A stretch of 64,000 nucleotides of DNA from Pelomonas sp. Root1217. GTDB taxonomy: Bacteria > Pseudomonadota > Gammaproteobacteria > Burkholderiales > Burkholderiaceae_C. The stretch's first letter is position 1; each line of letters starts with the position of its first letter. The stretch spans positions 127,515 to 191,514 of the forward strand of contig NZ_LMDC01000027.1 in the NCBI RefSeq assembly GCF_001425705.1, written 5' to 3'. Made by a program: the position numbers and the translations under genes. The notes under the pieces were generated by a model. That model made no database searches. It had not been told where the DNA came from and saw nothing but the letters and a program-made list of their open reading frames with translations. Below are positions 1-64,000 of this stretch, piece by piece.

Positions 1-459
1 GATGGCGCAGATGCTGGCCGGTTGCGGCCCAGCTGTGCTGGGGAGGGCCTCGGCTTGAAATGCCGCGACAGCCGTCACGACGCCCACGAAGGCCTTGGTG
101 ATCGTCTCGCCCTGGCCCGTGGTGGATTGGTTGATGGACTTGAGGCGGCCGTCGTCGGTGAAGGACAGGCTGAAGTCGGAGTCGGCGTAGAAGCGGTCCA
201 GCTTCTTCAGCTGGATCTCGAATGCGGCCCTGGCGGTGTCAGCGCTGTAGGCGGGCGTATAGGTGGCCCCGCCGGCCACCATGAAGTACTTTCGGTCATT
301 GGTGCAGGTGATGGTGTGGGCTGTTGCCACCTGGACCGACCATGTGACGGGCCGATAGCTGACAGTGACGTCGGGGATGGATGCGCAGCCGGCGAGCACG
401 AGGGGCACCGCGATGCAGGCGACCGTCCGCAGGGCAGGTCCAATGGGCGTGTTCTTCAT
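1..459 (-). CDS. Putative lipoprotein, C-terminus cut by the window edge
   Basis: Translating the minus strand from an ATG at 459 gives an open frame of 153 codons running off the window. The start is preceded by a strong AAGGAGG ribosome site. The N-terminus is a lipoprotein signal: a short basic region, a hydrophobic stretch and the lipobox LAGC at about residues 21-24, followed by ASIPDV, so the mature protein should be lipid-anchored, probably to the outer membrane. The rest is a small mixed-charge domain with no motif I recognise (KYFMVAGGATY, FYADSDFSLSFTDDG). The function is unknown. It is divergent from nothing: the next gene (gspB) is on the same strand upstream. Confidence 0.72.
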   Translation of the reverse strand, partial: MKNTPIGPALRTVACIAVPLVLAGCASIPDVTVSYRPVTWSVQVATAHTITCTNDRKYFMVAGGATYTPAYSADTARAAFEIQLKKLDRFYADSDFSLSFTDDGRLKSINQSTTGQGETITKAFVGVVTAVAAFQAEALPSTAGPQPASICAI

Positions 460-505
460 GGTGATCCTCCTTCTGAGGGCGGGATCATCGGGTCTTGCCG
501 GCGCT

Positions 506-537
506 AGGCAACATCAAATTTGATGAACGGGTTGCCT
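506..537. promoter_or_regulatory. Nested palindrome upstream of the lipoprotein gene
   Basis: A perfect 12-bp palindrome ATCAAATTTGAT (513-524) is nested inside a second inverted repeat, AGGCAAC (506-512) with GTTGCCT (531-537). It lies about 50-80 bp upstream of the lipoprotein start at 459, where an operator would be expected. It does not have the TTGAT-N4-ATCAA order of an FNR/ANR box. The assignment as an operator is inference from position and symmetry only. Confidence 0.35.
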
Positions 538-607
538 GTATGGGGGCCCCATCGCTAGATCAATGGCCCGGCTTGAGGCGGAGCGCCTGTGCCATGCCTG
601 CGGCGCC

Positions 608-1336
608 CTACACCGGCTGTCTATACCTCTGCCCCCTGAAGCGCAATACCAGCTCGCGCGGGCGGATCTGCTCCAGCACGTGGTCGGGGCCAATCTGGGC
701 GCCTTCGCGCAGCACGTCGCCATTGATCATCGCGAAGCGGCCGCGCGGGTCGTCGGAGTAGACGGAGCCGCTGACGACGATGCGAGGAACGTCGCGGCGG
801 ATGGCTTCGGGCAGCTCGGCCAGGCGGGGGATGGGGGCTTCCGCGGCGGGTGCCACGGCTGGGGCAGAGGCGGGCGGTACTGCGGGGACCGGCGCCGGCG
901 TGGTGATGGTCACGGGCGCTGCCGCGCTGGCGGGGCGAGGCGCCGGCGCGGGGGCAGCGGCGACCGGCGACGGGACAGGTGCCAGGTAGGGCGAGGCGGA
1001 TGCGGCGGCTGGCGGCGCGGCTTCGCCCAATGGTGCTGGCACTGCGGACGCGGGCACCGCAGCCGCCGTGCTGGCCGCTGGGGCGGGTGCGGGCTGTGCG
1101 GCAGGCGAAACAGGCGGCGAAGAGCCTTCCTGCGGGCCGCTCGCCCACCAGCTGCCGGCGCCAATGCCGGCCAGCAGCAGCAGGCCGCCACCGGCCCAGG
1201 GCAGCCAGCGGCGCTGGCCACCCGCCTGCGCCGACGCGCCGTCGGACAGTGCCTGGGTGTGCAACCCTGGCACCTGACCGCGCTCGCGTTCGCGATCGGC
1301 TTCGGCACGGCGCAGGGCGTCGAGGATGTAGGACAT
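608..1336 (-). CDS. gspB: GspB, type II secretion accessory protein
   Basis: The 242-residue protein begins MSYILDALRRAEADRER, the typical GspB/ExeB N-terminus, followed by one membrane helix (about residues 45-65, WLPWAGGGLLLLAGIGAG), a long Ala/Pro-rich periplasmic linker and a C-terminal GspB domain (IPRLAELPEAIRRDVP, then the GSVYSDDPRGRFAMING core). In the type II secretion system GspB works with GspA/ExeA to insert or place the outer-membrane secretin. It lies 26 bp downstream of gspA on the same strand, which fits an operon. No other gsp genes are in the window, so the main secretion cluster must lie elsewhere. Confidence 0.9.
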   Translation of the reverse strand: MSYILDALRRAEADRERERGQVPGLHTQALSDGASAQAGGQRRWLPWAGGGLLLLAGIGAGSWWASGPQEGSSPPVSPAAQPAPAPAASTAAAVPASAVPAPLGEAAPPAAASASPYLAPVPSPVAAAPAPAPRPASAAAPVTITTPAPVPAVPPASAPAVAPAAEAPIPRLAELPEAIRRDVPRIVVSGSVYSDDPRGRFAMINGDVLREGAQIGPDHVLEQIRPRELVLRFRGQRYRQPV

Positions 1337-1362
1337 GGCGTTCGGTCTTGCGATTTTCGCGT

Positions 1363-3045
1363 TCAGCGCGCTGCGTCCAGGCGCGGCTCGGCTATACCGG
1401 CAGCCCGGTTGACCTGCATCAGCGTGATGGGGCCGACGCGGCCGTCGGGTTGCAGGCCCTGGCTGGCCTGGAAGGCCTGCACCTGGCGGCTCAGCTCGGG
1501 CCAGCCGGGCGTGGGTGCGGAGGCCGGCGCAGACGGCGCGCTGCCCGGCACCTTGGCGAGCTGCGTGGCCAGCCAGTTGCGCAGCGGAACGATGTTCTCC
1601 GCCCGTTCGGCATAGCCCGGTGTCACGCGCCAGAAGGTGGTGAACTCGCCGCGCCAGGCGCCGGCCAGCTCAGGCAGCGCGACGCGGCGAGGCGTGCCGT
1701 CCACGACCAGCGTGGCGTGCTGCGCGTCCAGCGCCACCAGCGCAGCCAGAGCTGCCGGTTGGCCGGGGCGCTGCAGGGTCAGCAGCACGGGGCGGTCGAT
1801 GAGGCGGATGAGCGAGAGGCTGCCGCTGCCGCTGCGGTAGCACTGCAGGCCGCGCTGCGCGGCCACCGCGCAGGGGTCGGCTTTATCCGGCAGCGGCAGG
1901 CCCCAGCGCTGGGCGAGGGCCGCCCAGGCGTCGGCATCCTGCGGCTTCCAGTCGGCGAGCGTCAGCAGTTCGGGGGCGGGCTCGGCGCGGCTGGCCGCCG
2001 AGGCGGGTTGCGAAGCCGCACTTGCAGCCGCAGCCGCTGCAGCAGCAGATGCCGCGCTGGCAGCAGCAGCCATGCCCTCCACCCTGGCCGCCTGGAGGCG
2101 TCCGTCCATGGCGGCCTGCTGCGCCCGCCAGGCCAGCCATCCGCCCACGATGGCCGCGGCCAGCAGGGCCACGCCAATGCCCGCCGCGCCGGGCCAGCGA
2201 TTGGGCACGGACACGGACACGGGCAGTGTGGCCTGCTCGTCGAACACTTCGCGCGCGGCCTGGCGCACGATGGCCGGTATGACCTGCGCCTGGCCGCTGG
2301 CATAGCCGCCCAGCAGTGCGCGGTCGCAGAGCAGGTTGATGCGGCGCGGCACGCCGCGGGTGAGCTGGTGGATGAGCCGCAGCGCCTTGCGGTCGAAGGG
2401 CAGGGCGCCGGTGAGGCCGGCCACGGTCAGGCGGTGGCGGATGTACTGGGCCGTCTCGGCCTCGGACAGCGCCTCCAGATGAAAGCGCGCAATCACGCGC
2501 TGCGCCAGTTGCTCCAGCTCCGGCCGGGCCAGCATGCCGCGGAGCTCGGGTTGGCCGATCAGCACCACCTGGAGCAGCTTGCGCTCGCTGGTTTCCAGAT
2601 TTGTCAGCAGGCGCAGTTGCTCCAGCACGTCGGCCGAGAGGTTCTGCGCCTCATCGATGATCAGCACGTTGTTGCGCCCGGCCGCGTGCTGCGCCAGCAG
2701 GAAGGCGTTCAGCGGATCGACGTAGTCCTTCACCGTCCGCGCGTCCGCCGGCACCGAGACATGGAATTCGTCGCAGATCGCCTGCAGCAGCTCTGTGACG
2801 GTGAGCTTGGGATTGAAGATATAGGCGACGTTGCAGGTCGCCGGGATCTGCTCCAGGAAGCAGCGGCAGACGGTGGTCTTGCCGGCGCCGATCTCGCCGG
2901 TGAGCAGCACGAAGCCGCCGCCCCCGTCCAGCCCGTACAGCAGATGGGCCAGCGCCTCGCGGTGGCGCTCGCTCATGAACAGGTAATGCGGGTCCGGCGC
3001 GATCGAGAACGGCGCTTGTTTCAAGCCGAAGAAGGGCGCGTACAT
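1363..3045 (-). CDS. gspA: GspA/ExeA-type AAA ATPase with peptidoglycan-binding domain
   Basis: The frame is open further upstream, but the family begins MYAPFFGLKQAPFSIAPDP, so I place the start at the ATG at 3045 (560 aa). Domains in order: AAA ATPase with Walker A GEIGAGKT (residues 50-57) and Walker B VLIIDEAQ (127-134), a membrane helix near residue 290, a periplasmic Ala-rich linker, and a C-terminal peptidoglycan-binding domain (LQPDGRVGPITLMQVNR). ExeA uses ATP hydrolysis and peptidoglycan binding to help secretin assembly across the cell wall. Co-transcribed with gspB downstream. I am confident of the family; the symbol exeA would be equally valid. Confidence 0.9.
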   Translation of the reverse strand: MYAPFFGLKQAPFSIAPDPHYLFMSERHREALAHLLYGLDGGGGFVLLTGEIGAGKTTVCRCFLEQIPATCNVAYIFNPKLTVTELLQAICDEFHVSVPADARTVKDYVDPLNAFLLAQHAAGRNNVLIIDEAQNLSADVLEQLRLLTNLETSERKLLQVVLIGQPELRGMLARPELEQLAQRVIARFHLEALSEAETAQYIRHRLTVAGLTGALPFDRKALRLIHQLTRGVPRRINLLCDRALLGGYASGQAQVIPAIVRQAAREVFDEQATLPVSVSVPNRWPGAAGIGVALLAAAIVGGWLAWRAQQAAMDGRLQAARVEGMAAAASAASAAAAAAAASAASQPASAASRAEPAPELLTLADWKPQDADAWAALAQRWGLPLPDKADPCAVAAQRGLQCYRSGSGSLSLIRLIDRPVLLTLQRPGQPAALAALVALDAQHATLVVDGTPRRVALPELAGAWRGEFTTFWRVTPGYAERAENIVPLRNWLATQLAKVPGSAPSAPASAPTPGWPELSRQVQAFQASQGLQPDGRVGPITLMQVNRAAGIAEPRLDAAR

Positions 3046-3151
3046 GGGGCGGCAGAATAACCATACCGCCGACCTGCCCCGGTCCGAACCCGTCTGCTCA
3101 ACCGCGACGGGCCAGCTGCGCAGGGGCGCCAGGCCGGCTATCAGCGCCAAG

Positions 3152-4090
<939 letters not shown>

Positions 4091-4113
4091 GAGGCTGGAC
4101 CATATCAAGAGAC

Positions 4114-5049
4114 ATGCCCACCGCCTACTTCAACCCTCCCGAATGCCGCCGCCACGACATGGGCGAAGGCCATCCCGAATGCCCGGAGCGGCTGGCCGCC
4201 ATCGACGACTGGCTGATCGCCTCGGGCCTGGGCCAGGCGCTCGAGTACTTCGACGCCAGGCCGGTGGACCTCAAGGACGTGGAGCTGGCTCACACCCACG
4301 GCTATGTCGCCGAGATCGGCGCCCTGCTGCGCGACTGCGCCGAGACGGGCGAACGTTGCGCCGTCGACCCTGACACCTCGGCCAACGCCCATACCTGGAC
4401 CGCCGCGCTGTACGCGGCGGGCGCTGCGGTCCAGGCGACCGACGTGGTCATTGACGGCCGGGCCGACAACGCCTTCTGCTCGGTTCGCCCGCCCGGCCAC
4501 CATGCCACGCGTGACCAGAGCATGGGTTTTTGCTTCTTCAACAACGTGGCCATCGCCGCCCGGCATGCGCTGGACCGGCGCGGCCTAAAGCGCGTGGCCA
4601 TCGTCGACTTCGACGTCCACCATGGCAACGGCACCGAGGACATCATTGCCGGCGACGACCGCGTGCTGATGGTCAGCCTGTTCCAGCATCCGCTCTACCC
4701 CTACAGCGGTGCCGTGCCGAAGGGCACCAACATGGTCAATGTGCCGCTGCCGGCCTATACGAGAGGCGGCGAGACGCGCGAGATCATCGAGGCCATGTGG
4801 ATGCCGGCCCTGGAGCGCTTCAAGCCGCAGATGATCTTCATCTCGGCCGGCTTCGACGCCCACCGCGACGACGATCTCGGCCAGCTGGGCCTGGTCGAAG
4901 CCGACTACGAATGGATCACGCAGAAGATCAAGGCCGTGGCCGAGCGTCATGCGCAAGGCCGTATCGTGTCGGTGCTGGAGGGTGGCTATAACCTGCACGC
5001 CCTGGCGCGCAGCGTGGGCGTCCATTTGCGCGTATTGGCTGATCTGTGA
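4114..5049 (+). CDS. Histone-deacetylase-fold amidohydrolase
   Basis: This 311-residue protein has the full class II HDAC-like catalytic set: the tandem histidines in RPPGHHA (H129, H130), the zinc ligands in [10 protein letters not shown] (D167, H169) and [10 protein letters not shown] (D248), and a C-terminal EGGYNL with the catalytic-site tyrosine. In bacteria this fold deacetylates small substrates such as acetylpolyamines or acetoin-linked targets, and sometimes lysines; the sequence alone does not decide the substrate. It is divergent from the MoxR gene (starts 23 bp apart) and is followed by a tandem hairpin repeat. Confidence 0.92.
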
Positions 5050-5159
5050 ACCTTGCGGGACAGACCGAGCGAGCGAAGCGAGCCGCTCTGTCCCCAACTG
5101 AGTAAACCTTGCGGGACAGACCGCCCGAGCGAAGCGAGTAGCTCTGTCCCCAACTGACT
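5049..5159 (+). repeat. Two-copy 55-bp tandem repeat with hairpin
   Basis: Units at 5049-5103 and 5105-5159 (period 56 bp) differ at only a few positions. Each carries GGGACAGA pairing with TCTGTCCC around a CGAGCGAAGCG core, so each would form a stem-loop. The first copy starts at the last base of the HDAC-fold stop codon and the array ends 9 bp before the mscS start. It may act as a 3'-end stabiliser or a REP-like element. Confidence 0.75.
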
Positions 5160-5168
5160 AGAAACTCC

Positions 5169-6479
5169 ATGCACCAACCTTTGAGCCTGGCCGAACTCCA
5201 GGCCCTGCTGACCCGTGTCTTCAGCGCCGACGCGCTTGCCGAATGGGGCCTGCTGCTGGGCTGCCTGGCCCTGGCAGGGTTGCTGAGCTGGGCGCTGTCG
5301 CGCGCCGTGACCCGGCGCGAGAACAGCGTGCTGTTCGGCGACCGCGTCATCGACGGCACGCTTTTCCCGCTGTTTGCCCTGGCCCTGGCCTTTGGCGCGC
5401 GCCGTCTGCTGCCGCTTTATGGACTGACGCCGGCCCTCTTCAAGCTGGCGCTGCCGGTGCTGGTGTCGCTGGCCGCCATCCGCCTCATCGCCCGCGTGCT
5501 GCGCGCCGCCTGGCCCGCTTCGACCGCCTTCAAGGCGCTGGAGAAGCTGGGTTCCTGGCTGGTGTGGATCGGCGCGGTGCTGTGGATCACCGGCCTGTGG
5601 CCCGTGCTGATGGACGAACTGGACGACATCGGCTGGAAGTTCGGCACCGTCAAGCTGACGCTGCGCAACCTCATCGAGGGCGGGTTGACGGCGACGCTGG
5701 TGCTGGTCGTTGCGCTATGGATCTCGTCGGCCATCGAGGCCCAGCTGCTGCGCCGCGAGTCATTGGACCTGTCCATGCGCAAGATCGCGTCCAACGCGAT
5801 CCGCTCGCTGCTGCTCTTCATCGGCCTGCTGTTCGCGCTGTCTGCTGCGGGCATCGACCTGACGGCCCTGGGCATGCTGGGCGGCGCGCTCGGCGTGGGG
5901 CTGGGCTTTGGCCTGCAGAAGCTTGCGGCCAACTATGTGAGCGGCTTCGTCATCCTGGCCGAGCGGAGCTTGCGCATCGGCGACATGGTCAAGGTCGACG
6001 GCTTCGAGGGCCGCGTGACCGACATCAAGACACGTTACACGGTGATCCGGTCGCTCGGCGGCAAGGAAGCCATCGTGCCCAACGAGATCCTGATCACTCA
6101 GCGCGTCGAGAACTCGTCGCTGGCCGACCCGCGGGTGCTGCTGTCGACGGTGGTGCAGGTGGACTACGACTGCGACGTCGACAACGTCATGCAGGCCATC
6201 ACCAAAGCCGTCACCGAAGTCCCGCGCGTGTTGAGCGACCCGGGGCCGTCGGTGCAGCTGAGCCGCTTTGCCGACAGCGGCCTGGAGCTGAGCGTGTTCT
6301 TCTGGATCATGGACCCCGAGAACGGCAGCGGCGGCGTGCGCTCGGACGTCAACCTCGCCGTGCTGCACACGCTGCAGCGCCTGGGCGTGGACATTCCCTA
6401 TCCGCAGCAGGTGCAGCGCCAGCCAAAGTCGCCGATCAGGGCCGAGTCGCCGGCGGCACCTGCGCCGACTGGCGACTAG
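5169..6479 (+). CDS. MscS-family mechanosensitive ion channel
   Basis: A 436-residue inner-membrane protein with about five predicted transmembrane helices. It ends in a classic MscS core: the glycine/alanine-rich pore helix GMLGGALGVGLGFGLQKLA, then the beta domain ILAERSLRIGDMVKVDGFEGRVTDI and VPNEILITQRVEN, and the C-terminal alpha/beta domain. Such channels release solutes during hypo-osmotic shock. The ATG at 5169 follows the tandem hairpin repeat. The stop codon overlaps the stop of the convergent alcohol dehydrogenase by 3 bp (6476-6479 region). It is longer than E. coli MscS (286 aa), nearer the YnaI/YbdG size class. Confidence 0.92.
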   Translation: MHQPLSLAELQALLTRVFSADALAEWGLLLGCLALAGLLSWALSRAVTRRENSVLFGDRVIDGTLFPLFALALAFGARRLLPLYGLTPALFKLALPVLVSLAAIRLIARVLRAAWPASTAFKALEKLGSWLVWIGAVLWITGLWPVLMDELDDIGWKFGTVKLTLRNLIEGGLTATLVLVVALWISSAIEAQLLRRESLDLSMRKIASNAIRSLLLFIGLLFALSAAGIDLTALGMLGGALGVGLGFGLQKLAANYVSGFVILAERSLRIGDMVKVDGFEGRVTDIKTRYTVIRSLGGKEAIVPNEILITQRVENSSLADPRVLLSTVVQVDYDCDVDNVMQAITKAVTEVPRVLSDPGPSVQLSRFADSGLELSVFFWIMDPENGSGGVRSDVNLAVLHTLQRLGVDIPYPQQVQRQPKSPIRAESPAAPAPTGD

Positions 6480-7489
6480 AAATCGGCGTCCAGCACCACG
6501 CGGTAGCGCGCCTTGCCACTGCGCAGGTGATCCAACGCATCGTTGACTCGGCTCATCAGGAAGCGCTCCACCTGCGGCAGGATCTGGTGTCGTGCCGAGA
6601 AATCCAGCATGGTCTTGAGCACCGACGGCGGCGGCGTTGGCGAGGCCGAGAGGCTCTTCTGCCAGCTCAGCAGGCCGCCGCTCTTCAGGCTCAACGCGTC
6701 GGTCACGACGCCGACCAGGTGCATGCGGCCCTTGGGCGCCAGCGTGGCCAGCAGCGCGTCCCAGTTCAAGGCGGCGCCCACAGTGATGAGCAGGAAGTCC
6801 AGGCTGCTGGCGGCGGCTTTCAGCTCGGCCTTGTCGACGCTGGACAGCGTCTTGTGGGCACCCAGCGCCAGCGCCTCGTCGCGCTTGGAGGGCGATGACG
6901 TGAACGCCGTTACCTCGCAGCCCCAGGCCCGCGCGAACTTGACGGCCAGATGGCCGAGGCCGCCGATGCCGACGACACCGACGCGGTCGGTCGGCTTGAT
7001 GGCGTGCAGCACGAAGGGCAGGAAGACCGTGCCGCCGCCGCACATCAGCGGGCCGGCGGCAGCGGGGTCGAGGGCATCGGGCAGCGGCACCGCCCAGCTC
7101 CAGTGGGCACGCAGCCGGTCGGCGAAGCCGCCATGGCGGCCGATCAGCGTCGGCTGGCGCTTGCCGCACAGATGCTGCTCGCCGCCCAGGCAGAAGTTGC
7201 AGTGCGTGCAGCTGCTGGCATGCCAGCCCACGCCGACGCGCTGGCCGATCTGCCGGCCCTTGGCATGCGCACCCAGGGCCGTGACGCGGCCGACGACCTC
7301 GTGGCCTGGCACGACGGGGTAGGCGGCCGGGAACCACTCGCTGTCGATCATGGCCAGGTCGGAGTGGCAGATGCCGCAGTGTTCGACCGTGATCTCGACC
7401 TCCTCGTCACCCAGCGGGCCAGGGTCGTAGTCGAAGGGCTGCAGGGCGCCGCCAGGCGAGAGGGCGGCGTAGGCGCGGATGTTGGACAT
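6476..7489 (-). CDS. Zinc-dependent NAD(P)+ alcohol dehydrogenase
   Basis: The start is set at the ATG at 7489 (MSNIRAYAAL), preceded by AGGAGA; the 337-residue length is normal. Catalytic zinc ligands are in CGICHSD (C38) and GHEVVG (H63, E64), the structural zinc cysteines lie in CTHCNFC and the following cysteine, and the nucleotide-binding motif is GIGGLGH. The pattern is that of the cinnamyl-alcohol/YahK-Ahr branch of medium-chain dehydrogenases, usually NADPH-linked broad aldehyde reductases. It is convergent with mscS. The substrate cannot be read from the sequence. Confidence 0.9.
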   Translation of the reverse strand: MSNIRAYAALSPGGALQPFDYDPGPLGDEEVEITVEHCGICHSDLAMIDSEWFPAAYPVVPGHEVVGRVTALGAHAKGRQIGQRVGVGWHASSCTHCNFCLGGEQHLCGKRQPTLIGRHGGFADRLRAHWSWAVPLPDALDPAAAGPLMCGGGTVFLPFVLHAIKPTDRVGVVGIGGLGHLAVKFARAWGCEVTAFTSSPSKRDEALALGAHKTLSSVDKAELKAAASSLDFLLITVGAALNWDALLATLAPKGRMHLVGVVTDALSLKSGGLLSWQKSLSASPTPPPSVLKTMLDFSARHQILPQVERFLMSRVNDALDHLRSGKARYRVVLDADF

Positions 7490-7511
7490 GCGGGTCTCCT
7501 GTTGTGTGGGC

Positions 7512-8363
7512 CTACTGGAGCGGGTGGGCCTTGAAGAACTGCCAGATCGTCTGGGTCGCATCGACCTCGGTGCGGGGCCAGATGTGTCCCATGCCATCGA
7601 CGCGCAGCAGCCGAACCTCAGCGTCGCCGGTGCAGCCCGTGTAGCGGATGGTCTGCAGCGGCCCGGGCTGCTTGTCCTGCAGCAGCTTGGGCTGGCAACG
7701 GTTGTGCGAGGCCCAGCCGGCCAGGGCTTCCGGCACGCTCTCGACCCATTCGGCGCCGCGGTCACCGTGGCCTTCGTAGGAGTTCGTGAAATCGGCCAGG
7801 CCATGCATCGTCAGCACCGGCACGGCGCGGCCCGCACAGGGGCCGAACCAGCGCAGCCCGCCGACCGGCGCGATCGCCGCGATGCGGTGGTTCAGGCGGC
7901 AGCCCAGCAGCGACGACATGCGCCCGCCGCCGGAAAAGCCGGTCGAGTAGACGCGGGTCGGGTCGATGCAGGTGCGGGCGGCGATGTCGTCGATGACGTC
8001 GGACACGTACTGCACATCGTCGACACGCGGCGTGAAGACGGGCACATTCCAGCGCGAGTCCTCGGCCTGCAGCGTGGCCACGGCAAAGCCCTCGCGCGCC
8101 GCCAGCACTTCGAAGCCGCTTTCCCTGGCGCGGCCGGCAGCCTTGCCGCCGGTGCCGTGCAGGTCGAACACCAGGGGCAGCCGCGTTCCGCTCGCGACAT
8201 TCGGCGGCACGAAGAGCCGGTAGCTGCGCGTGCGGCCGCCCGACGTCAGTTCGCGCATCTCGCCGGCGACCGGGTTCAATGAGCAGGCGGCGGCCTGGGC
8301 CCGTACGGGCGGCGACAGCGCGCCGAGCAGGAGCAGGATGGCGGCGAAAGGGAACAGGCGCAC
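7512..8363 (-). CDS. Secreted PHB-depolymerase/feruloyl-esterase-type hydrolase
   Basis: A 283-residue alpha/beta hydrolase with a cleavable signal peptide (MRLFPFAAILLLLGALSPPVRAQA). It has an oxyanion-side LVFDLHGTGG motif, the nucleophile elbow GFSGGGR (Gly-x-Ser-x-Gly) and a late histidine in DGMGHIWPR. These are marks of the esterase PHB depolymerase (LpqC) family, which hydrolyses polyhydroxybutyrate, acetylxylan or feruloyl esters outside the cytoplasm. It lies 22 bp upstream of the alcohol dehydrogenase start on the same strand and may be co-transcribed with it. Which ester is cut is unknown. Confidence 0.87.
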   Translation of the reverse strand: MRLFPFAAILLLLGALSPPVRAQAAACSLNPVAGEMRELTSGGRTRSYRLFVPPNVASGTRLPLVFDLHGTGGKAAGRARESGFEVLAAREGFAVATLQAEDSRWNVPVFTPRVDDVQYVSDVIDDIAARTCIDPTRVYSTGFSGGGRMSSLLGCRLNHRIAAIAPVGGLRWFGPCAGRAVPVLTMHGLADFTNSYEGHGDRGAEWVESVPEALAGWASHNRCQPKLLQDKQPGPLQTIRYTGCTGDAEVRLLRVDGMGHIWPRTEVDATQTIWQFFKAHPLQ

Positions 8364-8381
8364 GTGCAGTCCTCCCGGGGG

Positions 8382-8840
8382 TCAGGCGACGTCCTGGGCG
8401 TAGACGATGAAGCCCATGTGGTGCGCGACCTTGTCGTACAGCGCGCGGCCCGTGGCGTTGGTGGTGTGTGTTTGCCAGTAGACGCGCTTCACGCCGGCCT
8501 GGCGGGCCGCGGTGTCCACGGCCTCGATCAGGGCGCGGCCCACGCCGCGGCCACGCGCCTCTGGGGTCGTGAAGAGATCCTGCAGATAGCAGGTCAGCTC
8601 GATGCGCGTGGTGCTGCGGTGGTAGAGGTAGTGCACGAGGCCGAGCAGGCGGCCCTGTTCATCCTCGGCCACCAGGGCGTGGACCGGTTCAGTGGCGTCG
8701 AAGAAGCGTGCCCAGGTGGTCTCGGTGACCTCCGCGGGCAGTGCGGTCTCGCCGGCACGGCCGTAGAAGGCGTTGTAGCCGTCCCAGAGGGGTTGCCAGT
8801 CGGCGCGGTCGGAAAGCTGGAGGGGGCGGACTTGGATCAT
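8382..8840 (-). CDS. GNAT-family N-acetyltransferase
   Basis: The longer frame uses a TTG at 8867; I prefer the ATG at 8840 (MIQVRPLQLSDRADW, 152 aa), since GNAT proteins commonly open with this IxIRPL strand. The acetyl-CoA pyrophosphate loop is EARGRGVGRAL (R/Q-x-x-G-x-G/A), preceded by the LQDLFTTPE strand, and the C-terminal YDKVAHHMGFIVY strand is typical. It probably acetylates an amine on a small molecule or protein. It is the first of three genes on the minus strand (GNAT, esterase, dehydrogenase) with short gaps. Confidence 0.87.
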   Translation of the reverse strand: MIQVRPLQLSDRADWQPLWDGYNAFYGRAGETALPAEVTETTWARFFDATEPVHALVAEDEQGRLLGLVHYLYHRSTTRIELTCYLQDLFTTPEARGRGVGRALIEAVDTAARQAGVKRVYWQTHTTNATGRALYDKVAHHMGFIVYAQDVA

Positions 8841-8889
8841 GTCGGCGGGTCGAAGGAGACCCGCCAATTGTGAGGGCGCCGCCGGGGCG

Positions 8890-10428
8890 TCAGCCAGCTG
8901 CGACCGGGATCTTCACCGCCTTGCCGGCCGCGATCTTCTTCTGCCATTCCGCCGGGCCGGTGATGTGGGCGCTGGTGCCGGTGGCATCCACGGCCACGGT
9001 CACGGGCATGTCCACCACGTCGAACTCGTAGATGGCTTCCATGCCCAGGTCCTCGAAGCCGACGACCTTGGCGCCCTTGATCGCCTTGCTGACCAGGTAG
9101 GCCGAACCGCCCACCGCCATCAAGTAGGCGCTCTTGTGCTGCTTGATGGCCTCGATGGCGGCCGGGCCGCGTTCGGCCTTGCCGACCATGGCGATCAGGC
9201 CGGTCTTGGCCAGCATCATGTCGGTGAACTTGTCCATGCGCGTGGCCGTGGTGGGGCCTGCCGGGCCGACGACCTCGTCGCGTACCGGGTCCACCGGGCC
9301 GACGTAGTAGATGGCGCGGTTGGTGAAGTCCACGGGCAGCTTTTCGCCCTTTGCCAGCATGTCCTGGATGCGCTTGTGGGCGGCGTCGCGGCCGGTCAGC
9401 ATCTTGCCGTTCAGCAGCAGTGTTTCGCCGGCCTTCCAGGTGGCGACTTCGGCCGGCGTCAGCGTGTTCAGGTCGACGCGCCGGCTCTTGTTGTAGTCGG
9501 GCGCCCATTGCACGTCGGGCCACAGGTCCAGGCTCGGCGGCTCCAGGTAGCTCGGGCCGCTGCCGTCCAGCACGAAGTGGGCGTGGCGGGTGGCCGCGCA
9601 GTTCGGGATCATGGCGATGGGCTTGCTGGCGGCATGCGTCGGGAAGGTCTTGATCTTCACGTCCAGCACCGTCGTCAAGCCACCCAGGCCCTGCGCGCCG
9701 ATGCCCAGGGCGTTGACCTTCTCATACAGCTCGATACGCATCTCTTCGAGCTTGTTTTGCGGGCCGCGCTGCAGCAGCTCGTACATGTCGATGTCTTCCA
9801 TCAGCGCCTGCTTGGCCAGCAAGGCGGCCTTCTCGGCCGTGCCGCCGACGCCGATGCCCAGCATGCCCGGCGGGCACCAGCCGGCACCCATGGTGGGCAC
9901 GGTCTTCAGCACCCACTCGACGATGTCGTCGCTGGGGTTGAGCATGTAGACCTTGCTCTTGTTCTCCGAGCCGCCGCCCTTGGCCGCGACGATGACGTCC
10001 ACTGTGTTGCCGGGCACCACCTCCATCTGCACGACGGCGGGCGTGTTGTCCTTGGTGTTCTTGCGCGCAAAGATGGGGTCGTCCAACACGCTGGCGCGCA
10101 GCTTGTTGTCGGGATTGAGATAACCCTGGCGCACGCCTTCGTTGACGGCGTCCTCGATGCTTCCGGCAAAACCCTCCCAGCGCACGTCCATGCCGATCTT
10201 CAGGAAGACGTTGACGATGCCGGTGTCCTGGCAGATCGGGCGGCGGCCCTCCGCGCACATGCGGCTGTTGGTGAGGATCTGGGCGATCGCGTCCTTGGCT
10301 GCGGGCGAGGCCTCGCTCTCGTAGGCGCGCGCGAGGTGGGCGATGTAGTCGGCCGGGTGGTAGTAGCTGATGTACTGCAGGGCGGCAGCAACGCTGTCGA
10401 TGAGGTCTTGCTGGCGGATCGTGGTCAT
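8890..10428 (-). CDS. fumA: Class I fumarate hydratase (oxygen-labile, [4Fe-4S])
   Basis: From the ATG at 10428 ([12 protein letters not shown]) the product is 512 aa, the normal length for the homodimeric class I fumarase. The N-terminal domain holds the Fe-S ligand motif RPICQDTG, and the C-terminal beta domain has the typical [15 protein letters not shown] stretch. It hydrates fumarate to malate in the TCA cycle using a [4Fe-4S] cluster that oxygen and superoxide damage. It is divergent from fumC, the iron-free isozyme, with 110 bp between the starts holding a Fur-box-like palindrome. The symbol could also be fumB; the enzyme type is clear. Confidence 0.93.
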
Positions 10429-10477
10429 TTGGAGGGCAGACAAGCTGGGGGCAGCCGGAATTATCGGTGGCCGCAAA

Positions 10478-10496
10478 GATGAGAAGGGTTCTCATC
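10478..10496. promoter_or_regulatory. 19-bp palindrome, candidate Fur operator between fumA and fumC
   Basis: GATGAGAA (10478-10485), GGG, TTCTCATC (10489-10496) is a perfect inverted repeat of exactly Fur-box length. The TGAGAA/TTCTCA halves match known Fur boxes of the TGAGAAT-N-ATTCTCA kind; identity to the 7-1-7 consensus TGATAAT-N-ATTATCA is 10 of 14 defined positions. It lies 42 bp upstream of the fumC start and 49 bp from the fumA start. The Fur assignment is inference. Confidence 0.5.
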
Positions 10497-10538
10497 CTGG
10501 CTATGCTGAATGCCAACCCCGCCTTCGTGAGAACCGTC

Positions 10539-11930
10539 ATGAGCAGCAGTACCCGCATCGAGCACGACACCTTCGGCCCTATCGAGGTGCCGGCCGACAG
10601 GCTGTGGGGCGCTCAGACGCAGCGCTCGCTGCAGAACTTCGACATCTCCGGCGAGCGCCAGGCGCCCGAGCTGATCCGTGCGCTGGCCAAGGTCAAGCGT
10701 GCGTCGGCCGTCGTGAACCGTGGGCTGGGGCTGCAGGACCAGGCCAAGACCGAGGCCATCGTCGCCGCGGCGGACGAGGTCATCGGCGGCCTGCATGCCG
10801 ACGAGTTTCCCCTGGTCGTCTGGCAGACCGGCTCGGGCACGCAGACCAACATGAACGTCAACGAGGTGCTGGCCAACCGCGCCAGCGAGCTGCTGGGCGG
10901 CGAGCGGGGCGAGGGGCGACTGGTGCATCCCAATGACGACGTGAACCGCAGCCAGAGCAGCAACGACGTCTTCCCGACCGCCATGCATGTCGCCGCCGTG
11001 CAGGCCTTGCAGGAGCGCCTGCTGCCGCCGTTGCGCGCACTGCGCACGACGCTGCAGCAGAAGGCCGAAGCCTTCGACGACATCGTCAAGATCGGCCGCA
11101 CCCATCTGCAGGACGCGACGCCGCTGACGCTGGGGCAGGAGATCTCGGGCTGGGTGGCGCAGCTGAACCACGGTGAGCGGCATGTGCTGGCGGCTCTGCC
11201 GCATCTCTACGAACTGGCTCTGGGCGGCACGGCGGTAGGCACCGGGCTGAACGCGCCCAAGGGCTATGCCGAGCAGGTCGCCGCGGAGCTGGCGCGACTG
11301 ACGGGCCATGACTTCGTCACGGCGCCGAACAAGTTCGAGGCCATGGCCTCCTGCGACGCCCTCGTCCACGCCCACGGCGCACTGAAGACCCTCGCTGCCA
11401 GCCTGACCAAGATCGCCAACGACGTGCGCTGGCTGGCCAGCGGCCCGCGCAGCGGCATCGGCGAGATCAGCATCCCGGAGAACGAGCCGGGCTCGTCCAT
11501 CATGCCCGGCAAAGTCAACCCGACGCAGAGCGAGGCGGTGACCATGCTGGCCGCCCAGGTCATGGGCAACGACGTGGCCATCAACATTGGCGGCGCATCG
11601 GGCAACTTCGAGCTGAACGTGTTCCGGCCCATGGTCATCCACAACTTCCTGCAGAGCGTGCGGTTGCTGGCCGATGGCATGGCCAGTTTCAACAGGCACT
11701 GCGCTGTCGGCATCGAGCCCAATGAGGCGCGCATCGGCGAGCTGGTGTCGCGCTCATTGATGCTGGTGACGGCGCTGAACACCCACATCGGCTACGACAA
11801 GGCCGCGCAGATCGCCAAGAAGGCGCACAAGGAAGGGACCAGCCTGCGCGAGGCGGCGCTGGCGCTGGGCCACGTGACGGCCGAGCAGTTCGACGCGTGG
11901 GTAGTCCCCGGCCAGATGGTGGGGCGCTAG
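10539..11930 (+). CDS. fumC: Class II fumarate hydratase
   Basis: The start is the ATG at 10539 ([18 protein letters not shown]), giving 463 aa, the usual length. The aspartase/fumarase superfamily signature [11 protein letters not shown] contains the catalytic serine; other marks are [22 protein letters not shown] and [10 protein letters not shown]. This iron-free tetrameric enzyme catalyses the same fumarate-malate step as the divergent class I enzyme and stays active when iron is short or superoxide is present. The promoter region holds the Fur-like palindrome. Downstream is copy 1 of a structured dispersed repeat, then a convergent gene. Confidence 0.95.
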
Positions 11931-11935
11931 CAACG

Positions 11936-12074
11936 CTGCCCCTCGTCCGGTCCCGCCTCGCTGAACGCGGGCGGACCCAGCCGGTCCCCGAGGGGACGGC
12001 GATGCTCGCAGCATCAAGCCGCGAGCACATCGCCAGACGGGCCGGCTTGGGAGCGGCCCGGCGCTCGGCCCGAA
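11936..12074 (+). repeat. Structured dispersed repeat, copy 1
   Basis: This shares with 18757-18976 the blocks GCTGAACGCGGGCG, GGGGACGGCGATGCT, AGCACATCGCC and GGAGCGGCCCGGCGCTCGG, in the same order and orientation. Its central hairpin pairs GGCGATGCTCGC (11998-12009) with GCGAGC-AC-ATCGCC (12021-12034), leaving an AC bulge. Copy 2 has the same bulge but a T-A pair where this copy has C-G. It lies between the convergent 3' ends of fumC and the UPF0114 gene and may terminate or insulate transcription. Confidence 0.7.
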
Positions 12075-12094
12075 TTTCTAGCCGCCGCGATCGA

Positions 12095-12682
12095 TCAGTG
12101 CCTGTCGCCGTGGTGCGCCGGCGCAGGCAGCAGGCGGTCCGTGAAAGCGATGGCCATGGCCGACAGCAGGAAGGCGACGTGGATGATGGTCTGGTACATC
12201 AGCGTCTTCTCGGCGTAGTTGTCGGCGTTGATGAAGGTTTTCAGCAGATGGATGGAGCTGATGCCGATGATGGCCGTGGCCAGCTTGACCTTCAGCACCG
12301 AGGCGTTCACGTGGCTCAGCCACTCGGGCTGGTCGGGGTGGCCGTCGAGGTCCATGCGCGACACGAAGGTCTCGTAGCCGCCGACGATGACCATGATCAG
12401 CAGGTTGGAGATCATCACCACGTCGATCAGCCCGAGCACGACCAGCATCAGGATCGTTTCGTTGAGCTTGCCTGGAATCGCTTCGCCCTTGTAGCCAATG
12501 CTCTTGACCAGGATCTCAAGCGCGTGCTGGTCGCCGAACGCCGCCTCGATGAGGTGCACCAGTTCGGTCCAGAACTGGAAGACGTAGACCGCCTGCGCCA
12601 GGATCAGGCCCAGATAAAGCGGCAGCTGCAGCCAGCGGCTGGCGAAAATCAGGCGGGGCAGGGGGCGCAGCGGCGTAGTCAT
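12095..12682 (-). CDS. UPF0114 (YqhA-like) integral membrane protein
   Basis: The start is the ATG at 12682 with GAAGGA six bases upstream; an earlier in-frame TTG is less likely. The 195-residue protein has about four membrane helices (around LYLGLILAQAVYVFQF, ILMLVVLGLIDVVMISNLLI, KLATAIIGISSIHLL and the C-terminal YQTIIHVAFLLSAMAIAF). The conserved VMISNLLIMVIVGGYETFVSR block is the UPF0114 signature. No biochemical role is established for the family. It is convergent with fumC. Confidence 0.88.
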   Translation of the reverse strand: MTTPLRPLPRLIFASRWLQLPLYLGLILAQAVYVFQFWTELVHLIEAAFGDQHALEILVKSIGYKGEAIPGKLNETILMLVVLGLIDVVMISNLLIMVIVGGYETFVSRMDLDGHPDQPEWLSHVNASVLKVKLATAIIGISSIHLLKTFINADNYAEKTLMYQTIIHVAFLLSAMAIAFTDRLLPAPAHHGDRH

Positions 12683-12748
12683 CGAATCCTTCAGGGGCAA
12701 GATACAGCGGGCGGATTCTAGGGAAGCCCCTGTGGCGGCCCCCGATCA

Positions 12749-13395
12749 GTGTCGGGCCAGTGCCTTTTCCAGCTTCACCAGGGGCAGCTTGGAGTAGGCC
12801 GCAACGTCGGGCTGGCCTTGAAGGCCTGGCGAGCCTGGACTGCCAACGCGAGGGCGCCGGGCGACGAGTTTGTCGCGCCCAGCCGCGCCGCGCCGGACCG
12901 CACCGTGGACTTCGAATCCGCCGTGCTGCCGCCCAACGAGGCCGTGTCCGATCAGTTTCTGGATCAGGGCTTGAAGTTCGATTCCGCTTTCGCCAATGCC
13001 GACATGGACCCCACGTTTGCCCACATCAGTGGCAACCGCGTGGGCAACTTTCGGTCGCATGTGGGTTACCGGGCCGACTTCGCGATCCATTTCGTCAACC
13101 CCGTTTCGGCCACGGCCTTCGCGATGGTGACGGCCAACGGCGGCGTCTCGACGTTTGATGCCTACCTCCATGGCGGCTTGATTGAATCCGCCACCGCGGC
13201 CTCGTCTACGGCTTTCGCGGCATCGTCTTTGACGAACTGAGGATTCATACCAACACCGAAGATCGCGCGCTGATCATCGACAACCTGCAATTCATCAATG
13301 CGCCGGTGCCCGAACCGGCGAACGCGGGCCTGCTGCTGGCCGGCCTGGGCCTGCTGACTTGGCTGAAGCGCCGGCCGCGCGCCGAGCCGCGCTAA
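12749..13395 (+). pseudogene. Broken PEP-CTERM protein gene (5' truncated, frameshifted)
   Basis: From about 12890 the frame reads TVDFESAVLPPNEAV and FAHISGNRVGNF, then FVNPVSATAFAMVTANGG. This is the body of an exported PEP-CTERM protein. The same protein continues in another frame from about 13200 (VYGFRGIVFDELRIHTNTED, then IIDNLQF) and ends in the sorting tail VPEPANAGLLLAGLG, a hydrophobic stretch and KRR, with a TAA at 13393. A frameshift near 13190-13205 therefore separates the body from its tail. No signal peptide is found upstream; the codons before 12890 do not look like one. A sequencing error could explain the frameshift, but not the missing 5' end. Confidence 0.75.
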
Positions 13396-13489
13396 GCTTG
13401 CGCCGCGGGGCGTAGAGCCGAGAGTAAGGGCTTCGTCAGTGACTCCTCGCACAGTGCGCGCCAGGCAGCCAGAACGAGGAGACACACCG

Positions 13490-15451
<1,962 letters not shown>

Positions 15452-15547
15452 ACTGGACCGGTTGCTCTAGGCCGCGCGAAGCGCGGTCGGCGCGGCCGAT
15501 GGGCTGGGTTTGGGGATTGCTCATGTGGCTTGCCCGTGAGCGGTCAC

Positions 15548-15589
15548 CAGAACCCGGCCATCCTGGAGCAGCTCGGTCAGGCTTACTGA
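15548..15589 (+). pseudogene. Relic of a second acetyl-CoA synthetase 3' end
   Basis: Fourteen codons read [13 protein letters not shown] and a stop, the same as the acsA C-terminus [13 protein letters not shown] apart from the first residue. The DNA differs at third positions and at one leucine first position (GCG/GCC, TTG/CTG, CTG/CTC) and in the stop (TAG/TGA), so all changes after the first codon are synonymous. That pattern indicates a formerly translated paralogous copy rather than a fresh duplication. Nothing else of the second gene is visible upstream. Confidence 0.7.
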
Positions 15590-15692
15590 CTCAGCCAGCT
15601 CAAGCCACCTCCCGCGAGCCGGGGGGGCGGCCTCCGCAAGGCGCGGGACGAATCCCGATATCGGCGCATCCGGGCCGTTTCCATTGCCAAAC

Positions 15693-15724
15693 AAGGGATG
15701 GCCCTGTCCATCCCTTTTCGTTTT
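15693..15724 (+). terminator. Rho-independent terminator after the acsA region
   Basis: AAGGGATG (15693-15700) pairs perfectly with CATCCCTT (15709-15716) across an 8-base loop, and is followed by TTCGTTTT. It would stop transcripts coming through acsA and the acs relic before the PEP-CTERM gene at 15755. The rest of 15452-15754 has a GC-rich hairpin (CCGCGC-GAA-GCGCGG at about 15472) and no gene. Confidence 0.75.
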
Positions 15725-15754
15725 CATGGCTTCGCCCAGTACTGGAGCCGTGCC

Positions 15755-16642
15755 ATGTCGACCTCTGTTCGGATCTCCCTTGTTGTCGCGCTGCTGACTG
15801 CGAGTGCGCTTGCCCCCAGCCACGCGGCGGTCAGCGGCCGGTTGCACATCAACAGTGGCAGCAGCTTCCAGACGCTCGGCCTGTTGCCGGACAAGGTCTT
15901 CGCCTTCCACGATGAGTCGGACCCCGCGCAGTCGCTGTTCTTCCAGCAGACCTTCAACAACACCCAGAGCCCGCCCCAGATCGTCTACGGGCGCATGGCC
16001 AACGCGAAGATGGATGGCAGCGAGGGCGTGCTGTCGGCTTATGTGGATGCCGAGCTCGACGGTATACCGCCGCGCTTCGACCCGGCGCTTGGCATCTATG
16101 TGGAGGCCAAGCTGAATGGGCAGGACTACCTCACCGTCAAGTCGAGCGTATTGCCGAACGGCACGCTCACGCCGTTGACCTTCGACCTGGGCGTCCAGGG
16201 CAATGGGCGCGTCTTTGCGAACCTGGCGGTGGCCCAAGTGCTCAACAACGGCGCGCAGTCCGGCAAGCTGTCTTTGAGCTACAACGACCCCGGCAATGGC
16301 GCCGTCACGGCCAGCCCGCATGGCAGCTTCATGGCCGCGGTGGGAGCCACCTATTCGATCTCATATTCGCTGACGGCCTCGGCTGGCCTCAGCATCTTTG
16401 GCCTGAGCAGCGCCAATCCGGTGAAGTTCCTGGTGTCGGACTACTTCCACACCGCGCATTTCTACGCCAGCCCCGACGACGCCCTCGTCGAGTTGCAGTC
16501 GCTCAGCGGCCACGACTACACCCAGCCTGTGCCGGAACCGGCCAGCGCCTTGCTGCTGCTCGCCGGCCTGGGCCTGGCGGCGCTGGCCCGCCGCCGCCAT
16601 GGCTCTGGCGTCAGGCGCGTTGCCGACGATTGCGTCCCTTGA
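15755..16642 (+). CDS. PEP-CTERM sorting-domain protein
   Basis: I choose the ATG at 15755 (MSTSVRISLVVALLTASALAPSHA), which starts directly at a signal peptide with cleavage near AAV. The 295-residue exported protein has a beta-rich body (LNGQDYLTVKSSVLPNG, SYSISYSLTASAG) of unknown function. It ends in a PEP-CTERM signal: VPEPASALLLLAG, a hydrophobic helix and a basic RRR cluster. Such proteins are processed by an exosortase and linked to extracellular polymer or biofilm matrix. The exosortase gene is not in the window. Its last 32 bp overlap the convergent phytase-like gene. Confidence 0.85.
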   Translation: MSTSVRISLVVALLTASALAPSHAAVSGRLHINSGSSFQTLGLLPDKVFAFHDESDPAQSLFFQQTFNNTQSPPQIVYGRMANAKMDGSEGVLSAYVDAELDGIPPRFDPALGIYVEAKLNGQDYLTVKSSVLPNGTLTPLTFDLGVQGNGRVFANLAVAQVLNNGAQSGKLSLSYNDPGNGAVTASPHGSFMAAVGATYSISYSLTASAGLSIFGLSSANPVKFLVSDYFHTAHFYASPDDALVELQSLSGHDYTQPVPEPASALLLLAGLGLAALARRRHGSGVRRVADDCVP

Positions 16643-17987
16643 AGCCGATCAGCGCCAGCCCGCCCAACAGCAACGCATAGCTGCCCGGCTCCGGCACGGC
16701 CGACACATTGAGCGCCTGATCGAGGTGAATCTTCAGGAACTCGGTGTTGTCCGACCCCAGGTTGCGGCCGCCTGTGCCGGGGTAGTTGTTGTCATTGGCG
16801 ACCAGCAGAGTGTGAGCGTCCAGGATGAGCACGCTCTCGATGGTCGTGAACGGGAAGGTGAAGGCGATGCTGCCGTCGCCGTTCAGGTCGTTCGGATCGG
16901 CGATGTCCATCAGATTGACCATCTCCTTCTTGACGAGGTTGCCGCTGCCGTCGACCTGGTTCAGGTCAACCGTGAAGATCTTCTTGAACGGCGTGCCGCT
17001 GGTGGCGGTGGCGCCATTGCGCTCTATGATGAGGAACTCGTGGTCGTTGATGGCGGTCATGTCGCCGATATTGGTGCCGGCGCCGTCGAGCCTGTAGTTC
17101 CATTGCTGGCCGGTATAAGCCTCGGTGTTGACGTCGAAGGCGTTGATGCGCAGCGTCTTGGCCGGGTCGCCGGTGACCGTGCCTTCCAGCAGCGTGTAGA
17201 GGCGGTCGCCATTCGGGTTGATGGCCATGCCTTCGAAGCCGTTGGAGCGGCCCAGGGTGGCGCTGAGCGTGCCGTTGATGACGGCCTCGTTCTGCGGCGA
17301 GGCCACGCCGAGCATGCCGATCTCGCGGCGCAGCACCTCGCCCTTGGCATTGGTCTTGACCAGGTAGGGGCCGAACTCGTCGCCAAACCACAGGTTGCCG
17401 TTCTTGTCCTTGCGCACCGACTCGATGTCGAGGTCGGCGCCGGTCAGCTGGCGGCCGCTGCGGATGCTGGAGGCGACCAGCGGGTTGCCGGCGGTGTTGT
17501 AGTAGCGCGTGTAGTCGGCCTGGATCTTCAGCGACAGCAACTGGTTTGGATCGGAAAGCGTGACGTAGCTGCCAGACGTGAAGCCGCCCATGCTGGCGCC
17601 GCTGTTGAAGTTGGCGGCCGAGACCGTGCCCGTGCCGCCGGTGGCCGTCTTGAAGTTGGGCGTGACGGCGTACATGCGCAGCAGCGCGTCGGCCGAGTTT
17701 TCCTTGGTGCCGAAGCCGTTGTCGGGCATGAAGAGGTAGGTGCCCGCCGTCGGGCCGGCCAGCACGGCGGAGAAGCCCTGCACGGATTGCTTGTCCAGCA
17801 GGGGCAGGGGGTTGCCGCCGGCGCCGCTGGCGAACTGGCCGGTGGTCGGGCCTTCGGCGAAGGTGTTGGCCGGCATCAAGGCCCAGCCTTCCAGCGCGGC
17901 CGAGGCGGCTTCGGCTGTGCTGGCAGCGAGCAGGGCAAGGACGGCCGTCGCGACTGCGGCGGGCTTCAGTGGACGAGTGGAGTTCAT
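16611..17987 (-). CDS. Phytase-like esterase domain protein with PEP-CTERM tail
   Basis: The open frame extends to 18218, but the signal peptide MNSTRPLKPAAVATAVLALLAAS starts at the ATG at 17987, giving 458 aa. The body is the esterase-like domain of the phytase family, a beta-propeller: GTYLFMPDNGFGTKENSADAL, GNLWFGDEFGPYLVK, NGFEGMAINPNGDRLY, INDHEFLIIERN. The end AVPEPGSYALLLGGLALIGF plus a basic cluster is a second PEP-CTERM signal. It is probably an exported phosphoesterase, but the substrate is not known. It is convergent with and overlaps the neighbouring PEP-CTERM gene. Confidence 0.87.
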   Translation of the reverse strand: MNSTRPLKPAAVATAVLALLAASTAEAASAALEGWALMPANTFAEGPTTGQFASGAGGNPLPLLDKQSVQGFSAVLAGPTAGTYLFMPDNGFGTKENSADALLRMYAVTPNFKTATGGTGTVSAANFNSGASMGGFTSGSYVTLSDPNQLLSLKIQADYTRYYNTAGNPLVASSIRSGRQLTGADLDIESVRKDKNGNLWFGDEFGPYLVKTNAKGEVLRREIGMLGVASPQNEAVINGTLSATLGRSNGFEGMAINPNGDRLYTLLEGTVTGDPAKTLRINAFDVNTEAYTGQQWNYRLDGAGTNIGDMTAINDHEFLIIERNGATATSGTPFKKIFTVDLNQVDGSGNLVKKEMVNLMDIADPNDLNGDGSIAFTFPFTTIESVLILDAHTLLVANDNNYPGTGGRNLGSDNTEFLKIHLDQALNVSAVPEPGSYALLLGGLALIGFKGRNRRQRA

Positions 17988-18091
17988 GGGCAATGCCGTG
18001 GCTGCGCGCAGAACAGCCTGCGCGGCGCGGATTCTTGGCAGCCGCCGTGACGCGCCGGTGACGCGTCGCAGCACCGTCCCCGGAAAGCAGA

Positions 18092-18111
18092 ACAGGCCCC
18101 GCAGGGCCTGT
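18092..18111 (-). terminator. Terminator-like hairpin after the cytochrome c gene
   Basis: ACAGGCCC (18092-18099) and GGGCCTGT (18104-18111) pair perfectly across a 4-base loop. It lies about 20 bp beyond the cytochrome c stop on the minus strand. The T tract that follows in that direction is weak (TCTGCTTT), so confidence is moderate. Confidence 0.55.
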
Positions 18112-18130
18112 TTTGAAAAGGATGGCGGCC

Positions 18131-18433
18131 TTACTTGACCGTCAGCACCCACTTGGCCAGCGTCTCGGCCTCGGCCGGGCTGACCTGGGTGTTGGCTGGC
18201 ATGGGCACGGGGCCCCACACGCCAGAGCCGCCCTTCTGGATTTTCTCGGCGAGCTTCTTGTAAGCGTCCTTGTCCTTGGCGTACTTGGCCGCCACGTCCT
18301 TGTAGGCGGGGCCGACGAGCTTTTTGTCCAGCGCGTGGCAGGCCATGCAGTTCTTTTTCTGCGCCAGCTCCTGGTTGGCGAAGGCCGCGGGGGCGACGAC
18401 GAGGGCAAAGCTGAGGATCAGGGCTTTCTTCAT
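18131..18433 (-). CDS. Periplasmic class I cytochrome c (c551/c552 type)
   Basis: A 100-residue protein with a signal peptide (MKKALILSFALVVAPAAFA) and one heme-binding motif CMACH at about residues 29-33. The distal ligand is the methionine in VPMPANTQVSP. Length and motif spacing match the small c551/c552 electron carriers that shuttle electrons to terminal oxidases or nitrite reductase. It stands alone, followed by a hairpin. Its start is 59 bp from the divergent small Trp-rich gene. Confidence 0.92.
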   Translation of the reverse strand: MKKALILSFALVVAPAAFANQELAQKKNCMACHALDKKLVGPAYKDVAAKYAKDKDAYKKLAEKIQKGGSGVWGPVPMPANTQVSPAEAETLAKWVLTVK

Positions 18434-18492
18434 GCGAACCTTTCGGGACGTTGGACTACAGTGGTTGCAAAGATACCTGAAGGAGAGCCCGC

Positions 18493-18753
18493 ATGGGTTT
18501 CGTGTTGATCGGCGTGCTCTTGATCGTGCTGCGGCTGGGCGGCTGGGTGCAGTTCCACAAGGATGACTTCTGGGCCTGGATCATCGTACTGTCGCCCTTT
18601 GTGCTGGCCGCGGTCTGGTGGACTTGGGCGGACTCCAGCGGACTGACGCAGAAGAAGGCCATGAACGCGCTGGACGCCAAGAAGGCCGCCCGGCGCGAGC
18701 AGCTCATGGAGGGGCTGGGGCAGGGCAAGCCTGGGGGGAAGAAGAAGCGCTGA
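18493..18753 (+). CDS. Small Trp-rich membrane protein (TIGR04438 type)
   Basis: An 86-residue protein with two hydrophobic segments (GFVLIGVLLIVLRLGG; WIIVLSPFVLAAVWWTW) rich in tryptophan, followed by a basic tail with KKAMNALDAKKAARRE and a Lys-rich end. This matches the TIGR04438 small Trp-rich family that is common in Burkholderiales and of unknown function. The ATG at 18493 is preceded by AAGGAGA. Downstream is copy 2 of the structured dispersed repeat. Confidence 0.85.
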   Translation: MGFVLIGVLLIVLRLGGWVQFHKDDFWAWIIVLSPFVLAAVWWTWADSSGLTQKKAMNALDAKKAARREQLMEGLGQGKPGGKKKR

Positions 18754-18756
18754 GTG

Positions 18757-18976
18757 CCCCTCGCCCAGCCTCGTTCCGCTGAACGCGGGCGAGCCTGGTC
18801 GGTCTTGCAGACCGCGCAGCCGACGGAGCGGCTGCTCTTCGGCAGGCACGACAAGTCCACAGGACTTGCCGTGTCCGGCCTCAGCCCCCCCCGGGGGACG
18901 GCGATGCTTGCCGGATTGACCGGCAAGCACATCGCCCTGACGGGCCGGCTAGGGAGCGGCCCGGCGCTCGGCCCGG
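18757..18976 (+). repeat. Structured dispersed repeat, copy 2
   Basis: Same element as 11936-12074, here with an insertion of about 80 bp that carries its own hairpin (CAAGTCC-ACA-GGACTTG). The central hairpin pairs GGCGATGCTTGCCGG with CCGGCAAGC-AC-ATCGCC (18899-18937), longer than in copy 1. Again it lies between convergent genes, here the Trp-rich gene and ilvD. Confidence 0.7.
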
Positions 18977-18982
18977 AACCCC

Positions 18983-20662
18983 TCACTCAAACTTATCCAA
19001 AACCGCGCCCGAACTCGCGCTGGAAGCATTCTTGGCAAACTTGGCCAGCACCCCCCGCGTGTAACGCGGCTTCGGCTGCACCCAGGCCGCGCGGCGCCTG
19101 GCCAGTTCGTCGTCTGCAACGTTCAGATTCAGCAGCAGCTGATGGGCGTCGATGGTGATGGAGTCGCCCTCCTGCACCAGCGCGATGACGCCGCCTTCAT
19201 AGGCCTCCGGCGCCACATGGCCCACCACCATGCCCCAGGTGCCGCCCGAGAAGCGGCCGTCGGTGATGAGGCCGACGCTCTCGCCCAGGCCCTGGCCGAT
19301 CAGCGCGCCGGTGGGGGCCAGCATCTCCGGCATGCCGGGGCCGCCCTTGGGGCCGAGGTAGCGCAGCACCATGACGTCGCCTGCCTTGATCTTCTCGGCC
19401 ATGATGGCCGCCAGCGCCGACTGCTCGTCGTCGAAGACGCGCGCCGGCCCGGTGATGACGGGGTTCTTCAGGCCGGTGATCTTGGCGACGCAGCCTTCCG
19501 GGCTCAGGTTGCCTTTCAGGATGGCCAGGTGGCCCTCGGCATAGATGGGCTTGGCGACCGGCTGGATGACGTCCTGGTCGGCGCTCAGGGCCGGCACGTC
19601 GGCCAGGTTCTCGGCCACGGTCTTGCCGGTGATGGTGATGCAGTCGCCATGCAGCAGGCCGGCGGTCAGCAGTTCCTTCATGACGGCGGGCACGCCGCCG
19701 GCCTTGTGCAGGTCCACGGCCAGGTATTTGCCGCTGGGCTTCAAGTTGCACAGCACCGGGATCTTCTTGCGCATGCGTTCGAAGTCGTCGATGGTCCAGT
19801 CCACCTCGGCCGCGTGCGCAATGGCCAGGAAGTGCAGCACCGCGTTCGTCGAGCCGCCCGTGGCCATGATGACGGCAACGGCGTTCTCTATTGACTTCTT
19901 GGTGACGATGTCGCGCGGCTTCAGGTCGGCCTTGACGGCCTCGACGAGGCAGTTGGCGGCCAGCTTGACGTTCTCGACGACTTCATCCTCGACGTTGGAC
20001 ATGCTCGACGAGTAGGGCAGGCTCATGCCCAGGGCCTCGAAGGCCGAGCTCATGGTGTTGGCCGTGTACATGCCGCCGCAGGAGCCGCTGCCGGGGATGG
20101 CGCGCTTCTCGATCTGGCAGAAGTCTTCCTCGCTCATCTTGCCGGCGCTGAACTGGCCGACCGCTTCGAACACCGAAACGATATTGAGGTCCTGGCCCTT
20201 GTAGTGGCCGGGCTTGATGGTGCCGCCGTAGATGTAGATGGCCGGCACATTGGCGCGCAGCATGCCCATCATGCCGCCGGGCATGTTCTTGTCGCAGCCG
20301 CCGATGACCATGACGCCGTCCAGCCACTGGCCGCCCACGCAGGTTTCGACGCAGTCGGAGATGACCTCGCGCGACACCAGCGAGTACTTCATGCCCTCGG
20401 TGCCCATGGCCATGCCGTCGGAGATGGTCGGCGTGCCGAACAACTGGGCGTTGGCGCCGGCGGCCTTCAGGCCGATGACGGCGGCGTCGGCAAGCTTTTG
20501 CAGGCCGGAGTTGCAGGGCGTGATCGTGGAGTGGCCGTTGGCGATGCCGATCATGGGCTTGCCGAAATCGCTCTCCTGATAGCCCATGCCGTAGTACATG
20601 GAACGGTTGGGCGCGCGGGCGACGCCCTCGGTGATGTTCTTGCTGCGGCGGTTGAAGCTCAT
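18983..20662 (-). CDS. ilvD: Dihydroxy-acid dehydratase
   Basis: A 559-residue enzyme beginning [28 protein letters not shown], with [18 protein letters not shown], and [14 protein letters not shown], whose cysteines are the Fe-S cluster ligands. Near the C-terminus are [13 protein letters not shown] and GHVAPEA. It dehydrates 2,3-dihydroxy-isovalerate and -methylvalerate, a late step in valine, isoleucine and leucine synthesis. An AGGAGA site lies just upstream of the ATG. It is divergent from a LysR-type regulator that may control it. Confidence 0.95.
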
Positions 20663-20723
20663 GGCGGTCTCCTGGAGAAGCCGGCAGTTTGGCGCGCCTG
20701 TGTTTGCTTTTCAAATATATTGT

Positions 20724-20737
20724 TCAATCTGCATTGA
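20724..20737. promoter_or_regulatory. Candidate LysR binding site between ilvD and the LysR gene
   Basis: TCAAT-CTGC-ATTGA is a perfect short inverted repeat in an AT-rich stretch (20707-20745), unlike the GC-rich surroundings. It lies in the 91-bp divergent promoter region, the usual place for a LysR regulator site. The assignment is positional. Confidence 0.4.
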
Positions 20738-20753
20738 TATGCATGGTGAATCG

Positions 20754-21608
20754 ATGATCGAGCTGCGCCCCCTCCAGCAATTCCTCGCCGTGGCCGAGCT
20801 GCTGCATTTCGGCCGCGCCGCCGAGCGCCTGCACATGAGCCAGCCGCCGCTGACCCAGGCCGTGCGCAAACTGGAGGCCCAGCTCGGCGTGCAGCTTTTC
20901 GAGCGCAGCAGCCGCAGCGTGCGCCTGACGCCAGCGGGTGCGGCGCTGCAGGCTTCGGCGCAGAAGCTGCTGCTGGAGGCCGCCGCGCTGCCGGCCGAGG
21001 TGAGGGCGGTGGCCGACGGGCTGGCCGGGCGGTTGCGGCTGGCCTTTGTGTCGACGGTGGGCTTCGGCGGCCTGCCGCAGTGGCTGAGGTCGTTTCGCGA
21101 AGCCTGCCCGCAGGTGGCCCTGGCGCTGCGCGAGGCGACGCTGGACGTCCAGCTGCGCGAGTTCGAAGCCGGCAGCATCGACGCCGGCTTCGTCATTCAC
21201 ACGCCCGGCGCCGCGCCAGCGAGCTTCCAGCGCCTGTCCATCGGCGTCGAACCGCTGGTGCTGGCCCTGCCCAGTAGCGACGAGACGCCGACCGACGTGC
21301 AATGCCGCTCGGCGCCGCTGGTGATCTTCCCGCGCGAAGTGGCGCCGTCGCTCTATGACGCCATCCTGACCCATCACGGCGCGGCTGGCGTGGCCCAGGA
21401 GGCCATCCAGATGCAGACTATCGTCAATCTCGTGTCCGCCGCCATCGGCGTGGCCTGGGTGCCGGCCAGCCTGCAGGGCCTGCAGCGGGCAGGCGTGACC
21501 TATCGTGCGCTGCCCGATGCGCCGCAGGTGGAGACCAGCCTGATCTGGCGCGACGATGCGCCCCCCGTCGTTGCGCGCTTTGTCGATCACCTGCGCGCCC
21601 ATGCCTGA
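20754..21608 (+). CDS. LysR-family transcriptional regulator
   Basis: From the ATG at 20754 (MIELRPLQQFLAVAELLHF) the product is 284 aa; an in-frame ATG at 20739 is also possible. The N-terminal winged helix-turn-helix reads FGRAAERLHMSQPPLTQAVRKLEAQLGVQLFERS, the textbook LysR pattern, followed by an effector-binding domain (about residues 90-284). It is divergent from ilvD, which suggests control of ilvD, but LysR genes beside ilvD are not always its regulator. The effector is unknown. Confidence 0.9.
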   Translation: MIELRPLQQFLAVAELLHFGRAAERLHMSQPPLTQAVRKLEAQLGVQLFERSSRSVRLTPAGAALQASAQKLLLEAAALPAEVRAVADGLAGRLRLAFVSTVGFGGLPQWLRSFREACPQVALALREATLDVQLREFEAGSIDAGFVIHTPGAAPASFQRLSIGVEPLVLALPSSDETPTDVQCRSAPLVIFPREVAPSLYDAILTHHGAAGVAQEAIQMQTIVNLVSAAIGVAWVPASLQGLQRAGVTYRALPDAPQVETSLIWRDDAPPVVARFVDHLRAHA

Positions 21609-21683
21609 AGTCACGCGGGGAAAACCCGTGTCGCCGGGGATGCTGCTGCAACGTTGACGAATTCACACTTTGGAGACCCCTGC

Positions 21684-22655
21684 ATGACCCTTCGCCTGCT
21701 CCCTCTCGCCCTGGCTTTGCTGGCCGGCGCTGCCCGGGCCGACCTGCTCAAGGACCCGCAATGGCAAGCCTGGCTGGACACCGGCAAGACGGCCGACCTC
21801 GTGCGTGCCGCCAAGGCCAAGGGCGATGACGACCAGGCCGCTGTCGCTCTCGCGATGGCCGCCGTCGACGACAACGACGGTGCCCGGCTGGAGGCAGCCA
21901 TCCCTGCCTTGCAAAACTGTTCTGACAAGCGCCCGCAGGCCATCTGCAGCTATGCCCTGGGCCGCGTCTACGGCCAGCAGGCGATGACGGCCAGCGTCTT
22001 CAAGATGCCCGGGCTCGCCAGCAAGACCAAGGAGCAGTTCGCCAAGGCCGTTGAGCTGGACCCGACGCTCTTCGAGGCGCGCAGCGGCCTGACCCAGTTT
22101 TATCTGATGGCGCCGGGCTTTGCTGGCGGCAGCGTGCCCAAGGCCAAGGAGCTGGCCGCCGAAGCGCAGCCACGCCAGCCTGAGCAGGCCAAGGTGTTGC
22201 GCGCCATGCTGGCGATGAACGACAAGGACTGGGCCGGCGCAGAGCGCGAGCTGGCCAGCGCCAGGCCGGGCGACGACCGCACGGTGGCCCGCGAGCTGCG
22301 CAGTCAGTGGACGCGGCTGGGCTTCGAGTTCATGGAGCAGAAGAACCTGCCCAAGGCGCGTGGCATCTTCGAGGCGCTGCAACGTGATTACCCCGCACAT
22401 GCCGCCGGCCCGTACGGCCTGGGCCGGGTGCTGACGGAGCAGGGCCAGCCCGATGACGCCATCAAGGCCTTCGAGCGTGCCCGCGCCCTGGAAGGCGCCG
22501 AGCGCATGCCCATCGACCATCGCCTGGGCCAGGCGCTGATCGCCAAGGGCGACAAGGCTGGCGCCAAGCAGGCGCTAGAGCGCTTCGTGCAGAACAAGCG
22601 CGCCAATCCGCGCAACGTCGACGAGGCGAAGAAACTGCTGGCCGGCCTGGCTTGA
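21684..22655 (+). CDS. Exported tetratricopeptide-repeat protein
   Basis: The ATG at 21684 follows a TTGGAG site and opens a signal peptide ([19 protein letters not shown]), giving 323 aa. The mature protein is helical with TPR-like units, clearest at [39 protein letters not shown] and [17 protein letters not shown], ending LLAGLA. It is probably a periplasmic scaffold or assembly factor. It precedes lgt by 55 bp on the same strand; no functional link is evident. Confidence 0.8.
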
Positions 22656-22710
22656 CAGGGCAGGGCGGTGCGCTGGCTATGATGCCGGCCGCTCTTCTTC
22701 CCATCGGGCC

Positions 22711-23520
22711 ATGCTGGTTCATCCTCAGTTCGACCCCATCGCCGTCCACATCGGTTCCGGCGGCATCCATTGGTATGGCATCACCTACCTGATCGCCTTC
22801 GGCCTCTTCCTGTGGCTGGCCACGCTGCGCTCGCGCATGCCCCAGCACGCAGCCGTGGGCTGGACCAAGCGGGACGTGGACGACGTGCTGTTCTACGGCG
22901 TGCTGGGCGTCGTGCTGGGCGGGCGGCTGGGGTACTGCTTCTTTTACAAGCCCGGTTACTACGTCCATCACCTGACCGAGATCATCCGGGTCTGGGATGG
23001 CGGCATGTCTTTCCACGGCGGCCTGCTCGGCGTGCTGCTGGGCCTGTACCTGTTCGGGCGCCGTCGCGGCCGCAGCTTCTTCGAGGTGTCAGACCTGATC
23101 GCGCCCTGCGTGCCGACCGGCATCATGGCCGTGCGCCTGGGCAACTTCGTCAATGGCGAGCTGTGGGGTCGGCCGGCGCCGGCCGACCTGCCCTGGGCCA
23201 TGATCTTTCCCCAGGCCAATGACGGCGGCATTGCCCGCCATCCCTCACAGCTCTACCAAGCGTCCGGCGAGGGCTTGCTGCTCTTCATCCTCCTCTGGCT
23301 CTATGCCCGCAAGCCGCGGGCGACGGGCCAGATCTCAGGTGTCTTCATGGTCGGGTATGGCGTGCTGCGCTTCGTCGCCGAGTATTTCCGCGAGCCCGAC
23401 GATTTCCTCGGCCTGCGGGCGCTGAACCTGAGCCAGGGCCAATGGCTCTGCCTGCCGATGATCCTCGCCGGCGTTGCCATCTTTGCCTGGACCACCAAGC
23501 GCAACCAGAGGCCCGCATGA
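22711..23520 (+). CDS. lgt: Prolipoprotein diacylglyceryl transferase
   Basis: A 269-residue inner-membrane enzyme with seven predicted helices. Family motifs include [32 protein letters not shown] and the signature [15 protein letters not shown]-like stretch (here [17 protein letters not shown]). It transfers diacylglycerol from phosphatidylglycerol to the lipobox cysteine of prolipoproteins, the first step in making lipoproteins such as those at 459 and 26337. Its stop overlaps the dnaQ start (ATGA), indicating translational coupling. Confidence 0.95.
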
Positions 23521-24245
23521 GACAGATCTTCTTCGACACGGAAACCACCGGCCTGGACGCCGACAAGGGCGACCGCGTCATCGAGGTCGGCTGCGTGGAG
23601 ATGGTCAACCGCCAGCTCACCGGCAACCACCTGCACCTCTACATCAACCCCGAGCGTGCCAGCCACGAGGACGCGTTGCGGGTGCACGGGCTGACCGAAG
23701 CCTTCCTTGCCGACAAGCCCAAATTCGCCGAGATCGTCGACCAGTTGCTGGACTTCCTGGCCGGTGCGGAACTGGTCATCCACAACGCGCCCTTTGACAT
23801 CGGCTTCATCAATGCCGAGCTCAAGCGCTTGCGGCGCGGCGTGCTGACCGACCATGTGGGCGGCGTGCGCGACACGCTGCTGATGGCGCGCGACCTTTTT
23901 CCCGGCAAGGCCAACTCGCTGGACGCGCTGTGCCGTCGCTTGGAAGTCGACAACACCAAGCGCGTGCTGCACGGCGCGCTGCTGGATGCCGAACTGCTGG
24001 CCGACGTCTACATCCGCCTGACGCGTGGCCAGGACGCGCTGTTGATGGACGAGCATGGCGACAACGCCAGCGGCGACAGCCACGCCGCCATCGAGGCTGT
24101 GGACCTGAGCCGCTTCGTGCTGCCGGTGCTGCATGCCAGCGAAGCCGAGGTCGCCGCGCATGAGAAATTGCTTGCCGACCTCGACAAGGCCGCGGGCGGC
24201 GCCTGCAAGTGGCGAGTGCTGGAACCCGCGCAACCCATGGCATAA
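23517..24245 (+). CDS. dnaQ: DNA polymerase III epsilon subunit (3'-5' exonuclease)
   Basis: The start is the ATG at 23517, overlapping the lgt stop by four bases; 242 aa. The three exonuclease motifs are intact: Exo[11 protein letters not shown], Exo[16 protein letters not shown] and Exo[19 protein letters not shown]-terminal segment provides the region that contacts the polymerase subunit. It is the proofreading nuclease of the replicative polymerase. The TAA stop sits in CATAAT, which is also placed to serve as the -10 element of the tRNA-Val gene 31 bp downstream. Confidence 0.94.
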
Positions 24246-24276
24246 TCGCGGGCTTCCCGAAACGGGACTGTTTTCA

Positions 24277-24351
24277 GGGCGGTTAGCTCAGGGGTAGAGC
24301 ACCACATTCACACTGTGGGGGTCGCAGGTTCGAAACCTGCACCGCCCACCA
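24277..24351 (+). tRNA. tRNA-Val (anticodon CAC), copy 1
   Basis: The acceptor stem GGGCGGT pairs with ACCGCCC, followed by discriminator A and an encoded CCA. The D arm carries AGCTCAGGGGTAGAGC, the anticodon stem CCACA/TGTGG encloses a TTCACAC loop with anticodon CAC, and the T loop is GGTTCGAAACC. It reads the valine codon GUG. The 75-nt sequence is identical to copy 2. Confidence 0.95.
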
Positions 24352-24432
24352 AAACCCTCTCGAAGGGTGGCGGTGATTCCCTCGAAAGCAGTCCGGCGGG
24401 TCGGCCGAATAAGGCCGAAACTGTTTTTGATT

Positions 24433-24507
24433 GGGCGGTTAGCTCAGGGGTAGAGCACCACATTCACACTGTGGGGGTCGCAGGTTCGAAACCTGCACCG
24501 CCCACCA
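24433..24507 (+). tRNA. tRNA-Val (anticodon CAC), copy 2
   Basis: Identical over 75 nt to copy 1, starting 156 bp further on. The 81-bp spacer has a small CCCT-CTCGA-AGGG hairpin. The two probably form one transcript from the promoter near 24241, ending at the terminator at 24522. GUG is a common valine codon in this GC-rich genome, which may explain the double dose. Confidence 0.95.
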
Positions 24508-24521
24508 ATCAAAATCGTCAG

Positions 24522-24545
24522 ACCCGGCCTTGAGCCGGGTTTGTC
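24522..24545 (+). terminator. Rho-independent terminator of the tRNA-Val pair
   Basis: ACCCGGC (24522-24528) pairs with GCCGGGT (24534-24540) across CTTGA and is followed by TTGTCGTTTG. It lies 15 bp after the second tRNA. In the opposite direction it could also serve the GH9 gene, whose stop is at 24571. Confidence 0.8.
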
Positions 24546-24570
24546 GTTTGTGCGATGCCCGGCTTGTGAT

Positions 24571-26337
24571 TCATGGCTTGGGAGTCAGCGTCTGGACGGC
24601 CGCTGATACATAGACCAGCGGTGCGTTCCAGTTGATCGCAATCTCGTTGGTGGTGTAGCTGCACAAGGCGTCGAGGTAGGCCTTGGCTGGCACCTTGGAA
24701 GGATAGGCGCCGGGGCAATCGTCGCCCGGGCCGGGGTTCGGGCCACCGACGATCATGCCGGGTACCGGCGGCTGTCGCGGCATCGCGCCGGACGGACGGT
24801 GGTGCGGATGCAGCGGCGAGCGCGTTCCGAAGCCCGTCACCATGGCATATCCGCTGGGGTGCCGCCCGAGGACAAAGTCGAGCGCAGACTGTGCGGCGTC
24901 GAGCATGCGGCGGTCGCTGTCGAGGCGGTATCCCTGAATGAGCATCAAGGCCTGGTTCAGGGCCACGGCATTGCTGCCCCAGATGAAGTCCTCGCTCTGC
25001 ATGGCCAAGCGGTAGGGCGATCGATCCCAACGCTCGGCGAGTCCGGTGGCCAAGGACCTGATCTGGCCCTCGATGAGCTTGCGGTCCGCTACCGGGGTCA
25101 ATCGGTCGCGATGCTGGGCGAGGCTTACCCATGCCAGCGCCCCGACGCTGCTCCAGCCCGGAATCTCGATGCGCGGCACGGCTTGCTTGAGCGCGTGCCA
25201 GTAGCCGTCCTCGCGTGTGCTGATGTAGAGCTCTGCGGCGGCCCAGGCAAGTTCGTCAGCCAGTTGGTTGTCGTCATAACCGCCGGTGTGGATGTCGGCC
25301 GGCTGGCGGTAGATGACGTCGGGATGCGCTTTGGCCCAGCCCCAGGCGCGCTTGGAGGCGGCCATCATGCGCGCTGACAACCCTGGGCGCTGCGCCTCGA
25401 ACGCCGCGAACACGCGGCTGGCCTGCGCCATGACGGCGGCGAAGTCGAGTGTCGCCGCAGTCGCCTTCATCACGACATAGCGATCATGCCGGGCCTCATG
25501 GGGCATCACGATGCCGTCGAAGCCTTTGTCGGTGAGCTTGTGGTAGACGCCGCCATCAACCGGGTCCTGCATGGACAGCATCCACTCCAGGTTCCACAGT
25601 GCTTCGTCGAGGACGTCGGGCAGGCCGTTGCCGCTCTCCGGGATGCTCAGGCGCTGCGCGTCGAAGAAGGCCGGGAAATGCTCATAGGCCGCCAGCAGCG
25701 TGTAGACGGTGATGCCGGAGTTGACGATGTACTTGTTGTAGTCGCCAGCGTCATACCAACCCTTTGGTGCTGAGAAGACGGAGCCCTCGGCCCGGCCAGG
25801 GCCAGCGGCTGACGCATGAACAAGCACGCGGTCGTCCGGATGCCCTGCAGGCCTCGCCCAGACGCCTGCGTGGACAGGGTCGAGCGCGATGCTGGCTCGG
25901 TTGTAGTAGAAAAACTTGAGCGCGGCGGCATTCAGCGCCACATAGGCGTCTGCCGCGATGACGAATGGAGCAGAAGGCGCAAGCCCTGCAACCTTCACCC
26001 TGTATCGGCCGGGCTGACGCCAGGCAGAGAAGTCGGCCAGGCGCAGCACCTCCTGCGCCGGCTCCCAGCGTTGCGCGTTGCGCAACGGGCCGCGCCAGAC
26101 TTCTTGTCCAGTCACCGCGTCGACCAGCGCAAAGCTGCTGGCGGGCACATCGCGCAGCACCGCCCATTTCGCGCCCTCGGGCAGATAGCCCACCTGGTTC
26201 AGCTGTATGGCCTGGGTGTCGATCTCAGCGGACTGTTGTGGCTGCACGATGGAGCCGTGCGGCGGCGTACTACACGCGGCAAGACTCAGGATGCAAGCCA
26301 GGCAGAGCGCCAGCGGCGCGCGAAAGTTCACGTTCAA
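24571..26337 (-). CDS. Glycoside hydrolase family 9 (cellulase-type) lipoprotein
   Basis: About 588 residues. The start is a TTG at 26337 or a GTG two codons later; no ATG fits. The lipobox LAAC (about residues 19-22) makes it a lipoprotein. An N-terminal immunoglobulin-like CelD_N domain (QLNQVGYLPEGAKWAVL, RYRVKVAG) is followed by the GH9 catalytic domain: SAPKGWYDAGDYNKYIVNSG carries the two catalytic-base aspartates, then GLPDVLDEALWNLEWMLSMQD, and late LGRHPSGYAMVTGFG and a YTTNEIAINWNAPLVY end with the acid glutamate. It is an inverting endo- or exo-beta-1,4-glucanase, or acts on a related beta-glucan. It is followed upstream by a GH2 enzyme on the same strand. Confidence 0.9.
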   Translation of the reverse strand: MNVNFRAPLALCLACILSLAACSTPPHGSIVQPQQSAEIDTQAIQLNQVGYLPEGAKWAVLRDVPASSFALVDAVTGQEVWRGPLRNAQRWEPAQEVLRLADFSAWRQPGRYRVKVAGLAPSAPFVIAADAYVALNAAALKFFYYNRASIALDPVHAGVWARPAGHPDDRVLVHASAAGPGRAEGSVFSAPKGWYDAGDYNKYIVNSGITVYTLLAAYEHFPAFFDAQRLSIPESGNGLPDVLDEALWNLEWMLSMQDPVDGGVYHKLTDKGFDGIVMPHEARHDRYVVMKATAATLDFAAVMAQASRVFAAFEAQRPGLSARMMAASKRAWGWAKAHPDVIYRQPADIHTGGYDDNQLADELAWAAAELYISTREDGYWHALKQAVPRIEIPGWSSVGALAWVSLAQHRDRLTPVADRKLIEGQIRSLATGLAERWDRSPYRLAMQSEDFIWGSNAVALNQALMLIQGYRLDSDRRMLDAAQSALDFVLGRHPSGYAMVTGFGTRSPLHPHHRPSGAMPRQPPVPGMIVGGPNPGPGDDCPGAYPSKVPAKAYLDALCSYTTNEIAINWNAPLVYVSAAVQTLTPKP

Positions 26338-26430
26338 GGCAGGAATTCCCGTTCGATGTTGTCGGCGACGCCACGCCCGCCCGGAACACGGCCATCGGAA
26401 AAATGCCGGCGGGTGAGCGGCGGCGCCGGT

Positions 26431-29280
26431 TCAGCGTACCCCTGGCTCGAGCACCACGCGACCCCACAGGCCCGAGGGCTGGCCCGGCGCTGCTTCGACC
26501 AGCACGGTCACCTGGCGGCGCGGCCCGCCCTGGGGCAGGGTCACGGCAAATTGTGCGGGCTCGGCGGTGTTCTTCTCGCCCAGCTTGACGCCGTCCACCC
26601 AGACCTCGGCCTTGCCGGCAATGCTGCCGAAGCCCAGTTGCGCGCGGCCGTCGTTGCGATCCGCACGCACCGACACGCTGCTGCGGTACAGACGGAAGGA
26701 TTTCGCCCCAGCGTCATGGCGCATCGGCGGCTCGTCCCAACCCCAGGAGTTCATGTCGGTCTCGGCCAGCACGACGTTGGGGTCGGGCCGGGTGGCGTAG
26801 GCCGGCGAGACGCGCCAGCCCAGCAGCGGCGTCGTCGGCTCGGCTGTCGGCACGCTCGGCGGCGCTGCGGCGGGCTGCAGTGCCAGCACGACTTCGGCGG
26901 CCTGCAGGCCCTCGGCGAAGGCACGCAACTTCAGCTCACCGCGGCTGTCGCGCCGGCCCTGCACGATGAGTTGCGCCAGGCCGTTGAACAAGCTGCGCTC
27001 GCTGGCCTTGTCGGGCTCGTGGGAGTTCGGGTCGCCGTTGCCGACGCCAATGATGCTGGCTTGGCCATCGATCTCGAAGCGCACGTGGGCGTTCGCCGTC
27101 GGCACTGGTCGCCCTTGGGCGTCGACGACGCTGACCGTCACTGGCATGGCATCCAGCCCGTCGCCGATCAGCGCCTTGCGGTCCGGAGTCAGCACGAGGC
27201 GGGTGGGCGCTCCGCTGGTCTCGACCGCATCGCGTGCGATCTCCTTGCCGTCTTGCAGAGCCACGGCCTCGATGCGTCCCGGCGCATAGGCCACCTTGAA
27301 GTGCGCCATTTCATAGGGGTCGACATCCTGCTCGCCGACGGCCGTGCCGTTGAGCAGCAGGCGCACGCGTGGTGCGTTGCTGGCGACCATCACGGGGATG
27401 GCCTGGCCTTCGCGGCCGGCCCAGTTCCAGTGCGGCACCAGCTTGATGACTGGGCGGTCCTTCACCCACTGCGCCTGGTGGATCCAGAACGCCGTCTTGG
27501 CGAAGCCGGCCAGGTCCATCGCGCCGAAGAAGGAGCCGACGCTGGGCCACTCGTAGGGTGTGGGTTCGCCGCGGTAGTCGATGCCCGTCCAGATGAAGCT
27601 GCCGGCGATGAAGGGGCGTTCGCCGATGGCGCGCCAGGCCTGGCGGTGCGTGTTGCCCCAGGTCGAGGGTTCGTCGTCGTAGCTGCCGAACACCTGGCCG
27701 GCGCGGTCGCTGGCGAACTCGCCGCGCGTCATGTAGGCGGCGGTGTCCTCGGTGCTCGTCATCGGGCGCTTCGGGTGCTTCTTGTGATACGCGTCGTAGG
27801 CGCCGATCTGGTAGTTCACGCCGACGACGTCGAGCGCATCCGCGGCGTTCAGCTCGGTGAAGAGGCCGCCGTGCATGGCGCCGGTGACGGGCCGCGTCGG
27901 GTCGAGCTTCCTGATCTCGGCCACCATGCGGCGGGCCATCTCGTAGCCGGGCTCGGTGCTCTGCAGCGGCTCCTCGTTGAAGATGGACCACAGGATCACG
28001 CTTGGGTGGTTGCGGTCGCGCCGCACCATCCAGGTCAGCTGCTTCACGTAATCCGGCGAGGGGTTGAAGTGGCGGTTCTCGTCCATGACGAGCAGGCCCA
28101 GGCGGTCGGCAAGGTCCAGCACCTCGGCCGCCGGCGCGTTGTGCGAGAAGCGGATCGCGTTGGTGCCCATCTCTTTCAGGCGGCGCAGCCGGAACTCCCA
28201 GATCGCCTCGGGCACGGCGACACCGACGCCGGCGTGGTCCTGGTGGACGCAGACGCCCTGCAGCTTGACCGATTGGTCGTTGAGGAAGAAGCCGCGGTCC
28301 GCGTCGAAGCGGATGCTTCGAAAGCCGGTCTGCGTTTCGGTGCGATCGAGTTCCTTTGCGCCATCGTGCAGCGTCGCGCGCACACGATAGAGATTGGGCT
28401 GCGCAAGCGACCACAGCTCGGGCTCACGCACGTCAAGCTTGATGTGGGCGACGGCCGATTCGAGCGCGGCGACCCGCGCTCGGGCGCTGCCCTTGGCCAC
28501 TTCACGGCCCGATGGATCGATCACGACCACGTCGATGGTGCCGCTGCGCTCGGCCTTGGCGCTGCTTTGCAACGTCACTTCGACCGGAAGGCTCCAGCGG
28601 CCGTTCTGCTTGACCGGGTTGGCATGCAGGCCGTCGGTGGCGATGTGCAGCGCATCGCGCTTGACCAGCCAAGTGTGGCGGTAGATGCCGGCGCCTTCGT
28701 ACCACCAGCCTTCCTGGGCGTCGGCGTCCACGCGCACGGCAATGGTGTTGGCGTCGGCGCCGTAGCGGACATAGGGCGTGATGTCGATGCTGCGGCCGTT
28801 GTAGCCCGACCAGTTGCGGTCGACGACGATGCCGTTGACCCAGACGGTGCTGTGCGTGGCGGCCGCGTCGAACTGCAGCTCGATGTGGCGGCCGCGGTCG
28901 GATTCGGGCAGCGGCAGATAGCGCCGGTACCAGCCGATGCCGCGCTGGCGATAGCCTTGTGATGCGTTCTCGTTGCGGTCGAACGGGTTCTCGACGGCCC
29001 AGTCATGCGGCAGGTCCAGGCGCCGCCAGCCGGAGTCGTCGAAATCGGCTGCGGCTGCACCCCAGGCGCCGTTGGCCTTGCCGTTGTGATAACTCATGCC
29101 GTGGCCCTTGACCACGGGCATTGGCACGTCGCCACGATGGAAAAGCCAGCCGCTGTCGAGTGACAGGCGTTCGCGGCCGGCGGCCTGCGCGGCGGCGGCA
29201 GCGAGCGCGAGCGCCGCGAAGAGCAAGAGGCTGAGCCAGTGAAGAATGCGCGGCGCGCGTGACATGACTTGGCTTTTCAT
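26431..29280 (-). CDS. Exported glycoside hydrolase family 2 enzyme
   Basis: From the ATG at 29280 (MKSQVMSRAPRILHWLSLLL) the 949-residue protein starts with a signal peptide ending near AQAAG. Domains follow the GH2 order: sugar-binding jelly roll (LDLPHDWAVENPF, VWVNGIVVDRNWSGY), an Ig-like domain, then the TIM barrel with FSHNAPAAEVLDLADRLGLLVMDE and acid/base WSIFNEEP. A nucleophile candidate is in TSTEDTA. Extra C-terminal domains include an invasin/DUF4982-like beta domain. This is the GalB branch of beta-galactosidases. Together with the GH9 lipoprotein it suggests outer-surface breakdown of a plant or algal polysaccharide. A LacI-type palindrome lies upstream. Confidence 0.9.
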   Translation of the reverse strand: MKSQVMSRAPRILHWLSLLLFAALALAAAAAQAAGRERLSLDSGWLFHRGDVPMPVVKGHGMSYHNGKANGAWGAAAADFDDSGWRRLDLPHDWAVENPFDRNENASQGYRQRGIGWYRRYLPLPESDRGRHIELQFDAAATHSTVWVNGIVVDRNWSGYNGRSIDITPYVRYGADANTIAVRVDADAQEGWWYEGAGIYRHTWLVKRDALHIATDGLHANPVKQNGRWSLPVEVTLQSSAKAERSGTIDVVVIDPSGREVAKGSARARVAALESAVAHIKLDVREPELWSLAQPNLYRVRATLHDGAKELDRTETQTGFRSIRFDADRGFFLNDQSVKLQGVCVHQDHAGVGVAVPEAIWEFRLRRLKEMGTNAIRFSHNAPAAEVLDLADRLGLLVMDENRHFNPSPDYVKQLTWMVRRDRNHPSVILWSIFNEEPLQSTEPGYEMARRMVAEIRKLDPTRPVTGAMHGGLFTELNAADALDVVGVNYQIGAYDAYHKKHPKRPMTSTEDTAAYMTRGEFASDRAGQVFGSYDDEPSTWGNTHRQAWRAIGERPFIAGSFIWTGIDYRGEPTPYEWPSVGSFFGAMDLAGFAKTAFWIHQAQWVKDRPVIKLVPHWNWAGREGQAIPVMVASNAPRVRLLLNGTAVGEQDVDPYEMAHFKVAYAPGRIEAVALQDGKEIARDAVETSGAPTRLVLTPDRKALIGDGLDAMPVTVSVVDAQGRPVPTANAHVRFEIDGQASIIGVGNGDPNSHEPDKASERSLFNGLAQLIVQGRRDSRGELKLRAFAEGLQAAEVVLALQPAAAPPSVPTAEPTTPLLGWRVSPAYATRPDPNVVLAETDMNSWGWDEPPMRHDAGAKSFRLYRSSVSVRADRNDGRAQLGFGSIAGKAEVWVDGVKLGEKNTAEPAQFAVTLPQGGPRRQVTVLVEAAPGQPSGLWGRVVLEPGVR

Positions 29281-29304
29281 TGATGGGAACTGCTGATTCA
29301 AGGC

Positions 29305-29338
29305 AAGCGCTGCTGCTGCTGTTCGAGCCAAGCGCTTG
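29305..29338. promoter_or_regulatory. Two AGCGCT palindromes, candidate LacI-family operator for the GH2 gene
   Basis: CAAGCGCTTG (29329-29338) is a perfect 10-bp palindrome of the kind bound by LacI/PurR-family regulators with a central CG step. A second AAGCGCT half (29305-29311) lies 25 bp away centre to centre. Both are within 60 bp upstream of the GH2 start. No LacI-family gene is in the window, so the assignment is inference. Confidence 0.4.
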
Positions 29339-29345
29339 ATTTGTC

Positions 29346-29390
29346 AAAGAAAAAAATGTGTCGCGCGACCTCGTTGGAGATCGCGCGACA
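29346..29390 (-). terminator. Rho-independent terminator of the PEP-CTERM gene
   Basis: On the minus strand a perfect 10-bp stem (TGTCGCGCGA with TCGCGCGACA, 29359-29368 and 29381-29390) is followed after two bases by a run of seven T and TCTTT. It lies 44 bp past the stop of the 29434-30180 gene, an ideal intrinsic terminator. Confidence 0.9.
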
Positions 29391-29433
29391 AAACCAGGTC
29401 AACGTGTGCCTGGCCGACTCGGAGACGAGCCAA

Positions 29434-30180
29434 CTAATCTTTGCGGCGGCGCAGCCGTGCGCCGACACCTGCCAGGCCGGCCAGCCAGAGGGCCATGGTC
29501 GCCGGTTCCGGAACGGCGGTCACGGAGTCTGCCGAGGCGGTCAAGCCAATGTGCATCTTGATCCACGTGGTGTCGCCTGGGTTGGTCCAGCTGGCGGTCA
29601 GGGTGGTGGGGCCTCCATACAGCGGCGAGCTGGCATCGACGAAGGCTTCGACGTAGTTCGCTGAATCGCAGGTGTCGGTGGTGAAGTCCGTGCTGCACAG
29701 CTCGATATAGGCATTGGCTTGAGCTGTCGAGCCGCTGGCGTGGATACCGCTCAGCGTGGTGCTGACCGTGAAGGTGGTATGGCCGCTGACCATGAGCTGT
29801 CCGTCGAACACCTTGGCGAACGCCCAGCCGGATTGGCCGCCGGTCGCTTGAACCGAGGCGATTGCCGACACGCCGTTCAGATCGCCGGGGGTCGTGGCAG
29901 TGATGCCGGCCTGGGCGAAGGATTGCTGGTCCATCACCAACGTGCTCAGCGTATTGCCGTGCCATGCGACAGCGCTGTCATCAAGCGCGGGACTCAGCAG
30001 CGCGCCGGAGGTGCCGGACGTCTTGGAGACCCAGGTCACGTCGCTGGGCACCCAGTACCACAGTTCGCCACCGGACGTGGACAGCGTGAGGTTGGAGATC
30101 TTGACTTCAGCCTCACTGGCGACGGCCAATTGTGAAACAGCGAGCAGTGCTGCGCTGATGACGTACTTGAATCGATGCAC
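29434..30180 (-). CDS. PEP-CTERM sorting-domain protein
   Basis: I place the start at a GTG at 30180 because AGGAGA lies six bases upstream and the signal peptide begins there (VHRFKYVISAALLAVSQLAVAS read from fMet); 248 aa. The exported body is beta-rich with two cysteine pairs (ELCSTDF, DTCDSAN) and no recognised fold. The C-terminus AVPEPATMALWLAGLAG, a hydrophobic helix and RLRRRKD form the PEP-CTERM signal. It is monocistronic with a strong terminator. The function is unknown, probably surface or matrix associated. Confidence 0.85.
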   Translation of the reverse strand: MHRFKYVISAALLAVSQLAVASEAEVKISNLTLSTSGGELWYWVPSDVTWVSKTSGTSGALLSPALDDSAVAWHGNTLSTLVMDQQSFAQAGITATTPGDLNGVSAIASVQATGGQSGWAFAKVFDGQLMVSGHTTFTVSTTLSGIHASGSTAQANAYIELCSTDFTTDTCDSANYVEAFVDASSPLYGGPTTLTASWTNPGDTTWIKMHIGLTASADSVTAVPEPATMALWLAGLAGVGARLRRRKD

Positions 30181-30325
30181 GATGGTCTCCTGGGTGTTGT
30201 TGGCGGACCGGGCGAGACGCCCGTGGGAATTGAGTTGCCTGGTGATGTCTGAGCCAGAGCTCATGCGGTATTACCAGTTTCTCATCTATACCCAATGTGG
30301 TCATACCAGAGAAAACACCTACGGC

Positions 30326-31231
30326 TCAGCTGAGTTGCCGACCCAGCCAGCCCAGCACGCCGTCCGGCCCCTGGAACTCGTCGATCGATCGCGCCGGGAT
30401 GCCGGGGTGCCGCTCGCGCCACATGGAGGCCAATGCGGCACCAGGGCCGATTTCCAGCACGCAGCGAACGCCGCGTTCGGCAATGCTGTCCATGCAGTCG
30501 TCCCATCGCACGGTGCTGGCAATCTGGCCGGCCAATGCGGCCGCCAGCACGGCGGGAACTCTGCTTGCGGCGCCGCTGAAGTTGCAGACCACGGCGGTGC
30601 GTGGTGCCTGGAGATTGACCGCCGCCAGATGCCGTGCGAATACCGCCGCCGCAGCCGTCATGGCCGGGGTGTGCGAGGCAATGCCAATGGGCAGGCGCGT
30701 GCAGCGCAGGCCAGCGGCAGACCAGCGGGCTGCGTTGGCGTCGAGTTCGGCCGCAACGCCGCCGACGATGACGCGCTCCGCGTTGATGCGGATGGCGATG
30801 GCCAATGAGGCCTGCGCCAGACGCAAGGCGTTCGGGCCCTGTACGGCGAGCAATCCGGTGTCCTGGCCCATCACGCTGTCACTCATGGCCTGAGCGCGAA
30901 CGGCCGCGAGGTCGAGGGCGGTGGCCGCGTCAAAGGCACCTGCCGCCGCGAATGCGGCCAGCTCGCCGACGCTGTAGCCGGCAACCACCGCGGGCTGAGG
31001 CAGGCGCGCCGCCAACGCCTGCCAGGCGGCGATGGCGACGCCCGTCAGCAGCGGCTGGGCGACCCGATTGCCATGCAGCCAGGCCGAGTCGCCCAGGCGA
31101 TCACGCCAGTCCGGCCCGAGGTGCCGGGCCAGGGCATCCAGAGCCGGCCTGGCAGCGGGCTGCGCGTCCAGCCAGGGCAGCATCTGCGGGTGCTGTGCGC
31201 CCTGCCCGGGGAAGAGCAGCGCCAGGCTCAT
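30326..31231 (-). CDS. mdcH: Malonate decarboxylase epsilon subunit (malonyl transacylase)
   Basis: A 301-residue FabD-like acyltransferase: LLFPGQGAQHPQM at the N-terminus, the active-site serine in GYSVGELAAF, the RAQAMSD arginine region and a C-terminal LEIGPGAALASMW with its histidine-equivalent region. In the Mdc system it loads malonyl from malonyl-CoA onto the carrier protein to start the cycle. It is the last gene of the operon and is directly adjacent to mdcB. Its sequence alone could be FabD; the mdc context decides. Confidence 0.9.
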   Translation of the reverse strand: MSLALLFPGQGAQHPQMLPWLDAQPAARPALDALARHLGPDWRDRLGDSAWLHGNRVAQPLLTGVAIAAWQALAARLPQPAVVAGYSVGELAAFAAAGAFDAATALDLAAVRAQAMSDSVMGQDTGLLAVQGPNALRLAQASLAIAIRINAERVIVGGVAAELDANAARWSAAGLRCTRLPIGIASHTPAMTAAAAVFARHLAAVNLQAPRTAVVCNFSGAASRVPAVLAAALAGQIASTVRWDDCMDSIAERGVRCVLEIGPGAALASMWRERHPGIPARSIDEFQGPDGVLGWLGRQLS

Positions 31232-32062
31232 TCAGCGCAGGCGTTCCAGCCAGCAGGCGGCGGCGAGCGTGTCGGCCGCGCCACCGGGGGACAGGCGTCG
31301 GCGCACGAACTCGTCGCTGATCGTTTGGGCCGCTTCGAGACCCTGGGAAGCGCCACCCGCGGCGAGGAAGTCTCGTGCGATGGCCTGTGCAAAGCGCAAC
31401 CCTTCCAGGCCGCCGCGGTGGGCGAGGTTGCTGTCGTCGAGCACGGCCATGACGGCGAACAAGGTGTCGAGCCGGGCTTTGGTTGCCGAAAGCCCACGCG
31501 CGCGCGCCGAACGCAGGGCCGGCTCGGCCGTTTCGAACAGCGTCGGAAAGCCCAGTGCGGCTTCGGTCGAAGCGCTGCGCAGCTGGAAGCGCCGCGCAGC
31601 CAGCCCGCCGGGCAGCGTGGGAGGACGCTGCGCGCGCGCGGCCAGCGTCTCGCCCCAGCGCGCCAGCAGCGTCTGCCTGATCAGGGCGGGTGTGGGGTGC
31701 TGGCCCAGCGCACCCGCTGCGGCGCACAGCAAGCCCAGCATGAAGATCGCGCCGCGGTGCGTGTTGATGCCGCCGGTGGCGGCCAGCATGCGTGCTTCGG
31801 CCGCGATGCCACAGCGCTCCAGCGCCTCGAAGGGCGCCCCGGCGGCGCCCAGTTCGGCGATGCGGACGAAGTAGCTGCGCAGCGCGAACAGGCTGCGCAT
31901 GAAGCTGTGGGCGTCCATGTCGGCATGGCTGCCGCGGTCGGTCAGCGTGACCAGGCCGGGCTTGGGCGACAGCGCGAGCTCGTCATACAGCGCCAGCGTG
32001 GCGGCGCGGCCGATCTGCTGGGCGCTTGGCGCGCTCGCGATGGGGACGAGACGAGCCCTCAT
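31232..32062 (-). CDS. mdcB: Triphosphoribosyl-dephospho-CoA synthase
   Basis: The frame is open far upstream, but the ATG at 32062 (MRARLVPIASAPSAQQIGRAA) overlaps the mdcG stop and gives 276 aa, the normal size. Family motifs: ELALSPKPGLVTLTDRGSHADMD, ATGGINTHRGAIFMLGLL and DDSNLAHRGG. It makes the precursor of the 2'-(5''-phosphoribosyl)-3'-dephospho-CoA prosthetic group carried by MdcC. CitG of citrate lyase is the paralogue; the context fixes MdcB. Confidence 0.92.
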   Translation of the reverse strand: MRARLVPIASAPSAQQIGRAATLALYDELALSPKPGLVTLTDRGSHADMDAHSFMRSLFALRSYFVRIAELGAAGAPFEALERCGIAAEARMLAATGGINTHRGAIFMLGLLCAAAGALGQHPTPALIRQTLLARWGETLAARAQRPPTLPGGLAARRFQLRSASTEAALGFPTLFETAEPALRSARARGLSATKARLDTLFAVMAVLDDSNLAHRGGLEGLRFAQAIARDFLAAGGASQGLEAAQTISDEFVRRRLSPGGAADTLAAACWLERLR

Positions 32063-32697
32063 GCCAGCGCTTCCATCGCCGCGCCCCGCAGCCGCTTGAC
32101 GAGCAGCGCCTGAGCATGACCGCTGCGCCAGGCCAGCCATTCGCGCCAGGCGATGGCGGCATCGCCTTCGAAGACAAGCTCCCCGTCGAGGCGGCGGGTG
32201 GGGGCGCTGAAGGCATTCAAGGCGGCTGCTACGGCGTCGGCCTGCTCCATGCCGGTCACACCCACCCAGAGATCGATGTCGGAGTCTTCGCGAACATGCT
32301 GCAAAGCTGTGAGGTGCTGCCAGCCATGACTTCCATAGACCCGGGCCGTGGCGCCGCAGGCCTGTAGGGCCGTGGCCAACTGGCGGGCCGGCACGCGGGC
32401 GCTTTGGGGCAGCTGTGGGATGAGCTTTTCCAGGCGTGGAAACTCGTCGAAATACAGCACCTCGCTGCGCCGCACGCGCAGCGCCAGGCGGCGTTGGCGC
32501 CAGCGTTGTGGCGCACACAGGCCCATCGCGATGACCGCGGGGTTTTCGTCCGGTTGGCGAGTGACGACCAGCGGCAGACCGCGCTCGGCCCAGTGGCCCA
32601 GGCAGTCGCGCGCCTCGGCATCCCAGTCGCGGTCCAGCAGCTGCTGCCAACCCGCGGCCGACAGCCAGGCAATCTGGTGGCGATGCAGCGCGGCCAT
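32059..32697 (-). CDS. mdcG: Holo-ACP synthase / phosphoribosyl-dephospho-CoA transferase
   Basis: A 212-residue nucleotidyltransferase-fold protein with the MdcG core YGSHGWQHLTALQHV and the metal-binding acidic pair EDSDIDLWVGV. It attaches the prosthetic group made by MdcB to the serine of MdcC. Its stop overlaps the mdcB start (ATGA), and its start is 3 bp from the mdcE stop, so all three are translationally linked. Confidence 0.92.
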   Translation of the reverse strand: MAALHRHQIAWLSAAGWQQLLDRDWDAEARDCLGHWAERGLPLVVTRQPDENPAVIAMGLCAPQRWRQRRLALRVRRSEVLYFDEFPRLEKLIPQLPQSARVPARQLATALQACGATARVYGSHGWQHLTALQHVREDSDIDLWVGVTGMEQADAVAAALNAFSAPTRRLDGELVFEGDAAIAWREWLAWRSGHAQALLVKRLRGAAMEALA

Positions 32698-32700
32698 GAC

Positions 32701-33402
32701 TCAGGCGGCGTCGAGTACCCGCTGCACGACCATAGCGGCCATCTGCCGCCCGCCGCGCGCGGCGCCGTCTTCGGCGCGGCGGTCGTCGGTCGGTGCAGCC
32801 GCCAGGGCCTCGCGCAGCGCCTGGGTCAGGTCGCCTTGCCAGAGCCGGCGCACGCCGCCCATCGCCACGTAGTTGCCCACGCCCGGCGCGAACACCGGAT
32901 TGGATTCGGACAGCTCCGCCAGCAGCGCCTCGGGCAGTTTGGTGACGCGGGCCATGGCCGGCAGGCGCATGACGCGGATCTCGGCCTCGGGCAAGGCGTC
33001 GCAGGCATCGGCAATCAGCCCGGAGGTGATGAAGCCGCCGGACAGTGCCTGGTCGTAGACGAGGCCGAGCACGCGGTGGCCGCGGCGGCGTGCGAGGTCG
33101 ATGCACATGCCCAGATGGGCCATGGCACGGTTGATGCCGAGCAGCTCGTCGCGGCGGCGCAGTTGCTGGCCTTGCGTGTCGATCAGCAGCAGGATGGCGC
33201 GGCCGGGATGCCGGGTCAGGGTGTCGAGCACGGCACGGGCCTGCACCAGCGCGAGCTGCACGCCGATGGGCGCATGGTTGGTCGTGCCAATGACGGCCAG
33301 TGGCTCGCCGTCAAACTCGACCTCGCCGCGCAAGCAGTCGCCGTCGCGCGTGATGCCGTGATCGACGCCGAACAGCTGTGTTGCCAAGGTCTGCCAGTCC
33401 AT
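32701..33402 (-). CDS. mdcE: Malonate decarboxylase gamma subunit
   Basis: The start is the ATG at 33402 (MDWQTLATQLFG), overlapping the mdcD stop by one base; 233 aa. It is a carboxyltransferase-fold (crotonase-like) subunit with ILLLIDTQGQQLRRRDE and GLVYDQALSGGFITSGLIADA. With MdcD it decarboxylates malonyl-S-ACP to acetyl-S-ACP. In contrast to mdcD it lacks the longer N-terminal region, as expected. Confidence 0.92.
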   Translation of the reverse strand: MDWQTLATQLFGVDHGITRDGDCLRGEVEFDGEPLAVIGTTNHAPIGVQLALVQARAVLDTLTRHPGRAILLLIDTQGQQLRRRDELLGINRAMAHLGMCIDLARRRGHRVLGLVYDQALSGGFITSGLIADACDALPEAEIRVMRLPAMARVTKLPEALLAELSESNPVFAPGVGNYVAMGGVRRLWQGDLTQALREALAAAPTDDRRAEDGAARGGRQMAAMVVQRVLDAA

Positions 33403-34262
33403 CAGTGCGCTCCCAGGGCCAGCACGCCGGCCACGTCGAGATCGGGCACACGGGCGGCGTTGTCCACACCCAGCGCGGACCAAAGCGCGATCGCCTCGGC
33501 GCCATCGAAATCGAGGCGTGCAGCCAACAACGCGCGCTCCGCTTCCAGTGATTCCAGCGTGACCGGCCGGGTCGAATCCAGCGCCGCAATGGCCGCCTCC
33601 CGGAAGGCGGCCACGTCATCTTCGACCAGCACATCGCAGTCGCCGCTCAGCCAGCGGTGCTTGCCGCCGGTGGTGCGCCAGACCAGCGCGCGGTCGCGCG
33701 AGTCGAACTCCTCGACGCCGTGCGAGGCCTCGATGACCTCGGGGCCGGACATGGCCAGGCGGCCCAGATCGCTCATGACGATGTGGTCAGCGCAGCGCGC
33801 AACGATGCCCATGCCGCCGAAGCAGCCGTTGGCCCCGCCGATCAGCACGATGACCGGGATGCCGGCGGCGCGCACGTCGAGCAGCGCCCGCATCACCTCG
33901 GACACGGCGATCAGCCCGGCGTTCGCTTCATGCAGGCGCACGCCGCCAGACTCGGCCAGCAGCAGCACGGCCCGCGGCTTGTCGCGCAGAGCGCGCTTGA
34001 ACATGCCGACCAGCTTGGCGCCGTGCACTTCGCCGACGCCGCCGCCCATGAATTCGCCCTCCTGGGCGGCGACGAAGATCTCGCTCCCCGCCAGCGTCGC
34101 GCGGCCGATGGCCACACCATCGTCGAAGGCGCAGGGCACACCCAGCTGGGCGAGATGAGGGCTTGTCAGCCGCATGGTCGGCGGCAGCCACTCGTGGAAG
34201 CTGCCGGTGTCGACAACCTGCGCCAGACGCTCGCGCGCCGAGCATTCTGCAAAAGAGATCAT
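33402..34262 (-). CDS. mdcD: Malonate decarboxylase beta subunit
   Basis: A 286-residue carboxyltransferase-fold subunit starting MISFAECSARERLAQVVDTGSF. Typical motifs are GEFMGGGVGEVHGAKLVGMF, LLLAESGGVRLHEANAGL and GGANGCFGGMGIVA. It pairs with MdcE to form the decarboxylase proper. It overlaps mdcC at its start (ATGA) and mdcE at its stop (TGATG). Confidence 0.93.
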   Translation of the reverse strand: MISFAECSARERLAQVVDTGSFHEWLPPTMRLTSPHLAQLGVPCAFDDGVAIGRATLAGSEIFVAAQEGEFMGGGVGEVHGAKLVGMFKRALRDKPRAVLLLAESGGVRLHEANAGLIAVSEVMRALLDVRAAGIPVIVLIGGANGCFGGMGIVARCADHIVMSDLGRLAMSGPEVIEASHGVEEFDSRDRALVWRTTGGKHRWLSGDCDVLVEDDVAAFREAAIAALDSTRPVTLESLEAERALLAARLDFDGAEAIALWSALGVDNAARVPDLDVAGVLALGAH

Positions 34263-34576
34263 GGCTGCAGCTCCTGCGCAGCCTGGTCCAGCCGCAAGCT
34301 GACGACGGCCGGCGTGGCGCCCATGTCATGGATGGACAGCTGCACGCCGGCCAGTTGGTGGCGCTGGTGGAAGTTGCTGACGACGGCCGACCAGATGGCG
34401 CCGAAGCCGCGCGCCGAGGTTTCGATGTGGATGCGGCAGTCGCTGCCGGCCGCGGGTTCCAGCAGCACTTCGAGGTTGCCGGAACCGACGACGCCGACCA
34501 GCACGGGTGTGAAGCTGCCGGCCGGGCGCGTGCCGGTGAACGAGTAGTCCAGGGTTTCGAGACCAGGAGCGTTCAT
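34259..34576 (-). CDS. mdcC: Malonate decarboxylase acyl-carrier (delta) subunit
   Basis: A 105-residue carrier protein. The prosthetic group is attached at a serine; the VGVVGSGNLEVLLEP stretch puts this at S32 (GSGxLEV is the conserved site). Malonyl bound here is decarboxylated to acetyl. Its start is 7 bp downstream of the mdcA stop, and it overlaps mdcD by four bases. Confidence 0.93.
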   Translation of the reverse strand: MNAPGLETLDYSFTGTRPAGSFTPVLVGVVGSGNLEVLLEPAAGSDCRIHIETSARGFGAIWSAVVSNFHQRHQLAGVQLSIHDMGATPAVVSLRLDQAAQELQP

Positions 34577-34583
34577 CGTGTCC

Positions 34584-36248
34584 TCACCAATTGCGAAAGC
34601 GCTTGGGCGGGCTGTAGAGGCCGCCCGAGGCGCGCACGAGGTCGCGCATGCTGCGCGCGGTCAGCAGGTTGCGCGTCGCGTCGCGCGGGTCGATGCCGAG
34701 ATCGGCAGGCCGCTTGATGACGCCACGGTCGCGCAGGTTCTCGACCATGCGCGCATCCCGCGCCAGGCCCACGGCCGTGTAGCCGGCCACGCCGCGGATG
34801 GCCTGCTCGCGTTCGTCGTCGCTGCGGCACAGCAGCAGGTTGGCGATGCCTTCCTCGGTCAGGATGTGGCTCACGTCGTCGCCGTAGATCATGATGGGCG
34901 GCAGGGCCATGCCGGCCTGCTCCTGCAGCGTCCAGGCGTCCAGCTTTTCGACAAAGGCGGGCTGCATGTGTTCGCGGAAGGTCTCGACCATCTGCACCAC
35001 CAGCTTCTGCCCGCGCGGCGTGCCGGCGGCGCCCGGCCGGCCGTCGCGTGCCTCGCGCCCAGCCTTGAGCCAGGCGGGGCTGGCGTGGCGGCGGCCGCGC
35101 GCGTCGGCGCCCATGTTCGGCGCGCCGCCAAAACCGGTGATGCGGCCCAGCGTCGCGGTGGAGCTGTTGCCCTGCAGGTCGATCTGCAGCGTGGAGCCGA
35201 TGAAGAGGTCGCAGGCATAGTGGCCGGCGGCCTGGCAGAAAGCGCGGTTGCTGCGCAGGCTGCCGTCGGCGCCGGTGAAGAAGACGTCCGACCGGGCACG
35301 GATGTAGTCCTCCATGCCCAGCTCCGAGCCGAAGGAGTGGATGGACTCGACCCAGCCGGCTTCGATGGCGGGAATCAGGGCAGGGTGCGGGTTCAGCGCC
35401 CAGTGCTTGCAGATCTTGCCCTTCAGGCCGAGCGACTCGGCATAGGTGGGCAGCAGCAGCTCGATGGCTGCCGTGTCGAAGCCGATGCCGTGGTTCAGGC
35501 GCTGCACGCCGTACTCGGCATAGATGCCCTTGATGGCCATCATGGCCATCAGCACCTGGATCTCACTGATCTGCGCCGGGTCGCGGGTGAACAGCGGCTC
35601 GACGAGGTTGGGGCGCGGCGCCGGCACGACGAAATCCACCCAGTCGGCGGGGATGTCGATGCGCGGCAGAACGTCGACGATCTCGTTGACCTGGGCGATG
35701 ACGATGCCACCCGAGAAGGCCGTGGCCTCGACGATGGCGGGCGTGTCCTCGGTGTTGGGGCCGGTGTAGAGATTGCCTTGCGCGTCCGCGGCATGCGCGG
35801 CCACGAGGGCCACCTTGGGCGTCAGGTCGACGAAGTAGCGGGCGAACAGCTCCAGGTAGGTGTGAATGGCGCCGATTTCTATGCCACCGGCCGCCACCAG
35901 CCTGGCCAGGCGGGCGCCTTGCGGGCCGGAAAAGCTGAAGTCCAGTCGTTTGGCAATGCCGCTCTCGAACACGTCCAGGTGCTCAGGCAGGGCCAGCACC
36001 GACTGCACCATGTGCAGGTCGCGCACGCGCTGCGGGTCCACCTGCGTGAGCGACTGGGCGAGGAAGTCGGCCTGCTTCTGGTTATTGCCTTCCAGGCAGA
36101 CGCGATCGCCGGGCTGCAGCACGGCCTCCAGCAGCGGCACGATGGCTTCTGTGGCCACGCGCCGACCCTGCACGCCGGTGAGTTCGGCCGCCCGCGAGAG
36201 CCGCTCGCGGCGCTGGCGGTCGCGCAGGTTCCAGGCGGGAGCATTCAT
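34584..36248 (-). CDS. mdcA: Malonate decarboxylase alpha subunit (acetyl-S-ACP:malonate ACP transferase)
   Basis: The 554-residue length and motifs are those of MdcA: MNAPAWNLRDRQRRERL, CLEGNNQKQADFLAQSL, GIGFDTAAIELLLPTYAESL, and RITGFGGAPNMGADARGRRH. It exchanges acetyl for malonyl on the carrier, releasing acetate and closing the catalytic cycle. It begins 10 bp after the TRAP large permease stop, so uptake and catabolism genes are in one transcript. Confidence 0.95.
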   Translation of the reverse strand: MNAPAWNLRDRQRRERLSRAAELTGVQGRRVATEAIVPLLEAVLQPGDRVCLEGNNQKQADFLAQSLTQVDPQRVRDLHMVQSVLALPEHLDVFESGIAKRLDFSFSGPQGARLARLVAAGGIEIGAIHTYLELFARYFVDLTPKVALVAAHAADAQGNLYTGPNTEDTPAIVEATAFSGGIVIAQVNEIVDVLPRIDIPADWVDFVVPAPRPNLVEPLFTRDPAQISEIQVLMAMMAIKGIYAEYGVQRLNHGIGFDTAAIELLLPTYAESLGLKGKICKHWALNPHPALIPAIEAGWVESIHSFGSELGMEDYIRARSDVFFTGADGSLRSNRAFCQAAGHYACDLFIGSTLQIDLQGNSSTATLGRITGFGGAPNMGADARGRRHASPAWLKAGREARDGRPGAAGTPRGQKLVVQMVETFREHMQPAFVEKLDAWTLQEQAGMALPPIMIYGDDVSHILTEEGIANLLLCRSDDEREQAIRGVAGYTAVGLARDARMVENLRDRGVIKRPADLGIDPRDATRNLLTARSMRDLVRASGGLYSPPKRFRNW

Positions 36249-36258
36249 GGCCGGCTCC

Positions 36259-37620
36259 TCAATGCGCCTTGGCGGCGACGCCCATGACCGCGTCGGGCAG
36301 GGCCGTCGCGATGCCCGGGAAGATGCAGATCAGCAGCACCGCCAGCAGCATCAGCACGACGAAGGGCAACACGCCCCAGATGATGTCGCGCAAGTCGATG
36401 TCGGGCGCGATGTTCTTGATGACGAAGATGTTCAGCCCCACCGGTGGATGGATGAGGCCGGTCTCCATGACGATGGTCATCAGGATGCCGAACCAGATCA
36501 GGTCGAAGCCGGCGGCCTTCAGCGGCGGCAGGATGATGGGTGCCGTCATCAGGATGATGCTGACCGGCGGCAGGAAGAAGCCCAGCAGGATGACCATCAG
36601 CAGCACCGCGGCCAGCAGCACCCACTTGGACAGCTGCATGCCGACGATCCACTCCGCCGCCGACTGGCTGATGTGCAGATAGCTCATCACATACGAGAAC
36701 AGCAGCGACATGCCGATGATGAGCATCAGCATGGTCGACTCCTTCAGCGTCGACGTGAGGATGGGCGCGACGTCCTTGGGCCGCCACACGCCGTAGATGA
36801 CGGCGATCAGCGCCAGCGCCAGCAGCGCGCCCAGGCCCGCCGTTTCGGACGGCGTCGCGAAGCCGCCATACAGCGCCACCATGACGCCGATCAGCAGCAG
36901 CACGAAGGGCACGACGCGCGGCAGCATCTCGAACTTCTGGCGGTTCGTGAAGGTCTCGTTCGCGAGCAAGGCCGAGGCGGCGCCCGTGCGCTTGAACTCG
37001 GCTTCGGCGAGCGCGTATTCCTTGCGGTAGCGCAGCGCCGCGTAGCCGGCGAACAGGGCCACCAGCAGCACGCCCGGCATGATGCCGGCCAGGAACAGCC
37101 GGCCCAGTGACTGTTCGGCCGCCACCGCGTACAGGATCATCGTGATGGACGGCGGCAGCAGAATGCCCAGCGTGCCGCCGGCGGCAATGATGCCGGCCGC
37201 AAAGCCGGGCGAGTAGCCGCGCTTGCGCATCTCCGGGATGCCGGCGCTGCCGATGGCCGAGCAGGTGGCCGGGCTGGAGCCGGCCATGGCCGCGAACAGC
37301 GCGCAGGCGAACACATTGGCGATGCCCAGACCGCCAGGGATGCGGCCCATCCACACGTGCATTGCCGCGTACAGGTCTTGGCCCGCACGCGATTTGCCGA
37401 TGGCCGCGCCTTTCAAGATGAAGAGGGGAATGGACAGCAGCGTGATGCTGGCCATCTCCTCGTAGACGTTCTGCGTGACCGTGTCCAGCGCCGAGGCCGG
37501 CATGAAGATGGCCATGAACAGCACCGCCACGCTGCCGAGCGCGAACGCGATCGGCGCGCCCGAGAACATGAACAGCAGCGTGACGACGCCGAACAGCGAG
37601 CCGAGGACGAGCATGCTCAT
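36259..37620 (-). CDS. TRAP transporter large permease (DctM type), probably malonate
   Basis: The ATG at 37620 (MSMLVLGSLFG) overlaps the small-permease stop (ATGA) and gives 453 aa. It is a hydrophobic protein of about 12 helices with DctM-family motifs: LFILKGAAIGKSRAGQDLY, GSSPATCSAIGSAGIPEM, AGIIAAGGTLGILLPPS and LIHPPVGLNIFVIKNIAPD. It is the sodium-driven import channel of a tripartite TRAP system. The link to mdc genes suggests malonate as substrate, replacing the MdcLM or MdcF carriers of other mdc loci. Confidence 0.92.
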   Translation of the reverse strand: MSMLVLGSLFGVVTLLFMFSGAPIAFALGSVAVLFMAIFMPASALDTVTQNVYEEMASITLLSIPLFILKGAAIGKSRAGQDLYAAMHVWMGRIPGGLGIANVFACALFAAMAGSSPATCSAIGSAGIPEMRKRGYSPGFAAGIIAAGGTLGILLPPSITMILYAVAAEQSLGRLFLAGIMPGVLLVALFAGYAALRYRKEYALAEAEFKRTGAASALLANETFTNRQKFEMLPRVVPFVLLLIGVMVALYGGFATPSETAGLGALLALALIAVIYGVWRPKDVAPILTSTLKESTMLMLIIGMSLLFSYVMSYLHISQSAAEWIVGMQLSKWVLLAAVLLMVILLGFFLPPVSIILMTAPIILPPLKAAGFDLIWFGILMTIVMETGLIHPPVGLNIFVIKNIAPDIDLRDIIWGVLPFVVLMLLAVLLICIFPGIATALPDAVMGVAAKAH

Positions 37621-38192
37621 GCTGCGGCTCCTTGATTGGGTTTGAAGAGGCCGTTCACGCGCGCCGTGAGCTGCACCAGCAACTGCAGGCTCAGCAGCGT
37701 CATGCCCAGGGACATCAGGCCGTAGGGAATCGACAGCGGCGGCGCCCAGGAGGACGAGGTCGTCTGGCCGTCGACCCAGGCCTCGTGGAACAGCGTCCAT
37801 GACTTCCAGGCGAAGAAGGTGCAGAAGGCCGTGCTCATCAGGTCCACCAGCATCAGGCGCAAGCGGTTCACCGCGCGGGGCAGCAGGCCGGCGATCGCCT
37901 CGATGCCCACATGACCGCGCAGGGCCTGCACAAAGGCGCCGCACAGGAAGGTGGCGCCGACGAGGCAGAACACCGCCGCCTCGTCTTGCCAATCCGTCGA
38001 CGCCTTCATCACATAGCGCGACACGACGCTGTAGGTCAGCACGCAGGAGGCCACCAGCAGGGCCAGCATGCCGAGCACCACCATGGCGTGGTTGATGAAG
38101 TTCAGGCCACGCGCGATGGGGCGCAGCAGGGCGGGCGTGTCTGGGTCGATGCCGGCAACCGCTGCCGGCCCCATTTCAAAACCGTGGCTCAT
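37617..38192 (-). CDS. TRAP transporter small permease (DctQ type)
   Basis: A 191-residue protein with four predicted helices and the DctQ pattern around SRYVMKASTDWQDEAAVFCLVGATFLCGAF (read as two adjacent parts) and RGHVGIEAIAGLLP. It couples the periplasmic binding protein to the large permease. It lies 7 bp after the DctP stop and overlaps the DctM start. Confidence 0.9.
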   Translation of the reverse strand: MSHGFEMGPAAVAGIDPDTPALLRPIARGLNFINHAMVVLGMLALLVASCVLTYSVVSRYVMKASTDWQDEAAVFCLVGATFLCGAFVQALRGHVGIEAIAGLLPRAVNRLRLMLVDLMSTAFCTFFAWKSWTLFHEAWVDGQTTSSSWAPPLSIPYGLMSLGMTLLSLQLLVQLTARVNGLFKPNQGAAA

Positions 38193-38199
38193 GTCGGCC

Positions 38200-39219
38200 T
38201 CAGAGCAGCTTCTGCGCGGCCTTGAGGATGGCGGCGCACGATTCGTTCTTTTCGCCGAAGTCCTTCCACGCGGTGTCGCGTGCGATGGCCTGCCACTTCT
38301 TCAGCGTCGGCTCGTCCATGTCATAGACCTTGGCACCGGCCTTGGCGTAGATCGCCGCGGCGGCCTGGTCGTCGGCCTTGGCGGCCTCGCGGGCAAACAC
38401 TTCCATCTCGGCGCCCACCGCCATGACGATGTCCTGCTGCGCCTTGGGCAGTTTGTTGAAGACCTCCTTGGAGATCATCAGCGGCTCGAACATGAACCAG
38501 TAGGTGCGCTGGCGGCCCGACGTCAGGTGCTTGGCGATCTCTTCAAGCTTGAAGGAGATGAAGCTGGTGGACGAGGTCATGGCCGCATCCATCGCGCCGG
38601 TCTGCATGGCGGCGTAGATCTCGTTGGACGGCAGCGTGATGACCGAGGCGCCCGCGGTCTTGAGCATCATGTCCATCTCACGGCTGCCGCCGCGCACCTT
38701 CAGGCCCTTGGCGTCATCGGGCGTTACTAGTGGCCGCGCGCGGCTGGCCACACCACCCGCCTGCCAGACCCAGCTGACGACGAGCACGCCCTTGTCGTCC
38801 AGTACCTTGGACAGCAGCTTGCCCACCTCGGCCGTCTTCCACGCCGCGCCTTGTTCATAGCTGGGCACCAGGGCGGGCATCAGGCCGGCGTTGGTCTCGG
38901 CGACTTCGCCGCCGGCATAGGACAGCGGCACCAGGCTCATGTCCAGCGCGCCCTTGCGCATCGCGGAGAACTGCGCATTGGTCTTCATCAGCGATGAGCC
39001 CGGATAGACCGAGGCCTTCAGTGCGCCGCTGCTGCGTTTTTCCACCTCGGCGGCGAACTTGCGGCACAGCCGGTCGCGGAAATCGCCTTCGGTCAGCGAG
39101 CCGCTGGGGAACTGGTGCGAGATCTTCAGCGCGCTGGCCTGTGCGTGGGCGCTGGGCAAGCCGGCGGCTGCGGCGGTGGCGCCGGCGGCGGCGATCCATT
39201 GGCGTCGTGTGAGGTGCAT
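38200..39219 (-). CDS. TRAP transporter periplasmic substrate-binding protein (DctP type)
   Basis: A 339-residue exported protein. The N-terminus HLTRRQWIAAAGATAAAAGLP has a twin-arginine-like motif and an alanine-rich core, so Tat export is possible. The mature part carries the DctP-family arginine signature near KVRGGSREMDMMLK and the SLMKTNAQFSAMRKGALDMSL stretch. It should bind a carboxylate, inferred to be malonate from the operon. It is the first gene of the malonate operon, behind the T-N11-A palindrome. Confidence 0.92.
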   Translation of the reverse strand: MHLTRRQWIAAAGATAAAAGLPSAHAQASALKISHQFPSGSLTEGDFRDRLCRKFAAEVEKRSSGALKASVYPGSSLMKTNAQFSAMRKGALDMSLVPLSYAGGEVAETNAGLMPALVPSYEQGAAWKTAEVGKLLSKVLDDKGVLVVSWVWQAGGVASRARPLVTPDDAKGLKVRGGSREMDMMLKTAGASVITLPSNEIYAAMQTGAMDAAMTSSTSFISFKLEEIAKHLTSGRQRTYWFMFEPLMISKEVFNKLPKAQQDIVMAVGAEMEVFAREAAKADDQAAAAIYAKAGAKVYDMDEPTLKKWQAIARDTAWKDFGEKNESCAAILKAAQKLL

Positions 39220-39309
39220 GGCTTGTCTCCGGGTGTTCCGCCTTCAAGGGCGGTATGCGGCCGCAGTGTGGGAGCGGGCCCCTGGACGATCAATCAACCT
39301 CGGCAGGCG

Positions 39310-39332
39310 ACCATTACGCTGGCCGCAATGGT
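39310..39332. promoter_or_regulatory. T-N11-A palindrome, candidate MdcR site for the malonate operon
   Basis: ACCATT (39310-39315), an 11-base spacer and AATGGT (39327-39332) form a perfect inverted repeat with the LysR-box T-N11-A geometry. It lies 6 bp past the mdcR stop and 91 bp upstream of the dctP start, the only gap in this operon large enough for a promoter (119 bp). MdcR binding is inferred. Confidence 0.55.
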
Positions 39333-39338
39333 TGTGGG

Positions 39339-40271
39339 TTAACCCTTGCGCGCCTGCGTCTCGAGGTCGGCCGAATGGCTGCGGCAGGCGGCCAGCAGCG
39401 ACAGCAGGTTGGGGTCACGCTCCCGCGTGCGCAGGAAGACGACGCTGATCTTCTGCTTCATCTGGTAGCGCGCCGCCAGTGGCACGAGGCAGACGCTGCG
39501 CGGAAGCACGCCACGCACGCGCCCCGGCAGCAGCGTGCAGCCGATGCCGCCGCCCACCAGGTTCATCAACGAGAAGATGTCACTGGTGGTCATGACGACA
39601 TTGGGCTCGAAGCCCGCAACCTGGAAGGCTTCGACGAAGCGGTCGTGCGTCACATAGCCCTCGTTCAGCGACACGAAGCGCTCGTCGGCGCAGGCACCCA
39701 GGTCCACCTCGGGCTGGCGGGCGTAGGCTGAGTCGGCGGGCGCGGCGAAGAAGATCTCGTCCTCGAACAGCAGCTGCGACTCGACGTCCGCCGCGCCCTC
39801 GGGGAAGCCCATCACCGTCGCGTCCACGGCGCCATCACGCAGCTTGCGCAGCAGGTCGCTGTTGGAGCCCAGCACCAGTTCGGTCTGGATGTCGGGCTTG
39901 CGCAGGCGCAGCGCCATGATGAGGGCCGGCACGGTGCCGCTGGTCAGCGAGTACAGCGAGCCGATGCGGATGCGGTCGGCCGCGTAGCCGGCGATCTCAC
40001 GCGTGGCACGGATGCCGTGGGCCATGGCCTGCAACACCTCGCGGGCCACGTCGGCCAGCGCGTGGGCCGCGTCATTGGGCTGCAGGTTGCGGCCTTCCAG
40101 CCGGAACAGGCTGCAGCGCGTGCCCGTCTCCAGCGAATGCAGCGCTCGGTGCACGCTGACCGCGCTAATGCCCAGCCGCTCGGCCGCCCGCGCGAGATTG
40201 CCGCTCTCCATGAAGGCCAGCAGGATCTCGAGCTTGCGAAAGGTGATCTCTTCGTCAATGCGGTGGAGCAT
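39339..40271 (-). CDS. mdcR: LysR-family regulator of malonate metabolism
   Basis: A 310-residue LysR protein. The helix-turn-helix is at residues 12-60 (ITFRKLEILLAFMESGNLARAAERL, cut here at family boundaries, then SVHRALHSLE). The effector domain includes RIRIGSLYSLTSGTVPALI. This sequence type, with SLYSLT and the adjacent mdc genes, matches MdcR/MadR. Unlike many LysR genes it is not divergent from its target: it lies directly upstream on the same strand, so read-through could also feed the operon. Confidence 0.85.
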   Translation of the reverse strand: MLHRIDEEITFRKLEILLAFMESGNLARAAERLGISAVSVHRALHSLETGTRCSLFRLEGRNLQPNDAAHALADVAREVLQAMAHGIRATREIAGYAADRIRIGSLYSLTSGTVPALIMALRLRKPDIQTELVLGSNSDLLRKLRDGAVDATVMGFPEGAADVESQLLFEDEIFFAAPADSAYARQPEVDLGACADERFVSLNEGYVTHDRFVEAFQVAGFEPNVVMTTSDIFSLMNLVGGGIGCTLLPGRVRGVLPRSVCLVPLAARYQMKQKISVVFLRTRERDPNLLSLLAACRSHSADLETQARKG

Positions 40272-40305
40272 GGGCCGGCATCCTAGGCCCGGGCGGCGTC
40301 AGGTG

Positions 40306-40884
40306 TCAGATGTGCGCCGCGGCCAACCCACCCAGCACGATGCCGATGCCGCCAGCGGCGATGGTGGCCCATTCCATCCAGCGGCGCTTGGTCAGCAGCG
40401 CGATGGCGGCCAGCGCGATGGAGACCTGCAGCGCCGTCGTCGCCTGGGCCCAGCGGTGATGCATGTGCAGCTGCGCCTCGCTCTGCTCGTCGAAGTGCTT
40501 GGACTCGGCTTCCAGCGCTTCGGCCTTCTCCTTGATCTCGGCCTTTTCCTTCTCGTAGCGAGCAACCTTGTCGCGGTACTTGGTCTTGGCTTCTTCGCTA
40601 GGGCTCAGCTCCAGCGCGAGCTCCGCGAGGTTCTGCTTGCTGCTCTTGGACTGGTAGTAGTTCCACTGGTTGCCGGCCTCGGTCTTCTTGATGGCCGCGT
40701 CGTTTTTCAGGATGCCGGCATTGGCCTGCGTGGCCCCGCCCATGTAGGAGAAACCGGCGCCGAGCGTGGCCAGGATGGCCGTGATGACCGCCAACTGACC
40801 CGCGAAGCCCTTGGGTTCGTGCTGGGCCGCGTGTTCCAACTCGTGTTCGTGCGGGCCGTGGACGTGGAAGCCGTGTCCGGACAT
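40306..40884 (-). CDS. DUF4337 membrane protein
   Basis: The start is the ATG at 40884 (MSGHGFHVHGPHEHELEH), 4 bp after the folA stop; 192 aa. It has a His-rich N-terminal tail, a first membrane helix (GFAGQLAVITAILATLGAGFSY), a charged coiled coil (about residues 75-130; ARYEKEKAEIKEKAEALEAES), and two C-terminal helices. This layout and the NDAAIKKTEAGNQWNYYQSKS stretch are typical of DUF4337. The function is unknown. Confidence 0.83.
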   Translation of the reverse strand: MSGHGFHVHGPHEHELEHAAQHEPKGFAGQLAVITAILATLGAGFSYMGGATQANAGILKNDAAIKKTEAGNQWNYYQSKSSKQNLAELALELSPSEEAKTKYRDKVARYEKEKAEIKEKAEALEAESKHFDEQSEAQLHMHHRWAQATTALQVSIALAAIALLTKRRWMEWATIAAGGIGIVLGGLAAAHI

Positions 40885-40888
40885 GTGT

Positions 40889-41386
40889 TTATTCCTTGCG
40901 TAGATAGTCGACGAAATCGAAGGCCAGGCCGGCAGCACTCGTGCGCCGCTCGCGGTTGGCTTCGATGAATTGGTCTCGCGGCCAGGCCGGGAAATACCGG
41001 TCCGCATCCGGGAAGACGGCATCCACCTCGGTCAACGCCAGCTTGTCAGCCCGCGGCAAGGCCAGCGCGTAGATCTCGCCGCCGCCGATGACGCAGGCCT
41101 CGGGCGCGTCCTGACAGGCGGCCAGCGCGGCATCCAGGCTCGCGAACACCTCGGCGCCGGGCAGTTCGACGTTCGAACGGCTGATGACGAGATTGCGGCG
41201 GCGCGGGAGCGGACGGAACTTCGCGGGAATGGAGTCCCAGGTCTTGCGCCCCATGATGACCGGCTTGCCCAGGGTCAGCGCCTTGAAGTGCGCCATGTCC
41301 TCAGGAAGGTGCCAGAGCAGCGCGTTGTTGCGCCCGATGGCACCGTCGCGGGCCACCGCTGCGACGAGCGTGATCTTCTGGCTCAT
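40889..41386 (-). CDS. folA: Dihydrofolate reductase
   Basis: 165 residues, with the family motifs [26 protein letters not shown] (read across two segments), [15 protein letters not shown] and [12 protein letters not shown]. It reduces dihydrofolate to tetrahydrofolate with NADPH, recycling the dihydrofolate made by ThyA. The start overlaps the thyA stop (ATGA), so the pair is translationally coupled. Confidence 0.95.
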
Positions 41387-42198
41387 ACCGCAACGGGCGC
41401 CTTGATGGCCGGGTGCGGGTCATAGCCGATCAGCTCGAAGTCCTCGAACTCGTAATCGAGGATCGACGCGGGCCGGCGCTTGATCGTCATCGTCGGGTAA
41501 GGCCGTGGTTCACGGGCGAGCTGGGTCTGCACCTGCTCGACGTGGTTGTCGTAGATGTGACAGTCGCCGCCGGTCCAGATGAAGTCACCCAGAGCAAGGT
41601 CGCATTGCTGGGCCAGCATCATGGTCAGCAGCGCGTAGCTCGCGATGTTGAAGGGCACGCCCAAGAAGATGTCGGCGCTGCGCTGGTAGAGCTGGCAGGA
41701 GAGCTTGCCGTCGGCCACATAGAACTGGAAGAACGCATGGCAGGGCATCAACGCCATCTTGGACAGCTCGGCCACGTTCCAGGCGCTGACGATGATGCGG
41801 CGCGAGTCCGGGTTGGTTTTCAGCTGCTTCACGACCTCGGCGATCTGGTCGATATGGCCGCCGTCCGGCGTCGGCCAGGAGCGCCACTGCACGCCGTAGA
41901 CCGGCCCCAGGTCGCCGTCCTCACGCGCCCACTCGTTCCAGATCGTCACGCCGCGCTCCTGCAGCCAGCGGGCGTTGCTGTCGCCGCGCAGGAACCACAA
42001 CAGCTCCAGCACGATGGACTTCAGGTGCACCTTCTTGGTCGTCACCAGCGGGAAGCCCTGGGCCAGGTCAAAGCGCATCTGGTGGCCGAACACGCTGCGC
42101 GTGCCTGTGCCTGTGCGGTCGCTTTTCTGCACGCCGTGTTCGAACACATGGCGCATGAAGTCTTCGTATTGCTGTGGGGGGCGGAGCGGGGTGGTCAT
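41383..42198 (-). CDS. thyA: Thymidylate synthase
   Basis: From the ATG at 42198 ([18 protein letters not shown]) the product is 271 aa; an ATG three codons earlier is also possible. Motifs: [19 protein letters not shown], the nucleophile cysteine in [28 protein letters not shown] and the dUMP-binding HIYDNHVEQ. It methylates dUMP to dTMP using methylene-tetrahydrofolate. It is the last conserved housekeeping gene before the cassette array. Confidence 0.96.
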
Positions 42199-42207
42199 GC
42201 GTCGCAT

Positions 42208-42553
42208 TGTCCGACAGCCTCCAACAGGGTTGCGGGGCGCGCGGCATCCACCGCATGACCGGCGCGATCGCGACGCCTGCTCGGACATTGCTGGCTCACC
42301 GCGGCTCGGCGCCGTCAATCTCTGAGTAAGCCGCGCTTGGCTGGCATGACGCGGGGTGCCCGATAGGGGGCTGCGCTTAGGGGGTGGTGGCGCGGCCGTC
42401 AGTCGACACGTGGCGGGATCAGATCCCGCGCAGCGGGTCCAAATGATCGGCAGTTCGCGACCCGGTGCAGCCGCAGGCCCAAGCGTCGTCGACGTCAGCA
42501 AGGTGCCCGAAGCGGACGTCGGCACAGGCCTACCAAGCTTCCCTAAAGCTGCC
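42208..42553. other. Non-coding gap between thyA and the cassette array
   Basis: 346 bp with no gene I can support. It contains a perfect 17-bp palindrome GCGGGATC-A-GATCCCGC (42413-42429) next to a CCCGCGCAGCGGG hairpin. It should hold the thyA promoter. No further attC site was recognised in it, so it marks the downstream end of the array. Confidence 0.6.
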
Positions 42554-42610
42554 GCTCAACGTTGGCGCTCAGCGGGCGGAGAAGCCGTCCGCTGCAGCAA
42601 ATGGTTAAGT
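42554..42610 (-). other. attC site A (57 bp), end of cassette 1
   Basis: Ends are GCTCAAC (42554-42560) and GTTAAGT (42604-42610). The arms GCGGGCGG and CCGTCCGC pair around AGAAG. The stop codon of cassette ORF 1 lies inside it, so its last 14 codons are attC-derived. Confidence 0.88.
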
Positions 42611-43149
42611 CGACTGCTCGATCCCGGTTGGTTCTGAAAGAAGAACACGAGGTCGCGGACCGTCTTGACCTTGCCGAAGTACGGGTTGCCGCCACTCTCG
42701 TCAATGGATATCCCGGTACGCGCTTCGACTTCTTGTGCGAGGTCCATGTCCAAGTCGTCGTCATCGAGCAATAGGTCTTCCTTCAGCCGGTCGTCCGCAC
42801 GCACCGGAAACGCCGGATGAATGTGCTTGAGATGCCCTTGCAACTGCTCGTACACCGCGCGAATGATCCACGTGTTTACTGCACGCGTGTCGAAGTCCTC
42901 GGCGAACTCGCAAATCGATTGGCCGTCGCGTTTCGACGCGAGCGTTAGCAGTTTTCTTGCTTCGCGCTGACTCTGCTGTCGCGCAAGCAAGATGAGCACG
43001 GTCAGCGTACTCGCCGCGATGACAAATGCCGCAGGTTTAGCGATAGCGGAGTACACGCCTGATGCCGAGATGCACGCGATCAACAGCCAGCCGGCGAAGG
43101 GCATCGGCTGACGCGAGAAGCGAGGCATGTGACGGGAGGCGACGCGCAT
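42556..43149 (-). CDS. Cassette 1 ORF: membrane-anchored, acyl-carrier-like protein
   Basis: 197 residues from the ATG at 43149, 8 bp after the cassette core. Two membrane helices (MPFAGWLLIACISASGVYS and KPAAFVIAASTLTVLILLA) are followed by a cytoplasmic domain. The part LKEDLLLDDDDLDMDLAQEV, then TGISIDESGG and VKTVRDLVFFFQNQ, resembles the helix II-IV region of acyl carrier or DUF1493-like proteins. Aspartates stand where the phosphopantetheine serine would be, so it is unlikely to be a working carrier. The final LLQRTASPPAERQR is translated attC. The function is unknown. Confidence 0.7.
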   Translation of the reverse strand: MRVASRHMPRFSRQPMPFAGWLLIACISASGVYSAIAKPAAFVIAASTLTVLILLARQQSQREARKLLTLASKRDGQSICEFAEDFDTRAVNTWIIRAVYEQLQGHLKHIHPAFPVRADDRLKEDLLLDDDDLDMDLAQEVEARTGISIDESGGNPYFGKVKTVRDLVFFFQNQPGSSSRLNHLLQRTASPPAERQR

Positions 43150-43157
43150 GGGGTGCG

Positions 43158-43214
43158 ACTTAAGGTTAGCGCTCAGCGGGCAGCGAAGCCGTCCGCTGCA
43201 GCAAAGGGTTAGAC
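43158..43214 (-). other. attC site B (57 bp), core altered
   Basis: Ends are ACTTAAG (43158-43164) and GTTAGAC (43208-43214), around GCGGGCAGCG and CCGTCCGC arms. On the minus strand the core reads CTTAAGT instead of GTTAAGT. The R'' box of cassette 1 (ACTTAAC in site A) predicts GTTAAGT, so one G-to-C change at the cleavage-adjacent base is inferred. Confidence 0.85.
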
Positions 43215-43242
43215 CGCAAACTGAAGGTGGCCAAGCTCATAC

Positions 43243-43641
43243 TCATTCGTACTTCGGTGAACGCAAGATGCGTCGAACAAAGGGTGCTAGCCCAAGCCAA
43301 AGCATGGAACCAACCGCTGACAAACGGAGCATGTTTGCGAGGCCCTCCAAGGTGAACATGCGCGTTTCCGCGCGCGCTGTCCTTTCATCAAATCCATCCG
43401 CCTTGCAGGTCGCGACGGCTTCACCGCAATAGTTGGCATCGTCAAGCGGCCCATTTTTTGCCAGTGCCACGCAAGTCGGTACCTTGCTGCTTTCCCTTGC
43501 CCAACAATCCCAACGCTCCTGATGTGATCGAACAGCAGCGTCTCCCGCCTGGACGCGCAGCACCTCGCAGAGCAGCGTGGCACTACACAGGCACGCGGCA
43601 ACTATTGCCGATGGCCTTGCGAGATATTTCTTGCGTTGCAC
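43243..43641 (-). CDS. Cassette 2 ORF: membrane protein of unknown function
   Basis: 132 residues from a GTG at 43641 (read MQRKKYLARPSAIVAACLC); no better start is present and the ribosome site is weak. An N-terminal membrane helix (SAIVAACLCSATLLCEVLRV) is followed by a soluble segment with three cysteines (DCWARE, PTCVAL, NYCGEAVATCKADGFDE) that probably faces the periplasm. A C-terminal helix (LRLSAVGSMLWLGLAPFV) and a basic tail follow. No family is recognised. Confidence 0.6.
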   Translation of the reverse strand: MQRKKYLARPSAIVAACLCSATLLCEVLRVQAGDAAVRSHQERWDCWARESSKVPTCVALAKNGPLDDANYCGEAVATCKADGFDERTARAETRMFTLEGLANMLRLSAVGSMLWLGLAPFVRRILRSPKYE

Positions 43642-43666
43642 GAGAGAAATCGGTGTAGTTGGCGCG

Positions 43667-43723
43667 GTCTACCGTCCAAGGTCAGCGGGCGGCGAAGCCG
43701 TCCGCTGCAGCGAAAGGTTAGGC
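43667..43723 (-). other. attC site C (57 bp), core altered
   Basis: Ends are GTCTACC (43667-43673) and GTTAGGC (43717-43723), around AGCGGGCGGCG and CCGTCCGCT arms. The minus-strand core is GGTAGAC where cassette 2's own R'' (GTCTAAC) predicts GTTAGAC, i.e. one T-to-G change within GTT. Confidence 0.85.
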
Positions 43724-44131
43724 ATCTTCGCGCCCGTACACATGGGAAACAAGATATCCGATAAGCAACCCCAGGCACGGGCCGCCGACCCAAATGCCCG
43801 CCACTAGCGGCGACCACGGTCGAGGAAACTGCTCGAATGCAGTGGCGAGCAAGCTGAGTACTGCAAGAAGAATCGGTACGACCATGGAACGGCGCGGCGA
43901 CAGATAGCCGGCAAGCATGCCGGCAACCATTGAACCGAGAAATACGGACCCTTGAATGACATACCAAACCCAGTGACTGGTGTTATCGGGATGCTCGACC
44001 CACTCAACCTTGTCGCCACTAGAAAGCGACAAAAGTCGCATTGCAACAAGCACGACTATGGGGAGAAAAGTCTTGAGCCCAAGTTGCACCAGCCAGCCAA
44101 CTACAACCCCGAGCCAAGCCGAGCGCTTCAT
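43718..44131 (-). CDS. Cassette 3 ORF: four-helix membrane protein
   Basis: 137 residues from the ATG at 44131 (MKRSAWLGVVVGWLVQLGL); a TTG at 44164 would add 11 residues. Four hydrophobic helices are clear: around GWLVQLGLKTFLPIVVLVAM, YVIQGSVFLGSMVAGMLAGY, MVVPILLAVLSLLATAF and AGIWVGGPCLGLLIGYLVS. The TAA stop lies inside the end of attC C. It is a small integral membrane protein of unknown role, as is common among chromosomal integron cassettes. Confidence 0.65.
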   Translation of the reverse strand: MKRSAWLGVVVGWLVQLGLKTFLPIVVLVAMRLLSLSSGDKVEWVEHPDNTSHWVWYVIQGSVFLGSMVAGMLAGYLSPRRSMVVPILLAVLSLLATAFEQFPRPWSPLVAGIWVGGPCLGLLIGYLVSHVYGREDA

Positions 44132-44165
44132 AGAACTTTGCCTATTCGTAGTCCGCCCATGCAAT

Positions 44166-44234
44166 GCCTAACGTCTGAATTCAGCCGACCAGCCAGCGAA
44201 GCTGGCGCAGGTCGGCTGCAATGAATGGTTAGGC
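44166..44234 (-). other. attC site D (69 bp)
   Basis: Both ends are perfect: GCCTAAC (44166-44172) and GTTAGGC (44228-44234). Inside, GCCGACCAGCCAGC and GCTGGCGCAGGTCGGC pair around GAA. On the minus strand the left arm (CCATTCATTGCAGCCGAC) and right arm (GTCGGCTGAATTCAGAC) match the canonical attC layout closely, which fixes the array orientation. Confidence 0.92.
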
Positions 44235-44265
44235 GACAGGTTGCGCGATCCGCATGCGGGGACAT

Positions 44266-45060
44266 TCACGATGGCTCGCCTACGTCGACACCGCCGACTG
44301 CAGGGATCTGACAGCTTGAACGCGCCTCTCGCACGATTGAGAGTTGCAGCGCTCCGTACGAATGATTGCTTGCTGTGTCCGCCGGCCACGAAACACTCAG
44401 CACCACTTTGGCCTCGGCGCAAAACTTGATCTGCGACGGCGTCTTGGTGCACACCATCTCCGGCGTCTGTACTTTTGCACTCCTTGGACTTGCAAACCCA
44501 CAGTAGAAGCCGGAGAGCAACAGCTTCTTGTATGCGCTCTGACCATTAGCAGGAAGCTCCAATGAGCGAATGTAGGCTTGCAACTCTGTCTCGGCTGCCC
44601 CGCGAGCGGCCAAGAATTCGGCGGGCACCTTGCGGGAAGGGCTACAGAAAACCCTGACAGAACGCACCCGAATGTCATCTAGGTGCACCAACAGCTCATC
44701 GCGTGTCGCCCACGGGAGAGGCTGGGCAAATCTTGCTGGGACTGACAGGTCGTCACAATGAGGCCCGAAGCCTGATGGCTGCTTGCGGCAATGCCACATA
44801 GGATCTGCGCCTGGAGCATATTCACCTGCTGGCAATATCCCGCAGCGGAAACCCTCTGCCAGCAATGTGTCAAGCGCGAAAGCCGCGGAACGGCCTTCAA
44901 TCCCGAGTGGTCCAACGTAGTCGCGCTCAACTCGGTCACCGGCGGCTAGGCGATTCGTCACTGCAGGAATCGTCTCTGGCGACGCACTCTGAGGCACTAT
45001 CAATACCGCAAAAAAGATCAGCGCGAGCATTTGACCGCGGCGAATAGTCTCTCGCTTCAC
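44266..45060 (-). CDS. Cassette 4 ORF: exported protein of unknown function
   Basis: 264 residues from a GTG at 45060, 6 bp from the cassette core. The N-terminus is a signal peptide (RRGQMLALIFFAVLIVPQSA, with cleavage near SASPE). The mature protein has seven or more cysteines (FRCGIL, WHCRKQ, HCDDLS, VFCSPS, YCGFAS, VCTKTP, FCAEA), suggesting disulfides in the periplasm or outside. It looks like two related halves: FRCGILPAGEYAPGADPMWHC and FYCGFASPRSAKVQTPEMVC have similar spacing. No known family is recognised. Confidence 0.68.
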   Translation of the reverse strand: MKRETIRRGQMLALIFFAVLIVPQSASPETIPAVTNRLAAGDRVERDYVGPLGIEGRSAAFALDTLLAEGFRCGILPAGEYAPGADPMWHCRKQPSGFGPHCDDLSVPARFAQPLPWATRDELLVHLDDIRVRSVRVFCSPSRKVPAEFLAARGAAETELQAYIRSLELPANGQSAYKKLLLSGFYCGFASPRSAKVQTPEMVCTKTPSQIKFCAEAKVVLSVSWPADTASNHSYGALQLSIVREARSSCQIPAVGGVDVGEPS

Positions 45061-45065
45061 ATGAC

Positions 45066-45194
45066 GCCTAACGTTCGAGTTAACCGGTGCGCGGAGGCAG
45101 GACGCCTTGGCCCGGTTGGCGAAAATGTATCGCGTACCGCCGACCGGGCGAAGGTGGCCTGCCGTAGCGCGTCCGATTGAAAGATGGGTTAGGC
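45066..45194 (-). other. attC site E (129 bp, long type)
   Basis: Perfect ends GCCTAAC (45066-45072) and GTTAGGC (45188-45194) enclose a long imperfect palindrome (e.g. GGACGC with GCGTCC, and CCGGTTGGCG with CGCCGACCGG). At 129 bp it is more than twice the length of the other sites and near the size of Vibrio repeats. Confidence 0.88.
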
Positions 45195-45216
45195 CGCAAC
45201 TCGCCGAGCGGTTGGT

Positions 45217-45729
45217 TCATACGAACTGGATCACAACGCGACTGATCCGGAACCCTTCGCGCAGTCCGGTTAGCTGGTTGAACTTGAAGCACACGATGTA
45301 CTCGGTGTAATCGAAAGCGGCCGAGCCGTCCCTGGGTGACAAGTGCAGCCGAAGAATGAGATCCGCAGAATTCGCTGAGGCCTCCTTGCCAAAGTTCATT
45401 TCGCTGACGGACCAGCTACCTTCTTCTCGGCAGAAGTCCCGGGCGACCTGCTTGGCAATCGCTTCGAATTCATGGAATCGAGTTAGGGAGAAGCGAGCAA
45501 GCTCTAGAACTGCGGTGTCAGGCTGTTCTCGCGTCCCGGGCAGGACAACCACAACAGAGGCGTTGCTGCTCGACTCCCACTCGTCGCCCTTGAAGACAAG
45601 CTCGTTCAGCGCGCTTGCGGTGGGACCCGGGAGTACAGGAACTGTGCCTGGGAAGTACTGCGCCTCAATCTCTTCATCGGAGATCGAATCATCGTCATCG
45701 GAGTGAAGGTCTTTGCGTTGCGGCGCCAT
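45217..45729 (-). CDS. Cassette 5 ORF: soluble protein of unknown function
   Basis: 170 residues from the ATG at 45729 (MAPQRKDLHSDDDDSISDEE), 15 bp after the cassette core. The N-terminus is very acidic; the rest alternates strands and helices (SNASVVVVLPGTRE, FHEFEAIAKQVARDF, ADLILRLHLSPRDG, YTEYIVCFKFNQL, RISRVVIQFV). No signal peptide or membrane helix is seen, so it is probably cytoplasmic. No family is recognised. The open frame continues upstream through attC F, but those codons are attC-derived and unlikely to be used. Confidence 0.7.
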   Translation of the reverse strand: MAPQRKDLHSDDDDSISDEEIEAQYFPGTVPVLPGPTASALNELVFKGDEWESSSNASVVVVLPGTREQPDTAVLELARFSLTRFHEFEAIAKQVARDFCREEGSWSVSEMNFGKEASANSADLILRLHLSPRDGSAAFDYTEYIVCFKFNQLTGLREGFRISRVVIQFV

Positions 45730-45743
45730 TGCGTTCCTCTGCG

Positions 45744-45800
45744 GCCTAACGTGCGAGTTCAGCGGGCGCCGCAGGCGTCCGCTGGAATGACCGGTTATGC
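45744..45800 (-). other. attC site F (57 bp)
   Basis: Ends are GCCTAAC (45744-45750) and GTTATGC (45794-45800), with AGCGGGCGCC and GGCGTCCGCT arms around GCA. The unusual GTTATGC end is matched by the GCATAAC at site G, as expected if both come from one cassette. Confidence 0.9.
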
Positions 45801-46060
45801 CGAGCGCTGTTGGTCGAAGTACCGGTGGCCGCGACACGACGAAGACGCCGAAGTTGAAACCCGTCGCAGGCTGAGGCGAGCAGGCTTGGTGGACTAGCCG
45901 GAAGCGCATTGCAGGCGGAAGCCGATACCGCGCGGCTGGCCACGCGTGACACCGACACGCGCTCGCCCCGACCCGCGGACCGCTCGGCCGCCGACGCGAC
46001 GAGGCCGCCGCGCAAGCAAGGCACAAAGCCCGTGATGGAGTTCAACCTAGCCTGCTGCAT
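45746..46060 (-). CDS. Cassette 6 ORF, start codon inside the attC core; doubtful
   Basis: A 104-codon frame whose ATG (46060) is part of the recombination core GTTATGC and whose TAG lies in the core of site F. The product (MQQARLNSITGFVPCLRGGL and onward) is basic, Arg/Ala/Ser-rich and low in complexity, and its last residues SFQRTPAAPAELAR are attC-derived. It lacks a recognisable ribosome site and may not be expressed. The cassette is only about 260 bp and may carry no gene, as some do. Confidence 0.35.
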   Translation of the reverse strand: MQQARLNSITGFVPCLRGGLVASAAERSAGRGERVSVSRVASRAVSASACNALPASPPSLLASACDGFQLRRLRRVAATGTSTNSARHNRSFQRTPAAPAELAR

Positions 46061-46116
46061 AACGTGGCAGGTGAGCGGCGCCACGCAGTGGCGTCCGTTC
46101 TAGCGACAGGTTCTCT
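46057..46116 (-). other. attC site G (60 bp), degenerate outer end
   Basis: The inner end GCATAAC (46057-46063) is intact; the outer end is GTTCTCT (46110-46116), which departs from GTTRRRY. The internal arms GCGGCGCCACGC and GTGGCGTCCGT pair. It would close a further cassette upstream, whose start I could not find. Confidence 0.7.
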
Positions 46117-46818
46117 GGAGCTAATGCGGGGCATGTCCGAGTGCTGGTTTGCGAACCGCTCTGTGCGCCAAAAAGCCTCGGTAAGGCTGATACGTTCACG
46201 CTGCGTTGCTGGCTCGTCCGCACCAAGCCCGCTTGGGCGAGCGCGCCTGCTACGCAGCGCAAGCTAGCAGTTTTTCGACGCTGTATAAACATACAGTATT
46301 TCGCTATGCTGCTAGGTTTGCTGTAGCAGTAGATCAAGGGAACTACTAGTTTATCCAGCAGGCCATGCTGCTTAACTCCGCCGACTGCTGCTTAACCAGG
46401 TCGATGACATTAACGGTAAGTCGTTGTGCAGTAAAGAGAATTTGCCCGACCCGCCGGAAATCAGCTCCATTAAATTCATGTCGAAAGCGGCATCCATGGC
46501 TGTGACTGTGCCAGCCGCTCAGACCCGGCACAACGGTGGTATTTCCCGGGCGCCAACTGCCAGCGCGAGCCTTGCCGAGCGGCCACACTAGCCGCCATAT
46601 GGCAGCAGGCCACTGGCGACCGCCCTAGCCAACAGCCGACATGCGGGCGGATGGATTTGCAAAAACCGCTGCCATGCTGCCCCCCCGTCGTCGGTCGCGA
46701 GCGTCGGCTTCGGGCACTTTGCTGCCGCCCGCTCTGCGAGGTTGAACGACAGGACCTGGCCGAACAGCGACTTCCATAGGCAACAACGCAATTCCCATTT
46801 CGACCTCAATCGTATGTG
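46117..46818. other. Gene-poor flank between the array and the toxin-antitoxin pair
   Basis: About 700 bp with only short, unconvincing frames. It contains the LexA box (46281-46296). I looked for integron-integrase motifs on both strands, including the plus-strand frame after the LexA box (which stops after six codons), and found none. A minus-strand frame from about 46294 (MFIQRRKTAS and onward) runs into attC G and could be a remnant cassette ORF. This may be the scar of a lost integrase/attI region. Confidence 0.5.
46281..46296. promoter_or_regulatory. LexA (SOS) box
   Basis: CTGTATAAACATACAG fits the CTG-N10-CAG LexA consensus with the AT-rich alternating core, flanked by A/T on the 3' side (CAGTATTT). 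Integron integrase promoters often carry exactly such a box. No SOS gene follows in either direction here; the nearest genes are the cassettes (minus) and vapC on the far side. Confidence 0.72.
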
Positions 46819-47256
46819 TCAGGGCGTGCTGCGCAGCACGACTGTCTTGATCTTCAGCCGCAGTGCATTGCGGCTCAGGACGTCGTCCAGGGTTGCAATC
46901 TGCTTCGCTCCGGAGGCCTCCGCACATGCCAGGTGCAGTGCGTCGCCGGCGCGCAAGGCGCTCGCGGCGTCGAGCACCAACTCGGCCGCTCGATGGAAGT
47001 TGGCAGGCTCGACCGGGAGCAATCGAAGGTCAGCGGCAACCATGCGTTCAAAGCGTGCCCATGCGCCGTGGGCCTGCTGCGCATCGATCACGCCGGTGCG
47101 CTGCTTGATGCCCAAGGCGCTGGCGAATTCTGGAATGCACCAAGCCGCGGCGACGAGTTCGCTCTTCTCGCGCGCATACCAATCGACTGCCGCCGCGCTG
47201 TGCGCCTCATTCAGGAACAGAGGTACGAGTACGCTGGTGTCGACATAGACCACCAT
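46819..47256 (-). CDS. vapC: PIN-domain ribonuclease toxin (VapC type)
   Basis: 145 residues with the PIN-domain acidic residues: YVDTSVLVPLFLNE (D6), the CIPEFASAL glutamate, RAGDALHLACAEA (D about 104) and IATLDDVLSRNA. These coordinate the metal ions for RNA cleavage; VapC toxins usually cut tRNA or rRNA. The start is one base from the upstream antitoxin stop, the classic antitoxin-first order. It is probably an addiction or stress module beside the cassette array. Confidence 0.88.
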   Translation of the reverse strand: MVVYVDTSVLVPLFLNEAHSAAAVDWYAREKSELVAAAWCIPEFASALGIKQRTGVIDAQQAHGAWARFERMVAADLRLLPVEPANFHRAAELVLDAASALRAGDALHLACAEASGAKQIATLDDVLSRNALRLKIKTVVLRSTP

Positions 47257-47257
47257 G

Positions 47258-47503
47258 TCAGTACCGTGCCCCGCTGCGAAGCTCTTCCATCACGGGCTCA
47301 CTCATCGGCATGGAACTGTGGGCCTCGATCAACTCCAGAGCGAACGCCTTGCGATTCCACTGCGCCGGCCGAATCGACAAGCTTCCGTCGACGGTGAGCT
47401 GAACCTCCACGGTGGCCCCTTCACGCAACCCGAGCTGGCGCACGATTTCAGAGGGAATCCGTAGGGCAAGGCTATTGCCCCATTTCGCTACTTGCAGGTC
47501 CAT
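47258..47503 (-). CDS. vapB: AbrB/MazE-fold antitoxin
   Basis: From the ATG at 47503 (MDLQVAKWGNSLALRIPSEIV) the product is 81 aa. The swapped-hairpin AbrB fold is clear in KWGNSLALRIPSEIVRQLGL and GATVEVQLTVDGSLSIRP. The C-terminal tail (about residues 50-81) should wrap round and block the VapC toxin. AbrB-type antitoxins bind their own promoter; inverted repeats overlap the start codon here. Confidence 0.87.
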   Translation of the reverse strand: MDLQVAKWGNSLALRIPSEIVRQLGLREGATVEVQLTVDGSLSIRPAQWNRKAFALELIEAHSSMPMSEPVMEELRSGARY

Positions 47504-47556
47504 GATGTATATCATCAAATGTGTATACATCGTACGCACGAAGTGTTAGATGTCAA
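47503..47556 (-). promoter_or_regulatory. vapBC promoter and autoregulatory operator
   Basis: On the minus strand TTGACA (47551-47556), a 16-bp spacer and TACGAT (47529-47534) form a good sigma-70 promoter. Two palindromes follow: TGTATACA (47522-47529) and TGATG-TATAT-CATCA (47503-47517), the latter touching the vapB start codon. Binding there would block both transcription and translation. Confidence 0.65.
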
Positions 47557-47673
47557 GCCGCCACACCCAGGGATGCCAGACGCGGTATCAACCAACGGCC
47601 AGGGTTGCCCGTCCCTCCCAGAACAGCGTCGCTGCCGGCTTGGATCTTCTCGATGCTGCCGTCCCGGCGGGGT

Positions 47674-48801
47674 CTAGCGCCTCATGAACCGCACGTAGAC
47701 CGGCCGGTCAATCGCTACCTCGCCGCCAACGCGTGACAGCGTCCCGCGCTCCGCATCAATGCGAAAGACCATGACATTGCCGCTGTCCTGATTCGCCGCC
47801 ACCAGAAAGCGCCCGCCCGGCACGATGCCAAAACTGCGCGGCATGTGCCCGCCGGTGCTCGTCGCCTCGATGAAGCGCAGCGAACCGTCCTGCGGGTCGA
47901 TCTCGAACATCGCGATGCTGTCGTGTCCGCGGTTGGACACGTAGAGGAACCGGCCGCCTGGGTGGACCAGAATCTCGGCGGTGCTGTTGCCTTCGGCCTT
48001 GGTGCCGGGCGGCAGGCTGGATAGCACTTGAAAGCCCTCCAGCGCGCCGGTGGCCGCGTTTACGCGGTAGGCGGCCACGCGGGACGTGATCTCAAGGTTC
48101 ACGTAGGCGAAGCGGCCATTCGGGTGGAAGGCGAGGTGGCGCGGGCCGCCGCCGGCCTCGGTGGTGGCGTACGCGGGCGCGTTCGGCGAGAGCCGGCCGC
48201 TGGCCGTGTCCAGCCGGTAGATCATGACCTTGTCCAGCCCCAGGTCGGGCACGTAGGCGCGGGTCTGGGTCGGGCCGGGGTAGATGCCGTGCGGGTGCGG
48301 TTCCTTCTGGCGCTGCGGGTTGACGCTGGCGCCCTCGTGCTGGACCGTGGAGGCCGCCGGCCCCAGGCTGCCGTCGCCCTGGATGGGGTAGGACACGACG
48401 TTGCCCCCGTTGTAGTTGGCCAGCAGCAGCACGCGCCCGCCGGCATCGACGGAGATGTGGCAAGGGCCGTTGCCGCCCGAGGGCCGCGTGTTGAGCAGCA
48501 CCAAGCGGCCGTCGTCCTGCACGGTGAACGCGGCAACTTCCTCTTTCCAGGACCCATCCGCGGCGCGGCCGGCGGCGACTGAATAGACAAGGGGCTTGCT
48601 CGGGTGCATGGCGAGGAAGCCCGGGTTGCCGATGGCGGCGGCCAGCAGTGGCGGGGACAGCACGCCGGTGGCCTCGTCGAGGGTGGAGACGTAGATGCCT
48701 TTGCTCTCGCGGCCGGTGTCGGTGCCGACATAGACCAGCGTCTGGGCCGCGATGGCGAGGGGCAGCAGTGTGGGGATCATTGCAAGGGCGAGTTTTTTCA
48801 T
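47674..48801 (-). CDS. Exported lactonase-family beta-propeller protein
   Basis: From the ATG at 48801 (MKKLALAMIPTLLPLAIAAQ) the protein is 375 aa with a signal peptide. The body is the seven-bladed lactonase/6-phosphogluconolactonase (Pgl, YbhE) fold: LVYVGTDTGRESKGIYV, NPGFLAMHPSKPLVYSV, GPCHISVDAGGRVLLLANYNGG, EPHPHGIYPGP, HLAFHPNGRFAYVNLE and MPRSFGIVPGGRFLVAANQDS. The conserved His and Arg of the putative active site are in EPHPHG and MPRSFG. Cytoplasmic members hydrolyse 6-phosphogluconolactone; an exported one probably uses another lactone. Confidence 0.88.
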   Translation of the reverse strand: MKKLALAMIPTLLPLAIAAQTLVYVGTDTGRESKGIYVSTLDEATGVLSPPLLAAAIGNPGFLAMHPSKPLVYSVAAGRAADGSWKEEVAAFTVQDDGRLVLLNTRPSGGNGPCHISVDAGGRVLLLANYNGGNVVSYPIQGDGSLGPAASTVQHEGASVNPQRQKEPHPHGIYPGPTQTRAYVPDLGLDKVMIYRLDTASGRLSPNAPAYATTEAGGGPRHLAFHPNGRFAYVNLEITSRVAAYRVNAATGALEGFQVLSSLPPGTKAEGNSTAEILVHPGGRFLYVSNRGHDSIAMFEIDPQDGSLRFIEATSTGGHMPRSFGIVPGGRFLVAANQDSGNVMVFRIDAERGTLSRVGGEVAIDRPVYVRFMRR

Positions 48802-48882
48802 GCGGGAAGGTTCATTCGAATGCCAGGCCAGGCGCATGGCGCCGCACGGGACGCGTCCCGGCTTCGAGGGCCCGGCTGCCGC

Positions 48883-50688
48883 TCAGACAGCGGCTTGCGC
48901 GTCAGCCTTCAGGCCAAACTGCATCGACGCCAACTTCGCATACAGCCCGCCGCGGGCCACCAGCTCGTCATGCCGGCCGATGTCGACGATGCGCCCCGCG
49001 TCCAGCACGACGATGCGGTCGGCCTTCTGGATGGTGGCCAGGCGGTGGGCGATGACGAGCGTCGTGCGGTGCTGCATGGCTGCTTCCAGTGCGGCCTGCA
49101 CGACGCGTTCGCTTTCAGCGTCGAGTGCGCTGGTGGCTTCGTCGAGCAGCAGCAGCGGCGGGTTCTTGAGCATGGCCCGGGCGATGCTGATGCGCTGGCG
49201 CTGGCCGCCGGACAGGCGCACGCCGCGCTCGCCGAGGAAGCTCTGATAGCCCTCGGGCAGGGCGCGGATGAAGTCGTCGGCAAAAGCGGCCTTTGCGGCG
49301 GCGATGACTTCGTCGTCCGTCGCGCTCGGCCGGCCGTAGCGGATGTTCTCCAGGGCCGAGGTCGAGAAGATGACGCTGTCCTGCGGCACCAGGCCGATGT
49401 TGGCGCGCAGATCCTTGAGGCTCAGTTCGCGGGTCTCGACGCCGTTGAGCCGGATCGAGCCGGACTGCGGGTCGTAAAAGCGAAGCAGCAGTTGCAGCAC
49501 TGTGCTCTTGCCGGCTCCGCTGGGGCCGACCAGGGCGACGGTCTCGCCCGGCGCGATGTTCAGGCTGAGCCGGTCCAGCGCCGCCGTGGCGGGCCGTGAG
49601 GGGTAGTTGAAGGTGATAGCGTCGAACTCGACGCGGCTGCCGCCCTGCGCGGCCGTCAAGGCCTTCGGCGCTGCGGGTTCGGCCACCGGGGAGCGCGCTT
49701 CCATCAGCTCGATGAGGCGCTCGGTTGCGCCGGCCGCGCGCAGCACGTCGCCCCAGACTTCGGCCAGCACGGCCACGCTGCTGACCAGCAGGGTCACGTA
49801 GACGACGGTCTGGCCCAGGTGGCCGGCCGAGATCTTGCCGGCGATGACGGCCTGGGTGCCCTGGTAGAGGCCCCACAGCATGGCGCCGAATACGGCCGTG
49901 ATGATGAAGGCGACCATGAAGCTGCGGATGCGGGTGCGCTTGCGCGCCGTGTCGAAGGCGGCCTCGCTGGCGGCGGAGAAGCGCTTGGCCTCTGCGGCCT
50001 CCTGGGTGTAGCTCTGCACGACGGTGACGGCGTTCAGCACTTCGGCGGCGATGGCCGAGGTGTCGGCGACGCGGTCCTGGCTGGCGCGCGAGAGCTTGCG
50101 CACGCGGCGGCCGAAGTAAAGCGCCGGCGCCACGACCAGCACCAGGATGCCCAGCACCTGGCCCATCACATAGGGGTTGGTGACGATGAGCATCACCAGC
50201 GCGCCGGCGCCCATGACCATGTTGCGCAGGCCCATGGACAGGCTGGAGCCGACAACGGTCTGGACGACCGTGGTGTCGGTCGTGATGCGGGAGAGCACCT
50301 CGCCGGTCTGCGTCGTCTCGAAGAACTCGGGGCTCTGGCGCAGCACATGGGTGTAGACGGCATTGCGCAGGTCGGCCGTCACGCGCTCGCCCAGCCAGGT
50401 GACCATGTAGAAGCGCGACGCCGAGAAAAGGCCCAGTGCGGCACCGACGGCGAACATCGCGAGGAAATGCTCGCGCAACGCCATGAGCTTCTCGCCGGGG
50501 TTGGCGGCCTCGAAGCCGGCGTCGATGAGGCCGCGCAGCGCCAGCGGGAAGGCCAGCGTGGCCATGGCAGACAGCAACAGGGCTGCAAAGGCCAGCGCGA
50601 TGCGGCCACGGTAGGGACGCAGGAAGGGGGCCAGGCCGCTCAAAGAGCGGGCCTGCTTGGACGCGGGGCGTTCGGTCGTGGAACTCAT
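48883..50688 (-). CDS. ABC exporter, fused membrane and ATPase domains
   Basis: 601 residues, a type IV half-transporter acting as a homodimer. Six membrane helices (residues 25-310) lead to an ATPase with Walker A GPSGAGKST, Q-loop LVPQDSVIFS, signature LSGGQRQRISIARA, Walker B LLLLDEATSALD and H-loop IAHRL. It resembles the MsbA/LmrA-like exporters for lipids or hydrophobic drugs. No substrate-specific neighbour is present: a lactonase lies downstream, and the AttH operon upstream is separated by about 160 bp. Confidence 0.9.
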   Translation of the reverse strand: MSSTTERPASKQARSLSGLAPFLRPYRGRIALAFAALLLSAMATLAFPLALRGLIDAGFEAANPGEKLMALREHFLAMFAVGAALGLFSASRFYMVTWLGERVTADLRNAVYTHVLRQSPEFFETTQTGEVLSRITTDTTVVQTVVGSSLSMGLRNMVMGAGALVMLIVTNPYVMGQVLGILVLVVAPALYFGRRVRKLSRASQDRVADTSAIAAEVLNAVTVVQSYTQEAAEAKRFSAASEAAFDTARKRTRIRSFMVAFIITAVFGAMLWGLYQGTQAVIAGKISAGHLGQTVVYVTLLVSSVAVLAEVWGDVLRAAGATERLIELMEARSPVAEPAAPKALTAAQGGSRVEFDAITFNYPSRPATAALDRLSLNIAPGETVALVGPSGAGKSTVLQLLLRFYDPQSGSIRLNGVETRELSLKDLRANIGLVPQDSVIFSTSALENIRYGRPSATDDEVIAAAKAAFADDFIRALPEGYQSFLGERGVRLSGGQRQRISIARAMLKNPPLLLLDEATSALDAESERVVQAALEAAMQHRTTLVIAHRLATIQKADRIVVLDAGRIVDIGRHDELVARGGLYAKLASMQFGLKADAQAAV

Positions 50689-50846
50689 GGGGTTACAGCT
50701 TTTCAGTCAACACGGCTCTGGTGCGGGCCAGCATCGCGTCGTCAAGGTCCTGGTGGCAGCGCAGTTGCAGCACAGGGCTGCGCCAGGTTTTCCCAGCCAA
50801 AGATGGTAGGTAGTTTGGCGTGGCTGCATTCGGCGCGCATTGTGGG

Positions 50847-51881
50847 TCACGGCAACGGCAGGCGCCCTGCGTAGCCGGTCAACTCCAGGTAGCCGGCGCC
50901 GAGTGGCCGTTTTTCGCGATCGAACAACTGGGCGGCACCTTCCCAATAGACGAGACCGCTGCTGTGCCTCGCGTCGATCTCCTGGGCGTCGAAGTACGTG
51001 CTCAGCAGCATCTCGCCGGCGGGGCTCTTCAGCCGCCACTCGACCGGGTAATTCGCGCCCGTGGCGGGGCTCGTCCAGTGCCGCAGCGGTGTCATCTCGA
51101 CCTGCTGGGGCGTGAAGCTGCGGTCGGGTTGGCCGGGGCTGCGCAGGCTGCCGCCGGCCCAGTCCCGGCTGCCGTCCTTGCGGCGCAGCTGGAAGAGGGT
51201 CAGCGCGCGTCCATCATCGAGGTTGATGCCCAGCCAGTCCCAACCCTGCGCCTGGCCCAGCAGGCTGTCGCTCCATTCATGGTCCAGCCAGGCGCGGCCG
51301 GTGAGGCGCTGGCGTTGGCCGTCCAGGGTCAGCATGGCCTCGGTGGCGAGCTGGGGGCGCGAGTAGTAGCGGCTGAACTGCGCGGGATCGGGCCCCTTGC
51401 GGGACAGGCCGGCCTCGCCCTGCAGCAATGGCGCGTCGGGCGTGGACAGGTTCAGCGCCAGCGCGAAGCCCGGGCCGTTGAAGGCGGCGCGATAGCCGTT
51501 GCCGCTGCGCTTGAGCGTCCAGTCGCGCAGCTTGACGTTGCAGTCGCCCATCTCAGCCTGCACCGCGCCGGGCAGGGCGCGCAGCAGGCGCTGGCCGTGG
51601 TGCTGCTTCTTCGCACCGAGGTCGGACAAGGCGACATGGCCGAGCAGCAACTGCCTGGCCGCGAGTCCGCTGGGATGGTCGGCCGCTGCCGGGCCGGGCA
51701 GGCGGAAGAAGGTCAGCTGGTAGCCGAAGCGTGGCGGTGCGCTCCCGCTGTCGCCGAGCAGGCCCGTCAGATACCACCACTCGATGCCCTGGGCCGGGTG
51801 GGCGCCGAAGTCGTGCGGGAAGTTGAGGGCGGCGCGCGCGGGCAGTGGCAGGGCGGCGAGCAACAGGGCGCGGCGCTTCAT
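50847..51881 (-). CDS. AttH-like lipocalin-domain lipoprotein/periplasmic protein
   Basis: 344 residues with a short signal (MKRRALLLAALPLPARA). The AttH/CrtC-type lipocalin-like domain is marked by HPAQGIEWWYLTGLL, GYQLTFFR, GHVALSD, YYSRPQLATEAML and the catalytic-looking AWLDHEWSDSLLG and WDWLGINLDDGRALTLFQLR. It overlaps the FtsX-type permease by four bases, and the ATPase gene also overlaps, so the three form an AttEFGH-like ABC export operon. CrtC carotenoid hydratases share the fold, but no carotenoid genes are near. Confidence 0.87.
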   Translation of the reverse strand: MKRRALLLAALPLPARAALNFPHDFGAHPAQGIEWWYLTGLLGDSGSAPPRFGYQLTFFRLPGPAAADHPSGLAARQLLLGHVALSDLGAKKQHHGQRLLRALPGAVQAEMGDCNVKLRDWTLKRSGNGYRAAFNGPGFALALNLSTPDAPLLQGEAGLSRKGPDPAQFSRYYSRPQLATEAMLTLDGQRQRLTGRAWLDHEWSDSLLGQAQGWDWLGINLDDGRALTLFQLRRKDGSRDWAGGSLRSPGQPDRSFTPQQVEMTPLRHWTSPATGANYPVEWRLKSPAGEMLLSTYFDAQEIDARHSSGLVYWEGAAQLFDREKRPLGAGYLELTGYAGRLPLP

Positions 51882-54418
51882 GCGTCCTCCCTCACGGCGC
51901 GCACGGCGTCAGCGCCGAGGGCGCGCCGGCCGGCCAGCAGCGAAGCGCCGACCGCCGCCGCGAAGGCCAGGCCGACCAGGGCTGCTAGGCGCGCAACCGG
52001 CAAATGCATCTCCATGCTCCAGTGAAAGCTTTGCGGGTTGACGACGTAGACGAGCACCACGCTCAGGCCCAGGCCCAGCGCCAGCCCGGCCAGCGCGCCC
52101 GCGCCGCCCGACAGGCTGGCCTCGATGAGCAGCAGCCGCTGCAACTGCCGCCTGGACAGGCCGAGGTGGCGCAACAGGCCGAACTCGCGTTTGCGCGCCA
52201 GCGCCTGGGCCGACTGGCTGGCGATGACGCCGAACAGCCCCACGGCCAGGGCCACGGCCTGCAGCCACACGGTGATGGCAAAGCTGCGGTCGAAGATCTT
52301 CAGCGACAGCGCGCGCAGCTCGCCAGCGTCGGCCATTTCGACGTTGTCGCCGCCGAGCTGGCGAACCGCGGTGCGCGCCGATTCCAGCGACCGGCCCGGT
52401 GCCAGCCAGAGTGCCAGCTCGGCGGTGCTGGTGTCGCCACTGGCGCGGCGGTAGTCGTCCAGCGCCATCCACAGCGCCGTGTTCTGGCGCGAATAGTCAC
52501 GCCAGACGCCGCGCACCTGCAGCTTCAGCGCGCGGCCGCTATCGACCAACTCGCCTTGGAAAACATGACCCGGCTTCAGCCCGTCGCGGTCCCGTGCGGC
52601 CTCGTTGACCCAGACGGCCAGGGTGCCCGCCGCGGCTGGGCCCGTCCAGTTTTCGACGAGGGGCAGGCCGCCGGCCTGGAGGTCGCGCGCAGTCAGGGCC
52701 ACGGGTTCGCCGCTGGATGCCAGCCGCAGCCGGGCCGTGAGCTGCGGTGAGGTGCGCGCGGCTTCGGGCAGGCGAGACAACGCCGTCAATAGGAGCGGTG
52801 GCAAAGGTGCGGGCATGCCGTTGGCGCCGCGCAGCGCGCTGCGCACATAGAGGTCGGCCGGCAGGGCCTGGTCCAGCCAGCGCAGCAGCGATTCACGGAA
52901 GCTGCCGATCATGACCGTCATGGCCACGGCCAAGGCCAGGGCAACCAGGACGCCGGCCAGCGACCGGCGCGCTTCGGTCGCCTGGTCGCGGCTGCGTTCG
53001 CGGGCCAGCAGCAGCAGCGCGCCCGCCGGCAGGCGCGCAAGCAGCGCCGTCATCAGCTGCACCAGGGCCGGCACCAGGGCCAGGCCGCCCATCAGCAGAA
53101 AGAACATGGCCGCATAGGCAGCGACCGATGTGTCGCCCCAGACAGGCGGCAGCCAGGCCAGCGACGCCCCCACAGCCAGCAACGCCAGGCCGGCCCAGGC
53201 GGGCAAGGTGCGCGCCGCCGGCAGGCCCAGGCCCTTGAGCACGAGCGCGGGCGCGATGCGGCGCACCGTCAGTGCGGGCGCCAGTGCCGCGACCAGGGCG
53301 GCGGCCAGGCCCAGTGCCGCGTAGACCAGGGCCGGCAGCAGCAGCGGCTGGTTGAACAGCAGGTCGGCCGATGAATCGGTGGCGCCGTGCAAGCCCAGGT
53401 CGCTGCCCATCAGCTTCAGCGCCCCCGCGGCCAGGCCGACGCCCAGGGCCAGCCCCAGCGCCGTGCCCGCGAGGCCGATGACCAAGCCTTCGGTCAGGAT
53501 CAACCGCCAGCGCATGCGCGCCGACACGCCGAGCACGCCCACCAGGGCCCATTGCGCCAGGCGCTGCGCCGTGGCCAGGGACAGCACGGCATACACGAGG
53601 AAACTGCCGGTGAACAGGGCCATCAGAGCCAGCAGGCCGAGGTTGACGCGGTAGGAGCGCGTCATGTCCGACAGCCGGGCACCGGTATCGGCCGGCGGCG
53701 TGGCCTGCCAGCGTGCGGGCAGTTGGTTGGCCCAGGCCGTGGCGTCCACGCCGGGCGCGAGCTGCACGTCGATGCGGTCCAGGCTGCCCACGCGGCCGAA
53801 CAGCGCTTGCGCATCGGCGATGTCCAGCACGCCCAGCGGCGTGTTGTCGGCGGCGACGCGGCCACCGATGGCCAGCTCGATGTCGCGCGGCGTGCCCTCA
53901 GCCGGCAGACGCAGCGCCAGCCGGGTGGCCCCGCTGGGCAGCAATTTGCGGGCGGCGGCGTTCAGGTGGACGACGTTGGCCCTCAGCAGCGCCGCCGGCC
54001 CGCCTTCGACCTGGGGCGCCAGTTCGGCAGCCAGCGGACGGCCGGCAGCGGCCGAGGCCAGCAGCGCCAGCGGGTCCAGGCCGATGAGGCGGATGGACAG
54101 GCCTCGGCCGCCAGGGCCGACTTGGCCGGGCCACAGCGCCATAGCCTCGACGACCGGGTTGGCGGCGGCGACTTCAGGGCGGTTCAGCAGATCGACGAGG
54201 TCGGCATCGGTCAGCAGGCCGGCGCGCGCCTTCAGCACCAGATCGGGCTGGCCGTTGACGCTGCGCGCCGCCCGCGCGAATTCGGCCAGGGCGGCGCCAT
54301 TGAGCAGATGCACGCCGAAAGCCAGGGCCACGCCCAGCATGACGGCGATGACGGCCAGCATGACGCGGCCAGGCTGGTCCCGCCAGGCGGGCCAGGTGAA
54401 ATGGCGCCACAGCATCAT
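51878..54418 (-). CDS. FtsX-like ABC transporter permease
   Basis: 846 residues with two MacB-PCD/FtsX repeats: an N-terminal helix, a long periplasmic domain, three helices (about 255-370), further helices around 400-490, a second periplasmic domain and a final three-helix block (about 720-840). Motifs include RSRDQATEARRSLAGVLVALAL and ALARKREFGLLRHLGLSRRQLQ, the FtsX coupling segment. It is the membrane part of a type VII (MacB/LolCE-like) mechanotransmission ABC system and overlaps genes on both sides. Confidence 0.9.
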   Translation of the reverse strand: MMLWRHFTWPAWRDQPGRVMLAVIAVMLGVALAFGVHLLNGAALAEFARAARSVNGQPDLVLKARAGLLTDADLVDLLNRPEVAAANPVVEAMALWPGQVGPGGRGLSIRLIGLDPLALLASAAAGRPLAAELAPQVEGGPAALLRANVVHLNAAARKLLPSGATRLALRLPAEGTPRDIELAIGGRVAADNTPLGVLDIADAQALFGRVGSLDRIDVQLAPGVDATAWANQLPARWQATPPADTGARLSDMTRSYRVNLGLLALMALFTGSFLVYAVLSLATAQRLAQWALVGVLGVSARMRWRLILTEGLVIGLAGTALGLALGVGLAAGALKLMGSDLGLHGATDSSADLLFNQPLLLPALVYAALGLAAALVAALAPALTVRRIAPALVLKGLGLPAARTLPAWAGLALLAVGASLAWLPPVWGDTSVAAYAAMFFLLMGGLALVPALVQLMTALLARLPAGALLLLARERSRDQATEARRSLAGVLVALALAVAMTVMIGSFRESLLRWLDQALPADLYVRSALRGANGMPAPLPPLLLTALSRLPEAARTSPQLTARLRLASSGEPVALTARDLQAGGLPLVENWTGPAAAGTLAVWVNEAARDRDGLKPGHVFQGELVDSGRALKLQVRGVWRDYSRQNTALWMALDDYRRASGDTSTAELALWLAPGRSLESARTAVRQLGGDNVEMADAGELRALSLKIFDRSFAITVWLQAVALAVGLFGVIASQSAQALARKREFGLLRHLGLSRRQLQRLLLIEASLSGGAGALAGLALGLGLSVVLVYVVNPQSFHWSMEMHLPVARLAALVGLAFAAAVGASLLAGRRALGADAVRAVREDA

Positions 54419-55068
54419 TGCAAGCGCAGACCGGTGGCATCCAGCCGAAGCCGGCGGTGTGCCGCCTCCGCCGCGCGCTCGGAATGCGTCACCAGCAGGC
54501 AGGCTGCACCGGCTTCCTGCGTGCAGCGGCGCAGCAGGGCCAGCACTTCGCCGGCATGGCGTGGGTCGAGATTGCCGGTCGGCTCATCGGCCAACACGAG
54601 GCGGGGGCGGTGCACCAGAGCCCGCGCGATCGCCACGCGCTGCAACTGCCCGCCCGACAGCTGCCTGGGCATGCGGGCCGCCAGCGACGCCAGCTCGACC
54701 GCGGCCAGCATCTCCCGCACCCGCCCGTCATCGCGCTGGCCGAGCAGGCGCAGCGGCAGGGCCACGTTGTCGGCAACGTTCAGATGCGGCAGCAGGTGGA
54801 AGGCCTGGAAGATGAACCCCAGCTCGCGGCGCCGCAGTGCCGAGCGGGCCTCGTCGTCCAGCGCCCGCAGGTCCTGGCCCACCAGCGTGATGGTGCCGGC
54901 GTCGGCCTCGTCCAGCCCGGCCAAGCAGTTCAGCAACGTGGACTTGCCGCTGCCGGACTCACCTAGCAGGGCGACGATCTCACCGGCGTCCAGGTCCAGA
55001 TCCACATCGGCAAACACTGCCACCTCGCCGTAGGACTTCGCCAGGCGGCGCGCACTCAGAAGACTCAT
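54415..55068 (-). CDS. LolD/MacB-type ABC ATPase
   Basis: 217 residues with Walker A GESGSGKST, the IFQAFHLLPHLN Q-loop region characteristic of the LolD/MacB group, signature LSGGQLQRVAIARAL and Walker B LVLADEPTGNLD. It powers the FtsX-like permease, whose start it overlaps by four bases. With AttH it makes a three-gene system that may move lipids or lipoproteins to or from the outer membrane. It lies 19 bp downstream of miaA. Confidence 0.92.
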   Translation of the reverse strand: MSLLSARRLAKSYGEVAVFADVDLDLDAGEIVALLGESGSGKSTLLNCLAGLDEADAGTITLVGQDLRALDDEARSALRRRELGFIFQAFHLLPHLNVADNVALPLRLLGQRDDGRVREMLAAVELASLAARMPRQLSGGQLQRVAIARALVHRPRLVLADEPTGNLDPRHAGEVLALLRRCTQEAGAACLLVTHSERAAEAAHRRLRLDATGLRLQ

Positions 55069-55087
55069 GAACCGGATTCTGGGTCCA

Positions 55088-56014
55088 TCATGCGAGCAGC
55101 CGGTGCAGGCCGGCCAGCAGCTCGGGGATGGGTTGCGGGCCGTCGCAAGCGATGACGCGGCGCTGCGGCATGCTGCGCAGCCACGTGATCTGGCGCTTGG
55201 CCAACTGGCGAGTGGCGGCGATGCCGTGCTCGCGCAGGTCGGAGAAGTCGCCGGTATCCAACGCCTCCCAGGTCTGGCGGTAGCCGACGCAGCGCATGGA
55301 GGGCAGGGCCAGGCTCAGATCGCCACGGGCCCGCAAGCTCTTGACCTCGTCGACCAGCCCTTGGGCCAACATGACGTCGAAACGCTGCGCCAGGCGCTCG
55401 TGCAGCCAAGCGCGGTCGCTGGGCTCCAGCGAGAACAGCGGCCAGTCCACGCCTTCGTCGCGTGACGCGGCATGCAGCGCGCTCAAAGGCTGGCCGGTCA
55501 AGCGGATGACTTCCAGCGCGCGCTGGATGCGCTGGCTGTCGTTGGGCGCCAGGCGGGCGCCCGTTTCAGGGTCGAGCTTGGCCAGCTCCGCATGCATCGC
55601 TGGCCAGCCGCGCACGGCCGCCTCGGTGTCGATGGCGGCACGCAGGTCGGCGTCGGCCTGGGGCAGCGTCGACAGGCCATCGAACAGCGCCTTGAAATAC
55701 AGCATGGTGCCGCCCACCAGCAGCGGCAATTTGCCGCGTGCGCTGATCTCCGCAGCAAGCCGTTTGGCCTCGCGCACGAACTCGGCGGCCGAATAGCTCT
55801 CGGTCGGGTCAAGGATGTCGATGAGGTGATGCGGCGCGGCGGCCTGCTCGGCGGCGGTGGGCTTGGCGGTGCCGATGTCCATGCCGCGGTAGACCAGTGC
55901 CGAATCGACGCTGATGATCTCAACGGGCAGCACTTCGGCAATCGCGAGAGCCGCCGCCGTCTTGCCGCAACCGGTCGGGCCGGCGATGCAAATGGGTGAC
56001 AAGGGCGCGCTCAT
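55088..56014 (-). CDS. miaA: tRNA dimethylallyltransferase
   Basis: The start is the ATG at 56014 ([20 protein letters not shown]), giving 308 aa; an earlier in-frame start is possible but lies in the inverted repeat. The P-loop is GPTGCGKT; then [41 protein letters not shown] and [13 protein letters not shown]. It adds a dimethylallyl group to A37 of tRNAs reading UNN codons. A large inverted repeat sits directly upstream. Confidence 0.94.
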
Positions 56015-56026
56015 CAATACAGCCCA

Positions 56027-56110
56027 ACACAGCCACAGAGCCACAGAGACACAGAGAAATTCAGTAGCAAGAGGCTGTTCCTCTGTGGCTCTGTGCCTCT
56101 GTGGCTGTGT
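56027..56110. repeat. 30-bp-arm inverted repeat of CACAGAG units
   Basis: The left arm (56027-56056) and right arm (56081-56110) are reverse complements with two mismatches in 30, around a 24-base loop. Each arm is itself built of CACAGAGN/ACAGCC-like 7-9 bp units. It fills the gap between the pseudouridine synthase stop and the miaA start and would form a strong hairpin in the minus-strand transcript. Confidence 0.9.
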
Positions 56111-56125
56111 CTCCTGCGGCGAGGT

Positions 56126-57493
56126 TCAGAACTTCTCCCATGGCGCGAGATAGCGCCACTGCCCAACCGGCAGGTGCCCCAGTGGAATGCGGCCGATGCG
56201 CACGCGCTTCAGGCCGACGACCTTGAGGCCGACCAGTTCGCACATGCGGCGGATCTGGCGCTTCTTGCCCTCGCGCAGCACAAAGCGCAGCTGGTGCTCG
56301 TTCTGCCAGCTGACCTTGGCGGGTTTGAGTTCTTCGCCGTCCAGCTCCAGGCCATGGTTGAGCAGGGCGAGCTTGTTGTTCGACAGCGCCGCGTTGGGCA
56401 GCGTTCCCTCGGGCACCGGCTCGCTGCCGGGCAGGCCGACGTACTCGACGCGCACGAGGTATTCCTTCTCGATGTCGGAGTCGTCGCCGATCAGCACGCG
56501 GGCGATGCGGCCGTCCTGTGTCAGCACCAGCAGGCCGGTGGAGTCGATGTCCAGCCGCCCGGCGGGTGCCAGGTTGCGATGGTGGCCGGCGTTGGGCTTG
56601 ATGCCGGAGGCGTCCTCCGCCCAGCGGTTCTCGGGCTGGAACAGCACCACGGCCGGTTCATAGCCGTCTTCGGCCTGGCCCGAGACGTAACCGATGGGCT
56701 TGTGCAGCAGCACGGTGACGAGCTGGGCCTGCTGGTTGCGGGCAGCGGGGTCGATGTCGATCTGCACGTCGGGGCCGACGCGCTGGCCGAGCACGGCGAC
56801 CTTGCCGTTGACGCGCACCCAGCCTGCGGCAATCCAGTCATCGGCCTCGCGGCGCGACGCAAGCTTGAGCTCGCCCATGCGCTTGGACAGGCGTTCGCCG
56901 TCTTCAGGGGCAACTTCGCGGGCCGGGTTGCGGCGTTGCTGAGGGCGTTGTGGTGGCTCGAAGTTCGGGCCGCGGTTAGCCACGCGGCGCTGGTCGACGC
57001 GCGGCGGGCGGTCCACAGGCGGGCGTTCGTCCGGTCGCGAGCGAGGGGCGCGTTCAGGGCGCTGCGGTGCATCTCCGCGGTGTTGCGGCGGGCGCTCGTC
57101 TGGCCGTGCACGTGGACCGCGTTCGGGCCGCGGCGGTGCGTCGCCGCGTTGTTGCGGTGGGCGTTCGTCTTGCCGTGCCCATGGGCTGCGCTCAGAACGC
57201 TGGGGCACATCACCGCGAGCCTGCTGCGGGCGGTCGGGCTTGAAGCCAGACGGCTTGGGGTGGGCCGGGCGTTCGTCGCGCTGAACGTCGCGTTGAGGCG
57301 CGGGCCGCTCGTTGCGCTGTTGCTGCGCTTTCTGGAACTGCTCCTCGCGCTCGGCGCGGTCGGCTTGTGCCTTGGCCAGCGTTGTCCGCGGTTTGGACAC
57401 GCCCTTGCCACGAACGGGCGCGCGCTTCTCGCCCTCGGCGTTGCGAGTCTTGGCAGCGGGCTTGGGTTTGCCCTTGAGGGTGATGGTGACCAT
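56126..57493 (-). CDS. RsuA/RluF-family pseudouridine synthase with Arg/Pro-rich extension
   Basis: 455 residues. The first about 205 are disordered, rich in Arg, Pro, Asp, Glu and Gln, with tandem copies of a DERPPQxRGDAPxRPER-type unit (about residues 110-160). Then come an S4 RNA-binding domain ([21 protein letters not shown]) and the catalytic domain with aspartate in [17 protein letters not shown], then KEYLVRVEY and [16 protein letters not shown]. The core is closest to RluF/RsuA, isomerising uridines in rRNA. The long tail is not found in E. coli members and may bind RNA. MutL lies 12 bp upstream. Confidence 0.88.
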
Positions 57494-57505
57494 CGAATTC
57501 TTCTT

Positions 57506-59350
57506 TCAGCGTCCGCGCAGGAAAAGGGCATCCAGCTCGCGCATGTCGAGCTGGCGCCAGGTGGGGCGGCCGTGGTTGCATTGGTCGGCGCGCTCGGTGG
57601 CTTCCATGTCGCGCAGCAGCGCGTTCATTTCATCCAGAGTCAATTGCCGGTTGGCGCGCACGGCGCCGTGGCAGGCCATGGTGGCGAGGATTTCGTGCTG
57701 GGCGCGTTCAAGCACCGAGCTGGCGTCGAACTGGGCCATTTCGGCGAGCAGCTCGCGGGTCAGCGCAACGAGGTCGGAGGCCGCCAGCAGGGCAGGGCGG
57801 GAGCGCACGGCCAGAGTGCGGGCGGACAGCGGGGCGACGTCCAGGCCGAGCTTTGACAGCGTGTCGGCATGCTGCTCGGCGGCGGCCACTTCTTCGGCCG
57901 TGGCCGCAAAGCTGACCGGGATCAGCAGCGGCTGGCTCTCGATCTGCGTCGCGCCGAGCCTGGCCTTGAGCCGCTCGTAGACGACGCGCTCGTGGGCCGC
58001 ATGCATGTCGACGATGACCAGGCCCTGCTTGTTCTCGGCCAGGATGTAGACGCCCTGGATCTGCGCGATGGCGCGGCCCAGCGGCCAGTCCTCGTCCGGC
58101 AACTTCATCTTCAAGCTGATCGTCGGCGCGGCCGTTGCGGGTGAGGGGTCGGGCGCCTCGGCGGGGTTCCACAGCGCCTCGTGTTGGACGAGAGACAGCC
58201 TGACCTGTTCGGCCGTCGCCGGCACGGGCGGCACATAAGACTGGTAGGCCGGGCGTGGCTCCGAGACATAGAGCGTGGCCGGCATCGTCGGCTCGAAGGC
58301 CAGGGGTGCCATCGCCGACTCGACGCCGGCGGCCTCGGCGCTGCGTGACTGGGCCAGCGCGTCGATGAAGGCGCGGCGCACGGATTGATGGATGGCACGG
58401 CCATCACGGAAGCGCACCTCGATCTTGGTCGGGTGCACGTTCACGTCCACCAGTTCGGGCGCGATCTCGATGAAGAGCACATAGCTGGGCTGGCGCTGGC
58501 CGTGCAGCACGTCCTCGTAGGCGGAGCGGATGGCGTGGCTGATGAGCTTGTCGCGCACATGGCGGCCGTTGACCCAGACGTATTGCTGATCGGCCCGCGA
58601 GCGTGCCGCCTCGGGCAGGCCGGCGCGGCCGGTCAGGGCCAAGGGGCCGAAGCTGTGCTCGAAGGGGCGGCTCTCGGTGACAAAGTCTGCGCCCAGCGCA
58701 TCGGCAATGCGCTGCTCGCTGGACGCGGCGCGCCATTGGTCGACGAGCTTGCCTTCGTGCCAGATCGCAAAGCCGACGTCGGGCCGCGCCAGCGCATGGC
58801 GGCGCACGGCCTCCACGCAATGGGCCAGCTCGGTGGCGTCGGTCTTCAGGAACTTGCGGCGGGCGGGGGTGGCGAAAAACAGCTCGCGCACCTCGACGCT
58901 GGTGCCGCGCGCACGGGCGGCCGGCTGCAGCTCGCCGCTGCGGGCGTCCAGCCGGTGGGCGTGAGCGTCGGCGGCGGTGCGGCTGGCAATGGCCATGTCG
59001 GAGACCGACGAGATGGCGGCCAGGGCCTCGCCGCGGAATCCCATCGTCGCGACGGATTCCAGGTCACTCAGGCTGGCGATCTTGCTCGTTGCATGGCGCT
59101 TGAGCGCCAAGGGCAACTGGTTGACAGGGATGCCGCAGCCGTCGTCCTCGACGACGATGGCCCGCACGCCGCCGGCCATCAGCTTGACCTGGATGTTCTT
59201 CGCGCCGGCGTCCAGCGCGTTATCCACCAGCTCGCGCACCACCGAGGCCGGGCGCTCGACGACCTCGCCGGCGGCGATCTGGCTGATCAGCTCATCGGGC
59301 AGTTCGCGGATGGCGCGTGGGGCAGGGAGGTCGGGCAGGGGCAAATCCAT
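57506..59350 (-). CDS. mutL: DNA mismatch repair protein MutL
   Basis: From the ATG at 59350 (MDLPLPDLPAPRAIRELPDE) the product is 614 aa. The GHKL ATPase motifs are ISQIAAGEVVERPASVVREL, DAGAKNIQVKL, EDDGCGIP, ATMGFRGEALA and RGTSVEVRELF, with VDVNVHPTKIEVRF closing the N-terminal half. The C-terminal dimerisation domain includes VDMHAAHERVVYERLK and ends in HGRPTWRQLDM. It lacks the DQHAxxExxE-type endonuclease motif, as expected in organisms that use MutH or other nicking. Confidence 0.94.
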   Translation of the reverse strand: MDLPLPDLPAPRAIRELPDELISQIAAGEVVERPASVVRELVDNALDAGAKNIQVKLMAGGVRAIVVEDDGCGIPVNQLPLALKRHATSKIASLSDLESVATMGFRGEALAAISSVSDMAIASRTAADAHAHRLDARSGELQPAARARGTSVEVRELFFATPARRKFLKTDATELAHCVEAVRRHALARPDVGFAIWHEGKLVDQWRAASSEQRIADALGADFVTESRPFEHSFGPLALTGRAGLPEAARSRADQQYVWVNGRHVRDKLISHAIRSAYEDVLHGQRQPSYVLFIEIAPELVDVNVHPTKIEVRFRDGRAIHQSVRRAFIDALAQSRSAEAAGVESAMAPLAFEPTMPATLYVSEPRPAYQSYVPPVPATAEQVRLSLVQHEALWNPAEAPDPSPATAAPTISLKMKLPDEDWPLGRAIAQIQGVYILAENKQGLVIVDMHAAHERVVYERLKARLGATQIESQPLLIPVSFAATAEEVAAAEQHADTLSKLGLDVAPLSARTLAVRSRPALLAASDLVALTRELLAEMAQFDASSVLERAQHEILATMACHGAVRANRQLTLDEMNALLRDMEATERADQCNHGRPTWRQLDMRELDALFLRGR

Positions 59351-59407
59351 CGACCGGATTATCGGCGCCGTCCGGCTGTCACGTCCGGGCCGGGATAATC
59401 GCCGCCC

Positions 59408-60055
59408 ATGGATTTCCTTCCCTTCCTCATCGACTTCGTCCTGCACGTCGACCAGCACCTGGCCAACTTCGTCGCGAGTTACGGCGCCTGGGTGTATGCG
59501 CTGCTCTTCCTGATCATCTTCGTCGAGACCGGCGTGGTCGTCATGCCCTTTCTGCCCGGGGACTCCCTGCTCTTTGTCGTCGGCGCCATGTGTGGCGTCG
59601 GGCTGATGGACCTGGGCCTGTCCATGGCGCTGCTGACGGCAGCGGCCATCCTCGGTAACCAGAGCAACTACAGCATCGGCCGGCATTTCGGCCCGCGCGT
59701 CTTCCAGTGGGAGGACTCGCGCTTCTTCAACAAGGCCGCCTTCGAGAAGGCCCATGCCTTCTACGAGAAGTACGGCGGCATCACCCTCGTCGCGGCCCGC
59801 TTCATGCCCTTTTTGCGCACCTTCGCGCCCTTCGTGGCCGGCGTGGCGCAGATGACGCGGCGCAAGTTCACGCTGTATGACGTGGGCGGCGGCGTGCTGT
59901 GGGTCTGCGGCGTCACGCTGATCGGCTATGTCTTCGGCAATGTGCCCTGGGTCAAGACCAACCTGGACAAGATCATCTGGGCCATGATCCTCATCCCCGG
60001 CCTGGTCATCATCGCCGGCGGCCTCAAAGCCAGGTTCAAGCGCCAGCCGGGCTGA
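59408..60055 (+). CDS. DedA-family membrane protein
   Basis: 215 residues with the DedA/SNARE-associated fold: FLIIFVETGVVVMPFLPGDSL (re-entrant loop with the E and PGDS motifs), AAILGNQSNYSIGRHFG, FYEKYGGITLVAARFMPFLRTFAPFVAG (read across two adjacent motifs F-[FR]-R-[FR]-x-P) and a C-terminal helix. DedA proteins act in membrane lipid (undecaprenyl phosphate or phospholipid) flipping and proton-motive-force homeostasis. It is divergent from mutL. Confidence 0.92.
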   Translation: MDFLPFLIDFVLHVDQHLANFVASYGAWVYALLFLIIFVETGVVVMPFLPGDSLLFVVGAMCGVGLMDLGLSMALLTAAAILGNQSNYSIGRHFGPRVFQWEDSRFFNKAAFEKAHAFYEKYGGITLVAARFMPFLRTFAPFVAGVAQMTRRKFTLYDVGGGVLWVCGVTLIGYVFGNVPWVKTNLDKIIWAMILIPGLVIIAGGLKARFKRQPG

Positions 60056-60128
60056 GGCGGCCGGCTGACTTTCGGCGCCGTGCTCGAGGCGCAATAGAGT
60101 CGCGGGTTTCGTCCAATCGGAGATCCCG

Positions 60129-63502
<3,374 letters not shown>

Positions 63503-63503
<1 letters not shown>

Positions 63504-64000
63504 TGAAGCCATGGGCGGCCCTGTCCCTGCGGGGCCGCCTGTTCCTGCTGGCCCTGCTGCCGCTGCTGGCGTCGCTGGCGCTGATTGCGTTGGCCGTGCG
63601 CCAGCAGGAAAGCGAGTTGGCCGCACGCGAGCATGCGCTGGTGCGCGCCAGCTACATGGACGCGCGGCGCACCGAACTCAAGCATTACGTCGACCTGGCG
63701 GTCAGCACCATCCAGCCGCTGCTCGGCCAGCCGGGCGGGCCCGAGAGGGCGCTGGCCATCCTGTCGTCGCTGGACTACGGCCGCGACGGCTATTTCTTCG
63801 TCTATTCCCTCGACGGCCGCGTGCTGATGCATTCACGCCAGCCTGAGCTGATCGGGCAGAACCTGTGGGAGCTGCGTGACCCCCAGGGTCGGCCCACCAT
63901 CCAGCAGTTGATTGCCCAGGCCCAGGCTGGCGGCGGCTATGTCGAGTACCTGTGGCGCAAACCTTCGAGCAGCCTGCTGGCGCCCAAGCTGGGCTATGTC
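63503..64000 (+). CDS. Cache-domain membrane sensor (N-terminal part, cut by window end)
   Basis: The ATG at 63503 shares a base with the tricorn stop (TGATG). The 166 visible codons encode a membrane helix (about residues 11-32, RLFLLALLPLLASLALIALAV), then a periplasmic single-cache domain: ELKHYVDLAVSTIQPLLG, ILSSLDYGRDGYFFVYSLDGRVLMHSRQPELIGQN (read in consecutive parts) and GGGYVEYLWRKPSS. This is the sCache_2/DUF2-type sensor head found in histidine kinases and chemoreceptors; the output domain lies beyond the window. The tight coupling to a peptidase gene is unusual. Confidence 0.85.

Follow-up and report, generated by a model that had tools for sequence, protein, structure and literature searches.

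The locus at positions 42554-46116 (minus strand) of the window, by which we mean the whole 64-kb stretch of DNA analyzed, is in all likelihood a decayed sedentary chromosomal integron: a platform that has lost its integrase gene, intI. Immediately upstream of the array come an attI site and what is left of the intI promoter region, and for this reason we read the locus as a decayed integron, not just as a group of attC sites. The preliminary description had reported seven attC-type sites here, in a Burkholderiales chromosome, and both statements hold: seven attC sites are present at this place and on this strand, and the nearest named record is Pelomonas sp. Root1237. Its label of CALIN (a term used with a threshold of two attC sites in PMC12444791) is right operationally, with seven attC sites, no recognizable intI in the 64-kb window and poorly characterized cassette genes, but incomplete, since attI and the promoter relic, which the CALIN definition does not require, were missed. 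Features are on the minus strand unless noted.

attC sites and cassette cores

To detect attC sites we used a covariance model of our own (R1), together with a control set, rather than the model of IntegronFinder. R1 was built from six of the seven window sites, with site 5 left out. With filters off, these six score 51.3-76.7 bits, far above the runner-up match in the window at 16.2 bits, and being scores of training sites they are circular: 74.0 bits for site 1, the last of the array (42554-42610), 69.5 for site 2 (43158-43214), 76.7 for site 3 (43667-43723), 61.7 for site 4 (44166-44234), 72.4 for site 6 (45744-45800) and 51.3 for site 7 (46057-46116), which has homologous sequence at the attC sites of loci L039 and L177. 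Outside the window, R1 finds 21 further attC sites in the same genome (40.9-78.5 bits; 14 on contig C17 and 7 on contig C4), with the next match at 25.9 bits, 150 of 7640 first-look candidates having been scored; scaffold gaps with duplicated edges on C17 bring the number of distinct sites somewhat below 21. In congeners, attC sites found by R1 adjoin intI in the correct orientation.

Site 5 (45066-45194, 129 nt) gives a mixed result under R1: with default filters it matches from end to end at 34.3 bits (E 8e-6), and with filters off there is just a partial match of 11.2 bits (E 2.7). Its fold (z -3.9 against shuffles) and exact core pairing support it as an attC. The fold also stands out clearly at site 4 (z -4.2), and is weak at the remaining five sites (z -0.95 to -1.95).

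The pairing of each cassette's 5' core with the R'' box of its own attC, pointed out in the preliminary description, is exact for cassettes 3-6 and has one mismatch each for cassettes 1 and 2. It extends to a seventh cassette, the first of the array (46064-46343), which has no gene and lies between attI and the first attC reported earlier, so that the original count of six cassettes was one too low. Its core, GTTCCCT (46337-46343), differs by one base from the GTTCTCT expected from the AGAGAAC of site 7; this pairing was read from the sequence, the automatic comparison (five mismatches) being in the wrong register.

The R' core is broken in two of the seven sites, to CTT at site 2 (CTTAAGT) and to GGT at site 3 (GGTAGAC), against 1 of 56 in seven other stretches (Fisher p 0.03, for sites that are not independent). 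The 56 comparison cores were listed by hand with five one-base register shifts corrected, and omit other matches, such as those at L176 and L179 and weak or partial ones.

These data bear on the possibility that the locus is an ordinary block of genes with chance intergenic palindromes. Five open reading frames do run in the same direction, but R1 with default filters has no match at E≤1 across 80 homologous loci of named relatives (1,417,206 bases), the cassettes pair with their cores, and the five cassette proteins have no tblastn match in any of the 80 loci; we consider this explanation extremely improbable.

attI and the promoter relic

By homology and by its direct repeats, we identify the segment at 46341-46403, which heads the array, as attI. 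The repeats, GTTAAGCAGCA (46386-46396 and 46366-46376), occur as a pair once in the window and in 0 of 100 shuffles with three or fewer mismatches; together with the terminal GTT and the adjoining promoter region, they match the attI that precedes intI in two congeners. The alignment with these attI/promoter regions (G013:C212 and G001:C197) spans 46341-46526. Both lie before intI, which carries one internal TAA in G013:C212 and has its C-terminal end cut in G001:C197. G004, G007 and G001 also have arrays without intI whose leaders align with the same segment, and homology to G004:C80 reaches 46561. From alignment to intI-bearing promoter regions, the leader at 46404-46561 is read as a relic of the intI promoter, with no LexA box and no intI after it. 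No sigma-70 consensus promoter was matched near attI, in a scan that does not exclude a promoter.

A sequence model of the leader (R2, E≤0.001) finds it in at least 20 of 369 family genomes, our own included; at least 11 of these have a place of 57 bits or more, with up to at least five places per genome, all counts being lower bounds from seven candidates scored per genome. A LexA-type box is present in 6 of 6 leaders with a full or nearly full intI (a class that includes G013 with its one stop, G001 with its cut end, and the nearly full L264 and L265), in 3 of 8 with fragments and in 1 of 7 with none. This set adds five leaders of the genus to the R2 list (G007:C12, G004:C80, G001:C15, G013 and G001:C197) and omits L254 (contig start), L266 (partial intI), L267 (no core), six places of at least 57 bits without a fetched locus, and the intI-less L204, whose core is unaligned and whose alignment shows no LexA box. 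The conservation of attI compared with its flank is much alike in all classes: 0.77 vs 0.62 without intI, 0.82 vs 0.65 with full intI and 0.75 vs 0.64 with fragments.

Another candidate for the intI promoter, the LexA-box-like palindrome CTGTATAAACATACAG (46281-46296, no strand assigned; 0 of 100 shuffles for its 12-base form), was rejected: it falls within cassette 7, on that side of attI where the cassettes lie, whereas the promoter relic, which lacks such a box, occupies 46404-46526.

Graded loss of intI

The earlier remark that no intI is visible in the window stands. With 29 IntI queries, the best tblastn matches at 42-48 kb have E 0.58 and 0.67, and the best in the whole 64-kb window has E 0.005 over 61 residues (50895-51077); all are chance-like. 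Because no intI remnant is recognized at the locus, we infer the adjacent gene from the leader. Across the assembly no TIGR02249 match above cut-off and no complete intI were found. The genome does contain specific intI 3' fragments at C29:97, C12:3543 and C12:716403, two of which abut a RIT-like element. With 32 contigs the assembly is a draft, and its C17 and C4 arrays stand at contig ends, so that it may lack the 5' portion of an intI.

The relatives supply the intermediates. At least 25 leader places reach 57 bits, 19 of them with fetched loci, and among these 19 intI is full or nearly full in four, partial or fragmentary in nine, absent in five (the window included) and undecidable in one, as read from the top two IntI segments at each locus, where a "fragment" may include frameshifted genes. 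At G001:C15, a tyrosine recombinase between attI and attC was considered as a reversed intI and rejected: it is 33-35% identical to IntI and a transposase-like ORF comes after it, so that an insertion sequence, presumably of the IS91 type, is likelier.

A competing account holds that the locus is a non-autonomous integron: attI and cassettes would form a unit that has no intI of its own and remains functional, or even spreads, with the help of an integrase acting in trans. It can draw on the intI-less leaders in the window, G004:C80, G004:C18, G007:C12 and G001:C15, on their lack of a LexA box and the different look of their surroundings (from ORF lists, for L172-L174 only), and on the number of leader places per genome; the similar conservation of attI in the intI-less class would also be in keeping with its still being used in trans. 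In addition, a 26-nt inverted repeat (88%) brackets the leader and array here. But a search at L173, L174, L203 and L204 did not find this repeat, and the nearest copies on the two sides of L172 share one direction; these five intI-less or decayed arrays offer no second case of terminal inverted repeats marking off a mobile unit. Nor was a complete intI able to act in trans found in G004 or G007, two attC cores are broken here, and the graded decay of intI beside the same leader is explained by simple decay. We judge this account quite unlikely. Its broader form, in which Roseateles-group chromosomes would carry dispersed non-autonomous integrons made up of attI and cassettes, stripped of intI and of the SOS switch of intI and dependent on a resident integrase in trans, likened to non-autonomous transposons relying on an autonomous relative, is likewise unlikely.

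Cassette contents

Five of the six proteins described as unrecognized are plausible. All five ORFs have Pfam and NCBIfam matches below cut-off only: cassette 1 (42556-43149, 197 aa, its final residues encoded by attC), cassette 2 (43243-43641, 132 aa), cassette 3 (43718-44164, 148 aa, membrane-like by eye; DUF6077 below cut-off), cassette 4 (44266-45060, 264 aa, with an N-terminus that looks signal-like by eye) and cassette 5 (45217-45729, 170 aa), which has one weak match each in PADLOC (E 0.006) and PHROGs (E 0.065). The sixth is probably not a protein: cassette 6 (45751-46063 including its attC; body 45801-46063) looks non-coding, since its homologs in our own C17 and in G008:C1 (87% identity, gap-free) have substitutions spread evenly across the three phases. 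An RNA was rejected as well (fold z 0.15, unfavorable covariation term).

The same gene or body recurs with attC in other arrays for cassettes 1 and 6. The body of cassette 6 is followed directly by attC in C17 and in G008, and the cassette 1 gene lies between two attC sites in G293 (82% identity) and G177 (64%), of two other genera, with homology that stops at residue 179 in both. Whole-genome protein searches covered cassettes 1, 4 and 5 in 349 genomes drawn evenly from the family (four congeners besides our own genome are among the matches listed): homologs of cassette 1 occur in 12 of the 349, our own included, and those of cassettes 4 and 5 in our own alone (1/349 each). In plasmid searches, which covered the proteins of cassettes 1, 3 and 4 and the DNA of cassette 6, no copy was found for cassettes 3, 4 and 6, and cassette 1 has one distant match (40%) in a Pseudoalteromonas replicon. 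A single-sequence AlphaFold model of cassette 1 gave no usable fold (mean pLDDT 40); its C-terminal half may be acyl-carrier-like.

Borders of the array

At its left end the array borders thyA. Just past the last attC is a conserved tail (42463-42553, no strand assigned), with 85-89% identity to three places in G007, one of them directly after attC; the tail motif also adjoins the one attC found in G013:C212. No clean empty site was found: the thyA-lactonase interval of Pelomonas sp. Root1237 carries other genes.

The borders bear on a third alternative, in which an integrase elsewhere placed cassettes next to thyA, at a secondary site that was never a platform. The other arrays on C17 and C4 and the intI fragments elsewhere in the genome would fit such a history, as would the lack of any R1 match to attC in the relatives' 80 loci. 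Insertion at a secondary site, however, brings neither an attI relic nor a tail, while here attI and a promoter relic homologous to pre-intI platform regions stand exactly at the array head and the tail resembles sequence beside attC in G007 and G013. Off-site insertion is therefore disfavored, and we hold it to be very unlikely.

Discussion

The decayed integron that we favor would originally have comprised an intI on the plus strand, to the right of about 46420, its LexA-controlled promoter, and attI. Cassettes would have been captured singly at attI, IntI recombining the attC of each with attI, and would have run leftwards on the minus strand to the tail. Deletion of intI would have come later, followed by decay of the LexA box and loss of GTT from two attC cores; without an integrase in trans, the array would now be frozen. 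This order of events, like the former activity of the array with an adjacent intI, is a reconstruction; a promoter at attI presumably drives, or once drove, transcription of the cassettes.

The locus had been put forward as the window's best candidate for undescribed biology. That claim is not supported: arrays that persist after the loss of the integrase are described for Xanthomonas (PMC12444791), and intI pseudogenes are common (PMC2426708). The Xanthomonas degenerate integrons resemble this locus in lost or truncated intI, retained arrays, repeated lineage-specific inactivation and extra arrays elsewhere (PMC12444791); they differ in genus and in position (ilvD there, thyA here), and some relatives here have several leader copies per genome. 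Within the genus, G013:C212 and G001:C197 share attI and the promoter region (G013 also the tail) but retain most or all of intI and the LexA-type box. Cassettes 6 and 7, without a convincing gene, recall the gene-less cassettes with promoter activity of Vibrio superintegrons (PMC11014356); a difference is that cassette 7 bears a LexA-like box.

In the literature searched, which had most subscription journals outside its scope, we found no integron report for Roseateles, or for Pelomonas with attC. The locus thus adds a case of a chromosomal integron in a Roseateles/Pelomonas-related genus, and its relatives display a decay series from a nearly full intI with LexA box through partial deletion and fragment to none. 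The joint loss of LexA box and intI gives an indication of what selection preserves in the promoter. An attI should be looked for in arrays labeled CALIN before these are called off-site insertions.

attC sites in the window and in related genomes

The preliminary description had reported seven attC-type sites, which lie on the minus strand (site 1, 42554-42610; site 2, 43158-43214; site 3, 43667-43723; site 4, 44166-44234; site 5, 45066-45194; site 6, 45744-45800; site 7, 46057-46116). We built a covariance model, R1, on six of them, with site 5 outside the model. The six source sites score 51.3-76.7 bits, a circular result in that the same sites built R1, and the next-best position in the window reaches 16.2 bits with filters off. 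Outside the window, our own genome holds 21 more R1 sites (40.9-78.5 bits): seven on contig C4 and 14 on C17, some of the latter probably being one site repeated, since C17 has gaps with duplicated edges. Beyond these contigs, no R1 match exceeded 25.9 bits among the 150 of 7640 first-look candidates that were scored. At E≤0.001, R1 matches are present in 73 of 120 genomes (our own and 119 relatives, with 46 candidates scored per genome) and in 20 of 20 members of the genus, own included; in several congeners the sites adjoin the integrase gene intI in the expected orientation. In named relatives, 80 loci that span these chromosomal genes, 1.42 Mb in all, gave zero R1 matches at E≤1. By these independent tests the seven reported sites are genuine attC sites.

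Site 5 matches R1 at full length with default filters (34.3 bits) and only partially with filters off (11.2 bits); it is accepted as attC because of its fold and exact core pairing. The GTT of the R' core is lost at two of the seven window sites, compared with one of 56 hand-listed sites elsewhere, the latter figure following correction of five one-base register shifts.

A predicted attI at the head of the array

The array had been read as a CALIN, a cluster of attC sites without an integrase. The lack of an adjacent intI stands, but an attI at the array head had been missed. Three features mark this site, at 46403-46341 on the minus strand: a direct repeat, GTTAAGCAGCA, in two copies with nine bases between them; a terminal GTT; and homology. 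The pair of repeats is unique within the window, and none of 100 shuffles contained it when up to three mismatches were permitted. The segment 46341-46561 has homologues at the heads of intI-less arrays: G004:C80, G007:C12 and, with a shorter or partly different extent, G004:C18, G001:C15 and G008:C1, the last of which contains intI remnants; all of these heads except G004:C18 share the terminal GTT. The last 58 bases are 83-84% identical to sequence preceding intI in G013:C212, where the gene has an internal TAA, and in G001:C197, where it lacks its C-terminal end. A longer alignment takes in the promoter regions of both genes, with their LexA-type boxes. This homology identifies 46341-46403 as the predicted attI and 46404-46526 as the putative former intI promoter region.

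Placement of attI defines a further cassette, cassette 7 (46064-46343, minus strand). Its core, GTTCCCT, shows one mismatch against the reverse complement of the site 7 R'' (AGAGAAC), so that the preliminary description's test of consistency between 5' core and R'' also holds here. This gene-less first cassette contains a LexA-box-like palindrome at 46281-46296, 44 bases past the attI GTT, whose 12-base form appeared in none of 100 shuffles. Cassette 7 could be an SOS-controlled promoter cassette.

Probable loss and decay of the integrase

A search with 29 IntI queries gave nothing in the window that convincingly resembled IntI: the best match at 42-48 kb has E 0.58, and the best anywhere in the window, near 50.9 kb, has E 0.005 (61 residues at 36%). 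Given these chance-like matches, the reported absence of intI from the window is upheld. Elsewhere in our own genome, nothing scored over the cut-off of the integrase profile TIGR02249. There are integron-type fragments only: C29:97-249 and C12:3543-3695, each covering the final 51 positions, and a smaller piece at C12:716403-716501. An intI match at E≤1e-60 is present in nine of 19 congeners.

Of 369 family genomes searched with R2, a sequence model of attI and the adjoining leader (the intI promoter region), 20 contain the leader at E≤0.001, our own among them; 11 of these 20 have a place of at least 57 bits, and up to five leader places occur in one genome. With seven candidates scored per genome, these counts are lower bounds. 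There are 25 places of at least 57 bits, and the locus was retrieved for 19 of them: four have a full or nearly full intI, nine a partial or fragmentary one and five none (the window included), and one is undecidable because the contig starts there. Scored with the loose pattern CTGT-N8-ACAG, a LexA-type box lies in the leader of 6/6 full or nearly full intI, 3/8 fragments and 1/7 loci with none, in a hand-assembled set that left out, for example, L204, L254, L266 and L267. This distribution is what decay after integrase loss predicts. At the window locus intI has very probably been lost, and elsewhere it is decaying.

Such units might instead be non-autonomous integrons kept up in trans, as the recurrence of intI-less leaders and the conservation of attI would suggest. 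We consider this very improbable: the states of intI decay are graded, the draft genomes G004 and G007 lack a complete intI, and attC cores are broken in the window. Conservation of attI and of the promoter half is 0.82 and 0.65 with full intI, 0.75 and 0.64 with fragments, and 0.77 and 0.62 without intI; attI is the better conserved in all three classes, and thus this measure does not separate decay from use in trans.

Several draft genomes hold multiple leader places (five in G402, four in G267, three each in G340 and G063), which could mark several platforms or relics of integrons on one chromosome.

Cassette contents

The window cassettes behave as cassettes. Relatives of the cassette 1 protein (197 residues) occur in 12 of 349 family genomes, own included. 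Three of nine homologue loci examined have attC (L216, L217 and L221), and the other six have none within the locus by R1. In L216 and L217 an attC flanks the gene on each side, and protein similarity stops at residue 179, where attC starts. Cassettes 4 and 5 were detected in none of the other genomes of the 349, which include few congeners.

The cassette 6 body has copies of 87% identity in our own C17 and in G008:C1, each followed directly by attC, and a more distant one in G245 (69-70%); a search of 299 family genomes detected it in three, our own among them. Relative to the window sequence, the C17 and G008 copies carry 34 substitutions apiece over 263 positions. Cassette 6 had been taken for a protein gene, and one reading frame does stay open throughout the three copies. 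The evenness of the substitutions across the three codon phases speaks against that reading; because of this evenness, the lack of gaps and the lack of a fold signal, cassette 6 is counted as putatively non-coding.

Our own genome carries a second, larger cassette set on C17 (L039) and C4:1-2700 (L040), probably one array split in assembly. Within it are repeated cassettes and a transposase-like ORF (L039 2360-3937); the assembly yielded neither a head nor an intI for this set.

Genomic context of the array

The chromosome flanking the array (window G000:C27:127515-191514) is of the Roseateles-Pelomonas group. By a neighboring protein, presumably DUF4337-like, the nearest named record is Pelomonas sp. 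Root1237 (97%), in a search that may omit records very close to our own genome. Similarity to Root1237 stops at 42200 and restarts at 47672. There, thyA and a lactonase-like gene are separated by ∼2 kb with one regulator-like and one reductase-like gene, an interval without attC by R1; in several other relatives an ABC-transporter gene adjoins thyA. The five cassette proteins gave zero tblastn matches across the 80 named-relative loci. G+C content is 56-60% at 42500-45750 and 65-68% in cassette 6, compared with 62-70% in the left flank and 61-74% in the right.

Beside the array, at 46819-47539, lies a gene pair resembling a PIN-domain toxin and a MazE/AbrB-type antitoxin, with no tblastn match in the same 80 loci. 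A 26-nt inverted repeat, 88% complementary (42493-42518 and 46702-46727), brackets leader and array. Its motif is rare, with four exact 14-mers in our own genome, two of them the bracketing pair. The motif was not found at L173, L174, L203 or L204; L172 does have copies to either side, but the nearest two share one orientation.

A RIT-like element at intI fragments

Three adjacent tyrosine-recombinase-like ORFs (L042 126-3285) form a RIT-like element. The places involved in our own genome are C12:3300-3700 (L042/L003), C29:1-250 (L002), C2:1-250 (L007) and the end of C14 (L001). After the element, the palindrome TATGCCGATATCGGCATA lies directly against the codons of the conserved HTLRHxFATH motif in two intI genes and in a further tyrosine-recombinase gene, which we take to be IS91-type, and contigs break at these junctions. 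This arrangement suggests that the element may insert into catalytic-motif codons of other tyrosine recombinases. At G012:C2 (L227), a short foreign insert lies at this motif in an intI. Published targets of RIT insertion include radC and tnpA (PMC3414803, PMC2864759); the available portions of these papers do not mention intI as a target.

Classification

Under a working definition of at least two attC with no intI nearby (PMC12444791, available portion), the window array counts as a CALIN; its anatomy is that of an integron that has very probably lost its integrase. The available portions of two studies report that Xanthomonas has lost intI repeatedly with arrays kept (PMC12444791) and that about a third of intI genes in an early survey were pseudogenes (PMC2426708); the kind is therefore already known. 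A full-text literature search, with most subscription journals outside its reach, returned no integron paper for this genus. What the present array adds to the known kind is the genus, the attI type and a graded series of decay.
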